From: Arctopsyche grandis
Lineage: Eukaryota; Arthropoda; Insecta; Trichoptera; Hydropsychidae
Reading direction: 5' to 3'
Assembly (NCBI RefSeq): GCF_051622035.1
Contig: NC_135362.1
Span: forward strand, 21,289,001-21,353,000
DNA length: 64,000 bases
Shown piece after piece: positions 1-64,000 of this stretch. The translations under genes were made by a program, and so were the position numbers. Every line of letters starts with the position of its first letter. Position 1 is the stretch's first letter. The notes under the pieces are model-generated. The model did no database searches and was not told the origin of the DNA. It saw nothing but the letters and a program-made list of their open reading frames with translations.

Positions 1-1
1 C

Positions 2-1114
2 ACACAAAGTACTGCTAGATCTGGAAAAGCAACTACTTCAAGAATACCCAGTTCGTCTACTTCTACGTCCACCACTACTTCCAGACATCAAAAATCTAAT
101 ATAGATAGGCAACAGCAAGCACATTTGCAGCATTTGCTTTTGCCGCATGACACTTATTTATTAGAATCACTTAGTAAAGTGTCTGCTTACGATACTAAAC
201 CTAGTGAAAAACGACCGCGAGACGTGGAAAGAAGAGATACAGTTGAATTGACTAAAGTAGAAAAACGTAAAAGCAGTGAGTCTGCTAAATCTCATTTTAC
301 TCCTGAATTTATGGCTGTACAAGAACAACTTTTAAAATCAGCGAAAGGTGATAAAAAAGAATCTGATATAAGTAAAATGTTATATGAACAAATGGCGTCT
401 GGCGCTTTGTCTGCCAGTTTAGTTAGTACAGGAAATGCCAAACGCAAAGACGACGATCCTAAAGATTCTTTTGAAAAACTGAGTAAAACATCTGCTGAAT
501 TTATAGCTAGGAGCCTAGAAGATCAAAGACTTCCCACTCCATCAGATTCAAAATCTCAGATAGAAGTATCATCTCCAGAGGCCGAAAATCTCACAATGCG
601 TGATGATGAAACTTGTAGTCCAAATAAGATTGAAGCTGAAAGTATGACTCAGCCGGCTGCCCAGACTCCCACTGTCGATAATTCTATTGCTATCAACGAG
701 ATGGATCTCGAGGACTTGATAGCCCCTTCTACTGTTGTACGTAGTAGCGCAACAGTTCCTGAAGATGATAAGCCTGTAGAAACTTGTCTAAAATCGCCTT
801 ACAAATCGGAAAATGAACCCGAGCCAGAGCAATGTCCTTCACCTTTGCAAAACGAAAGTAAAGAAGAACAAAATAAATCTCATACGTCGGAAGATGCGTC
901 TTCAACGGAACCATCGCAAGACAACAGCGACGGTTCCAAGAAAACGGTAGTGCGGAAACCTCGCGGCAAAAGACCCCGTGACGAAATGGAGCAACCTACC
1001 GAAAGGAAACGAGAGTTGCGGTCCAGCGCAGGCAGACAAGCTGCTGCAGCAGCTGCTCGCGCTGCCGCCGCTGCTCGTCAGGAACAAGCTGCGGCTGCCC
1101 AACCGCCTCCATGA
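2..1114 (+). CDS. C-terminal part of an unrecognised, probably nuclear protein (5' end outside window)
   Basis: An open frame runs from the first bases of the window to a TGA at 1112-1114, giving about 370 residues; the gene begins upstream of the window. The protein is hydrophilic and low in complexity: a Ser/Thr-rich start, then a long stretch rich in Lys, Glu, Asp and Ser with many SP and TP sites, then a basic patch (KPRGKRPRDE, and ERKRELRSSAGRQ) that looks like a nuclear localisation signal, and finally an Ala-rich tail with Arg and Gln ending in QPPP. I see no catalytic domain, zinc finger or membrane segment. The composition fits a chromatin or transcription-associated protein, but this is inference and I do not recognise the family. 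A possible AATAAA signal lies at 1519-1524. The frame has no stop over more than 1.1 kb of 33-45% GC DNA, so I am confident that it codes. Confidence 0.8.
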   Translation, partial: TQSTARSGKATTSRIPSSSTSTSTTTSRHQKSNIDRQQQAHLQHLLLPHDTYLLESLSKVSAYDTKPSEKRPRDVERRDTVELTKVEKRKSSESAKSHFTPEFMAVQEQLLKSAKGDKKESDISKMLYEQMASGALSASLVSTGNAKRKDDDPKDSFEKLSKTSAEFIARSLEDQRLPTPSDSKSQIEVSSPEAENLTMRDDETCSPNKIEAESMTQPAAQTPTVDNSIAINEMDLEDLIAPSTVVRSSATVPEDDKPVETCLKSPYKSENEPEPEQCPSPLQNESKEEQNKSHTSEDASSTEPSQDNSDGSKKTVVRKPRGKRPRDEMEQPTERKRELRSSAGRQAAAAAARAAAAARQEQAAAAQPPP

Positions 1115-3845
1115 CCAGTGCGACGCAATAGCTCGCGTCATTGAATTATAAAACAACAGTGATACGCAATATTGTGAACTGTTTAAATATTTATTGAAAC
1201 CCATGTAATATAATTGACTTGAAGAGAAGATAAATATAGTTATATTAACATGCACTTTTTACAGGTGAAATGTGAATGAATATGTTCAAGCGAACTGTAT
1301 CTAGTGGGCTTTTACCTACATTATGACATTAAAGCTATGTAATTTTCCATAAATGCTAGATATATTATCATACATATATATATATATATATACATTATAT
1401 TTCACTTTCTTAATTTCTTATCATATGTTCTGTGATAGCATTGTTTTGTTACGAAGAAATACGGACATTAAAATTGCAGGGAATGTTCGGTGTAAACACT
1501 CAATCTGATGAATCGTGTAATAAAAATATTTTTTCTTTACACTTACTTGTGTACATTTAAATTGTAAAATTTATTCCAATTATTTTTTTAATAGCCCGAC
1601 TATTCCCGAACATCTTTTTTGTAACATATTTATTATATTATTTTTATGCTTGTTTAATGTTTTTAAGGATCTGCATATTAAGATATTTTAAATGTACTAG
1701 TTTATCTAATTAAATTTGACATCGATTTATGCTTTATTCTTTTTAATTTTAAAATTATATTTATATATGTATGTGCCTTTTCTAACACACAAAAAAATGA
1801 ATCGATACCAATCACTTACTTCAAATGTCTAAAATAATTTCATGCGAGACCTGCATCGCCTTGCCTTTCTCCATTTTTGAACTCTTGCAAGCTACAACAC
1901 AAATCCCTACACTGGCTTTTCGAATGCAGCCTCTCACCTCCATGCAAGATTTTTTCATCCACATTATTAAACGCGTGATTGTTTCATCCCAGCAATACAT
2001 TTCTAATGCAAGTAATTTATTCAGAAAATTGGAACATAATATAAAACAGCAATTGTAAATTATAGTATACATTTTTTGTAGAAAAAAAAGGCGTTGGTTT
2101 ATCTTATAATTTATTCCAACATCTAGTTTTTTTTCTTGTCAATTCAACTATCAATTAAATTTTATTATTGGATCAAACGATTTCTTTAACTGAGAAAATA
2201 CTGTTCCTGATCACCAATTACATCTCTGTTTGAGACTGAAATATCTTTTACGCTAATAATTTAGTGTGACCAGTTATTAGTTATTGAAGAATCAAGGACA
2301 AATTTACACAAAGAATGGACCCCATGTCTTCTTAGATATTAGTCTTAATACTGGCGTTATGAATGCGCCAATGGAATATATGATTATGTCCATATAGAAT
2401 GCACCAAAGAATACTTTTCGTACTTCCTGGTTACATGCAGTTGCCAGTCTGTCCTATGCTAATATTCACTCGGATTAGTGTCCAGTTATGTATTTATGCT
2501 GTTCTCACTGAGGAGTCTATTACCAGTAAATTATTACTTTTCCCAGTAAATCAAGAAAACGTTGGTTGCGTTTTATCACATTCCTTTCATTGTCTTCTGG
2601 CAGTACTGGTCCGACCCAGTGCTACTACACAAAATCAGCAGGAAAACACATTTTAAGTAACGAACTGAAAGCAACATTGATTGTTCGTATAAAGAAACAA
2701 CAAACCTATTCTAATGTCTTACAATATCTATAAAACTCCACAGTACCACATATAAGAATATGGTATTTTTAACACAATAATGTAAATAACAAGAAGTTAA
2801 TGAAGATGTAGTAAATATATCGGTTTCAAACTCCAATGATGATATTGCAGTAGTTTTATCTACGACTGAACGTACGCTGAGAGTAAAAAAAAAGGCTTTA
2901 GTTGGGTATTAGAAATAAAACTGAAGTCAGAAGGAACCTACCCAGAAGAAATTAAATAGACTTTTCCGAGAAGAAATATGTAAAATTAACTTTTGATTAT
3001 CTGATAATAGCCAGACCTTTTTTTACAAGCCTCATATCAAGTGTTTTTCGTTTGACAAAATTTAGCACTACTACTGTACCGTAGTCTGAATACGTTTTGT
3101 GTGCAATATATCTTATGTACATAATTAACGGTTTTTATTAGTGTTTGTTTAAGTTCATTTTGTACGAAAATAGTTAATTTTTGATTGATATTATGAAGGA
3201 AAATATCGCCAATTCTCACGTTACGAAAGCATTTTCTTAATGTATAAAAATCATGTATATGATGGTACTATTTTAGCAATGAATAACCAATTATTCAGGA
3301 GTCTTACTATGTATGTAGTGTGAATTATGACAAGAATTACATTCATGCGATGTAATTCATATCACATGAAGTGTATGTATATACTTGCCTGTGAAATGCT
3401 TGAGCAGGAACTGGCTAACCTATATAAGTATCTAACCGTACATTCAGAACTTGAATGCCGATCTCAATTCAAAACTATCGGATTACTCCTTAGAATATAT
3501 TGAAATTTAAAGTTTTCCAAAAATGTATGAATCTTGTTATAACAGAACCCAAACTTATAACCAATTTACTTTAAATTACATTATTTGACTATCAAAATAT
3601 TGTTTTAAAAACTTTCTCAATAAAACCATCTTTATATTTTATATTATCAGCCATCAAATAGTAAAAAAAAAATACTACAGCAAGTTTGCGTTTAGGGTTC
3701 CAACAAAAATTGAGTATTTCTAGCCGAATACTTCATATAATACAATTATAAATATCAAGCATATCTAAGGAAAAGAATAAATTAAATATCAGTTACTTTT
3801 AACTCATACAGTATATTATAAAAATAAATAAAACAAAGTTGATTG
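1115..3845. other. 3' UTR and intergenic DNA, no gene seen
   Basis: The first few hundred bases are probably the 3' UTR of the upstream gene, with an AATAAA at 1519-1524. The rest is AT-rich, with short AT microsatellite runs (for example around 1372-1395). Short open frames here have no codon bias, no splice context and no recognisable protein, so I call none of them. Confidence 0.5.
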
Positions 3846-3873
3846 TTTATTATAGTTTAATTAAAAACATATC

Positions 3874-4666
3874 CTAGGCTTTGATAGCATAAGTGCGGGG
3901 TAAATTCTTGTAATTCCTGCGGATCTCTTTACGTGTTTTGATTTGGGCCTCGCGCTTGGAAAGAGCTCTTCTGATCGCTCTGGTCTTCTTGGGCCTCAAG
4001 TCCAAAGGCTTGTACTTTTTGTTCTTGTAAAAACTCCTCAGGTTAGCCTTTTGCTTTTGGTGCATAACAATGAACACGCGAGCAATAGCTTTCCTCACCA
4101 CACGACTAAAAAACAAAGAAAACGAAAAAAATGCTAAAAATATACAAACAATGATAAAGTAACCTAGCAATGTCTCCTCGGAGTACATTTTTGAGGTTAA
4201 ACAGTCCAGAATTGAAAATGACTACTCGCAACTGACAGACACCGGTACAATTTCAATTCCACACTGATGAATGTCGTACACAGTTCATAACAGTCACATC
4301 AACAATAATTAGATTAGAACAACGTGTTAATTTGAAAAGTGGTGTGCTGTCAAAAGACCGCACTGGAACGTCAACGTCGAGCTCACGGCTTTGACAGATA
4401 AGAGGGGAGGGGAGGGGAAGCGGCTCACATTTTGGAAAGCTTGGAGGCGGCGCCGCCGGTCACTTTGGAGACCCTCAGGTTGGTGAGCTCCGTCTTCAGC
4501 TCATCCAACTGCTTGGTGAGCTCTCCTTTGCTCTTCACTCGCAACTCGGAGCACTTGACTTTGCCCTGAAACAGAAGCAGACGGTGAGGGGCGAATGGGG
4601 GCGAATGGGGGCGGGGGGGGCGCGGGGGCGCCCGATGGGGGCGGATTCACGCGGGAGGCTCACCAT
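3874..4666 (-). CDS. RpL35: Ribosomal protein L35 (uL29), complete, three coding exons
   Basis: Cytosolic large-subunit protein uL29, which sits at the peptide exit tunnel. Coding exons on the minus strand are 4666-4664, 4565-4429 and 4105-3874, giving 123 residues, the usual animal length. The first coding exon is only the ATG, followed at once by a GTGAGC donor; exon 2 opens GKVKCSELR and contains the coiled N-terminal hairpin ending GGAASKLSK; exon 3 opens [11 protein letters not shown] and holds the family signature [14 protein letters not shown], ending YAIKA with TAG at 3876-3874. Placing the start codon at the last base of an exon is common in ribosomal protein genes. A pyrimidine run upstream of the ATG (plus-strand 4689-4702 read in reverse) may be the TOP start site. 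A TTTATT at 3846-3851 is AATAAA on this strand, about 22 nt past the stop. The first intron is unusually G-rich on the plus strand. Confidence 0.96.
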
Positions 4667-5195
4667 CTCGAAGCACTTCGCTCGCGGCCGCACACAGAAG
4701 GATGGTCGGTGCAGCCAACGCAATCGTCAACGAATCGCAGGCTCGCCACCCACCGCTAACCAACTGCAAAATGCATTCCATTATATTCAATTTGCAAGCA
4801 ACAACAATATTTTTAATAATTTAGCAATGTGGATTAATCAAGTTAGTGTTAATATATGGATTCAAATAATACATTAATCGCCAATTAACAGCAAATTATC
4901 TAGTGACATTCAGCTTTTTCCAGGCGGGGGACGACAAAAGTTGGCCAATTTGTTATTGTTTTTTAAAAAACTTTTTTTTAAACCTACAGGCTTAGAAGCA
5001 ATTCTGAAATTGATATAGTTTCTGCTGGTATAAAGTTTTATTAAAGAATAATCGATTTGATTCACAGTAGTACATCAAACGATATGCATGTTTCTTACCT
5101 CGTCTAAACTAAGGAGGGAGCAAATGTCCCCTCCTGTCACTTCCAAATTATGTCCTTTTTTTTTGATGCGCTGGAGGTGGATTATCTTCAGAAGA
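4667..5195. other. RpL35 5' flank and short intergenic region
   Basis: Contains the presumed RpL35 promoter and 5' UTR (GC-rich up to about 4700), then AT-rich DNA. No other gene or repeat is recognisable before the target duplication of the hAT element at 5196. Confidence 0.4.
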
Positions 5196-5203
5196 CACCC
5201 TAC

Positions 5204-5430
5204 CAGTGGCGGCTCGTCCGTATGGGCTGCGGGTCGGCAGTCCACCCAGTACAGTACAAATTCATGCTATTTTTTTCGTCCACATGGGCTGCGGGCTGCA
5301 GACCTCCCAGTATAGTACATATGCATGCTATTTTTGTTTTCATTCGACCACTGGTTTGGTTAATGAGCTACTACAGCCTGATTAATCTCTGCAGCCCCCC
5401 CCCACTATAAATTCTCACGAGCCGCTACTG
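5204..5430. mobile_element. hAT-type MITE with perfect 8-bp target duplication
   Basis: A 227-bp element with terminal inverted repeats CAGTGGCGGCTCGT and ACGAGCCGCTACTG. It is flanked on both sides by CACCCTAC (5196-5203 and 5431-5438), the 8-bp duplication typical of hAT transposons. There is no coding capacity. A second copy with its own perfect 8-bp duplication lies at 48258-48472; both share internal GGGCTGCAG and ATGCATGCTA-like blocks. Confidence 0.88.
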
Positions 5431-5438
5431 CACCCTAC

Positions 5439-5690
5439 AGTCCGAACTGTAGGGTAGTACCGGATTTTTAACGGCTAAACTCAACCCCCTATGTTCACTC
5501 TTTGGGATTTCTATGTATTTCATCAAAGAGTAGGATCCTTTTATTCGTCTTCGTTCATTGTACGAAATGACGTCCCTGAAATTATCGCAGTGGCCCGAAA
5601 ATAAGGCGATGTTCCTCCCCTCCCATCGATTTTTTAATCTGCTTCTTCGAAATAATAAGGCGTCCAATTGTAATGGAATATGCAATGATT
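5439..5690 (-). other. Unidentified open stretch beside the LTR array
   Basis: Read on the minus strand this about 250-bp stretch is open and has protein-like composition (for example RNRWEGRNIALF-like and YNERRRIKGSYS blocks), and its GC content is nearer 45% than the local average. It stops where the hAT MITE begins and is cut at the other end by the LTR element. It could be a remnant of an older transposon or a chance frame; I do not recognise a family. Confidence 0.2.
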
Positions 5691-6053
5691 CACTTGTAGG
5701 AATCTCGTCGTCGTCATCGTCATCGAAACATTCGAGAATATTCCGCAACAACAAACTACATTCCCGAAACCCAGACGACATGCACCTGCAGTCGTTATAT
5801 TAAACTCAGGCGGAACGCCCCTACCAGTCGAGTGGAACCAAAACGGTCGAAACACGCCGCCACCATTAAAATACATCGAGCGGAAAGGCGCCAAGCATTC
5901 CAGAAAATTCGACGCCTCGACGAAAACAAAATTCCTCTCGTACGCGTCAATAACCACTTCCATCAAGCATTCCAGAAAATTCGACGCCTCGACGAAAACA
6001 AAATTCCTTTCGTACGCGTCAATAACCACTTCCACCAAGCATTCCAGAAACCA

Positions 6054-6060
6054 TATAAAA
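6054..6060 (+). promoter_or_regulatory. TATA-like box of the LTR
   Basis: TATAAAA followed by GGAGG, about 300 bp before the AATAAA at 6355-6360. The order TATA box then polyadenylation signal is what an LTR U3-R layout requires. The same sites recur in the other two LTRs at +2189 and +4378. Confidence 0.6.
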
Positions 6061-6354
6061 GGAGGTACAACGCAAACAACGACAGTCGACCCACAACAGC
6101 AAGCGTCGACACACAGCACCAGACCAGTCGACCCACAGCAGCAAGCGTCGACATACAGCTCCTGACCAGCCACCACTTCACTACACGGACTTGGAAGATC
6201 AACCAGCCGACCGAGCCAGCAACACACTGCCGTATTCAGAGACCTTCTGAACATAGCTGAATGCCGAGCCAGCGACACTCTACCATATCCAGAGACCGCT
6301 GAACGACATACTTTTGCCCACAAATACCATACCTTTGTACAACCATAGGCAAAC

Positions 6355-6360
6355 AATAAA
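6355..6360 (+). terminator. Polyadenylation signal AATAAA of the LTR
   Basis: AATAAA lies downstream of the TATA-like box and upstream of the CCTACA ends, so it would define the R/U5 side of the LTR. It is repeated in LTR copies 2 and 3. Confidence 0.55.
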
Positions 6361-6612
6361 ACTTTATAAAACTAGCACAACAGTGTTTCGTTAGGCCGGG
6401 ATACGGTCAACACACATGTAACCCGCCTACATTGGTACTAATCCGACGTGATCTACGCAACCTTCTGATCATCCAACAGCGCTGTCAACACATCGCTACC
6501 CCGCCCACATTGGTGACCCCATCTTTGAACCACACAACAGTGTTTCGTTAGGCCGGGATACGGTCAACACATCGTACCCCGCCTACATTGGTGACCCCAT
6601 CTTTGAACTACG

Positions 6613-6826
6613 CAGCCTTCATAGCAGTCAACAGCGCAGTCAACACGGCAGCCCACAGTGCAGCCTCCACAACAACCAACAGCCGCCACGACAGCAGCCC
6701 ACAGCGCAGCCTACATCGCAGCCTTCATAGCAGTCAACAGCGCAGTCAACACGGCAGCCCACAGTGCAGCCTCCACAACAACCAACAGCCGCCACGACAG
6801 CAGCCCACAGCGCAGCCTACATAGCA
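6613..6826 (+). repeat. 106-bp tandem duplication inside the internal segment
   Basis: CAGCCTTCATAGCAGTCAAC recurs with an exact 106-bp spacing (6613 and 6719), with CAGCC/CAACA-rich filler. It is copied again at 8802-9015 in the second internal segment. Confidence 0.8.
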
Positions 6827-7235
6827 GCCTACAACGCAGTCTACAACGCAACCCTCAACGCAGACTTCAAACGCAGTCCGCTACATGTCCCCACAACTAG
6901 TGACCATGTCAAACAACTCCGCAGCTTTCGCCACAACAAGACGCAACCCGGAGACAACAACCAAATGGATCCACTACTGTTGATCCGCCAGCACCGCTCA
7001 TCACACCTTCGATGATTCATCACCTCGATGAGCCCATGCAGGACGCCGCAGCCTGCACAACAGCACCGTCCAGACCGACACAAACCTTCACTACCATTGT
7101 AACGACCGAAACAGTAACATGGTGTGAAAGTACATATGGACCAGCTACCAACACAACCCGCTGTTGAGTCAACCCACTCCAGCACAACCGGCGAAACAAA
7201 TCGCCACTGAGCCAACTAGCTCCAACACAACACAG

Positions 7236-7610
7236 CCGCTGTCGAGACAACTAACTCCAGCACAACCAACGAAGACCAGCACTCAACGCACTTCGTCAAC
7301 CAACGTTCTTCACGCAAGATCCGCTGTCGAGACAACTAACTCCAGCACAACCAACGAAGACCAGCAGTCAACGCACTTCGTCAACCAACGTTCTTCACGC
7401 AAGATCCGCTGTCGAGACAACTAACTCCAGCACAACTAACGAAGACCAGCACTCAACGCACTTCGTCAAACAACGTTCTTCACGCAAGACCCGCTGCCGA
7501 GACAACTAACTCCAGCACAACCAACGAAGACCAGCACTCAACGCACTTCGTCAACCAACGTTCTTCACGCAAGACCCGCTGCCGAGACAACTAACTCCAG
7601 CACAACCAAC
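7236..7610 (+). repeat. 85-bp minisatellite inside the internal segment
   Basis: Units begin GTCGAGACAACTAACTCCAG (GCCGAGAC in the last two) at 7241, 7326, 7411, 7496 and 7581, an exact 85-bp period with few substitutions. It is copied at 9425-9799 in the second internal segment. Confidence 0.85.
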
Positions 7611-7883
7611 AAAACAGTCACGCGAATGACTCCACGCAGAACACAGCAGCCTGCACAACAGCACCATCCAAGCCATTACAAACCTTCACTGCCAACGCAG
7701 CTCGCCCAAAATAAGCAACCTGGTAGAGAACAAGACTTGGACCGGCATGCAACACAAGACCCGCTGTCGAGACAACTTTCTCCAGCACAACCGGACAAAC
7801 AACGACGCCATCGAGTCAATAGACTCCAACACATCAAGATTCCCACAAAATCACACACATCGCTAACACTCACCGGAGAGCCA

Positions 7884-8776
7884 TGTAGGAATCTCGTCGT
7901 CGTCATCGTCATCGAAACATTCGAGAATATTCCGCAACAACAAACTACATTCCCGAAACCCAGACGACATGCACCTGCAGTCGTTATATTAAACTCAGGC
8001 GGAACGCCCCTACCAGTCGAGTGGAACCAAAACGGTCGAAACACGCCGCCACCATTAAAATACATCGAGCGGAAAGGCGCCAAGCATTCCAGAAAATTCG
8101 ACGCCTCGACGAAAACAAAATTCCTCTCGTACGCGTCAATAACCACTTCCATCAAGCATTCCAGAAAATTCGACGCCTCGACGAAAACAAAATTCCTTTC
8201 GTACGCGTCAATAACCACTTCCACCAAGCATTCCAGAAACCATATAAAAGGAGGTACAACGCAAACAACGACAGTCGACCCACAACAGCAAGCGTCGACA
8301 CACAGCACCAGACCAGTCGACCCACAGCAGCAAGCGTCGACATACAGCTCCTGACCAGCCACCACTTCACTACACGGACTTGGAAGATCAACCAGCCGAC
8401 CGAGCCAGCAACACACTGCCGTATTCAGAGACCTTCTGAACATAGCTGAATGCCGAGCCAGCGACACTCTACCATATCCAGAGACCGCTGAACGACATAC
8501 TTTTGCCCACAAATACCATACCTTTGTACAACCATAGGCAAACAATAAAACTTTATAAAACTAGCACAACAGTGTTTCGTTAGGCCGGGATACGGTCAAC
8601 ACACATGTAACCCGCCTACATTGGTACTAATCCGACGTGATCTACGCAACCTTCTGATCATCCAACAGCGCTGTCAACACATCGCTACCCCGCCCACATT
8701 GGTGACCCCATCTTTGAACCACACAACAGTGTTTCGTTAGGCCGGGATACGGTCAACACATCGTACCCCGCCTACA
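7884..8776 (+). repeat. LTR copy 2 (shared, middle)
   Basis: Same 893-bp LTR as copy 1, starting TGTAGG after GAGAGCCA and ending CCTACA before TTGGTGACCCC. It serves as the right LTR of the first unit and the left LTR of the second. Confidence 0.85.
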
Positions 8777-10072
8777 TTGGTGACCCCATCTTTGAACTAC
8801 GCAGCCTTCATAGCAGTCAACAGCGCAGTCAACACGGCAGCCCACAGTGCAGCCTCCACAACAACCAACAGCCGCCACGACAGCAGCCCACAGCGCAGCC
8901 TACATCGCAGCCTTCATAGCAGTCAACAGCGCAGTCAACACGGCAGCCCACAGTGCAGCCTCCACAACAACCAACAGCCGCCACGACAGCAGCCCACAGC
9001 GCAGCCTACATAGCAGCCTACAACGCAGTCTACAACGCAACCCTCAACGCAGACTTCAAACGCAGTCCGCTACATGTCCCCACAACTAGTGACCATGTCA
9101 AACAACTCCGCAGCTTTCGCCACAACAAGACGCAACCCGGAGACAACAACCAAATGGATCCACTACTGTTGATCCGCCAGCACCGCTCATCACACCTTCG
9201 ATGATTCATCACCTCGATGAGCCCATGCAGGACGCCGCAGCCTGCACAACAGCACCGTCCAGACCGACACAAACCTTCACTACCATTGTAACGACCGAAA
9301 CAGTAACATGGTGTGAAAGTACATATGGACCAGCTACCAACACAACCCGCTGTTGAGTCAACCCACTCCAGCACAACCGGCGAAACAAATCGCCACTGAG
9401 CCAACTAGCTCCAACACAACACAGCCGCTGTCGAGACAACTAACTCCAGCACAACCAACGAAGACCAGCACTCAACGCACTTCGTCAACCAACGTTCTTC
9501 ACGCAAGATCCGCTGTCGAGACAACTAACTCCAGCACAACCAACGAAGACCAGCAGTCAACGCACTTCGTCAACCAACGTTCTTCACGCAAGATCCGCTG
9601 TCGAGACAACTAACTCCAGCACAACTAACGAAGACCAGCACTCAACGCACTTCGTCAAACAACGTTCTTCACGCAAGACCCGCTGCCGAGACAACTAACT
9701 CCAGCACAACCAACGAAGACCAGCACTCAACGCACTTCGTCAACCAACGTTCTTCACGCAAGACCCGCTGCCGAGACAACTAACTCCAGCACAACCAACA
9801 AAACAGTCACGCGAATGACTCCACGCAGAACACAGCAGCCTGCACAACAGCACCATCCAAGCCATTACAAACCTTCACTGCCAACGCAGCTCGCCCAAAA
9901 TAAGCAACCTGGTAGAGAACAAGACTTGGACCGGCATGCAACACAAGACCCGCTGTCGAGACAACTTTCTCCAGCACAACCGGACAAACAACGACGCCAT
10001 CGAGTCAATAGACTCCAACACATCAAGATTCCCACAAAATCACACACATCGCTAACACTCACCGGAGAGCCA
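8777..10072 (+). other. Internal segment 2 of the LTR element
   Basis: Repeats the 1296-bp internal segment, including the 106-bp and 85-bp tandem repeats at +2189. I saw no differences from segment 1 in the stretches compared. Confidence 0.8.
9425..9799 (+). repeat. 85-bp minisatellite, second internal segment
   Basis: Same array as 7236-7610, offset by exactly 2189 bp. Confidence 0.8.
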
Positions 10073-10965
10073 TGTAGGAATCTCGTCGTCGTCATCGTCA
10101 TCGAAACATTCGAGAATATTCCGCAACAACAAACTACATTCCCGAAACCCAGACGACATGCACCTGCAGTCGTTATATTAAACTCAGGCGGAACGCCCCT
10201 ACCAGTCGAGTGGAACCAAAACGGTCGAAACACGCCGCCACCATTAAAATACATCGAGCGGAAAGGCGCCAAGCATTCCAGAAAATTCGACGCCTCGACG
10301 AAAACAAAATTCCTCTCGTACGCGTCAATAACCACTTCCATCAAGCATTCCAGAAAATTCGACGCCTCGACGAAAACAAAATTCCTTTCGTACGCGTCAA
10401 TAACCACTTCCACCAAGCATTCCAGAAACCATATAAAAGGAGGTACAACGCAAACAACGACAGTCGACCCACAACAGCAAGCGTCGACACACAGCACCAG
10501 ACCAGTCGACCCACAGCAGCAAGCGTCGACATACAGCTCCTGACCAGCCACCACTTCACTACACGGACTTGGAAGATCAACCAGCCGACCGAGCCAGCAA
10601 CACACTGCCGTATTCAGAGACCTTCTGAACATAGCTGAATGCCGAGCCAGCGACACTCTACCATATCCAGAGACCGCTGAACGACATACTTTTGCCCACA
10701 AATACCATACCTTTGTACAACCATAGGCAAACAATAAAACTTTATAAAACTAGCACAACAGTGTTTCGTTAGGCCGGGATACGGTCAACACACATGTAAC
10801 CCGCCTACATTGGTACTAATCCGACGTGATCTACGCAACCTTCTGATCATCCAACAGCGCTGTCAACACATCGCTACCCCGCCCACATTGGTGACCCCAT
10901 CTTTGAACCACACAACAGTGTTTCGTTAGGCCGGGATACGGTCAACACATCGTACCCCGCCTACA
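10073..10965 (+). repeat. LTR copy 3 (right end)
   Basis: Last LTR, ending CCTACA at 10965 and followed by CACT, the target duplication shared with 5691-5694. This end fixes the true LTR border, because the earlier CCTACA and CCCACA copies inside the LTR are not at the insertion edge. Confidence 0.85.
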
Positions 10966-12095
10966 CACTTATGATCAGACTTCAACGTTGGCTCGATGCT
11001 AGTCAAATAACAATAGATCTCTCCATTACAATACAAAGCAAAAGAGCAAAAAATCAATTGTAAAGCATCGTCCAAACGCCGTCTTTTACTTATTATAAAG
11101 GACCTCTTCCCCATTAATCTACAACATGGTCGAGTTTGGGTCACCATCCTGTGAATTAGGACCAATTCGAATTTGATGCTCGTAGCGATTGCTTTACTTC
11201 TTTTCCGCTCGTCATATTAATATATTTATATTAATAGTCAATGGGAGCACCATTGAGGCTATATTATACAAGATATTCAGGAATGTCACAGGACTTTTAT
11301 TCCAATGCCTACTCTGCATGTTTGCCAAGTCGCGAAAATAATCTTCTTGCGCAGGCGTGTCGAAGTCTACATACATAACGCACATCTTGTATCATATATT
11401 TTTTTCACAGAGTTGGCCCAACATCAAAAAGAGGCATTTAACATTATGGCTTGTAGTTTCTTCCAATTGACCGGATGGCTTTTTCAAAATATAACATTTG
11501 TGGGAATCTTGTGCGTCACAACAATATTTTTGTTGGCTATTAATTTAAATATACCACTTTAAAAGTAGCGCAGCGATGTCTGCATGTGCTATTAAAAGAG
11601 AAATGTAAAAAAATAAGTTTTTATTTCACGAATAAACCAATTTAATGTTTTTCTTACATACGTACATAGAAAATTTATTCCAAGTATGACGCTATACTAA
11701 TCACACGTTATTGTAGAAATATAGTCTTACCAATGCTATGAAGAATAAATTTATTTATTATTAGTACTAGTGTAGTATTTGGCAATTTTTTTAACTATTC
11801 AAAAAAGAAATTCCTAGCAATATGCATTAAATTGACTTGAAAGGCAAATTTGTACTGATATTAGTCAATGCACTAATTGAAATTTTTATTTTGAAAGCTT
11901 TTGATAGTATCATAATTCATTACTAATTTTATGGCAGTTACTTATCTGAAAGTTTAAACATCTATTATTGATAATAAGTACATATATTCCAAATTAGGCA
12001 AATTTATACTCAATTGGTGTTAGGCAATTTTGGGAAAATACAAAGTTACAATGTCAAAGCTACGCATTTAAAATAAAATATATATCATAGGCACT
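10966..12095. other. Intergenic between the LTR element and GM130
   Basis: The first few hundred bases have a higher GC content than the surroundings and include a short open frame at 11305-11562 (+) with two hydrophobic stretches. I found no homologue, splice context or codon bias to support it. The remainder is AT-rich and ends at the GM130 polyadenylation signal (TTTATT at 12096-12101, AATAAA on the minus strand). Confidence 0.4.
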
Positions 12096-12144
12096 TTTAT
12101 TATATATGTTGTGAATCAAATATGTATTTACATAAAATAATAAA

Positions 12145-15100
12145 TTAAACATGAATCAACTTTCCGGAGCACCACGGACATGGATGAAAGTTATCTAAGT
12201 TATCACACGCGTTGTTTGTCTCAGTCAGATGATTAATCTTGATGTCGGTGAGAAGTTTAATAATTTTATCAGCAGTATCGGCTTTTTCCAATTGAGCTCC
12301 ATCAATTGCATGTTGTAATAAAGGCATTTTATTTTTTGATCCATTATTATATTCGATCATTAGTTGTTGAACTAATTCATTCAATTGATCCAGTTGTTCT
12401 TTCATCTGTTGCCTTTCTTGAGTTAGTAGTCGTAACTGAATATCTTTTTCATATTCTCTTTGTTTTAAAATACTCCTCTGCTTTTGATACAGTGCGATAT
12501 ATTCACATATTGTTTCAGTTTCACCTTGCAACTGTAAAACCAAATGTTCTAATCTCTGTTTATCATCCGATAAATTAGCTACATCGTCCATTAATCTAGT
12601 AAATCTTTCTTGAAGTTTTTTCATGGCTTCATTCGTGGGAATGTGTAAACAAGTTTCAGAATGCAATATTCGTTTGTTCGGTTCATCTTCACCATTGTAA
12701 AGTTTTTCAGTTTCAAGGCGATCGATTTCTTTACTCAACATGTTTGTTTCTTCTTCTATACGCAAACTTTCTTCATAAGATTTGTCATCATTTGACAAAA
12801 CATTATTGTCACTTAAAATCGTTTTTAATCGACCATTTTCTTCAGTCATACTTTTGAGTCTGGTTCGAGCTAATTCAAATTCCTTTTGTAAAATATCAGA
12901 TGACTGATTTTGAACTTCATAATGATTCAATCGATCCATTATTTGAGCGTGTTTCAAGGCTTCTTTTTCCAAAATACTGGATTCCGCTTGCAATCTAATC
13001 ATTTCCTCATCCTTGGCAACTAAGTTAGATTGAGTTTTCTTCAACTTTTCTTCATTGTCAGCCAAAGTCAAGGTTAAAGTTTTTGTTAAATTTTTTTCTG
13101 CTTGAAGAAGCTCCACCAATTCCAGTTTATTTTCAGTCTATAACAAATTTTATTATGATAAAATATATTAAAAATTCAAAACAACAAGTGATGTAAACGG
13201 AAATACTTATGTATAATTTTATATGTAAATTATTATATCTGAGTTTTTTTATGTAAGAAAAACAATTATTTTAAAACAAACCATTTTATTATAAGCCTCC
13301 TGTAAATTTTCAATTTCATTCTTTAATTTATTATTTTGTGCAGTAGCTTTTTGGGCAGCAATCCGGTCACTTTCATTAGCCGCGTTTAACTTGGCCACAT
13401 CGGGCTGTTCTGACTGTAATAACTTCATTGCACTGTTCAATTCCTCAATCTGTGTTCTATTTTGTGCAACTTCCACCAAAGCTGTTCGCAGTGCGGTCTC
13501 TTTCTTTTGCAATTCCCTCTAAAAAAAAAAAAAATTATTTGTATACACATGGTTCACCCAGTTAATTATTACATACTTTTATACTACATAATATATAGTA
13601 ATAAAATATATACCTGAAGATCTAAATTGCTTTCTTCGATTGCTTTATTGTTCTCGTCAGATTGTGCAAGTTCTTGTTTAGGCGCTTCTTTAACAGCAGC
13701 ATTCGAAATGTGGATCGTTGATTGCAGTTGCTTTTCGAGCGTCTCCATTTGATGAATTAAATTCGATTCACGATTCGACAACTCCTCATTCACCAAAGCT
13801 AAGCTTTCGTGTTTTTTACTCATCAATTCCAATTGATCGTTCAATTGTTGAACATAGAGTTGATATTGAGCGTTCGATTGATTCTTTTCGGCATCCAATT
13901 GCTTTAATTCTTGATTTAAATTAGCAATACGTTGATTTAGCTCAGCATTTTCATCCATTAAACTTTGATTATTGGGTGCTTGTACATACCCCTGATTTAG
14001 TTGTTGGTAGCGTAATTCATTTGCATTGATGTGAAACATCAGCTCTTCCACTTTCTTTACGAGATCTGCATTCTCAGATAACTTTATATTAACCAACGAT
14101 TTTGTTTCAGTGAGTTCTTCCTTTAAATCGTTAGAGATTTTTGCATGAGAAGACTCGCCAGCTTTCAGTTTAGAATTCTCCAGCAACGCTTGATTAAGAG
14201 TTTTTGTTACATCCTCATATTTCTCTTTCATGGTGGAATATTCAACTTCTAAACATGAAGCACGCTGTCTAGAAATACTCAAACGACCTGATACGTCATT
14301 ATTTTGATTTTTCATTTCGGCAACGATATTTTCTAATTTGTTTACTTTAGAAGACAACGCATTTTTTTCCGATACTAAAAACTCTACTGTTTGCATATGA
14401 AACTGTAGTTGCTGTTGCAGTTTTATAACAGCTGATGTTGACATTGCCTCATCTATACTATCATCATCATTATCATTACTGCATTCATCGTTGTTAACGG
14501 CTGATCCTTTTTCATTCTCCAAAAATATGTTCGAGTTAGATTCTGGTGGTCTATTATCAGTAAATACAGATTCTCGAAGAAAACTATTTTCAGAATTTAC
14601 ATGATGTTGAATTTCATCATTAGATAAGTTGCCATTATTTTGATTCGAAAATAAAACATCGGCTAGTAAATACTTATTGTCAGACTCTGATTTGATTTCA
14701 TTTTGTTGAAATTGAACATTATTTGAAAGCTCATCAAAGAAATTCATAGGTGCTGAATTATTTAAATTGAAAGGATACTGATTGATTTTGGAATGCATTG
14801 ATTGGTCCGAGTTTTCAAATTTAGAATCATATGAATGTTCATTCTTTTCAACCGAATTTAAAGCCGCATCATGGTCTACAATGTTGTTTAATTCACAGGT
14901 ATCTTTAATGGTACTTTCCACAACATTTGGATCTTGTTTGACGGTCACTTTTCTTTTTGTTTTATATTCTTCTAACTGTGAAAATATAAAATAGAAATAC
15001 GTGTTTAGAAATACACATGTTTAAATAGCGTCAGCGTCTAGTCATCAGTTGCTTACATTTATCTAATAAACGGATATTAACAAAACAAAAAAGTACTCGA

Positions 15101-15703
15101 AAAGTCAATTGAGAATGGTATTCAATTTTTGAAAAGAATACTACATGTCGTTTAACATGTAAATTTATGTCCAAAAGCAGACTAGTTTTGTATACTTATT
15201 TAGATTTTAGACAAAAAAGTAAGGTGTGGAAATTTTTGATAGAATTTTCCACCAAATTGTCATCTGTACATATATACAAATGGGAATTTGTACATCGATG
15301 ATGACTAAAAAATATGGCATAGCTAACTTTTCATATAAATCTCAGTTTTAATAAAACTACAAAAAAGATTAAAATATGAATATGAAATTTTAATCTACAT
15401 TGAGCAATCTTATCATATTGAACAATTATATCATATGAAAAGAGAAAGTTTACAATTGGCATCGATTCAAATTCTCGTCATTGCTGATATAAAATATAAA
15501 CACGAGAAACAAGTACGTGATAATATAATGCCAGAGGAAGCTCACTTAGTGGTACTATGTGGCATGAAATTGACAAGAAGAATGACGTGTAGTGACGCGT
15601 GGCGAAAGGGAATGTGATCAAAAAGCACCTTTTTTCTAGCTGCAGCAACACGGTTGACGGGGGGCACCATGGGGGGCGCAGCCCCGGGGGCGGAGCCCGA
15701 CAT
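12145..15703 (-). CDS. GM130: GM130 / golgin subfamily A member 2, complete, four coding exons
   Basis: Cis-Golgi coiled-coil tether that binds p115 through its basic N-terminus and GRASP65 through its C-terminus. Minus-strand exons are 15703-15629, 14975-13614, 13518-13282 and 13137-12145, all joined in phase 0, giving 888 residues. Exon 1 (25 aa, starting MSGSAPG) ends AAARKK, and exon 2 begins LEEYKTKRK; together they form the basic p115-binding element found at the GM130 N-terminus. Residues about 30-170 are acidic, Asn/Ser-rich and probably disordered; coiled coil follows, with FHMQTVEFLVSEK matching the family block HIQTIGILVSEK. Exon 4 holds the best match, GETETICEYIALYQKQR (about residues 763-779). 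The protein ends HPCPWCSGKLIHV, a hydrophobic Cys-containing tail in the place of the GRASP-binding end. AATAAA lies 44 nt past the stop. Exon 1 is GC-rich, unlike the other exons. Confidence 0.92.
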
Positions 15704-15935
15704 CACACCCAAATTCAGACCCCGCCGGTTGTTAAACCAACACCTTCCAATATACTGACACGCATACAACACACTGACACTGACAGATACCTCGATTATT
15801 CGAAATTCGAAAAAATTATATTATCTGCATAGATATTCTTCCTTTAAATTAAATGTCTGTAAATATAAATGATTAAAGCAAATAAAAACAATTCGAAGAG
15901 ATTTTTGAAAATTATTTATCTTAACAATGGATTAA

Positions 15936-16345
15936 GAGGGCTGGACACCAGCGCCTTGTCCATACAAACGTATTAGACTTCTCCCTTCCTCAATTATGGT
16001 ACTAGAGAAATTATTTTTTTAATATGCTATGGATATACACCATTGGGTTGCATCTATCGTTTTATTTTTTTGATTAGTTATTTTTTATAGGAGCTAAGAG
16101 CCGCCAAACATCAATAAAATCGCCTCTTTTTTACACATACGAAAAGAGTCCAGCGTGCTTATTTAACGGTCGATTTTAAACAAAATACTCGCATAGTTGC
16201 ACAGAAAATATCTTTCTCATACCGATGATGAAATTTTGGTAAAAATTGGTCCAGTTTCGGAGGAGAAAATAGGAGAATACGAAACCTCGATTTTGTCAAT
16301 TTAAAATATGTTTTACCTGGTCGAAGCGCAACTGTCGCATTCACT

Positions 16346-16413
<68 letters not shown>

Positions 16414-16535
16414 CCGCATTCACTCAATATATATATCGAAGATCAATATATATATATTGAAGAAAGGAACAAGATCAATATATATATCGAAGAAAGGAAC
16501 GGCAACAAAATTAAGGTTTCGGATGTACAGCTCTC
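15936..16535. mobile_element. TTAA-flanked MITE, copy 1
   Basis: A 600-bp element flanked by TTAA (15932-15935 and 16536-16539) with inverted ends GAGGGCTGGACACC and its counterpart CAGCTCTC at the right. A second copy in opposite internal orientation is at 54289-54856. TTAA targets point to piggyBac or Kolobok; the purine-rich GAGGG start is unlike the usual CCC of piggyBac, so Kolobok-like is possible. It has no coding capacity. Confidence 0.75.
16346..16410. repeat. (AT)n microsatellite inside the TTAA MITE
   Basis: About 65 bp of uninterrupted TA dinucleotides, flanked by two copies of GCATTCACTCAATATATAT. The copy at 54.4 kb has a similar, shorter run with the same GAGTGAATGCGAC border. 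Confidence 0.85.
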
Positions 16536-16848
16536 TTAAGGGCGGTTGACTTTCTTAAAAGCAGAGTGGGCACTATTCATTGCCCACTTATATTAAAATA
16601 ACACTTAAATGCCAATTAATATGTTGTTATTGGTAAGCAGTGAATAGGAATACAATCCAAAGTACAAAAAGGTACTCATTTAATGTAACATATAAATAAC
16701 AGGGCTTTATAAATTAAAAATTCAAGTATCCATGAATTGGGTCCCCTGTGAAACATGCATTTTTGTTAAATGAACTTTTCATTTCTATACTTGTCTCGTT
16801 AGCTTGGTACTAGGAGTATATGAAAAATATTGAATTAATTGAAATACA

Positions 16849-16917
16849 CAGAGCCGCTCAAGGGGTGATTTGAGGGTGCAGAACACCCGGGCGCCAACCA
16901 CCCTTAGAGCGGCGCTG
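16849..16917. mobile_element. 69-bp hAT micro-MITE with perfect 8-bp target duplication
   Basis: Starts CAGAGCCGCTC and ends GAGCGGCGCTG, imperfect inverted repeats, and is flanked by GAAATACA on both sides (16841-16848 and 16918-16925). The 8-bp duplication and CAG...CTG ends fit hAT. Confidence 0.8.
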
Positions 16918-18031
16918 GAAATACATAAATACATATATGCATGTTGCTCTAATAAACATAAAATTATTAATTTTATTCAAAATTGACAAATTATATTCAA
17001 GTATAGATGCGGAGAGTTCATTTAACGAGAATTGGCGAAACCAGGTCCACCACCATGAACTGTAGTGCTTCTCCTACATATATGTAATTCCCAATGGGAA
17101 TCCATGTATCCAAAGATAGGTTCAGGTTAAAATTTCTTAAACTTTTGAGAGCTGATATAAGTATAAACGTGTAATCATGAAAACCACACAAAATCAATAA
17201 TATATGTAAATAAAAGGAATTCAAAAATTGCATTAGAAATTAAATCAAGTCAATCAAGCATCGAAATCAAGAAATCAAAAAATTGGTTTATTACAAATAT
17301 TATTGAATTGTGAAGACATCATTTGCAAGGGGGGATTAAAAATAATAAAAAATCCAAGATCATTTTCGAAAACTGTAATTCACAATTAATGTGAAACCAT
17401 TGTTTACAAGCAATATACATAAAAATATCAGTTGTACTATTATCATAATAATGCAATCTACATTAATGATTGTGATTATAATCGATTTACATATTTTTGT
17501 AAGATGTTAACATAATATCAATCATGTTCAACAATCTCCAAAATTTTTCTCTTATTTTTCTCGTATACAACTAATTTGTGACTACGTGAATAGGTACATC
17601 GTTTTTATTGGGAATGTAAATCTTAGTAATAAATTATAGCTTAGAATCAATGAAGAGTTTCGTATTACAAAAAAAATAAGAAAATCTATAGTAGAATAAG
17701 TCAGAAAATATTTCTTCAAATTGACTAAAAATAAACAATTTTCTAGATTTTGTAACAATCGCTAACGTCAAAAGAGCACATAAAATTCATATGATTCAAT
17801 TAAGTATATTAATATAGTAAAAGCACAGTAATATTTAGTTGACATTTTCATGTATGTAAATGCCAAACTACCCATAATAAAACAAAAACCTTAAGTGTAA
17901 ATTTTTTAAATCAAAATAAACAAATATCCACAATGTATGTAAACGATAAAAATTGTTCTAGAACATACATTTGTATATTAAGAATTAAAAAAACAAGTTT
18001 TGGCAAATTAAATAGGCGCTCTATCAAGCTG

Positions 18032-21000
18032 CTAAAGACACGTCGCAGGAAAAACGTCTCCAGTGTCAAATGTTTCGAACTGGTCTTGTTCGATTGGTTT
18101 CTTCAGCCATTTTCCAAGATTAGCTTTCAAAAATGCGTTGTACAATGCCAATTTTGAAGTCTGTAAATATAAATATTTGCATCAATACTATTTAACAACA
18201 TTAGTCATCACTGAAATAAAACATAAAAATTGTAAATACTTGATATAATAACGCTTTCGACTTTGCTATATCGTATTGTATTCCATGGATATCAAAATTT
18301 ATATGTTTTGGCGCTATTGGCACACAGTTAATATTATTGTAGGAGCCCCAATTCGGTTGTGGAGCTGGGCTGAGTCTTGAAGCTAACCGTGTCCACATCT
18401 TGAACATATTGTGTTTACATATTCTCGACGACAATCCCGAGTCAGTTTTTCCAGTCATGGCATTGACGATTTCAGCAGCCTGCACAGAATATTTGAAATA
18501 TAGAATTATCACAGATATATCTTATAAACCATCTTTTCAACAAAGCAAGTGTATATACTTCATGTCCTTTGGTCCAATTAACACTGAAGGAAGGCGCTCG
18601 CATTGCCTGACGTTGTTCAGATGAACTGCACTGAATTAGCATCGGTCTATTAAGGCGGAATGGTGGAGGCAAGCCTTTCAAAGTTCCGACCAATCTTCCA
18701 CATACAGCTCTATAGTTACAAAATAACAAAAAAAACATCGAATCATTCAGTGGGAAATAACTAAGACCATATTGAAAGAAATATGGCATATCACATATAT
18801 GTAAAAGTAGCGTAATGATAATAGGTGAATGTAAAGAGGGTCATTGCCCAGGAGCTTCAACACCGCATTGCTTAATTTTGGCCTGATTTATGGCACCTAC
18901 ATACATATGTGTAAAATTGGAAAAATTGTTCTACAACATTGACCATTGATACATGGAAAAAAACGAGAAAAACGAGATTTGACTCGCAACGAAAAAGAAA
19001 GTAAAAAAAAGTGGGTCATACATATCTTGCATAATTGCGTATAAGTTGCGTATATGTAGGTATTGGCATATTGTTATATTGTACATTTGATCACACTACA
19101 GCAAGGGTCATCGAACTCTTAGATCAGAGCACATAAATGAAAATAGCGCAATGATTTCGAATTCTACATTTTTGGTGATTTTCTGCTTTTTTTTTAAGTT
19201 ATAAATACTTATTTATTATATGAAAAAGGTTTCCCGAATAAGTTCTGTGTAAAAACACATGTTTTAATCATTAATAAGTGGCTCGCGAGAGTTGTACTAG
19301 AGTGAACATTAAATATTCGATTATGCAAAACAATATATACGTGCATATTTGAATGTGTCGATTATATAAATTTATTAACTCAATATGTTCCAAAAAACTG
19401 TTATGCGTATTTTTTGCTAAGCTACGGTGAAAATAGTAGGTTTTGTAAATTAAACAACTCTTAAGCCTTTTCAATCAATGAAACTGGATATTAGAATAAA
19501 CCTTCTTTATAGTTGTCTTCGACCATATAAATCAGCGGCTCCTAACCAGTGGTACGCGAAAAAAAATCAGTAATGGCGGACATGCAGGAATGAATGATTT
19601 ACAATTATAAATAGAAATATTTTATATTTAATTAATAAACATTATCATAATTAATCATAGTCGACGTATCGATGAATTCATTAAATCTCATTAAATTTAT
19701 TTTGTAAGGAGATTTAATTAAGAAAAGAAAATATATTACATGTACACTTAGTAATTTTTTTTTTTATTAAAACCATTCATCGGTAATAGAAGTATGACGA
19801 AATCTAATCTATAATTTGGAAAGAGACTTTGTATGTATGTATGTATGTATGTATCCTTTGTCGTCGTCGTCGTCCGTAGATCGGTGACGTCATCGAACAC
19901 GTGATTCGATTTTTTTTTTCGATCCATAGGCGCCAATTTGTTTTTTTCGATTCAATGGATTCACCCCCGCGGGGGCGCAAGGCGAGTAGTTTCATGGGGC
20001 CCCGCCAGGGGCGCCACAAGGGGCGCAGCCCCGTGGGGCCCCGAAGGGACCGCAGCCTCATGGGGCACAGCCCCATGGGGCCCCAAAGGGGGCGCAGCTT
20101 TCATGGGGCGCAGCCTTAAGGGGCGCTGCCTTATGGGGCGCCGCCTTATGGGGCGCAGCTTTATGGGGCGCTGCCTTATGGAGCTCAGCCGAATGGGGCC
20201 CCGAAGGGGGCGCAGCCCCTTGGGGCCCCAAAGGGAGCGCAGGAGGGCGCAGCCTCATGGGGCACAGCCTTTTGGGGCGAAGCCCTTAACGGCAACTGAT
20301 CATGGGGGCGAAGCCCTAGACGGCAATTTATCGTGGGAGCGTGGAGGGGCGAAGCCCTAAAAGGCATAAACTAAGGGGGGCGAAGCCCTAGACGGCAATT
20401 AATCATGGGGGCGTGGAGGGGCGAAGCCCTAAAAGGCAACTGATCATGGGGGCGAAGCCTTAGACCGCATTTAATCATGGGGGCGCGGAGGGGCGAAGCC
20501 CTAAAAGGCAACTGATCATGGTGGGGGGGGATAAAAACGGACGCGATGTGGGTATGTGGCAGAGCGTCGACCAGTATGGAGATTAAAAAAAAAAAAAACA
20601 AATCTTAGAACACCAGGAGTATGTATATGTTGTACCTAGAGATATTTAATAAAATAAATACACACGAGCAAGGTGCTCAGCCAATCAGAGTGAAGTGCAT
20701 TTTAAGCATCCGCTATTTTATACACTGAGCAACAACAAAAATGACCAGGGCGGAGACTAATCAATCTTTACTAAGTTTGACCCACTGAATTCGAATATGA
20801 TAATGATTTTTGCTGGTTTGCTCTCGTTTACGAGATATGCGCGTTTAAAAAAATGCAACTTTTTGGTTTGTGACGTCATCGTCAGATGCACTGCGCGGGA
20901 TCCACGAAGACACACATACATACATACATTCATCATTTCGAACGGGTGAACAGCGCATTCATACGAGCGCACGACTAATAATATGTCAGATAATAATATG

Positions 21001-24000
21001 CTGGCATGTTATCTATGAATGGGAGTTTGAAACTAAATCATTTCCTTTTTATTACATTATAAGCCTCGTATCAGTTTGCTTTCGATTTTTTGGTCTGACA
21101 ATATTTGGGTTCTTATCCACACTTTTCCGATCGTTTTCAAACTTTGCCATTTTGCTCGGTTTAGTCATCAATATATGTGGAAATCAAATCCGCCAGGACG
21201 ATGGTGAAAAATAATTGTTATAGACACGTTTGCAAAATGCTACTTTATCTTTCTCGTTGACGTCTATTAGTAAGTTGTCGTATTTATTTCCCTTTTCACC
21301 ACCCTCTCGCTTCACGTCAGAAAATTGTTTAAACGCCTATAACTTTTTATTTTTTTAATCTATATTTTATTTTGTATGAAGTTTGGAGGATTCAGAAACA
21401 CAAACACTGTGTTGACGACCTTTGGATGAAATTTGATTAAAAACAGTGTATGTGTTTGTATGCAGCCTGTAGTGAGTTAATTATATCGATACGATTACAA
21501 AATTTTAATCTGTACTACATACACATGTGAATATACGTATGTAATATAAAAAATTATCATTTTTTAATTTTAGTGTATTTATAGTAAATAAATCCATTAT
21601 GATTTGGAACAATGGTAAGTCAGGAAAACACCAAGAATTATTTAATGAATTTTAAATGAAAGGGAAAAGTCTACAGAATGTGATGGATGGAAATAAACCA
21701 TTTCAGAATCGGATTCGCTTCATTGATTAAATATTGGTGGGGTAGTTAGTATAATCGATGAACGTAGAAACAAATATGTACGATTTCACACAACGTTACT
21801 GAGCCAATTGGTCGATGGTACAATTCGAAATGAAAATTTTAATTGCAAATTTTCGCAAATGTTGCTCACTACCGATTCTTGCATTAAATTCCGCATTTCT
21901 GAACAAAATTCAATTACAAAACTAGAAAACCGATGCTATCAAACGGTTTAAACGCATGCATACATTATATTAAAGCTCTTTCATGTCATCATTGTATGTC
22001 TATACGACGAGTAATTTATCCACATAGTTAGATATGAAATGAAACAAAAATATCAAAGTTCTCATTTTCAGTCCTTCGATTTTTTTTTGAGTTGTGGTTT
22101 AACCATAAAATTTAATAAGAATACAAAAAAAACGAGAAATCAAGGACTATGGATTGAAGAAAGTTTTCATATATGTATGTACATACTTTAAGTTAGCCCA
22201 ATTAATAAATATGTGCATACATTCACTTTGCGGTCAACCTTAACCCAACCGCATGTTAAGTACATTACTCTATTATTAAGTCTACTTATGTACATTACAT
22301 ATAATTTTGTTGCAGATATTGTGTAGTTCATCTTAACACACATTAAGCGGACGAATTTTTTTGCGGCGACTAGAGGTAGGGGGCAAAATCACAAGGCTGC
22401 CCGAATAAATACAATAGATTATAAAAATTGTTCAAAATTCAAACTCATATAAAAAAAATCTCCATATTCTATTAGAATAAACGTAGTACTACGTATCCCG
22501 CCATCCACGATGACCCAATATCAAACGTAATACTACGTATCCCGCATTTCTCGTCAAGCTCATACGAAACGTAGTACTACGTGACCCGCTGAAGGTGTGT
22601 TAATGAAATAATTATGGAATTTCCATAAGACAATGTTACAACTACGAAAAATGAAGTTGGGAAACCAAGGAGATTCAGTCACAATAAAATACAACCACAA
22701 GCACTAGCGTAATTAGGAATTTTTGCGACAAACGAAAATAACTATTGATGTGGTACTTAACCACACCTTGGCCTCACCTTGCATCTAAACGTGTAATTGA
22801 AATCGAAATTTAAGATGAAACGCAATAATATAATATCGCCTATTGTCTACTGCCCTTGGCCTGTAATGTCGAATGACAAATTTGAAAATTGAAATCGTGT
22901 ACAAGTTTTTATATGTACACATTCACTTGAATTTGGAGCAAATTTCGATTGATCTCGAAGTACAGAAATGTGAAACACACAAGTAATGTTCCATAGTAAA
23001 AAAATACCTTATCAATGCATACCAATTTCGCCACTCATTATATAGATATAATCCGTTACAAAATTGACCGGCGCATAAACGATTTTTAGTCAGGTTGATC
23101 ATTTTTTTTTTGACACAAAATTCTAGTACACCAACTGTTACAAAATTTTGCTCTAATTTTTTCTCAAAATAATTTATAAATGTCAATGTTAATTATTTAT
23201 ATGAAAACCTACAATAATGGTAGCAAATAAAATGAAGGCATGCATCGAAGCAAAGCGAATTCATTGAATAATGTACGGTTTTTATAAAAATATTTATTGC
23301 GAATTGGCCTAATAGTGACACATGGGTGATTATCGAGCATATTCTGTAAGGTTGATGTACGATTTACAAACTGGTGACTCTTTAGTATTGTGTATTCACA
23401 TAAAATACATACATATGTACATATACGAGATCTTCATCCATTCGTTTTAATCTATTTGAACCGGATCCCGGACAGATGCACTAAATTGCACTGAATAGTA
23501 GTCATATTTTCCAAAGACGCTCAAAAGGAACTTAAGTAAATTACGTATTCCACACAAAAAAATCCCTCGGATAACATACAAATACCCCTTGAAGCTTTTT
23601 TGTGGAATTCTATTGCGTTAGTTCTCCTTGAGCATCTTTGAAAGCTTGGATGTCTCGAGAGTGCAACTAACTATCGCGAGTGCATTTTTCCGATCTCCAT
23701 TTGAACCAGTATACACAACCAGTGCAGATTTATATAACAATTAAAACTATGTATATATGAAAAACTTATTTGTTTAATGTGGCAAAAACTAATCTCGATA
23801 AAGAGCAATTTTTTTCACTAAATAATTAAGTTCATATTTTTGCAAAATAAAAATATATGAATCGTCATTCAATCTTACAAAAAAAAAAAAAAATGACTAA
23901 AAATTCATAAACTGAAATAATTAATATCAATTAAAAAGTCTGATTTGCAAAATTTTCTAAAAGTTTACGTTGAAATATCTCAAACAATTGCAAAACATTT

Positions 24001-27000
24001 ATAGTTGAAATCTGCATAGAAACAACATAAACATACTAAAATAACACAAAATTGTTACATTATATTACATAATGGCGCTTGGCTATACTTTATGATTTTC
24101 AAACGGCAGAAACAGCTTTAAGAAATGTGTTACGCAATTAAAAAGGACATAATTAGTATATTGGACGCTTTCTGTGAAATCAGTGCTTTTCAACCTTCTT
24201 TACCCCACAGTATACTAGTCAAGGTACTAAAATTTTCTAGGCACTCTATTAATATTTTAATTTTAAGATTCATTTCATTTTTTTACCCTCTTCTATGTTC
24301 TCATTGTACACTTAAACACCCTTAGCAATACACAAATCGAAATTCACTGTATATGGCAATATAACATTTTGGGAACAATTTAAACGTCCATTTTATAAAA
24401 TAAATGTGCATTTAAAAAAAATTTTGTGCATTTCTAAATGACGGATACAGATTTCATTAGAAACTTTGCTTGATCATTGAAAAAAATATTTGCTACTTAA
24501 AAAGCGGATGTTTAGTATTTAAATGCGACCAACGCTTCTCTCTACTGGATTCCTTCTTTTTTATTACTCTTCAGCTTGCGACCTTCGACACCTACGACCT
24601 GACATCATCATTCATATTCATACGTAAACACTTAACACTTTTTGTATCTATTCTAATCCCAAAATCTATTTTTTCGAATGATCGTATCATATTTTTACTA
24701 ACCTCTTCTTAGTTAATGGTCACTTTATAATGCCAAAATATTTTATTCGATGCACAATACAAGATAGTTCAATGCACCGAAAATAATGCAAATTTCTAAT
24801 GCACAAACATTTTTTTTAACATACAAAGTATTTTTCTCAATGTACAGTTAAATCCTATAATAATATTTTCATCTTCGATTTTAATTTTAAAAGATTCATT
24901 TAATTTTTTCAACCCTCTTCTATGTTCTTATTGTACACCTAAACATCCTTAGCAATACACAAATCAGAATCACTGTGTCTATCTGGCAATATAACCAAGC
25001 ATTTAATTGAGCAACTTGAACCACCGATTCAACTAAAGGTCAATTCAACACAGCATAGATCACATTGTGTTCGTTTTTTATTTTGATGTCGAAATTTATG
25101 TATGTAGACGGCTCACCTAGTGATTTTGAACTTACAATACTGGCTTAAACTGTTACGTACACTTAAATAAAATTTGAAAAAAAAAAGCACACGAAATTAT
25201 ATTTTTTATACAGTTTTGTAATCATAAAAATTAGTGATCAATTGCCTATCTCGCAACAATTATACACACATTTTTTTAATATACAGTTCATAGCACAAGT
25301 TTAATTATTCATATTACAGGCATTGGTAGTACTGATCTAATTTTTTAAAGTTTTTATTGAAATTTAATGAAAGGTTACATAACTTTCTACAAAAAAAAAC
25401 CAACTGACCAAAATTCAATACATATATTTCTTGCGATATTATTCAATTTTACTTTCACTTAGGAGTTTTTCTTCTATTCGCGCCTAGCAAGGTGGGATAC
25501 CTAGGGAAGGAGAGTAGACGTTAATTCAAACGTAACAGTTTGAATCAGTCAATATTTGAATTGCGATTAGTGCAGGTGTATAATGCAACTCGGGTGCTAA
25601 GCACAATAAGTAAATAATTATTAAATAAAATTGAGAAAATCACTACTAGTGAACACATTTAATAAGGGTAAGTCCCAGTCGATTTGGCCATTATATATTA
25701 TATTAAAATTATGAAACTGTAATTGAAAATTATCTATTTTAGATATGCATGAAAGAAGTTCTGAAAAGAGAATTATTGTACTCTATCAAAGATGGTTTTT
25801 CAATTTTTAGCTTGTCTTTTAGCATTTTTGCCTGGTAAATATTATATTATATTTTAAAATATTATTACATACATATATAAAATTAAACATTGAAGAACAA
25901 TACATGTACAAAATATTTATATTATAATAAATTTTCGATAGAAATACAGCTGTATTAAATTAAATACATGTATGCACATATGTAGCTGAAATTGTATTTT
26001 TTTTTTTAAATTTATACAATTAAAAATGAATATAATTGTGATATTTCAATGACGAATTAATTTATTTAAATCAAACAATTTTACAATTACGTACATAAGT
26101 GAAGAATTATTTAATACCAAAAAAATATACACAGATATGCCAGCAACAATTGAAACAGGATAGTACTCAAGTTTCTTAAATTATACATAGATAAATAATC
26201 TAGAAGAATACCTGTGAATAGGCATTCTGATTTCTCGATGATTTTCATTCCTCTAGAAATGACAATTCTCGATTTCACTTCTCAATTTTCTCGAGAAGTT
26301 TTGATGAATGAAAAAAATGTATGTACATATGTAACAGTATTACATTATATGAAATATTGCAGATAGCTTTAAATATGTTGGACTGTTGACAGACAACTCG
26401 CCATATTAAATTCTGATTGGAATTAGTTATTACGATAGTGAAATATTAAGCGGCAACTCACCACAATTACATTCTAATTTTTAATAGTTGAAGAAACTCG
26501 CAAATGTACATACATAGATATGCTAATACGTAATAAATATTATTAATGAAGCTTATGAGAGCTGAATGATCGTTAAAGATGTGAGATGATTCGTTATTGA
26601 GTTCCAAACGTCAAATTACGAATATTTAATAAGACAATATTTAATGCTAAAGCAGCAATAGCTGCCGCTGCTTTACATGAACAATATGAAAAAAAAAAAT
26701 CTTTTTGGATTATTAATAAAAAAAAAATCTTTTAAAAACGAAATTAGCCCCAAATAATCAGAGTGGTTCTTTTATTACCTAAGCAAAGATGCGAGCGCTA
26801 GATAATTGTAACCAAATTTTGCAATCAAATACTACAATCCCCTTTAAAACCTACCAAGAAGTATGAATATTTTCAAACATTAGGCACAAACCTGCCATTT
26901 CTTATGCAACGGCATAAAAAAAGGCTGTGATTGCGAAACTTTTAAAAATACTAGTACAAATTTAATCTTTAATAATAAAAAAATGCACTATAAAAATTCT

Positions 27001-30000
27001 CGAGAAATCTAGAAATGACATTTCTCGATTTGGCATTTTTCTCGAGAAATTCTTGAGAAGAAACACTACCTGTGATATTTTCACACTTCAATTATTCTTT
27101 AATCGAGCCTAAAATACATAGTATTTTAGTATATCGATTTTATTACTATGCAACGAGTATATTTTCAAAATATTGTTTTAAAAGTCATACAATCAACACT
27201 GAAATAAAGAATATATGTATATTGTTCTGCATAGAAATTTTATTAAGTTTCATTTTTACATATTAAATTTTCAGGTCCACCTTATGTGAATATCGAAAAT
27301 TCATACTTTCAATTATATCCAGTGGATCCGTTAAAATGTCCCAATGTAGATTTAGGGAAATACATAACGTTCGAGTTATACACAAGGTAATTTGCATTTA
27401 TTATATATATGTATGTTGTCGTTTCTCAGAGACGATTCACACGGTTTACGCATTATCAATAATTATAACTGCATTCAAATGCATTATAATTATAAAGAAA
27501 GTTTGTTGCAAGCAATTGTATGACAACATTTTCACACGCATTTTTACTTTCATCTCATAAGAAGTTTCATAATGAGATTAATTTACATAATCAACAATAT
27601 ATTATTATGCATATGAATAAAAAATTCGATCTTTCAAAAAAAAAAAAAACACATCTAAAGTGAAATTATCTTTATCGCTATCCAGGTATAATCCGCTAGT
27701 GTCACAAGAATTAAAAATAGGAGATGACAAATTATTATCAAATTCATATATCGACTTCTCATTACCCACCATGATATACTTGCATGCGTTCTTCGAAGAC
27801 TCTAATACAGTTAGTGCAACACTGCTTAGACAAGGTTAGAAAACGGAATATGGTCATGGTATTAATGAAACTGTCATACATTCATAACAAAACTTTAATA
27901 TTTTTAGCGTATATGATACGCGGTGACCATAATATGATAATGGTGTCGTCCAGACAATTGTATGCAGGTCCGTGGTATATCACAGCTAAGAGAAACACTC
28001 GTTTGGTGGGTACTTATGCAGGACAGTTGATTAATTATTTATATAGCAGGTGGGGTATTACAAATCGTATTATTCAAATTATTAATAAATTCGGTGTTTA
28101 AAAATATCGGTTGTTCATTTAAGGGGTTTACAACCCGGAATGCTTCATCTGGTGGGACATAGCTTAGGAGCACAAGCAGCCGGAGTTGCAGGGAATACAG
28201 CGAAACCCCGTCCAGCTCGAATAACAGGACTAGATCCGGCATTGCCACTATTTCAAACACTGCCATTAACTCTTAGATTAGATAGATCAGATGCTGACTT
28301 CGTAGACATAATTCATACAGATTCCGGTGGATTTGGTAATAAAATATATAAACATGTATTAAATTTTGGAATTTAGAGAACTTAATTATTGATTGGGATG
28401 TTGTATATTTTTTATTATTTAGGAATAAGTGCTCCAATGGGTCATGCAGATTTTTACTTAAACGGTGGAAGGAGTCCACAACCAGGGTGTGAATTAGAAG
28501 TTGTTTTGCCCCGAAGAATGATTTTAGAAAAATGTATGTGAACAATAAAATAAATGTATAGTGTAGATAAAGCAATTCCATTTAATGTGTTTATGATTTT
28601 ATTTTAGTTTTCTGCAGTCATTGGAGGTCATTCCAAGTATACGCTGAATCAGTTTTGAAACCTTCGAATTTCCCGAGTGTTATCTGTAACTCTTTGCCGA
28701 ATTCTTGTAAGAACCCAAGATACGATTTGTTACAACCTGGCAATACAACTTACATGGGTTTTGGAGTTTCGCCACAGTAATTACTATTTATTTATTTCAG
28801 AATAATATATATCAATAATATGTATATAGTAATAAATAATTTCAATACTATTTTCAGAACCCGGGGAAGATTCTTTGCTAGAGCTTCACCAACATCACCG
28901 TATGGTACATATTAAAATAATAAATACGTAACTAGTTGTATTTGTAGAATATTAATGATTTCACTGAAATATGTGGCATCTGTGAGAATTAATTTTATAT
29001 TTGATATTCAAAATGTCATTAATTGAATCATCGAATCCGTTTTGTCTTAGAATTATAGTTTAGCATGAATTATAATTTAAAGACATGCATGAATATGTAA
29101 ATGTGAAATTGGTATATACAAACAAAAGGTAAAACTTTGATACAGCAGACTAACTGGTAGAAGGGGAGTACTTATCACATTAAATTCATGTGTAGTTTTA
29201 CATCAATATTAAACAATTTTTTTGAGTAAAGCAACATATGTACATATAACGCATAGGTTTATATGTAGAACTGTAGCAAGGGTAGTTTGCGCCTAGAGGC
29301 AAACGTGCTACTACCCCCCCCCCTTATTATATATTTTTTCAAAATTTTCGAATACGTTCATTTAGTAAAACGTCAAAATTAGCATTTAATACAAACAATT
29401 AAATTCAATTAAAATGTTCATAAATAGCTAGGGCGAATGGTGCCTTTCCTTGTAGCACTCGTCCGCCCCTCTCCACACTATGACTCTGACTATATTAACA
29501 AAGTCAGGTGCTCAATATCAGGAGCACATGTCAGACGCTCCACACCCCCCACGTCTCCTTGACACAATCAGTCATCACGTCACATCCCTATGCAAAATGT
29601 ATGCTCCTGGTATTCTAAAATTAGTTTTTTTTTAATCTCCATACTTGTCCACGCGTCTGCCACAAACATACATACATCATATATATGTATATAATATCGC
29701 TATTCCGTTTGTGTCTGTCTGTCTGTCTACCTGAGATAACGCTCGCCATACTATAATAGTCGTTTCGATTCACCACTGCCAAAACGTATATATGTACGAA
29801 TACAATATCAAAAGAAAACAACTTCTATATATACTGATCGCTACTAATGTTTCCGCTTGGCAAAGAATTTACCGCCATCTATTGAAAATGTATTTAATTA
29901 ATTTTTCTATCAGTGTTTTATATTGTTTATATTTAGGTAGGTATATAATATTAAATTAAATAGTTTAAAAGGTATTTGAAAAAAATTCGACCGCGTGGGG

Positions 30001-33000
30001 ATCGAACACATGACCGACGACACATTTCTTTTGATTTTTTTTTATTTAATAACTTAATATGCCAACACCCATGTGATGATATGTCATTGGGTACAACACT
30101 AGTATATTATAGTTCTGTTTGTTAAATCTATGTTTTACAGTTTGTATATATCGATTAAGAAAAAAAACCAAAGACCTGACAAACTTATTACATTGTACGT
30201 ATATTTTTTTTATTTATTTTCTTTTTAATTTCGATAAAGAAGCAAATAAAATTTCATTATTATAATGAAATTGTAATGAATCAAATTAAAAACCAATGAA
30301 TTTAATAAATTCTTGAGAAACAATTTTTTTTTTATTAAAGAATGTTGAATATTTATTACTTACCGATATAGATGGTGAGGATGAAGAAGTGATCCCAGAA
30401 CAATACTTTCTAGATATATAGGCCTTAAAAAAATTGATAACAAAGCACCTTGGAGTCCTAGCACGTTCCATCGACAAACCTTATCAGAGCAGGACATTGT
30501 CAATAATCTTTCTCCCTAAAATTATGAATAAAAATTATTCATACATTTTAAAAGAAATCCAACATTAACCACATCACACAAACAAATACCCACTTGCAAT
30601 ACACCGTCCCAGGTTTGGATTCCATCACTACTTTTCACAGGAATAGTGCCTTCACCAGATTCAATCTTTGTACGCAACTGACCCCTTGCTTGCCTTTACA
30701 TAAAATAATACAATTTTACAATTAATAAATACATAGGAGTATAAGAAAAAAAAAGGTGAATATGAAACTAATTAATCAAGTATATATTACAAGTGATCAA
30801 CAATACAATCTGTGAATAACAAAAAAACGTATTGAGATATCAAACGAACATAAAAGTAAAAGAGCAAGTGAGAAAAAGATCGTATAACTGTAAATATGTG
30901 AATTTGAAATAGTCTAGTCAAAATTAGATACAAATCAAATGAAAAAATATAACGATGATAATAGCGTTCTAATGTGAATTATTGCCTGTTTGGATGCCTG
31001 TCTGGCGGGCGACATGTTTCTTCATGGGGGGAAAAGATACGAGCATCTCCACACGGCGCTGTACTGATATAAAGGTGAAACCTGTATGAACCTCGCACCT
31101 GGTAACCACCATCTGGCGCAGGTTCCAGAGGATTACTCCTTTGTCCACGACCATCTAAATACAATATTCTATATAAGTCGAGCAAAGAACCAAGTATAGT
31201 AAAACGACGAACCAATTATCATAAACTCTTGACAAATTTACTGTCAATGTTAATAATATAAACAGTGTAGTATGTGAATTTATAACAAAAAATTTAAATT
31301 AAATTTATACTGTGTTGAAAAGCTGCTAAAGCCATATTTTTCACGAAAAATTAAATAATAAAGTAATAAGTTGTTAGCAACAGCGTGTTTTTGACATAGA
31401 ACAGGTCCATTTATTTTCAAATGGAAATAAATCTGAATACTACATATACATAGTACATAAAAACAATAAATCAAAAAGAGAAGACAGCGTGGTAATAAAA
31501 AGAGGGCATTTGGACTAATTTTAGAATTAGTGATATTACTTGCAGCACAACCTTTAAATCTGTCATTGGTTTAAAATTACTTAGCAAATAGCTTATATTA
31601 AAACACTATTGTGATAATCCATGCAGGTTTCTAAGATGATTATTAGAAAACATAAACTGACGAAAATGAAAGTGTGATATTATTCCCATGAAAAACTATT
31701 TATATCTTCAGTTTATTGAATTGTACTTGAACGCGAAAAATTTATACATTATCAGATTATTCGGTAAGCAAACCAAGTTCTGTTTACTCTTGATGATTAA
31801 ATAAACAAAAAGTTTAGCACACACATAAAATATATATGGAAATGTTTACAATTGTGCAATATACGTACACAGTGGCCATTAATTATGCTTGGAAGTAAAA
31901 TAACAACTTTAACATCAATGTTTGTTGAATAGATAAATTATAAAATAATACTGACAAAATTGATCAACTTGCATTTTTTCAAATAGACAAGTTACAAATT
32001 TATAATTTAAATTTTTTTACTAAGCAGGATACAAATAAAAAATTTATTCTCGATTGTTGATTCTTATGCTGACCTCAAAGAAATTGTGGACTTTTAATTG
32101 CTAATTAGATTGAATAAAGTACCAGATATCAAAGCAAAAATATGTATCTGCTTATAGCACTGTGTACATACACAATTACACAAATAAGGCGCGCATGTAA
32201 CGTTGTGACAAGTCTTTACAGATCAAAAAAGATTTAAAATTCAAAAAAATTACACGGACATATTTGAAAATATGTGCACGACATATCAAAACCAAACGAA
32301 TTCTTTTTTTAAATGTAAATAACGATAACAGCGTTTACAGGAGCGCCTCAACAATGGTTCACACAATGTATATATATGTATATATACATATATGACATAC
32401 ATGTATATATATACATATATACAGACCACTGTGTATGCTATGTCGTTGACTGCTAGCTGCAAAACCATGGTTTTCTAAGTCCACTTGCTAAAAAAGAAAA
32501 TAATGTTTCTATTTATAAAAATATGAGGATTCAGAATCATTTATACAACATAATGTTTGCGCATTTGAAATGTATTGAATTGAAATTAATCAATAATTCT
32601 CAAAATAAAATAAAAAAATAAACAAAAAGAAATATAAATTAAAATACAATCATTCAAGTCCTATGTTTACCGGATGATTCTGCTATATCCTTTAAACAAT
32701 CATAAAGAAACTCTTGGAAACAGCGTCGGGCCACGACCTCTGCATGACAATCGTTGACCGCCAGTCCACATGTTGATAAGCGTTCACCTGATACACATTT
32801 TGTGCCGCTGCTTACAGCAATCACCTTTAATGATAACACGACCAATAATTGGTTATTTCTGTCGACTATACACATTTCGTATCAATCAATGCAAACGAAA
32901 CAAATATATTAAACTCTTTAACTGTCGCATTTCTGTATATGTTCAATATAAAGTATCAAAATATTTAAATTAAAAATTACAATAGCACGGACATACATAT

Positions 33001-36000
33001 CTACATATATGTATCATATGAAACGTGGCTAAAAATTACAAATCTAAATAAAAAAAAATAGTCATACTTCCATATGTTCATAATTTGTTCCAGATGTCAT
33101 TACAATACCGGCTAAAACTTTTCGTCTAATATGTACAGGATCGGCTTGCAACAATTCATTGAATTTTTCAATGACGATCCTGAAAAAACATTTTAAATGT
33201 AAATGTCTTCTATGCATGTACAAACTTTTGTATGTTTCGAATGTTATTTTAATTACCTGGCGATTCTGTCGGCGAGAGTTTGATGTAAATTTGAAGAAAT
33301 TTGAGCTGGCGGCGGTGGTGTCGGCAAAGGCAGTAAACTAGGAAGGGTTGGTTGCTCGAGAGAAGATATTTCTTGTGGGGCAGGTTTATTAACAGGTAAA
33401 CTAATGCCAAGTGCAGCTAGTGCAGACTTGGAAGCCCCCAATTTGGCACTTTTCTTACTTGATCCTATACATTATAATGAAAATGATGAAATATTGAATA
33501 AATTGATGACAAAAAAAAAAAATTAAAATAGAGATCGGTTTATTTACCGAATCCTTCGAAATTTTGATCTTCAATGCAACATACTACTTTAAAACGCAAA
33601 TTGCAATTCTCCGTGTCTACAGATTCGCAAGTAAATACTACATTAGGAAATTTTTCATACACGAGATTGATAGGACTTTTATTCACGATGGGCACTCCAC
33701 TTGTAGTTTCAGGCGATTGTACAGGTTTAATAATAGCTAAATTTTTAATACTTATATCAGACACACCTGCAAGTAGAGTAAAAAAAACAAGTAAATAGAA
33801 TTGAATTTTGATAGATAAATTAAAAATAGTCGAAAAAAATCGTACAATTGTTTTTATTGTTATCTATTGGAGATAAATTGACATGTTCATCACTAGTGAA
33901 ATCATGAGAAATGTTTTCGTGGAATATGTCGGGTTGTAACAACACAGCTAGAGCTTTTGTAGCTGCTGCCGCTCGAGCTAGCCTTTTACTAGCACCGGAT
34001 CCAACATATTGTCGACCGTCGACCTGACAAAACGACAGATGCTTTGAAATAACCACATAAATGTACAAGTTGCTTTGTTTTATTTTTATATTTTGTGTTA
34101 ATACCGTCACGGATATAGTAAAACATGTGGAGTGAGATGGTCCAACTTGAGAAATAACACAGTACTGTAAAGGTTGTCGCAGTTTATTTAAAAGCGCAAC
34201 AGGGCTACGTTGCAAATTTTTCTTAATCATATCTAATGAAATATTACTATCGGTGAGCGCTTTCTTTGTAAGTACATCTGAAAGAAGGAAGCGCCATTAT
34301 GTATTATTATACATATATAAAATGGAAATTTTGAATACACCAAACATAAAACAGTAGTAAATTGTTGTCATGGCTAATTGTTACTAAGATTCATTCATTG
34401 CGCAAATCGTATGTGTCTAAATATTATCTGCAAGAGTAAATCTATATGCAATTTCAATATTATACTATGGGGATATATCATAAGTAATTTTTAATGGTAT
34501 AATACATAGTTTAAAGCCCTGCGCTTCAAACGATTGTAAACCAAGCGGGAGCATGCTCATTTCATACTTTTGTCTCGGCTTTTGCCATTTTAAACTTGCC
34601 AGAAAGATCTAACTCAATGTTAAGAATTGCCAATCATCAATTTACATCGAAATGTCATCTGCGCTACCTCATGAATATCTCGTCTTTCGTACATGCTGAA
34701 ATTCAGACAGTTAAAATGCAATCGAAAGAGCATGCAGGCTGTTGGTTTGCAATCATTTGCAGCAAACCCAGTTTAAAGAGATGCATCATCTCCTTATACT
34801 ATATGAAGTTCAGGATATATGACATTTTTATAATGATAAAACCGCTTTTTAGTATGCGATCAAATACCCCACAGGATAACAACACCATACATTAACTCTA
34901 TTTTTATTATTAGCTTGCCCATTTATCCGCTGATATTTTACTTGAAAACCGTCATTCCACGTTTCACAAAAAATATTCAAATTTAGAAGTTCAGATAACA
35001 AAGCATCATCAATTTCAACATGGGTAAATTTAATTTTTTTATTTTGTTATTTCAAAGAGGACATTGACTTAAATAAGTAAAAAGTATGAAATAGCATAGT
35101 TTTTTTAGCCGTATATATGGGGGGCAGGGCCTCCGAGAGGAATCCCGGGCCCTGGAAAAATAATTCCGGACCCTATGTCAAATTAAAAAACTAGATATTA
35201 TATATATTTTTTTACGGTCTCCGTCACGGGCCCGAATGTGAAAAGCCAAAAACGCAAATATCGAAAAATCTTCAACCTTCGAAAAAGGAACAAGAGGAAC
35301 AAGCTTTTCCTCCCGTATTAATATGCGCGCGCAGAATACGGGAGGAAAAGCCTGTTCCTCTTGTTCCTGTTGTATCCTGCTCGCGCAAATTAAGTGAGTA
35401 TGTACTGTTTACCATGCGCCCTTTTTTTTTTGATCTTTCGACTTAAGATCTTTCGATTTTCGATCTTTGCCTTCCGATATTTGCGTTTTCGGTAATTTCA
35501 CATTCCGGCCCGTGAGGTAGACCCATTTTTAATATGCGAAAAATCTATCAGAACAATTAGAAAAATATCAATATGTTTGTTTTTATTTTTTTGAATAATT
35601 GAATAAGAAAGTACGATATAATAGGTACGATTTCAAATGCATGGATCAAAAAATAATAAGCATTTAGAATTAAATAAATATATATATTTTTATGTAGAAT
35701 AAAATATCAATATCAGCTAGTCAAACATCCCGATACGGGCCCCTCGAGTAGTCCGGGCCATGGAACTTTACCTCAGCTTCCCCCCCCCCCCTCTCGTCGG
35801 CCCTATATGTGGGTGATGACTAGACTGCGGATAGAGAGAGTGCTTTTTCAAGGAATCGGGGAGGTTTGGCTCTATTTACAAAGATAGTGTGCAAAAAAAA
35901 GGTTCGACGAACCTTTAACAAAGCATTTACAACAATTGAACAATGAATGGCGCGCTTTGAGTCCGCTCACTAGTGATGACCTTCTGATATTATTGTATAT

Positions 36001-36135
36001 GTATATAGTCTTATACTCTAGAACAAAACTGAATAAACATAGCTACTTACATGGATCATCCTGATCATTGGGATAGGGACGTTTTAGAGACGATCTATTG
36101 GGTGTTTCGGTGGCCGTTTTGTTATTGTTATTCAT
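18032..36135 (-). CDS. Adar: ADAR, adenosine deaminase acting on double-stranded RNA, complete, 13 coding exons
   Basis: Converts adenosine to inosine in double-stranded RNA, in the nucleus. Minus-strand exons: 36135-36051, 34277-34105, 34023-33846, 33766-33548, 33464-33257, 33179-33068, 32824-32671, 31154-30986, 30693-30594, 30515-30364, 18709-18559, 18479-18240, 18160-18032; 689 residues, close to the single insect Adar. Two dsRNA-binding domains: about residues 52-117 (ends [20 protein letters not shown]) and 168-236 ([20 protein letters not shown]). The deaminase fills the rest: NDCHAE gives zinc ligand H352 and catalytic E354; PCGDARIF gives C411; MSCSDK gives C475. Spacings (59 and 64) match human ADAR2. 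[10 protein letters not shown] and GLPPPF are also kept. Exon 8 ends in a GC donor (AACAG|GCAATA). The 11.65-kb intron before exon 11 holds a lipase gene on the other strand. The acceptor of exon 8 is the least certain junction. Confidence 0.95.
19966..20530. repeat. GC-rich minisatellite in ADAR intron
   Basis: About 565 bp made of degenerate units around 16-22 bp long of the type ATGGGGCGCAGCCTT, later changing to GGGGCGAAGCCCTAAAAGGC with ATCATGGGGGCG. GC is far above the surrounding DNA. Frames across it are open only because stops are rare in such sequence; the predicted peptides are simple repeats. It is bordered by GATTC-poly(T)-GATCCATAGG on the left and a poly(A) run at about 20586 on the right. 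Confidence 0.8.
20531..20640. repeat. Dispersed repeat segment, partner of 29600-29670
   Basis: GTGGCAGAGCGTCGACCAGTATGGAGATT, an A run, then CTTAGAACACCAGGAGTATG appears here and, in reverse complement with small changes, at about 29600-29670 in the same intron. This is a shared mobile-element fragment of unknown class. Confidence 0.5.
21100..21205 (+). repeat. Dispersed repeat segment, partner of 42105-42215
   Basis: TTCCGATCGTTTTCA, then TTTGCCATTTTGCTC and GTCATCAATATATG, recur in reverse complement around 42115-42205. The two are about 80% alike by eye. Element class unknown. Confidence 0.5.
22479..22592. repeat. Three 44-bp tandem units carrying a perfect palindrome
   Basis: ACGTAGTACTACGT (a 14-bp perfect palindrome) starts at 22481 and 22569, with ACGTAATACTACGT at 22525. 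The spacing is exactly 44 bp, and each is followed by (AT/GA)CCCGC. The bases between are diverged while the palindrome is kept. Confidence 0.75.
23465..23705. mobile_element. Palindromic MITE, copy 1
   Basis: Shares CACTGAATAGT, GCTCAA.AACTTA, GGATAACATACAAATACCCC and TTGCGTTAGTTCT blocks, in order, with about 38160-38395. The two halves are imperfect inverted repeats (AATTCCA/TGGAATT and GCTCAA/TTGAGC). Exact ends not fixed. Confidence 0.55.
24250..24366. repeat. Local direct repeat, first copy
   Basis: ACCCTCTTCTATGTTCTCAT and CTTAGCAATACACAAATC recur in the same order at 24885-24995, about 635 bp downstream. Confidence 0.6.
24885..24995. repeat. Local direct repeat, second copy
   Basis: See 24250-24366; same order of shared blocks with scattered changes. 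Confidence 0.6.
25792..28915 (+). CDS. Neutral (pancreatic-type) lipase, complete, eight coding exons, nested in ADAR intron
   Basis: Secreted alpha/beta hydrolase of the animal lipase family, expected to cleave acylglycerols or phospholipids. Plus-strand exons: 25792-25834, 27275-27386, 27686-27834, 27908-28049, 28124-28335, 28423-28533, 28608-28776, 28858-28915; 331 residues. It starts with a signal peptide ([15 protein letters not shown]). The nucleophile elbow GHSLGAQ places Ser162; GLDPALPLF gives Asp186; [13 protein letters not shown] gives His261. All three triad residues are present, in family order and spacing. FVDIIHTD and [10 protein letters not shown] are also family blocks, and paired cysteines are kept. 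Intron 1 is 1.4 kb; the others are short. AATAAA directly follows the stop (28919-28924). The gene lies wholly inside the ADAR intron on the opposite strand. The protein looks intact and active. Substrate class cannot be told from this sequence. Confidence 0.93.
28916..30363. other. ADAR intron, right part: no gene, repeat fragments
   Basis: Contains a C-run-bearing segment near 29310-29330, the inverted partner (29600-29670) of the repeat at 20531-20640, and a SINE-like stretch (about 29870-30110). No exon-like frame was found. Confidence 0.4.
29870..30110 (-). mobile_element. Possible tRNA-derived SINE fragment
   Basis: On the minus strand GTGTTCGATCCCCACGCGG resembles a tRNA B box with its 3' arm. 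It is followed by an AT-rich tail with TACCTACCT and TAGATGGCGGTA. A clear A box was not found. A similar tail (TACCTACCTA, ACCGCCATCTA) occurs near 41650-41740. Confidence 0.3.
35105..35810. mobile_element. Outer hAT-like element interrupted by a palindromic MITE
   Basis: The left border GGGCCTCCGAGAGG...CCCGGGCCC and the right border, reversed (GGGCCGACGAGAGG...GGCCCGG), form an imperfect inverted repeat around the MITE at 35215-35524. The exact ends and target duplication are unclear. Confidence 0.4.
35215..35524. mobile_element. Mutator-like palindromic MITE, copy in ADAR intron 1
   Basis: Ends CGGTCTCCGTCACGGGCCCG and GGCCCGTGAGGTAGACCC are near-perfect inverted repeats, and the halves mirror each other through most of the length. 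A-T-rich 9-bp flanks agree roughly. Same family as 36889-37113 and 60598-60945, which have exact 9-bp duplications. Confidence 0.7.
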
Positions 36136-36793
36136 TTTGACAAGACGTATTTGGAGCTACGAAACAATTATTGAGCAAAACGTATTATACAAGCGGTATT
36201 ATGCAGTATGAGAAATTATGTAATGAACTGTGAAATAATCATATCGATCGTTTTGGAATAGAGTAAGAAATGCACTTGTGGTTTGTCAAATGATCCCGAG
36301 TGAGATCTTTCACTTAATGTCGCAATCTGCTGACGATTGAGAATTGATTGATGACGAGTATATGTATTTTCATTGACGGGCTTCGTGTGATGAGGGCCGC
36401 TCGCCGAAGTGGAGAGTTGGCGAAGTGGAGAGTTGGAGATCAGCGCCGATGTCAGTTTGGGCGTAGGAGAAGAGTAGGAGATCTTAGTAGGAAATCGTCA
36501 GCCGTCAACCATCAATCCACACGCAACCCCCCACCACATCACCCACCGACCCGCCAATCGCTAATCGCTAATCACTAACGAACCTACCACTCAACAAACC
36601 GGCCATGACTACATTTTCTTTTCTATTCAACAAATGCTAAAGAGAAAAAGTGCGTGAAAAAATTGACCAACATTCCTATAAAACGCCGAATATATATAAT
36701 AATGCTGCTAGGTAGATTTATAGCGGTCGATCACAGGATGACATTATAACTTTCTTGAATTATTATATACGTACATAGCTTGAGTTAGCATAT

Positions 36794-37146
36794 TGGCGTC
36801 GTTAACCCACACGGTATCTACACCTGATATTTACGAAATTTTCCATATGGGAACTGGACGTAGAAAATTTCGTAAATATCGGGTGTAGGGGTCTACCTCA
36901 CGGGCCCGAATGTGAAACGGGCCCGAATCGAAAGATCAAAAAAAAGGGTGCATGGTAAACGGTACATACTCACTTAATTTGCGCGAGCAGGATACAACAG
37001 GAACAAGAGGAACAGGCTTTTCCTCCCGTATTCTGCGCACGCACATTAATACGGAAGGAAAAGCCTGTTCCTCGTTTTCGGGCGTTTCACATTCGGGCTC
37101 GTGACGGAGACCGCGGGTGTAGATACCGTGTGTGTGGACGACGCCA
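36794..37146. mobile_element. Outer palindromic MITE split by a Mutator-like MITE
   Basis: The left end TGGCGTCGTTAACCCACACGG and the right end CCGTGTGTGTGGACGACGCCA are inverted repeats, as are GATATTTACGAAATTTT and AAAATTTCGTAAATATC. The MITE at 36889-37113 sits inside, with CGGGTGTAG duplicated on its two sides. Confidence 0.65.
36889..37113. mobile_element. Mutator-like palindromic MITE with perfect 9-bp duplication
   Basis: Ends GGGTCTACCTCACGGGCCCG and CGGGCTCGTGACGGAGACCG; flanks CGGGTGTAG at 36880-36888 and 37114-37122. 9-bp duplications are characteristic of Mutator-like transposons. The core contains TTGCGCGAGCAGGATACAAC. Confidence 0.85.
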
Positions 37147-38159
37147 GTCAATGTCAATTACTAAGAATCAATTTTAAACACAAATAGGGCATTCTCTCGA
37201 ATTAACAGAAAAATTGATATAAATATATTCAACAAAGGATATATATACAAGGGCGGCTCGTGACTTTACAAATAGGTGGAGCACTAGGAGACTAAAAACG
37301 CTCTCCTCCCAATTTTTTTATTCAAAAAATTTACTTGATATATTTTTAGTAAAATTTTATACTAGGATGAATGTCTTTTTTTAACAAATTATCGACTTCG
37401 TTCATTATGTGTTCTAAAAAAGCAAAAATGCAATTAATAAAAAATATTTAATTATAAAAATGAAAGAATCAACAACCTTGCAAAATATAATGAAATATTG
37501 AAAAACGTTGACGGTGTAGTGTAGTTTACGAAACTTATGTACATACAACGATCGTTACTAAATATCCGCGTACGTAAATATACTTATAAGATTTTAGGAA
37601 CTTGAATGGCTTGGATTATAGCAGTCAATTAAGGGTGTACATATACATTTATGTAGATGCAATACGCGGAAGTTAAGACACTATTAGGGGGTTTTCAAAG
37701 CTCACAGTTAAAAAAAATCGATTGCAAGCTAAGAAGAGGTATGTAACAAACCTTTAAAAAGTGAAGTACTGTGTGACATTTTAATCTGGTATTCCCGGAA
37801 ATCTCAACAAATTGACTATACTGGAGTCCCCTGCACAAGTACGCACAAATATAACCTGAAAGCGGGCGGGAGATGTCTCAAAGGGCCAGCACGCACCATA
37901 CAATGCAATAATCAGACAGGCAACTTTTAATTAATAAAATTTAGTGTGTGATTTAGGAACATGCCACTGTCTAATAAACAGGATAAGTTTAATTAATTTT
38001 CGTTTAAATGTAAAGTTTATAATTCCTAGTCTATTTTATGGAAATAGGAAAATATGTTTGTACAATGTTTTTATTTCACGAAGGCGTATTTTATATCATG
38101 ATTTGTACCATTTTTATTAAAAAGAAGTATTTTCTCCCTTCAAAAAACCACCATAAATG

Positions 38160-38395
38160 TAGCCCGGAAGAATACACTGAATAGTGGCGCAGTTTCGAGA
38201 AATCCTAATATTCAAAGGCGCTCAAGAACTTACGCAATAGAATTCCAGAAAATGGGTTAGCACCTCCGGATAACATACAAATACCCCTTGACGCTTTTTT
38301 GGAATACTATTGCGTTAGTTCTTCTTGAGCATTTTTTAAGGATTGATTGTCTCGAAAGTGCCGCTCTCTTGTGTGCATTTATCCGATCACCGTAC
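38160..38395. mobile_element. Palindromic MITE, copy 2
   Basis: Same family as 23465-23705: shared GGATAACATACAAATACCCC and TTGCGTTAGTTCTTCTTGAG, with inverted borders around AATACACTGAATAG and its mirror GTGCATTTATCC. Confidence 0.55.
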
Positions 38396-38433
38396 TCGAC
38401 ATTTAAGATAGTAGGTACTTTCATACATATTAA

Positions 38434-38548
38434 GGTCTATTTATACTAGTACAGCACGTACAGTCAACTCCATGTAACCAAAAAATACGCTAAAGTATTC
38501 TCTGGTACGTGGAGTTGCCGGTATGTGCTGTGCTAAAATGAATAGACC
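38434..38548. mobile_element. Small TTAA-flanked MITE
   Basis: A 115-bp element, GGTCTATTTATACTAGTACA to AATAGACC, flanked by TTAA at 38430-38433 and 38549-38552. AGCAC and GTGCTGTGCT make a longer imperfect inverted repeat. Related to 47016-47225. Confidence 0.65.
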
Positions 38549-38552
38549 TTAA

Positions 38553-39085
38553 GGGCCGGGCCGCACAGTGCAACTTTGTCGGCCGACTAGTTGCGCGACA
38601 CGAAAAATGTATGAAAATAAATGTGTGCGAAAAACAAGTTCACGAGTGTAGCATGTCCCATCTACCTGTATCAGAGAGATATAATAAGAATAGAGGGGTC
38701 CTTACGAATAAATAATTGTTGTCAATTTTACGCGGTACGTCTCTATAAATACGCTACATCGCATGGAATATAATCGGATCCATTTACTTATAAAAATGTA
38801 TCCCATGTTGTTTATCGTATGTTTTTGAATGTATTGTGCAATTTGCCCATCTTGCGAGTAATATAAACAAACAGAGAAGTTTTTATCGGATATACGTCGA
38901 GCACCAAGCGTCAAATACGACTGATGCTAAAATTATTTAGATCTTTCCGTGGACAGAATGTCACTTGACAACAAAAGAACACCTAAAGCCACTTCTATTA
39001 ATATTACATTTCTCTGACCTGCATGCATTGATCTGGTCGCCCTCAACAAAGTCGCTCGCAAGTCGCACGGTCTGGCACGGCCCTG
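38553..39085. mobile_element. Outer element with inverted GGGCCG ends, split by a hAT MITE
   Basis: The left side AGGGCCGGGCCGCACAGTGC, then CAACTTTGTC, mirrors the right side GACTTGCGAGCGAC/GCACGGCCCT read in reverse. The hAT MITE at 38672-39016 interrupts it. Target duplication not clear. Confidence 0.45.
38672..39016. mobile_element. hAT-type MITE, copy A
   Basis: A 345-bp element with ends CAGAGAGATATAATA and TAATATTACATTTCTCTG; flanks ACCTGTAT and ACCTGCAT match at 7 of 8. About 90% alike to copy B (47753-48109). Confidence 0.82.
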
Positions 39086-39136
39086 AACTACAATGACACA
39101 ATGGGGAAATATGTAATGTCATTGGACGGGGGCCGT

Positions 39137-39364
39137 CACTGCAAGGAAAGTGACTTAATTGAAAGTCAAAAGATGGAAAAAATTAAAATCGATTCGTGTA
39201 CTCGTCGTTAGCGTAGGCCGGGGTTAGAGATTTGAAAGATCTTTACCATGTTCCAGGGTTACATTATGATGAAAGAGATAGATAACCTCGACCTACGCTA
39301 AGGACGAATCGATTTTAATTTTTTCCATCTTTCGATTTTCCATCAAGTCATTTTCCTTGCAGTG
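39137..39364. mobile_element. Palindromic MITE, CACTGCAAGG ends
   Basis: Inverted ends CACTGCAAGGAAAGTGACTT and AAGTCATTTTCCTTGCAGTG; inside, AAAATTAAAATCGATTCGT is mirrored by ACGAATCGATTTTAATTTTT. No clear target duplication. Confidence 0.65.
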
Positions 39365-39841
39365 ATCTAGACCCGTCATTGTGGCATTATTTTGTTGGAA
39401 GTAAAATCCATACATTAAATAATTGTGGACATAATATAGACTCGTACTATTTCTTACTTAAAGATTAAATTTTAATTTAAAAATAAATGGAAAACTACTA
39501 AAGGGCAAGCCAATTATTGGATATATCTCCAACCTAATATCTAAATAATAATCTACCTGATTACGAAGTTTGTTTGCAGTAAAATTATTTGTGCTAGAAA
39601 TAAAAATTAAGCAATCATTATTAATTGACATATTTCCAGCTATTGATTATGTTTCAATATGTAGGCATATTTTTATATAAATTATACTTAACTTTAAATT
39701 AAATGTAAAATTAATGTCCAGTTTAATTTAATAAAATACAATAAAAATTAGTATTATAACATTTTATTTGACATGACTAAAAAAATAAATTTCCATCAAC
39801 ATTTACTGTAATAATTGAATAGGAGACATATTATGGAATAG

Positions 39842-41299
39842 TTAATAATCATCCTTTTCAAATGGATGATATTGATGACCGGATGCTCTGAAATCATATA
39901 TTTATAAACATGAATATAAGATGAAAATTTAATATTGCAAAAATTGAAAATGTTAAATCAACAAACCCAGTCATCAATAATAAACGACCATTGCAATCGA
40001 ACGAATCAATCTCTGCAATATCTGCAGCCGATAACTTGAAATCAAAAACTTGAAAATTTTGCGTTATTCGATCCTTATTTACAGATTTCGGTATCACAAT
40101 GATTCCGCGATCTATCTGATATCTAAAAAAATATTATATAATAGATACATATGCACTTTTATCAATATTAAAAATCAAAAAAAAAAAAAGTGAATGTATT
40201 TACCTAATGAGTATTTGGGCTGGCGACTTTTTATACTTCTCACAAATACTTTTCAATTTTGGTTCATCGAGTAGCTGTGGGTCTCCCGGTTTTGCCCAAG
40301 GTCTATCTGGTGAACCCAACGGGCTATAAGCAGTCACCAATATTCCATTATCTGAACAAACTTTGGCCAATCTAGTTTGGTTCAAGTATGGATGACACTC
40401 CACCTAAAGATTTAATCATTTTGTTTCAATCTGATAATTCTTAATACTTGTACACATTTGGTATATAGTGCAAATGCAGCTTTTATACCTGATTTGTGAC
40501 TGGCTTAATTCGAGCACTTTTGAGAAGACGAGCAATCTGAGAAGAGTTGAAATTCGATATGCCGATACTACGTACCAAACCAGTATCCACCAATTTTTCC
40601 ATAGCTTTCCACGTGTCCAAGTAATCAACATCGGAAAACTGAATTTTTCCTTCAACAGATGGAAATAGTTCACCTTCTTCCTGAAATCATTTTTATATAA
40701 TATTTAATTAAAAGCATTTTTATATAATATATTTGTATTTAACGCTTGAATAATTTAACAGTACCTTATATGCGAAAGGCCAATGCATGAGGTAGAGGTC
40801 AAGATATTCAAGACCAAGGTTTGTCAACGAGGTACGACAAGCATTTTCAACCAAATCTGGACGATGGAATGTATTCCATAGCTTGGAAGTAACAAAAATG
40901 TCACTCCTGCAAAATGATAAAAGTTTTGATCAAAATTTTAAATGTACATAGATTTTTTTGTGCAATTGACAATTACCTGGTGACTACTCCACTTTTAATC
41001 TTTTTTCCTATACCCTCACCGACTTCCTTTTCGTTGCCATATACATGTGCACAGTCAAGATGACGGTATCCAACATCCAAAGCTATCTCAACTGCATATT
41101 TAACTTCGCCGGGTTTGGACTACAATATATGTACATATATGTGTGAGGATTATTGATATCAGAGGTTAATCAGAGAGAATTTTAATTTAAAGTATCATTG
41201 GAAAAAGACAATTAAAATAGTGGTATTAACCTTCCATGTTCCAAGACCGAGCACTGGTATTTGCTGCCCATTATAAAATTTAAGCATTGGACTCGCCAT
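39842..41299 (-). CDS. Aldo-keto reductase 1 of the cluster, complete, seven coding exons
   Basis: NADPH-dependent carbonyl reductase of the AKR1/AKR2 (aldose reductase-like) type, cytosolic (beta/alpha)8 barrel. Minus-strand exons: 41299-41231, 41119-40977, 40906-40765, 40680-40489, 40403-40204, 40122-39967, 39887-39842; 315 residues. Catalytic residues are present: D45, Y50 ([15 protein letters not shown]), K79 (TSKLWN) and H112 (LMHWP). Other signatures are [26 protein letters not shown] and the cofactor loop IPKSVNKDR. It ends [14 protein letters not shown] on this strand is at 39768-39763. It is transcribed away from the two plus-strand paralogues; exon phases are the same in all three. 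The physiological substrate is unknown; insect relatives reduce sugars, aldehydes or ecdysteroids. Confidence 0.94.
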
Positions 41300-41825
41300 T
41301 GTAGTTGACGTATACGACTACTACACAGACAGAACGAACAGAACAAACTGTGCTGTAGATATAGAATATATGTATGTATCTATAGTGCTTCCGTCATATT
41401 ATTGTGACCAAAGTACTGCTGTGAAACATGGGCCAATATTTCCTATCAACGCTAGGGTGACCAGTTGTCTGTAGATTACAAATTATACTACATGTTGTAC
41501 CCGATGAAATATCATCGCATGGCTGTTGGTATATTGAGTTATTAAATAAAAAAAATTAAAAGAAATGTGTCGGTCGTATTTTTTTCAAATATATTTAATT
41601 TAATATTTATATTTAATTGATTATAATATGAATAAAAATGATAAAAACTACCTACCTACAATATAATAATTTGTATATAAAATTATTATTTTGAATAAAA
41701 ACATCAATATTTTTTTTTTACTACCGCCATCTATGTATAAAATTAATGACTACCAACTGTCACCGAGATTAAAAATCTTCGGACCTGAAATGCTTCTTAT
41801 ACGATATTTTATCTGGTTCGGTGAT

Positions 41826-42090
41826 TACTAGTCAAATGTGAACCGGTCACAGGACAACCGGTCGCTCTAGATCGGTCACACGTGATCACCCGTCACACTA
41901 AAACTGGTCACGAGAAAACTGGTCACACCCTAAAATCGGTTAACCAATTTTCTCGTGACCGATTTTAGGGTGAGACCAGTTTTAGGGTGTGACCAGTTTT
42001 CTCGTGACCAGTTTTAGTGTAATGGGTGATCACGTGTGACCGATCTAGAGCGACCGGTTGTCCTGTGACTGGTTCACATATGACTAGTAG
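41826..42090. mobile_element. Large palindrome with GGTCAC-type internal repeats, probably a MITE
   Basis: Ends TTACTAGTCAAATGTGAACC and, mirrored, GGTTCACATATGACTAGTAG. The two arms run inwards for about 120 bp with few mismatches and contain short repeats of the form ACTGGTCACACCCTAAAA and ACTGGTCACGAGAAAA. No obvious target duplication. Confidence 0.6.
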
Positions 42091-42104
42091 TCCGTTTACC
42101 ATTT

Positions 42105-42215
42105 TATCTCTATCGTAATGGCGGAGGCTCCATTTACTTATATTGATGACCAAAATGAGCAATATTGCAAAGTATGAAAACGATCGGATAAGAGACAAAC
42201 TTTTTCCTGAATTGT
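42105..42215 (-). repeat. Dispersed repeat segment, partner of 21100-21205
   Basis: Read on the minus strand, CTTATCCGATCGTTTTCATA, then TTTGCAATATTGCTC and GTCATCAATATAAG, match the segment in the ADAR intron. Confidence 0.5.
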
Positions 42216-43510
42216 AATCGTAAGTGAAACGTAAAGGAGGTATGTAGTAATAAAAATTGCTCAGAGACTTGCCTAGATGAAACATTGGTTGCAAACATTG
42301 TATATATTTTACAAGTTTTTTTATTTCGTTATTATATTCGTACATTTTGTTGGCAGTGTTTTAGCTGTGACGTACATGGTTATTTTAGATACTTTTAAAC
42401 ATGCGAAAAAAAAGTGGCATGCCTTGCACATATTCATGGTACGCTCAGCACACACCGTCCCAAAATCACCCGCTGGAGTGTTTTCGCTAAAATTTTATCC
42501 TTGCTTGTCAGTGATCGATAACGGTGTATCCCATATTTGAAGAAATGTAGGAGGACCCCCACAGCGGGGAGCCAAGTACACGACGTGCCGTTCTTCCCTG
42601 TTTTATTTCGCCCTTATCATATTATAGATTAGCCCTTATATACATAGACAGAAAAGTGATATTATATATATGATATAAATACATATATAAATACATACAC
42701 ATGACCATTTATACATGTGCACAAACTAATGAGCGATGAATTTTTTCTATAAATTTAGTATGGCACGATTTCCACCGGTGTGTGTTTTCATGAAGCCTTA
42801 TAATTTGAGATTGCCCAAATCGATTTTAATGTACTTTTCTACAGCATATTATGAATTTTCATGGGAAGATCAATAAACTCAACAACTATGACATAAATTA
42901 AGGCATAATTGAATTTTAGTACATGTTTAATATATTTTTAATGATTTGCACCCATTCAACTTATTTACAGTACAATAATCAACTTATTTAATGTCACCAC
43001 TTCCAAATTATACATTGAACGTTAATTGAACATTGAACATACATTGGTGAATTAATATTTTGCTATCAGTTTGAAATAGCAATAACACAAAAGATGCTCA
43101 CCAATGTTACAATGACCTCAGCATGGTCAAGGATTGTGGTGTTTCTCCCATTTAAAAAATAATTTTTATTTTATCATTATGTATTTCAATATAATTTTAT
43201 AATTGATACTATTTATACTAAACATTATTCTTAAATTGAAATTAATATAAGTAGCTACATATATGTATACATATGTAACATTTATATATATTTTATATTC
43301 ATATCATGTGTTTTATATTAAGTACATACATACATATGTACATATGTATGTTTGTATAAAAGAGCGTCAGAAAGCCAATCACTGTACTTGTGGTTTAAGA
43401 CTTGGTATTAAATTTCGCCTAAGAATAAAATTATATTATACTTTGTGAATTGTTCAGTCTTCTCAAGCGCTTTGCCGGTGTAGTTACATAGTTTGAGTTT
43501 ATTTTTTCCA

Positions 43511-45662
43511 ATGGCTTCCATGAGCAAAATTAAATTTAATAACGGATTAGAAATACCAATTTTGGGTTTGGGGACATGGAAGGTCAGGCATACGTACCTA
43601 TATTATTATATAATGCTAACGATTTTATTTTATTTTATGTGATAGATTAATTTTAAAAATGTATTTTTATTTTTTCGTTTAGTATCATATACAATAAATC
43701 TAAAAAGTTTTGCAATATAATAGATAGCAATCTTTTAGTAAACATGTTTCGATTTTCATGTCTGATCATTTGATTTAGATCAGATCAAGATTAGTATACT
43801 ACATAAATGCAATATAAATACATAGACACACATTATCAATATGTAATCTTCATGTATCCATATATACATACATACATATGTATGTATATGTATGTACATA
43901 TGTACGTACATTGATGATTTTAGTTATCAAGTCTCTTTTTTTTCAACTTTCGTTATAAAAATTATTAAGTAAGATAAAATAATTTTAACATCAATGCAAA
44001 CATTTACAAACTTTGTTTTGAAGGAAATATGTAGATAGTCATTGACACATATGTACATATATATTTACGTATGTAGATATTTAAAGGTTTTGCTAATATT
44101 AAAGCTTGAAAAAGGGAAATATTTTAATTTTATTATTCATTTTGAGAGTGATTTTAAAGCATGCAATTATTGACAATATTAGTGTAAATATAATATGTCC
44201 ATATATAGTTACATATTTATATATTTTACAGGCAACACCCGGTGAAGTGGAACAAACTGTAAAGGACGCAATTGATATTGGATACAGACATTTTGATGGA
44301 GCATGTATTTATTTGAACGAAAAAGAAGTTGGCCGAGCAATTAATTCCAAAATAAAAGAAGGTGTTGTTTCTAGGTAATTAATATGTTACTAAATGTAAC
44401 CAGATATTTATTTGAAGAATGATATGATATAAAAAAAATAGATATTAAATATCTGCACATACATTTATAAAATTTTATAGACAAGACCTATTTATTACAT
44501 CGAAATTATGGAACACGTTTCACAATCCCGATGTGGTGGAGAAAGCCTGTCGAGCGAGTTTGAAAAATCTGGGATTGAATTACCTTGACCTTTATTTAAT
44601 ACATTTTCCATTTGCTTATGCGGTAATATTACGATTACAATACATGGTTGATTATTTTTCAAATAATACCCAGTATAATTGTAAATTAACGTTATTTTAA
44701 ATTGTTCAAATTTAGGAAGGAGACGATTTAGGTCCAAGGGATGAGAATGGTGAAATCAAATTTTCTGACATTGATTATACTGAGACATGGAAAGGAATGG
44801 AAAATCTGGTTAAATTAGGATTAGTGAAAAGTATAGGCGTTTCTAATTTTAACCACAAGCAATTGGAAAGGTTGTTGAGCACTGCTTCAATTATTCCTGT
44901 AACCAATCAGGTACATATTTGATAGACACTTCCGCTAGTTATATTATCTTTATTTCTGTGTATAATATAATGAAATTTATATATCGTATACTATTTAATC
45001 ACACTTTAGTTTGTGTTTAATTATTTTTCAACAAAACATGTTGATTAACATTAAATTTTTCAAACTGTACGAAAATGGTGATATAAATATGTTAACAAAA
45101 CATTGCGTAGGTTGAATGTCATCCATATTTATCTCAAGTTAAACTCAATGAATGGATGAAACAACAAAATATTGTACTAACGGCGTATAGCCCATTGGGA
45201 TCTCCTGACCGTCCAACAGCTTCATTGGATGAATTTAATTTATTAGCAGATGAACGCTTGCTTCCTTTTGCAATAAAATATAACAAAACTCCAGCTCAGA
45301 TACTCATCAGGTATAAATATTATATAAAAGTGTGTATGTATATGATGAACAAAAAAAATATATACTTTTGAATTCTAGATACAGCTTGGATCGTGGATTC
45401 GTCGTTATTCCCAAAACAGTACGCAAGTGTCGCCTAAGAGAAAATTTCGAAGTGTTCGATTTCCAAATATCTGCTGAAGATATCGATATGTTAAATAGTT
45501 TTGATTGTAATGGAAGACTTCTTAAGATGATTGGGTATAACTTTATTCCTGAAACATAATACAACTTAGAAACATGTATATAATTTTTTGTGGTAAACAT
45601 TCTTTTTTCATTTTAGATTTGGACATACACATAAATATTACCCATTTGATGATGAGTTTTAG
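43511..45662 (+). CDS. Aldo-keto reductase 2 of the cluster, complete, seven coding exons
   Basis: Paralogue of the flanking reductases, same fold and predicted NADPH-dependent carbonyl reduction. Exons: 43511-43582, 44232-44374, 44481-44622, 44716-44910, 45111-45310, 45379-45534, 45617-45662; 317 residues. Tetrad: D46 and Y51 ([15 protein letters not shown]), K80 (SKLWN), H113 in LIHFP (the usual HWP has become HFP). IGVSNFN, ECHPYL and [11 protein letters not shown] are kept; the cofactor loop reads [10 protein letters not shown]. The protein ends [16 protein letters not shown] at 45740-45745. The second Met (codon 4) is an alternative start; the first gives the same exon-1 length class as its neighbours. 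Intron 1 (649 bp) contains many ATGTACAT microsatellites. Confidence 0.94.
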
Positions 45663-46714
45663 ATACACCTATGTACATACATATAATTTGTGCATTTACT
45701 ATAAACAATGTAATCTATGTATGACGATCTGAATTAAAAAATAAAAATATATTGATTGAAGTGTTATTTGTTCGAATGTGTACTTCAAAAGCCACTTAAC
45801 TATGCACAGATAAGTTGTCGATATAATAAATGATAAAATTTAATAAAGCAAGTCATCCAGTAACTACGCGATACTTCTGCAATTTTTTATATAATCTGGT
45901 AACTAATAGGGCTGTGGATTCGGAGTCGTAAAAAGAGGTCAGTCATGAAAAGTATTGACACCTTTTTTTATTTTTGAAATTAAATTATGAAAACTTTTTA
46001 ATTGCATCCTCAATAATGTATGTACGTACAACATATGTACACTGTATAAGTATCGAATGTGTAGAGTTCATAATCTCGGTGATATGTTAATCATCAGTAC
46101 TGAATGTTACAGATGTCGAAAATCGAAGATTATTGTAATTCGTCTCATTGGTTGTTGATTGAAGCGCTTTTTATTGTTCATAATACGTCTTAGATATTTT
46201 TTTACCTATATGCGAAAATTATTAATGGTTTACTTAAAATAATTATGTTTTTTTTACTATCAATCTATGTAACGTAATAAACTGTAAATTTTCCAAATAA
46301 ATAATAAACAAATAAAATTAAATATGTACCTGTAAATGGTCTTATGCATATAAAAAGAGCCTTGTAAAAAGTCGTATCATAGATATTATTAAAATTGGAG
46401 TTGAATTTTGAGTTATGGTTTTTTTAAACGACTTCAAAGCCCTTATACATATTATGTACAATCCAATTTCAATTAATAAAAATATCATGATATTTGTGTA
46501 AATATCAGTAGAAAAATCTTATATGTAACTGATAAGTTTGAACGAACATCGACAATATTTACAATTTATTATCTTTTTTTCAATATGATATCGAGTTACA
46601 CCCTAATATGTACACGAACATGGGACACTTATAAATTTGTGATATTTTGGCAAATTGGTTAGTTGTATCAAGATATTTGGAAAGCAATCTAGTCCGAGAG
46701 TAAAATAACTGAAA
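45663..46714. other. Spacer between aldo-keto reductase 2 and the extra first exon
   Basis: AT-rich; holds the reductase 2 3' UTR and an isolated GGGCTGTGGATTCGGAGTCG motif (about 45909-45928) that resembles one end of a DNA transposon, with no partner seen. No gene. Confidence 0.4.
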
Positions 46715-46789
46715 ATGGCGTCCAAAATAGCCAATATAAAGATGTGCAATAAACTGAGTATTCCTGCTTTCGGACTTGGAACGTGGAAA
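46715..46789 (+). CDS. Extra aldo-keto reductase first exon (alternative start or orphan exon)
   Basis: The 75-bp frame starts MASKIANIKMCNKLSIP and ends FGLGTWK right before a GTAATA donor. It has the same length (25 codons), phase 0 and terminal motif as the first exon of reductase 3 (47478-47552). No second exon of its own follows before 47478, and the exon 2 acceptor at 48507 is in the right phase for both. So it may be an alternative first exon of reductase 3, or a leftover of a lost tandem copy. Coding identity is clear; which use is right cannot be read from DNA alone. Confidence 0.75.
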
Positions 46790-47015
46790 GTAATACATAA
46801 CAAATATTTTATATGCATATTTTAAAATTAAAATTATTTAAATTTTAAACTAAAATTTATTAGCAATTTGTTGGATTAATAGTAAATTTATAAAATCTAT
46901 CATACAAATTACATTATTTTAAATTCAACAAAGAGTTTTCATAAATATGTTTAATCTACATATTTATAATGTTTTTACATTTATAATTTATAATACATTT
47001 TTATATACATATTAA

Positions 47016-47225
47016 GGTCTGTTCATATCTATCCAGCACGACCCGTATCCTGCAGGTGTCCTGCAAGTACGGACAGAATTCTTTAGTACATTCTATATGG
47101 ACGCGCATGAATGCGCATGCGTGAATGGAGTATGCATACGTCCATATAATGTACCAAAGAATACTATCCACACTTGCAGGACACCTGCAGGATTCGGGTC
47201 GAGCTGGATAGTTATGAACAGACTT
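47016..47225. mobile_element. Palindromic MITE with TTAA flanks
   Basis: Flanked by TTAA (47012-47015 and 47226-47229). GGTCTGTTCATATCTATCCA and TGGATAGTTATGAACAGACT are inverted, as are TCCTGCAGGTGTCCTGCA and TGCAGGACACCTGCAGGA. Lies between the two alternative first exons. Confidence 0.65.
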
Positions 47226-47477
47226 TTAATCGTTTATTATTAATTCTAGAGGAGTTATGTATATCTCAAAAATAATCCTCAAGTTCGAATTTTCTCACGA
47301 TCACAAAATCTTCATCTATTGATTCTTAGTCTAAAAATCTTCATCTATTAATATATAATAAATGAAGTAATAAGGTGTAGAATACATGTTGAACACATCT
47401 GTTTAAATTAACCTTGAACGCGTATTGTAAATTCATTGGACGTTTATTCGCCAGTGGGAACAACCGGCCGTTGCGAA

Positions 47478-49797
47478 ATGGCTTCTACTGTACCTTTTGT
47501 AAAACTCAGCAATGGATTACAAATCCCAATATTTGGATTAGGCACTTGGAAGGTTTATATAAATGTTTTCGATATCTGTTCAATAAGTATTCTGTAATTG
47601 CTACATAATAAGATAACATAAAGGTCATTACATAATAGATATCATTTTGCAGATACGTCAACAGATCGACCACTTTTTTTTTAATTGCGAACTATTAAAA
47701 TTTTTCATATAACATGTAGCTTACATATGTATATCTTTTACCTATCTATGTATAGAGAGATGTAATAAGAATAGAGGGGCCCTTACGAATAAATAATTGT
47801 TGTCAATTTTACGCGATACGTCTCTATAAATACGCTACATCGCACGAAATACAATCGAATCAATTTACTTATAAAAATGTATCCCATGTTGTTTATTGTG
47901 TGTTTTTGAATTTATTGTGCAATTTTTACCGATGCTTACCCATCTTGCGAGTAATATAAACAAACAGATAAGCTTTTATCGGACATATGTCGAGCACCAA
48001 GCATCAAATACGACTGATGTTAAAATTATTTAGATCTGTCCGTGGACAGAATGTCACTTGACAACAAAAGAACACCTAAAGCCACTTCTATTAATATTAC
48101 ATTTCTCTGTCTATGTATGTATAATCTAAACGCCGTTTATGTTATATTATATAATTCCATACTTATATTATATGTATTTACGTAGACATTGCGTATTTCA
48201 TACATTGTACATATGTACTCAATCACAAGTTCAAATGTGCTATATATTATATTCAAGCAGTGGTGGCTCGTGAGAATTCATAGAGGGGGGGTTGCAGAGA
48301 TTAACCGGGCTGTAGTATAATACCGGTGATCAAATGCAGACAAAAATAGCATGTATATGTCTATACTGGGAGGCTACAGCCCTGCAGCCTATATGGACGG
48401 CAAAAACAGCATGCATTTGTACTATATTGGGAGGGCTGCAGCCCCGCAGCCCATATACACGAGCCGCTACTGTATTCAAGTCAAATAAATATTGATTTAT
48501 TTTCAGTCAAAACCCGGCGAAGTGGAATATGCTGTTAAAACTGCCATTGACATGGGTTATAGACACATAGATGGTGCTTATTGCTACCAGAATGAAAAAG
48601 AAGTGGGTACTGCCATTCGTAATAAAATTGAAGATGGCACTGTGAAAAGGTAAATAATATGGTTTTTATTTTATATTTTGAATCGATTTCTTTACAATGA
48701 TGTGTTCTTTATAAACAGGGAGGACTTGTTCATTACATCCAAATTATGGAATACGTTCCACGATCCGAAAGATGTAGAGAAAGCTTGCAGGAAAACGTTG
48801 TCAGATTTGGGCCTTCAATATGTTGATCTCTATTTGATACATTGGCCTTTTTGCTATGTGGTAAATATTGAGAAAATGATTATTTTTATAAATACAATAT
48901 TATATAAATAAAATGCAATGTAATTAATATTTTTACAGGAAAATGGTGAATTGTTTCCAAGGGATCCCAGTGGCGAGATGATTTTTGCGGACTTTGACTA
49001 TGTAGATACATGGAAAGCAATGGAAAAACTCGTGTCATTAGGATTAGCAAAGAGTATTGGAGTGTCTAATTTTAATGTAGAACAAATTGAAAGAATTTTG
49101 AAAAGCTGTAGTATCAAACCAGTCACTAATCAAGTAAACGAAGACATAACTTTATTCATACACATGTATTTACATACATATATTAATATTTTGTTTGTTT
49201 TATGTTTTTCAGGTGGAATGCCATCCTTATTTGGCTCAAATTGAATTGGGTAAATGGATGGCAGCTCGAGGTATAACTCTGACTGCATACAGTCCTTTGG
49301 GTTCACCTGATCGTCCAGTCCAAAGTCCAACTGATAAGGTTTTATTACAAGATCCTGTGGTGCTTTCGATTGCACAAAAATATAATAAATCAGCTGCTCA
49401 AATTTTATTGAGGTAAACTATAACAAATTCCAGAGTCATTTTATGTTTTTGATTTGAAAACGCAGAATGAAAAATAAACATTGTAATTACAGATACCAAT
49501 TAGATCGTGGATTCATTGTGATTCCAAAGTCTATCAACAAAGAACGTTTGCAACAAAACATGGAAATTTTCGATTTTAATTTAATCAAAGAAGATTTAGA
49601 TAAGTTGAACAGTTTGAACTCCGGATTCAGATACATTACAATGGCTGGGTAAAACATTTTGCTTTCAATTATACGAATATTTCTGACTTCTACAACATTT
49701 AATTTATATATTTGATTATACCTATGTATATGTATATATATTTTGTTTCAGAATTGGTGACAAACATAAATACCATCCATTCAATGCAAAATTCTAA
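47478..49797 (+). CDS. Aldo-keto reductase 3 of the cluster, complete, seven coding exons
   Basis: Third paralogue. Exons: 47478-47552, 48507-48649, 48719-48860, 48939-49133, 49213-49412, 49493-49648, 49752-49797; 318 residues. Exon lengths 2 to 7 are identical to those of reductase 2. Tetrad: D47 and Y52 ([15 protein letters not shown]), K81 (SKLWN), H114 (LIHWP). [24 protein letters not shown] and the cofactor loop [10 protein letters not shown] are present; it ends [16 protein letters not shown] at 49901-49906. Intron 1 (954 bp) has taken in two hAT elements (47753-48109 and 48258-48472) without touching splice sites. A second candidate first exon lies at 46715-46789. Confidence 0.94.
47753..48109. 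mobile_element. hAT-type MITE, copy B, with perfect 8-bp duplication
   Basis: A 357-bp element, TAGAGAGATGTAATAAG to TTACATTTCTCTG, flanked by TCTATGTA at 47745-47752 and 48110-48117. Close relative of copy A (38672-39016); about 12 bp longer through a small insertion near 47935. Confidence 0.87.
48258..48472. mobile_element. hAT-type MITE with perfect 8-bp duplication
   Basis: A 215-bp element, CAGTGGTGGCTCGTGAG to CACGAGCCGCTACTG, flanked by TATTCAAG at 48250-48257 and 48473-48480. Same family as 5204-5430, opposite internal order of the G-rich and C-rich blocks. Confidence 0.88.
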
Positions 49798-49906
49798 GTC
49801 CAGATATTAACAATTATTTTAACAAATTATTGAAATTAATATCGAATATTATATTTTTTAATACATAAAATGTTTTAATACAGTAAAACTTTTTGTAATA
49901 AATAAA

Positions 49907-51535
49907 ATCTCCCAGATATTTTTGAATCGTTTAACGGGACTAAGTGTTGTTAATAGTCATAAATAAATAATATCCCAATGGTAGTAATGTAAAAACAATA
50001 CAATATAATTTAGATGTACTGAGATAGATGATAAAAAAAGATTAATCCGAATGGATACTAAAATAATACAGTAAACTACATAAATGAACATAATTAACAT
50101 GTAAACGAATTTATTATTGGTTATCACATGATTCCGAAATTTTTGATATCAATATGAAAAATTAGTTTTTCATTATATGATAAAATAGTATCCGGTAGTA
50201 AAGAAGAAGGAATAAAAAGACGTCTGAAATTGGGATGGAGTGCATTCGGGCGAAAGAAATTGGTTTTGATGACGTTTGGATGTGAAACTTTAACATTGAA
50301 CCCCAAGAAGCTACTCAAAGTCCAATTCATTCAAAGAAGTGAGGAAAGCTATATGCTCGGCCTAATAAGGAGTGATAGGAAACGGAATACGTGTGTGAGA
50401 AATATGACAAGAATAATGGGTATAGTGGAGAGAGTGAAGAGATTTAAATTGGAATGGGTGAGTCACATGGCTAAAATAATGGACGAAAGACGGAAAAAAA
50501 TAAGTTCTAGAATGTAAAAGGGCGAAAGGAAGGCCGTATAGAAGATAGGTAGACGAAATTAGGAAAATGTGTGAAGTGAAATGGATGAGAGTTGCGCAAA
50601 AGTTTTGCGGCAAAACAGAGACAAATGCAAGCATGTTAGAGAGACCTTCATCCAAATATTTTATCCGTATAATGAATTTTAGATTTTTTAAATTTCGTTA
50701 TATTGAAATCTCATTAAAAAAGTAAGGGGTCAGTGTATTGAATACATTATGTTATGTTCTGCTGAATAATGAAAGAAACGCTGTAGTGATTGGCCATGCT
50801 AAGTTCATTGGCCACTTAGATAGTAAAATAAAAAAACCCTCTGCCATTGCTCGTTTCTGTTATACCCTCGATGGCGCTCTCGTTGACTACTAACTGGTAG
50901 GAATAGATTAATTTACCATAAATTGACGTTAATGTATTATTTTAATACAAAAATAATTGGCTAAAAATCCTTCCTACCTACTATGTCACCACTATTTGAA
51001 GTATGATTGATGTACAATAAAATTTATGTGCAATTCATAGATGTCTCGTTAATTTGCGAGTTTTTCAGTGTCTCGTAATTCAACGACTTGTAATAAAAAT
51101 GCTGCATTTGTAATTGTAATTGACCAGGAAGGTGCATTGGGATTTATCTGTAAGGCCTTCCTGGTATATATGTAAAAAAAAATAAAAGTGATCAATGGCT
51201 AACGTATAATTAATGACTGCAGTACTTCCCTTACGTACCCCATCTTTAGATAGAATTATTGAGTTAAAAAATGTGTATTTTCTTTGAAAATTAAAGTAAC
51301 AATTGAAATACATAATTTGGTAATGTTTTATTGCAACATAGAGAATCAAGCTGAATCGACACGCCAATCACATGACGAAATGGTCGTGAATATCGCTCTT
51401 TAGTCGAATGCGACTAATGACAGTTGCGTCGAGGTCGTGATCGCTGGTCGTCTCGTCAGCTGGTCCATCATCTGTCATACGTCATACGTCAAAGGTGATT
51501 TTTCAAGGAGCGGACGAGAGACCTCGCTAGGAGCG
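49907..51535. other. Spacer between reductase 3 and the DnaJ gene
   Basis: AT-rich, with a worn LINE 3' fragment (50190-50665) and then the DnaJ promoter side, where GC rises after about 51420. No other gene. Confidence 0.5.
50190..50665 (+). mobile_element. RTE-like LINE, decayed 3' end of the reverse transcriptase ORF
   Basis: Conceptual translation gives EEGIKRRLKLGWSAFGRKK, FGCETLTL, RKRNTCVRNMTRI and RFKLEWVSHMAK, which match the C-terminal region after the reverse transcriptase domain of RTE/BovB-type LINEs (EIKRRI-LGW-AFG, YGCETWTL, DRKRNTWIR, WAGHVAR). The frame stops at about 50517; the following block resumes in another frame (GRPYRR, VDEIRKMCEVKWMRVAQK), with a stop in it. It is therefore a dead, 5'-truncated copy. 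Confidence 0.7.
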
Positions 51536-52692
51536 ATGGATGTGAATCGTGACGAGGCGGAGCGCTGCCTGGAATTGGCGGAACGCGCGCTGCGAGAAGC
51601 TCGGCCAGCCGCGGCCGAAAAGTACGCGAGGAAAGCCCAGAGACTGTGGACGGGGGCGTCGGCGAAAGCTGCGGATCTGCTGATAGCCGCGGCGGCCGCT
51701 GCGAGCGCGGGCCCCGCCAGAGGGAACGCGCCCACGCCGCCTCCGGAGGGGGCCGACGCCCGGCGCCGGCGCGCTTCTTCGCCCCGCACCGACACCGACT
51801 CCAGCCAGCCCTCCGCCGACTACACGCCGGCCCAGGTGGAGGCCGTGCGCCAGGTGGAAAAGTGCAAAGACTACTACGAGGTGCTGGGCGTCAGCAAGGA
51901 TGCCACCGACACGGATATCAAGAAGGCGTACAAAAAACTCGCCCTAGTACTCCATCCAGACAAGAACAAGGCGCCGGGCTCTGCTGAGGCGTTCAAGACC
52001 GTGGGCAATGCGGCCGCTACGTTGGTCGAGCCCGATAAACGTAAAATGTATGACGCTTGCGGTCCGGAAGAACGTAGCCCTCGTCGTCCTGCCCACCATC
52101 ATCACTACACCTACGGCCGAGCTTACGAGCCCGAGTTCACTGCCGAAGAATTTTTCAACATGTTTTTCAGCTCTGCCGGCACTCATGTCTATACGAGGCG
52201 TGGTCCGCGTTACCAAAGGGAAACCTTCCACCAAACCAGAGAGGCGCAAGGCAATTACGCTAGCGTTCTACAGGTATGTACATACACATTTTATGTTATT
52301 TAAATTTAAATGTGAATGATTCTAACATGCTATTGTTTTAGATGTTGCCAATTCTCGGTTTGATCTTGCTGTCCATGATGTCGACGTTCTTCATATCCGA
52401 TCCTATATATTCGTTGAATCCAAATCAAAAATTTTCCGTAATGCGCAAGACGGAGCACTACGGCGTACCGTATTATGTCAAAGAAAATTTCCACAACGAG
52501 TACCAAGGCTCTCTGCGACGGCTCGAAATGTCTGTGGAAGAAGAGTACGTGACGAATCTGAGAATAGCTTGCCAACGTGAGCGCACTTATCGTGATAACA
52601 TGGCGTGGAAAGCTCGAAATATTGACAAACAGCAATTTAACAACAATATAAAGATGCCTTCTTGCGATGCACTCAGTAGTCTCCTTAGATAA
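51536..52692 (+). CDS. DNAJB12/DNAJB14-type ER-membrane J protein, complete, two coding exons
   Basis: Tail-side membrane co-chaperone that recruits cytosolic Hsp70 to the ER for quality control and ERAD. Exons 51536-52273 and 52342-52692, phase 0, 362 residues, close to the family's about 370. The N-terminus ([30 protein letters not shown] in pieces) is the characteristic helical repeat; a low-complexity Ala/Pro linker follows; the J domain (about residues 110-178, [12 protein letters not shown]) has the HPD motif at 140-142 (VLHPDKNK). After a His- and Tyr-rich linker comes the FNMFFSS segment, then a membrane span at the start of exon 2 ([17 protein letters not shown]) and the family's C-terminal domain ([17 protein letters not shown]). 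The upstream in-frame ATG at 51437 lies in a less protein-like stretch; homology favours 51536. Exon 1 is very GC-rich while exon 2 is not. Confidence 0.95.
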
Positions 52693-54907
52693 ATTCACCG
52701 TTCATTTCGAATTTAGGACCCTCAATAATTTATGTATTGTTGTGATATGTGCGGCGATTCTTTCTCTTTCAAACTTTCGTTCACGTATGTATATTTCACA
52801 ATTTAAACGTCAACAAACGCTAAATTCTTTTGTCAAGTCGTATTGCAATTGTAAATTTTACATTTTAATTCAGTAAGTATGACAATACACTAAAATCTTC
52901 ACAGATTTATCAATAATGGTGAAAGTTTTCAAAATTAATTATTAATTTCATTATTCATTGAGTATATGTTTTTAATATACATTTTTACAAAGTCACCAAT
53001 ATTGCATTTCATCTTTTTTTTCAATTTTTGTTGTTGCCATTGACTAAATAGCAATATAAAATATATAGAATAATAATTGTGTAAAAATATATGTAGCAAA
53101 ATAAAATTGCTAGTATTATTTGTAACGCCTACCCTATCATCTAGTCAGTAAGCTAGTTCTTAACAAAAAAAATTGCTATCACCAATATTATCGGTTTTAC
53201 CTTCCCGGTTCTAAAATATTTTCACCGTATGCACGTCCACATACATATTTTAATATTGATAACTGTGTTTCATATATTTTATCTTCCTGAAAACGGATTT
53301 AGAAAATGCACTATTTATTATCAAGTTGGAAAGCACCGTATTGAAAAAATTATGTTTATCCATGTTTAGTTAATCCATTAAGAAATAAAAAAATATAATG
53401 CTTATTGCATAGATTATGTAAATACATGTGATAAAACTATAAGCTTGAAATTTAGCAAAAATTATATGTATATTGACTTCAAATAAAATTCTAAACTCGA
53501 CAACCTCATCACTGATACAGCAATATTCATATAACTACATATATGTACATGTAACTTTATAATATTCACTGAGCGATAAAAAATGTAACAATTGCCTTTT
53601 ACATTAATTATTGTTTATATTGTTATGTATTTTTCATAATGTAGTGTGCGTGTACATAGTATAAAATCTTTGCATTTTTGATATGTACATATAGCATTCC
53701 CTCGCATTGATATTCTGTATTGATATGTCTCTTATATTTAAGATATGTAATCAGGTTACAATTATATGTATTTATATTGTAATTTCATATTAATGTACGT
53801 ACTGCTGTTTTAAATAATGAACAAAAAATTATTTCTAAAATTAATCAAAATACATATTAAAAAGTAATAGTTTTATAGGTGACATCTCGCATATGCATAT
53901 GCTGATTTTGTATATTTAGGATGAGGATTAAATTCTTGATATTTTATTTTTAGCAAAATAAATTTTCCATTTACTATCTTCTGACATCTTTTCATATTAA
54001 ATATTCATTAAAAAATTATTCACAAATTTAAATGGATTGCTAGATTTTTAGTGTCACCTGTCAATGATTTAGTTAGAGTATTATGTTTAAATGTTAGGAT
54101 CTGGAAAACAACAGTGAAGTTGTATTTTTTAAAGTTATCATTTTTTGTGTATATTAAATAATTATTATTGTTATTGTATTTATTATAAAAATTAAATAAA
54201 AAATGGGAGTTTTCCACTCTTTCCTGCTTTTTTCAATTGAAAAAATAAATCCAAAGTGAAAGCATAATTTAATTTTGTGATGTATTAAGAGGGCTGTACA
54301 CTCGAAACCTTAATTTTGTTGCCGTTCCTTTCTTCGATATATGTATATATTGAGTGAATGCGACAATATATATATATCAATATATATATATATATATATT
54401 GAGTGAATGCGACAATATATATCAATATATATATATATATATATATATATTGAGTGAATGCGACAGTTGCGCTTCGACCAGATAAAACGTATTTTAAATC
54501 GACAAAATCGAGGTTTCGTATTCTCCTATTTTCTCCTCCGAAACTGGACCAATTTAAAAAAAAAAATCATCAGTATCAGAAAGATATTTTCTGTGCAACT
54601 ATGCGCGTATTTTTTTTTAAATCGACCGTTAAATATGCACGCTGGACTCTTCGTGGGTGTAAAAAAGAGGCGATTTTATATATGTTTGGCGGCTCCTAGC
54701 TCCTATAAAAAATAACTAATCAAAAAAATAAAACGATAGATGCATCCCAATGGTGGATATCCATAGCATATTAAAAAATAATTTCTCTAGTGCCATAATT
54801 GAGGAAGGGAGAAGTCTAATACGTTTGTATGGACAAGGCGCTGGTGTCCAGCCCTCTTAAGTTTGTATGTATGTATATAAAAAAATAGTTTTTCATTTAT
54901 AATTAAT
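52693..54907. other. Intergenic between DnaJ and Su(fu) 3' ends
   Basis: Converging 3' UTRs and AT-rich spacer; a TTAA MITE occupies 54289-54856. AATAAA at 53100-53105 could serve the DnaJ gene; TTTATT at 54908-54913 serves Su(fu). No gene. Confidence 0.5.
54289..54856. mobile_element. TTAA-flanked MITE, copy 2
   Basis: A 568-bp element flanked by TTAA (54285-54288 and 54857-54860), ends GAGGGCTGTACACTCG and GGTGTCCAGCCCTC. Inverted relative to copy 1 at 15936-16535, and carries two or three GAGTGAATGCGAC-TA-repeat modules. Confidence 0.78.
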
Positions 54908-54975
54908 TTTATTCATATCTTAACGTTTCAATATAAGCGATCGATTACATGTCTATTATATATGTACATATATAT

Positions 54976-57900
54976 TTAAATACTGTTTAAAATGGAGATC
55001 TTTAATTTATTTTGTGGCCACATAAAAATAAGAGGAGCGGTTTGCAGTACTGATGGTGTTTGAGATTCTTCACTATCACTATCATCATTATCAGTTATCA
55101 ATAATGGTTCTATCTGTTCTGCCATTTCTTTAGCAAAGTCTTCAGAAATGAGAATCTAATACCAAAATAATTTATTTAAAACAACAGGCAAATGTTAAGA
55201 AGTAAAAGTCATAATGTGTAAAAACAAACCTGGAGCCATCCGTTATTTGCAACAATAGAATTTTCAGGTGATACTAACGCACCACTCACGGATGTAGCTA
55301 CAAGCGTAATCGCTTGAATTTCGTTCATTGCTGTCCATGTGAAATGTCGTCCGTGTAATACTCTACATCTAAAATTATATATGGCTTATTTCATATGAGT
55401 TATGTACTATTGGTAATGATTATAAATTTGATTAATATAAAAATGAAACATTACCTCAATGCTGAAGGCAATAGACTTCCAGCTTCTTTGTCAAATATAA
55501 GATGCACTCCTTGAAGAGGAACACAACTGCTATCCCACATATTATCAACAGTGCATTTATTGCAAGTGTTATTTGGGTTAGATGTAATGTTCGCATTAAT
55601 TTCTGCACATGTTTTTTCGTTGTTTTTTTGACAATCGCAATCAAGAACAGATGCTGAATGTTTTGAATTCGACGAGGGTATTTCGCCATAATTGTCAATT
55701 TTTTGAATATTTTTATCAGTTTGACTGTCGCTAACTTTGTCAGTTGGAAAATCCGATTTAATATCATAAGTAGGATTGACAAGCTCAGATTCTTTTTTGA
55801 TGTTGAAGCTATTGGAGGCATTGCTGGGCAAATGCATTATATCTTCAATTAGAGCAGCTCCTACTTTAGACATTTCAAAGCTATCTGTGGACATATTCGT
55901 AACTTTTTGATTAGAGCTGCTTCTAAACAAAAACGAGTTCTTCAAGGAATTATCATTAGATGGCAGTTTGATACTATCCGTTGACATTTTGCAAACGTTT
56001 TCATCAAATCCTTTTGCTTCCGATTGAGGAATATTAGAATCAATCTCCGATTTTATAGTTAAATTTGTTGAAAAAGTCTTCGACAAACTTTCAGGATTTT
56101 CCACAATATTAGAATCCTTTGAATGTATGGATATTTCTGACAAACCCTTTTGTAAAACTGACTTAATTTGTTCTTTAATGTTCACGGGTAATTCTGAAGT
56201 ACTTCTGTGATTCTGAAGACATTAAAAATTAAAATTATCATAAGAAGAAGCATCACAAAATATTTACTATTAAAGAAATGTAGAGAATTACATCGCCAGA
56301 AATTGGTATTTCAGATTTATTCGGTTCCCAAAGTTCCCATCGACAAATCGCAGCCACACCACTGAGGTCAGATGGAGAGTGAGAAGTATTTGGAAGTGAT
56401 ATAGATTGATTTCTTTGTGGATTAGTAACAAGCCAAGCTCCACCGAATCTAGAATATGAAAGCAATATGTAATTTCTGAATACTTTGTAGATATCATAAC
56501 TATATAAAAAAGATTCAGTCATACCTAGAATCAGAAGCAAGTGCATCCAAAACTACACTACCTCCACTTCTTTGAGATACTTTCAATTCTGCATCAGTTA
56601 TGCCAACAATCTAAATGTAGAAGAATTTTATTACAATAACATTTAGCAAAGTGAAGTTGTTTAATTAGAACTTTATAGTATTATTTTACAATAAAACAGT
56701 TTAATTGAAGGGTATCTGAATATGTATGTTAAAATGATTACCGACATAATTTTAATTATAAAATTTATTAACCTGAACAAATTGAACTTTTCCCAAAGGC
56801 GTATCAACAGTTCCAAGTTGAGGATCTTGGGCAACTAACATGTGTCGAATTTTCAGTTTTCTTTTCGTTTTCTTTTTACTCACTGTATTATTCGAAATTT
56901 GGTCTGATAATTTTGACACATCAGGTACTTCAGTTTGGTTAATTTCATCTGAACCATCCAGAGCACTATGCCATGAAACGTGATCCCCCACAAATAATCG
57001 ATTACCTATAATTTTGATAAAGATTGCTTTTAATCACAATTATGAATATTAAAATATGATCATTTTATATTCGAAATATAATCGAAATCTTTATTCTTGT
57101 TCGTTTACCATGTATACATATGAAGAGCGGGTTGTATATAAATATCAGTGGCGTGCGGTAAAATTCTCTCTCTTTTTTGTCGTACAGCCTTACTTAATGT
57201 GCGCGAGCAGGATACAAGAGGAACAGGCTGTTCCTCTTGTATCCTGCCCGTGCACATTAAGTAAGGCTGTACGACAAAAGAGAAAGAGAATTTCACCGCA
57301 CGCCACTGATATATATTCTATATACATAGTACCGTTTACCATGCATACATTCTTTTCGATCTTTCGACTTAAGATCTTTCAATTTGCGATCTTTCGACTT
57401 TAGATGCAGTGAGCCAGACCCGTACACACGTATATAAAATGGTCAATAGATTTATACCTTACATATTATAAAGTATATATTTGTAAATAATGTATTTTGA
57501 GCACCTGTTCTAAATACATAAGTTGCAAGTCTTTGTAGAAGTGTGGCTGGCCACGTAGGAGGATGTCCAGGTTCTCCTATCATACGAAAACTGAGTTCCA
57601 ACCCCATTCCTGTTAGTGAAGTTGTTTATTCAAAAATAGTACATATGTATATATGTATATATATATAAAGAAAATTAATTTTGATTATTCGTGATGAATT
57701 TTTACCAGAGATTTGTTCAGGTTGTGGCGGGCCTACAGGAGGTAGTGGATGTACTCGTCCATCTCCATGTAAATCAGATAGGCCAAAACTAAAATGGATA
57801 CATAAAATGAGTAAAATTATAAAGTGAATTTATTATTTCAGAAAAACATGCCAGTATTATAATAAAATTATCACCTGACATAATGCCAATGTGGAGGAAT

Positions 57901-58412
57901 TTCTAGATCTGGACAGCCAGTATTCCAATACATACTTATATAATCTAACGGATCTGGTCCTCCAAGCCTTAATAGAACAATTTTACCAATATTAACACGA
58001 TGTTTTTCACCATTTCATATTATAAATTAAAAATATTTTGCAGTCAGTTTACCAATATTTCAATCTAGCGGTGACTTGCAATGGATTAGGTTGATCAGGA
58101 TATATGTTTGTACAAGCTGCAAATAAAGCTTGCAGTCCGAGAACAGGTCCTTTAAAATAAAAAATATTCATAAGCGAAAAAGGCAAAAAGATAAAACATT
58201 AATTTGAACACATGTATGATTCCTCATAAAAATCTACCTTGAATATTTTGGTTTATGGTTCTATATATATTATAGTCATGTTGACTTTGGGCGGAAAGCG
58301 TTGGGTTAAATTGTTGACTGTTTTGCCATTGCGCATAATCAGAATATGACATTGTTGGCATAGTCACGTTCCATGGTATTCCATTGTTCGATCCATCATT
58401 AGCGTCGCTCAT
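54976..58412 (-). CDS. Su(fu): Suppressor of fused homologue, complete, 11 coding exons, with an enlarged linker
   Basis: Negative regulator of Hedgehog signalling that binds Ci/Gli in cytoplasm and nucleus. Minus-strand exons: 58412-58238, 58149-58053, 57967-57875, 57788-57706, 57609-57505, 57005-56773, 56610-56525, 56448-56292, 56212-55455, 55368-55230, 55155-54976; 701 residues. N-lobe signatures: YPDQPNPLQVTARLKYWLGG, GPDPLDYISMY, HWHYVSFGLSDLHGDGRVH, PPTWPATLLQRLATYVF, GDHVSWHSALD. C-lobe: VHLIFDKEAGSLLP, CRVLHGRHFTW, and WPQNKLKISIL at the end. Animal Su(fu) is about 470-485 residues; the excess lies in exon 6 (Lys-rich insert after HSALD) and mainly in exon 9, about 230 residues rich in Ser, Asn, Lys and Asp where the known flexible loop sits. 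AATAAA is 63 nt past the stop. The frame is open upstream of the ATG, but homology does not extend there. Confidence 0.94.
57146..57308. mobile_element. Palindromic hAT-like MITE in a Su(fu) intron
   Basis: A 163-bp near-perfect palindrome, CAGTGGCGTGCGGTAAAATT to AATTTCACCGCACGCCACTG; flanks ATAAATAT and ATATATAT agree at 7 of 8. Its centre (57191-57262) contains TGCGCGAGCAGGATACAAG and GAACAGGC, the same core as the Mutator-like MITEs, although the ends differ. Confidence 0.78.
57330..57421. repeat. Half of a Mutator-like MITE
   Basis: ACCGTTTACCATGCATACAT, then CGATCTTTCGACTTAAGATC, is the flank that lies just outside the core in the copies at 35215 and 60598. It begins about 20 bp past the hAT-like palindrome. 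Confidence 0.5.
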
Positions 58413-59073
58413 TTTGAAATAGGGCTCTAAAGATAAAAGATATGCGGTTATATACACTATCCACACAAATATATGACGATGTATTAAATTAAGTGGTATT
58501 TTTGATACTATGAATAAAAATATGTCCATTAATACTCAAATATGATACACGGTTTTTATATAATTAAATTAAAAGCATACATACATTACATTATTAAATA
58601 TAGAAAACTTTTTAATATGAGATCGGGTGTGATTTAGTTAAGTCATCTGATTTTGTTTGATGGAAAAGTTTCAATTTATAATCGAATATTACCTTGTTTC
58701 AGATACTAATTGTAAATAGTTTAAAAACTTCAACGAAAAAAGGCACCGCAATAAAACATAGTAGATAATAATCAGAGAAAAGACAAACGCGATGGAATTC
58801 CAAACTGTCAAACTTCACAACTTGACGATGTGGACACACGTAAAAGCAATTCATGCATTTTTAGAGGGCAACATTATATATATAAAAAGACTGAATTTAA
58901 ATAAAATCCATAATAGGTAGACGTGAGATAACTACCCATGTACTTAAGACGTACCATTTCAATGGTTAAATAATCAATAAAAAAATATATATATTCTACA
59001 AAATTTAACGAAACTGTAAAAGTAAATTATTATAGTTATTATCTAATTGCTCCCGTTCATCGTAGCAACATAC

Positions 59074-59377
59074 TGTAACGTAGAGATTAGGTGAGTGGCG
59101 CTCGTGGACCGATGGTTTACTAGCGCAGATCACCTGATCTCTCGTCCCCGCCAAAACGGCCTCTACGTATGAATGAGCCGTATGCAACGGCCAATGGGAT
59201 CGTCTGACTCATCGACCAATATTTGTTGAGCCCAAATATGTATAAATATGGGGCACTCTCGAATTGGAAACCATTCCGACCTGGAGCGCCGACGAGAGCA
59301 GACGAATAAAACGACTTCTACAACTTCTATTTCTTTCTCTCCGATCCTGGAAGCCCCGTCTTCACGTCCACGCAACA
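59074..59377 (+). mobile_element. Solo LTR of a Gypsy-like element
   Basis: A 304-bp unit, TGTAACGTAG to CACGCAACA, flanked by ATAC on both sides (59070-59073 and 59378-59381). It has a TATA-like TATAAATA near 59241 and GAATAAAA near 59303, in LTR order. No internal region or second LTR is nearby, so it is a recombined-out solo LTR, unrelated in sequence to the 893-bp LTR at 5.7-11 kb. Confidence 0.65.
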
Positions 59378-59594
59378 ATACTATGAATATTTTTCTTTCA
59401 TTTGGCGTTAATGTGCTTTATTTTTTATTTACTTAAAGTGGTCAATAACCGTAACCTTTGCTGTCTAAGCATTTGCATATCTCAGTGAATCAGAACTGGT
59501 AAATTACAACTATATAATAGTCTCCACAGCCTTACGTCGACTCCTTATTCATCTGTACATAATCAGAAAAGTGGACTATTAGTTAATATGTTAT

Positions 59595-59760
59595 GCTTTC
59601 GAGCAGAGTGGTCACGGCTTGATTTCCACTAGTAGCTGTTGGTCAGACCTTGGCTTGTGACTTCAGGTCGATCGATTCCTACCAGAGTTTACCCATATTT
59701 TTCTGATTTTCATTGAAACGGTTTCTGTAAAAAAAGTCTCCATAGATGTCACTGTGGATG
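59595..59760 (+). mobile_element. Possible tRNA-derived SINE
   Basis: GAGCAGAGTGGTCACGGCTT resembles the A box and arm of a Ser/Leu-type tRNA, and AGGTCGATCGATTCCTACC, about 60 bp later, resembles a B box. An unrelated tail follows. No clear target duplication. Confidence 0.4.
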
Positions 59761-60597
59761 ATGTTTGTATGAACTCGCATTGTGTAAAATGCTTGTATAG
59801 TTTACATTTATGGGGGCGTATGGATTGAGACAGCGGAATTTTTAAGGCACGACTGTTTAATGTGATGGGCGGGAAGGAAGTAAAGTAGTAAAATTTTTGA
59901 GTGCCAAATATTCCGTGATGGAGATTTTAATTACATGTGCGAGATCGCGACGTGCGAAATAGTCACCAAACCAATAGTTTGGGTACCTTTTAAAAACTTT
60001 TATCTAGGTTGGTATGGAATTAGAATAGAAATGATTAAAAATTCTCAAACTCAAATTTGGCATTAATATTTTCATTAGTAATAATATCTATTCATTTTTT
60101 ATTCACTTTTAGTTCATATTTAGTACATATGCTCATTTACTATTCATTGACAATGCACTCCTTCATTCGGAGGTATACTGTATAGGTATTATACAATTAG
60201 ATACAATAGTGGCAAGGTGACCTACAGCCCCGGTGCACGCTATTTCTTTTATCTGACCTCGCAACCTTCAAACTTCTTGGTGTCTTTTCCAAACAGCAAA
60301 CGCGTCTCATTAAATGTTACATATATTGCCCGAAGCAATAGCAAGTTGTTTGGCTTCATTTTGTCGGATCGAGTTGATCTATGATTCACTGGCTTATATG
60401 GAACAACAATATCAATCTTATATCGAAATTCACATACCACATTAAAAAATGTATAATAATTAAACGATTATGGAAATATCAACATAAAAGGTTTCGGTAA
60501 ATAATAACTTAGTAATTCGGATTTAGTTCAAATTGTGATTGCCTATTGAAAATTATTAAAATTTATATTTAGTGAAATGAGAAGATGTGGAAAGATG

Positions 60598-60945
60598 GGG
60601 TCTACCTCACGGGCCCGAATGTGAAACGCCCGAAAACGCAAATATCGGAAGGCAAAGATCGAAAATCGAAAGATCTTAAGTCGAAAGATAAAAAAAGGGT
60701 GCATGGTAAACGGTACATACTCACTTAATTTGCGCGATCAGGATACAACAGGAACAGGCTTTTCCTCCCATATTGGAGGAAAAGCCTGTTCCTCTTGTTC
60801 CTGTTGTATCCTGCTCGCGCAAATGTACCGTTTACCATGCACCCTTTTTTTTGATCTTTTGACTTACGATCTTTCGATTTTCGATCTTTGCATTCCGATA
60901 TTTGCGTTTTCGGGCGTTTCACATTCGGGCTCGTGACGGAGACCG
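60598..60945. mobile_element. Mutator-like palindromic MITE with perfect 9-bp duplication (fullest copy)
   Basis: A 348-bp near-complete palindrome, GGGTCTACCTCACGGGCCCG to CGGGCTCGTGACGGAGACCG, flanked by GGAAAGATG at 60589-60597 and 60946-60954. The arms contain AACGCAAATATCGGAA, TCGAAAGATCTTAAGTCGAA and GTGCATGGTAAACGGTAC; the centre contains the AGGATACAACAGGAACAGGC core. Confidence 0.88.
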
Positions 60946-61586
60946 GGAAAGATGAATATGTGGATGAGAGAGATGATTAAAAACTGAGTAAATGAAAAGT
61001 TATATCAAACTATAGAAAATGTTTCAATGATATCTAATATGTATAATCGAAAAGAAAATCTGGGTGAATAGAAAAAAAAAAGTCGAATGAATATAAAAGT
61101 CATTTGCACAAATCACAACGATCAAAGTTTACTCCATATGTTAATTTATGTCCAAACCATAACATACATAGTATAATTTAAAAACTGTAACTACATATGT
61201 TATAGTTCGGTGATTATTTCTCACAAAGAGATCTCGCACACATCACTAAAATCTTGATCACGGAACATCTAGTAACCGAAAATTGCATCCATTGAGAGAT
61301 ACCCACGCGAACTATGTATCATCTAACGATAACTCGAGTTCCAGATATTCCGTATTCCCGATTTTCGTGGCAACGATTGTCGTGTGCGCGATCGCAATTT
61401 TTGAAATAATTGGTTTAAATTTGCAACATGTATGTATGTACATAAGTACATATGTATATGTAGAATAAAAAAAAAATTGTGCGTACTTATAATCATATGT
61501 AAACTTATGCTAAAACGTCTATAATAAACTTATCGCACAATCATTTTACTTTACGTGCGGTTTATTACTACATACATACATACATA

Positions 61587-62055
61587 CAGTGGTGTAGTCG
61601 GGCCAGGTCGCCGCCCTGGCACATTGATTGATATAAACATTGTTTTGCTAGTACAATTAAATATTTTGACTAAAATTTCATATAAAATTTTGTGTTTCAA
61701 ATATTGTGAGCAGACTCTCGCTCTAATACCGATGACCACAATCGAATAGTAATCTGAGCACATTCAAAACTTAAAAGACGTTCAATGAAATTTATTTGCT
61801 TTTTTATCTAAAACCACCCAAAACTTCGAAAGAAAATATTCTTTGAACTATTTACCATATGCACTTGAGGATAGATAAAATGAGGGAACTCAGCTTAAAT
61901 GAATAGTCATCTCTAAATTCAAATGTTAAAATTTGATGGTTTTTTGACATACAATGTGTATACATATGTACATGGTTTTAGCATTGCTAAAAGCAAATGT
62001 TGCTGTTGACACACAAACACGCCTGGTTTTTTTTTTATTTAGCACTACACCACTG
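61587..62055. mobile_element. hAT-like non-autonomous element
   Basis: A 469-bp element with 12-bp inverted ends CAGTGGTGTAGT and ACTACACCACTG; flanks CATACATA and CATAGATA agree at 7 of 8. No transposase frame. Confidence 0.72.
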
Positions 62056-63092
62056 CATAGATATGTATGTATGTACATATTTGGTTTTGATAAAATTGTA
62101 TTTTGGTATCCAATCTTAATTTAACATTGAGTCAAAAGAACCGAAAAAGAATTCCGTATTCTTTTAATATTTATTTAAGTACATGTCGTGATCAAAATTT
62201 CGGTGGATGAACACGATTTGCACGATATTACGAATGAGGACAAAATCATCAAAAAATCATTAGACAAATATGTACCTAGCAATCATTTTATGGTTGAATT
62301 GTATACCATTTTGAAAAGTCGCGCTTTAACTTTGAAAAATTACGCAATGCATTTAATCTTGAGAGGTTGCTTATCGATATGATAGTGAATTGGTTATAAA
62401 AAAAAGACACACCTTTGACATACAATAATTCGGAAAAACACTTTAGATACAAAATGCAGCGTCATTTCAAAAACATACATATCTAATATGTACATATATA
62501 TTTACAATATGGCTTTTTAAATGTAAAATCGAAATATATACATATGTATGTACATATAGCTGATGACTAATTTCACGATTTCGTAATTTCATTGCCCTTG
62601 TTATTTTTAATTATCTGAAAGGAAACAACACAAGGACAGAAATAGAAACTTTTAAATTACGCTTACATAGGTACATCGCTTTTCAACTTTCGACAAAATT
62701 TTATATTTATGAAGAGCTAGATATGTATGTACATACATATATGTAGGTACAATATGAATATATAATTTTAAATTATGCAGGCAACGTAATTAAAACGTTC
62801 ACGCGTATACATGTATACATTTTTTGTCATTTAATGCTTAAAAGAGTAACATCGTATTCATAATAGCTTATATATATAGCTTATTATTTTTATGATTGTG
62901 TTAAATATGTTGTTTGTGTATATATGTATGTATATGTTTTGTTTTTGTTATTTTATATACTAATTTCTTTAGTTATTCTTTTCTGTTAAATTTTTGACCA
63001 TTGTGGCGCATTAAGAATTCCTGTAATGCTACAATGGTCCAAACTTTAAATAAATAAAATAATTCATAATTATTTTCAAACTCACTCAGTTT

Positions 63093-63723
63093 AGGGATCT
63101 CAAATATTCGTCGACTTCAACTATTCGAATATCGAATAGTAAATCAAGAGCTATTCGAATATTCGAATATATTCGAAAATTAAAAAAAAAGGTTATTACA
63201 TATGTATGTACCAAGCATAAATTTGAATGAATCGTCTTATCATAGTTGCCATTGAATTCCACCTCGTTTTTACAGCCAATAATAATTAAAAAAAAAAATT
63301 ATTTTTTCATTATGATTTCTTGTAAAAATATATATTTCGTCGGTGACTTCTTAAATATTCGTATTATTTTTCTGATGTTTTCTAAAATTTGTGGAGATCA
63401 ATTGAAAATCACTTATCAATCGAAAAGTGATTTTCTTCAAAAATTTCTGTATTTAATGAATAAAAATCCATATCTTCACATGTAGACATTTCATCTTCTT
63501 CATTATCTTCATTTTTATCACAATTATCCCCATTATATATTTCATTTTCTTCATAATCGTCGGCTTCTTCGTCATCACTCTTTTCGTGTTGTATTTAGTT
63601 TATAAAAAAATATATACACGAATAATATTCGAATAGTTGATGAAATATTCGAATAATGAATGGCTGAAAAATCAGACGAATAATTCGAATACTCGAATAT
63701 TCGAATATTCGATTGGGATCCCT
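63093..63723 (-). mobile_element. TTCGAA-rich element with TAGGGATC inverted ends
   Basis: Left TAGGGATCTCAAATATTCG and right CGATTGGGATCCCTA are inverted, and each is followed inward by clusters of ATTCGAATA. In the middle, the minus strand has an acidic open stretch (EDNEEDE-like, about 63600 to 63410) that could be a transposase leftover. The ends look hAT-like, but an 8-bp duplication is not clear. Confidence 0.45.
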
Positions 63724-64000
63724 ACTTCAGATGAATTTCTGTCACAGAAAAGACACTTAACAAAAGCTCTAAATGAAAAATTATAATGATATTTTTATTT
63801 GAAAAATACATATGTATAAATTTATATGTAAATACACGTACATGCATGCATTTTGTATGGAATGAGACACATCTAGGGCGATTCGATTTTAGAGCTACAA
63901 TTTTTATAACCGTGGCTGAGCTCGTGAGGCTAACCTTTCACAGGATTTGAAGGTTGATTGACCGCTGCTTGATATAAATTGACCTACAATTCGACTGGTC
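63724..64000. other. Window end, nothing recognised
   Basis: AT-rich DNA; GTGGCTGAGCTCGTGAGGC at about 63913 has a weak tRNA-like look, but no B box was identified before the window ends. Confidence 0.3.

Follow-up and report, generated by a model that had tools for sequence, protein, structure and literature searches.

The array at positions 5695-10965 of the analyzed window, a 64,000-nucleotide stretch of the Arctopsyche grandis genome (NC_135362.1, 21,289,001-21,353,000), consists of two head-to-tail units that share one LTR (L3I2) and belong to a young non-autonomous family of LTR retroelements. Exact self-comparison resolved an LTR-internal-LTR-internal-LTR arrangement with a period of 2,189 bp: at this distance identity extends over one unbroken run of 3,082 bases (5695-8776), and at a distance of 4,378 over 893 bases (5695-6587). 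The three LTRs (893 bp each) are identical, as are the two internal segments (1,296 bp each), and since the repeat is exact over 3,082 bases, chance is ruled out. The array starts with TGTAGG, ends with CCTACA and carries CACT on both outer flanks. Minisatellite units of 72 bp occur in the LTR, and units of 106 and 85 bp in the internal segment. The annotated features are as follows.

5691-5694, no strand: target site duplication CACT, left copy (4 bp; flank comparison)
5695-6587, + strand: LTR 1, TGTAGG...CCTACA, 893 bp (exact repeat; ends conserved across loci)
6054-6060, + strand: TATA-box-like motif, putative promoter, in LTR 1; also at 8243 (LTR 2) and 10432 (LTR 3) (motif scan)
6355-6360, + strand: AATAAA poly(A)-signal-like motif, putative, in LTR 1; also at 8544 and 10733 (motif scan)
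6432-6587, + strand: terminal part of the LTR, putative U5; two primer-site-like copies lie 156 and 78 bp from its end
6588-6598, + strand: primer-site-like motif TTGGTGACCCC immediately downstream of LTR 1; likewise at 8777-8787 after LTR 2
6588-7883, + strand: internal segment 1, 1,296 bp, apparently non-coding; contains minisatellites with units of 106 and 85 bp (repeat, frame scan)
7871-7883, + strand: CACCGGAGAGCCA in the position of a polypurine tract, with no more than a short run of purines; also at 10060-10072
7884-8776, + strand: LTR 2, the shared middle LTR (exact repeat)
8777-10072, + strand: internal segment 2, identical to segment 1 (exact repeat)
10073-10965, + strand: LTR 3 (exact repeat)
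10966-10969, no strand: target site duplication CACT, right copy (flank comparison)

An earlier sequence-only reading had given the same exact period, the 893- and 1,296-bp parts and a single CACT duplication, all of which were reproduced by exact matching. Its description of a head-to-tail dimer with a common middle LTR is borne out by the 3,082-base exact repeat, and the very recent event it proposed agrees with the identical units and with the near-identical LTR pairs of the family. That the element was inserted as one unit does not follow, as one flanking duplication is equally expected from a single insertion expanded in place.

The same reading had found no retroelement genes, and a Pfam search of the three open frames over the window element likewise identified no retroelement proteins; the matches in these frames (ChpXY, E 0.0021; Thioredoxin_6, E 0.0079) were all below the curated cut-off. 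No frame for a gypsy-type reverse transcriptase or integrase was found in the window element. No Rfam match was obtained in 5400-11200 up to E = 1, so that derivation of the LTR from a small RNA, the case of Cassandra, is unsupported.

The genome holds single units, solo LTRs and further dimers of the same family. A genome-wide LTR search had been proposed for single-unit copies, with an absence of other LTR copies counting against the element; the search returned hundreds of copies (434 exact 35-base matches to the LTR start), among them single units and also solo LTRs. A fixed motif, GAGAGCCA, precedes the 3' LTR in the family copies read, and its junction with the LTR occurs 158 times genome-wide with at most two mismatches. 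LTRs run from TGTAGG to CCTACA in 22 of 24 LTR sets (for L011, the first LTR only), the two exceptions being L020, which is broken off, and L029, which ends in CATA. The 4-bp flanks match in 20 of the 24 sets, the window counted and four sets (L011, L020, L026, L029) being cut or unbounded in this test; in other comparisons the flanks of L026 and L029 match, as do those of L040. LTR pairs are without substitutions in 11 of 15 cases, with 7 substitutions in 12,749 bases in total (only partial LTRs for L011, L031 and L032, and dimer L026 left out). Seven solo LTRs (L013, L014, L015, the second LTR of L016, L017, L018, L028) have matching 4-bp flanks. Moreover, 41 among the first 100 listed LTR starts lack a paired unit, an upper bound for solo LTRs, as at least one of them (C2:4828573) is the 5' LTR of an element with a differing 3' tag. 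Judged from these sequences, the family consists of young LTR retroelements that appear to be non-coding and make 4-bp target duplications, and LTR-LTR recombination seems common in it.

Shared-LTR dimers account for 6 of the 118 elements bearing the exact tag that joins the internal segment to the 3' LTR, the window included; the others are L029, L030, L033, L045 and L026. No two of the six have equal unit length. Four consist of equal units (2,189, 2,289, 3,769 and 2,774 bp), with one substitution in 14,747 bases, and two, L045 and L026, of unequal units. One outer 4-bp duplication was observed in five of the six (CACT in the window, AATT in L029, AGGT in L030, CTAT in L045, CGAC in L026); the left flank of the sixth, L033, lies outside the fetched sequence. 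In L045, LTR 1 equals LTR 3 over 919 bases, while LTR 2 is shorter by 161 bp, lost between copies of a repeat, without a substitution, and internal segment 2 is one 85-bp unit shorter than segment 1. In L026 the middle LTR differs in length by one 72-bp unit and the first unit carries a large deletion. A further junction pair (C6:23667603/23672826, 5,223 bp apart) was rejected as a dimer, being a tandem duplication that includes flank and has no shared LTR; both its members remain in the 118-element count.

We consider it probable that each dimer arose together with a solo LTR, as its reciprocal product, in an unequal LTR-LTR exchange between sister or allelic copies of a single fresh insertion. 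Under this proposal a single-unit RNA would have been copied by the proteins of another element, and its insertion would have duplicated CACT. Shortly afterwards, two sister chromatids or alleles would have recombined, one through its 5' LTR and the other through its 3' LTR, yielding LTR-I-LTR-I-LTR and a solo LTR, with the middle LTR as the recombinant one. The LTR-LTR recombination suggested earlier is, in our assessment, the best explanation of the array. The length changes in the middle LTRs of L045 and L026 fit a crossover in misaligned LTR repeats, which would leave them there. Several observations weigh against exchange. A retrotransposed dimer also predicts one duplication, identity of LTR 1 and LTR 3, and an LTR 2 free to differ; the 85-bp segment difference of L045 and the first-unit deletion of L026 mean that exchange needs further events; and further exchange should give trimers, none of which was seen. 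The position of the crossover is unmarked because there are almost no substitutions.

Insertion of the dimer as a whole, after reverse transcription of RNA transcribed through a dimeric locus or a one-LTR circle, is possible, though we regard it as doubtful. Reverse transcription would equalize LTR 1 and LTR 3, with LTR 2 copied as internal sequence, and L045 conforms to this in its identical outer LTRs and its substitution-free, shortened LTR 2 and segment 2. The single duplication around the array is equally in keeping with such an insertion, read-through of a weak terminator is conceivable given the TATA-like and AATAAA motifs in each LTR, and the route is left open in passages of a plant study (PMC11899658). 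A mobile dimer lineage, however, might give a unit length common to two of the six dimers, which is not seen, and the solo LTRs show that ordinary LTR-LTR exchange takes place in the family. Integrase-independent recombination of a circular one-LTR cDNA into an existing single insertion would produce the same structure with one duplication, and for yeast the same study mentions such addition to elements already present; yet circles derived from a different copy would in most cases not be identical, whereas the window units are, and the nearest of 25 other LTRs compared has 13 substitutions in 893 bases relative to the window LTR (closer copies are possible beyond those), so that this route is scarcely probable.

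An assembly duplication, which had been raised as an alternative, would arise if the assembler went twice round a loop formed by two identical LTRs, and a difference-free copy is exactly what such an error yields. The many LTR copies and the five further shared-LTR dimers make it appear very unlikely: six dimers with different unit lengths argue against a one-off error, two have unequal units, unlike a simple double walk, and one has a substitution in one LTR. Furthermore, the assembly, with 189 contigs totalling 475.7 Mb and 13 contigs of 29.5-42.7 Mb, suggests a long-read origin.

The primer-site-like motif TTGGTGACCCC is conserved directly after the 5' LTR across family copies and resembles what we take to be the 3' end of tRNA-Trp. 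No tRNA-Trp gene was found with three sequence patterns or with ARAGORN on eight loci; two patterns had no match, and the third matched at 13 places, 3 of them exact, two in an LTR-bearing locus. Each of the 22 listed LTRs carries a primer-site-like copy at -78 or -79 and another between -154 and -157, and solo LTR L014 has two additional copies. LTR ends fall at different members of this tandem array: the 787-bp LTRs of L040 end at the first of five copies, and the other type-A LTRs read end at the last. A rather unlikely joint reading is that the family moves both as dimers and as monomers and that the primer-site array lets reverse transcription redraw the LTR boundary. Dimeric transcripts may then be packaged and inserted whole, which would make the outer LTRs identical, the middle LTR drifting by loss of repeat units (L045), and each round of reverse transcription may pick a different primer site, moving the LTR end. 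A limited literature search found no report of a tandem primer-site array moving LTR ends; if borne out, the shifting end would offer LTRs an uncomplicated route to new lengths.

An autonomous partner was not found. The search for a larger element with the same LTR had been proposed earlier, and the sole LTR pair with a gag-pol frame (C3 3715716-3725699, 9,983 bp from LTR to LTR; BEL and gag identity named by eye from the frame) proved to be a nested insertion in a non-coding copy; the family LTRs are thus not those of this BEL/Pao-like gag-pol element. The 5' part of this pair (L048) and another copy with the same gag (L049) are 98.7% identical over 928 bases, and their homology begins only at base 1,267 of L048, after the LTR and primer sites, which indicates that the gag-pol element is nested. 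A BEL-type gag beside family LTRs in L032, and one near L020, were also tentatively read as nested insertions because an element end adjoins a broken LTR. A pol element, L037 (RVT_1, RNase H and rve in Pfam), has a primer-site motif in common with the family, the longer form TTGGTGACCCCGACGTGAT occurring in L024, L040 and this Ty3/gypsy-type element. The window LTR has no blastn match there, and L037 is a candidate helper only. From the 4-bp duplications and the common primer-site motif, a Ty3/gypsy-type helper is our guess.

The TG...CA direct terminal repeats and fixed-length target duplication are those of an LTR retrotransposon. LARD elements are non-coding and longer than about 4 kb, and both their internal domain and their LTRs are long. 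The window family falls short of this: the unit here, with two LTRs, is 3,082 bp and has 1,296 bp of internal sequence, and among the elements fetched the longest internal segment free of nested insertions is 2,685 bp (L030). The family resembles TRIMs in having no retrotransposon proteins (three window frames) and at least two copies with different duplications, and exceeds the whole-element limit of 1,500 bp stated in part of PMC4717578.

The sequence-only reading held that the non-coding body matches no family familiar to it, which may hold for the sequence and does not for the arrangement: since L3I2 has been described before, in tandem TRIMs and tandem LTR retrotransposons, the family is new here and the kind is not. 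Excerpts of the plant literature (PMC4528315, PMC4717578, PMC7215508) describe tandem TRIMs (L3I2, L5I4) such as Zma-SMART and Wukong of maize and Cassandra, for which recombination or unequal crossing over was proposed. Going by these excerpts, they share LTRs alternating with non-coding internal segments, and Zma-SMART and Wukong also one outer target duplication and solo LTRs within the family. Plant TRIMs are smaller (<1,000-1,500 bp against 3,082 bp), the maize examples have 5-bp rather than 4-bp duplications, the window element has no Rfam match such as 5S RNA, and plant tandems include L5I4 whereas only dimers were seen here. Passages of PMC11899658 describe tandem LTR retrotransposons in rice and other plants, with two internal regions, three LTRs and one duplication, internal regions 94-99% alike at two described loci, and one site with haplotypes of all three types (single, tandem and solo); these are plant Gypsy/copia elements, in contrast to the gene-less animal family described here.

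Animal TRIMs, as far as the cited excerpts go, include biv-TRIM of bivalves (PMC6934838), ta-TRIM of taeniid tapeworms (PMC4558846) and PbTRIM of ants (PMC3532108), which are likewise non-coding, LTR-bounded and accompanied by solo LTRs. The ant and tapeworm elements share 4-bp duplications with the window family, and the bivalve and tapeworm elements form tandems; according to the excerpt of PMC6934838, none is reported for ants. Animal TRIMs are much smaller (480-781 bp in ants), and the ant and tapeworm primer site is of the leucine-tRNA type, unlike that of the window family. Double transposable-element insertions in Drosophila (McGurk and Barbash 2018, as cited in PMC11899658 and known from that citation alone) are a further case of tandem transposable elements in an insect.

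Such twins have precedents in plants and in some animals, and the window family shows several more in its genome. With six LTR dimers, all young and near-identical, from a single family in the same animal genome, unequal LTR exchange and dimeric-cDNA insertion, left open in passages of the 2025 plant study (PMC11899658), could be told apart at these sites by genotyping a few individuals.

The arrangement that the sequence-only reading had placed at window 5695-10965, three 893-bp LTRs alternating with two 1,296-bp internal segments, was exact in every respect. Matched against itself at a distance of 2,189 bases, the element gave one identical run of 3,082 bases; LTR 1 and LTR 3 are identical over their 893 bases, and CACT is present on both outer sides of the whole array. 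The plus strand is rich in A and C (A 33%, C 34%, G 17%, T 16%) and the body contains long open frames on both strands. A Pfam scan of three frames of the element returned none above the curated cut-off and two weak matches below it, and an Rfam scan of the element gave no match up to E = 1. A neighbouring minus-strand frame (window 12148-13137), about 1.2 kb from the end of the element, is of the golgin A2 type (Pfam GOLGA2L5), and a plus-strand open frame with repeated W/G/P/R-rich units (window 19905-20360) is probably a minisatellite.

In the searched assembly (475.7 Mb, 189 contigs; window at C8:21289001-21353000), the window LTR matched at least 71 pieces and the internal segment 131. 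Loci were sampled as 20 stretches around LTR matches, 15 further stretches and 14 short loci. Among twelve single units the LTR measures 764 to 1,004 bp, and the internal segments are strongly variable in their repeat units. Flanks of 4 bp match in 20 of 24 LTR sets with the window counted (e.g. CGGG at L009, GACC at L010, CTCC at L019, ACTC at L022), the other four sets being cut or not bounded. The LTR pairs of 15 single units (only part of the LTR from L011, L031 and L032; L026 omitted as a dimer) showed 7 substitutions in 12,749 bases and none in 11 pairs, while the nearest to the window LTR among 25 other LTRs compared differs by 13 substitutions over 893 bases. At insect mutation rates of 2.8e-9 to 3.5e-9 per generation, zero differences in 3,082 bases date the doubling to less than about 140,000-174,000 generations ago (95% bound).

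The junction between internal segment and 3' LTR (24 bases, up to two mismatches) occurs 158 times in the assembly, and 129 of these junctions were placed: 124 by two longer exact patterns (94 and 30 places, all listed) and five more from the first 100 places listed for the 24-base junction. Inspection of the lists by eye identified six cases of same-strand neighbours less than 4 kb apart among the placed junctions, and on reading each of them the middle LTR proved common to both units. These are the window element (C8) and the following five loci.

Further shared-LTR dimers (two units head to tail, both junctions on the same strand)
L029 (C12): unit 2,289, LTR 710; AATT both sides; 0 differences between copies
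L030 (C9): unit 3,769, LTR 1,084; AGGT both sides; copies differ by one substitution, located in LTR 3
L033 (C2): unit 2,774; 0 differences over 3,813 bases; left flank outside the sequence read
L045 (C10): LTR 1 and LTR 3 identical, 919 bp, LTR 2 758 bp; CTAT both sides; 0 substitutions
L026 (C13): LTR 2 844 bp, LTR 3 916 bp; CGAC both sides; 0 substitutions

Shared-LTR dimers make up 6 of the 118 elements carrying the exact junction patterns, none of which is a trimer, and the five extra junction places yielded no dimer. The junctions of a seventh pair are 5.2 kb apart (L046, C6:23666000-23675900); this pair was rejected as a tandem duplication, which covers the end of a family element together with its flank; a further junction copy lies about 35 kb off. 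The genome has 434 copies of the exact 35-base LTR start, and pairing was performed on the 100 listed first, from C1, C2 and part of C3. They include 31 3' LTRs; for 29 of these a partner lies upstream at no more than 12 kb, with odd spacing in three cases (822, 5,507 and 9,983 bp). Starts without a partner number 41, an upper bound for solo LTRs since at least one of them, C2:4828573, is a 5' LTR whose partner carries a different tag; direct reading gave seven solo LTRs whose 4-bp flanks match. The plus-strand starts 822 bp apart (C2:30320221 and C2:30321043, internal|3'LTR tag at the second) represent either an element almost without internal segment or a broken element.

The one duplication outside the array, the identity of the units and the existence of solo LTRs agree with an unequal LTR exchange, which we regard as the probable origin of the dimers. 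The 5' LTR of one sister or allelic copy would have recombined with the 3' LTR of the other shortly after insertion, and the middle LTR of the dimer would be the recombinant one. In both dimers with unequal units the change in LTR length is located in the middle LTR: LTR 2 of L045 is shorter by one 161-bp loss between repeat copies, and LTR 2 and LTR 3 of L026 differ by one 72-bp unit. Additional changes reach beyond it, in the internal segments of L045 (1,258 versus 1,173 bp, one 85-bp unit) and in the first unit of L026, where LTR 1 is broken off after 94 bp and fused to the final part of the internal segment. If a dimeric RNA had instead been reverse transcribed and inserted as a dimer, the outer LTRs would be identical in the same way; a mobile dimer lineage would favour this route, yet no two of the six dimers agree in unit size, and we consider the route rather unlikely. 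The sequence-only reading had offered LTR-LTR recombination, which fits, or an assembly duplication, in which the assembler would have gone twice round a loop; with six dimers in the genome, two of them with unequal units, such an artefact is very improbable.

Each of the 22 LTRs compared contains internal copies of the LTR-end/primer-site unit, about 78 and 156 bp short of the LTR end, which always falls one unit beyond the last of these copies. An exception was found in L040 (C12:5542700-5547000, positions 251-4162), with two identical 787-bp LTRs and GGTC on both sides: of its five primer-site copies in tandem (1035, 1111, 1189, 1267, 1345), the first marks the end of the LTR. A second LTR type (L029, L031, L032, L048) shares the 5' part of the family and has a different 3' part, ending in CATA followed by its own primer-site motif GGTGACCCC, with a second copy 86-87 bases downstream in all four; it looks as though its LTR end had been swapped with another family. 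L040 and the CATA-type ends show that the position of the LTR boundary varies within one family, from one member of a tandem primer-site array to another. One clear element, L040, suggests that the LTR end may move by primer-site choice during reverse transcription. Seven consecutive primer-site copies in long and short forms, adjoining a short, inverted fragment of an LTR end, were observed in L047 (C6:12334000-12337400, positions 519-1010). On the minus strand of L042, a 3' end that resembles tRNA-Trp and continues into CCA (around base 1,505), at which ARAGORN found no tRNA gene, is perhaps a reverse-transcribed tRNA end.

A seeming 10-kb coding member that shares the family LTRs (C3:3715716-3725699, 5' part L048) is actually a family copy into which a gag-pol element has inserted. 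In L032 (C2:26170000-26179500), two gag-like frames in inverted arrangement (positions 3178-8840), 99.5% alike over 2,750 bases and of BEL type by eye, lie beside a family element. L037 (C2:34496200-34500600), a gypsy-type pol element with RVT_1, RNase H and integrase (Pfam), carries the same long primer-site motif as L024 and L040 and is a candidate helper only.

Tandem layouts are described for TRIMs, small gene-less LTR retroelements, from plants (PMC4717578, PMC4528315, PMC7215508), bivalves (PMC6934838) and tapeworms (PMC4558846), and for plant LTR elements (PMC11899658); the word 'tandem' is absent from the available text of an ant TRIM paper (PMC3532108). As Drosophila tandem insertions are cited in PMC11899658, an insect-like host is not novel either. 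Being longer than the 1,500-bp limit, the window element is not classed with the TRIMs; it behaves like a larger relative without genes. The family is new and the arrangement known, and the window element, real and well explained, is a young member of this family. The unequal middle LTR of L045 and the shifting LTR end of L040 are the most interesting remaining observations.
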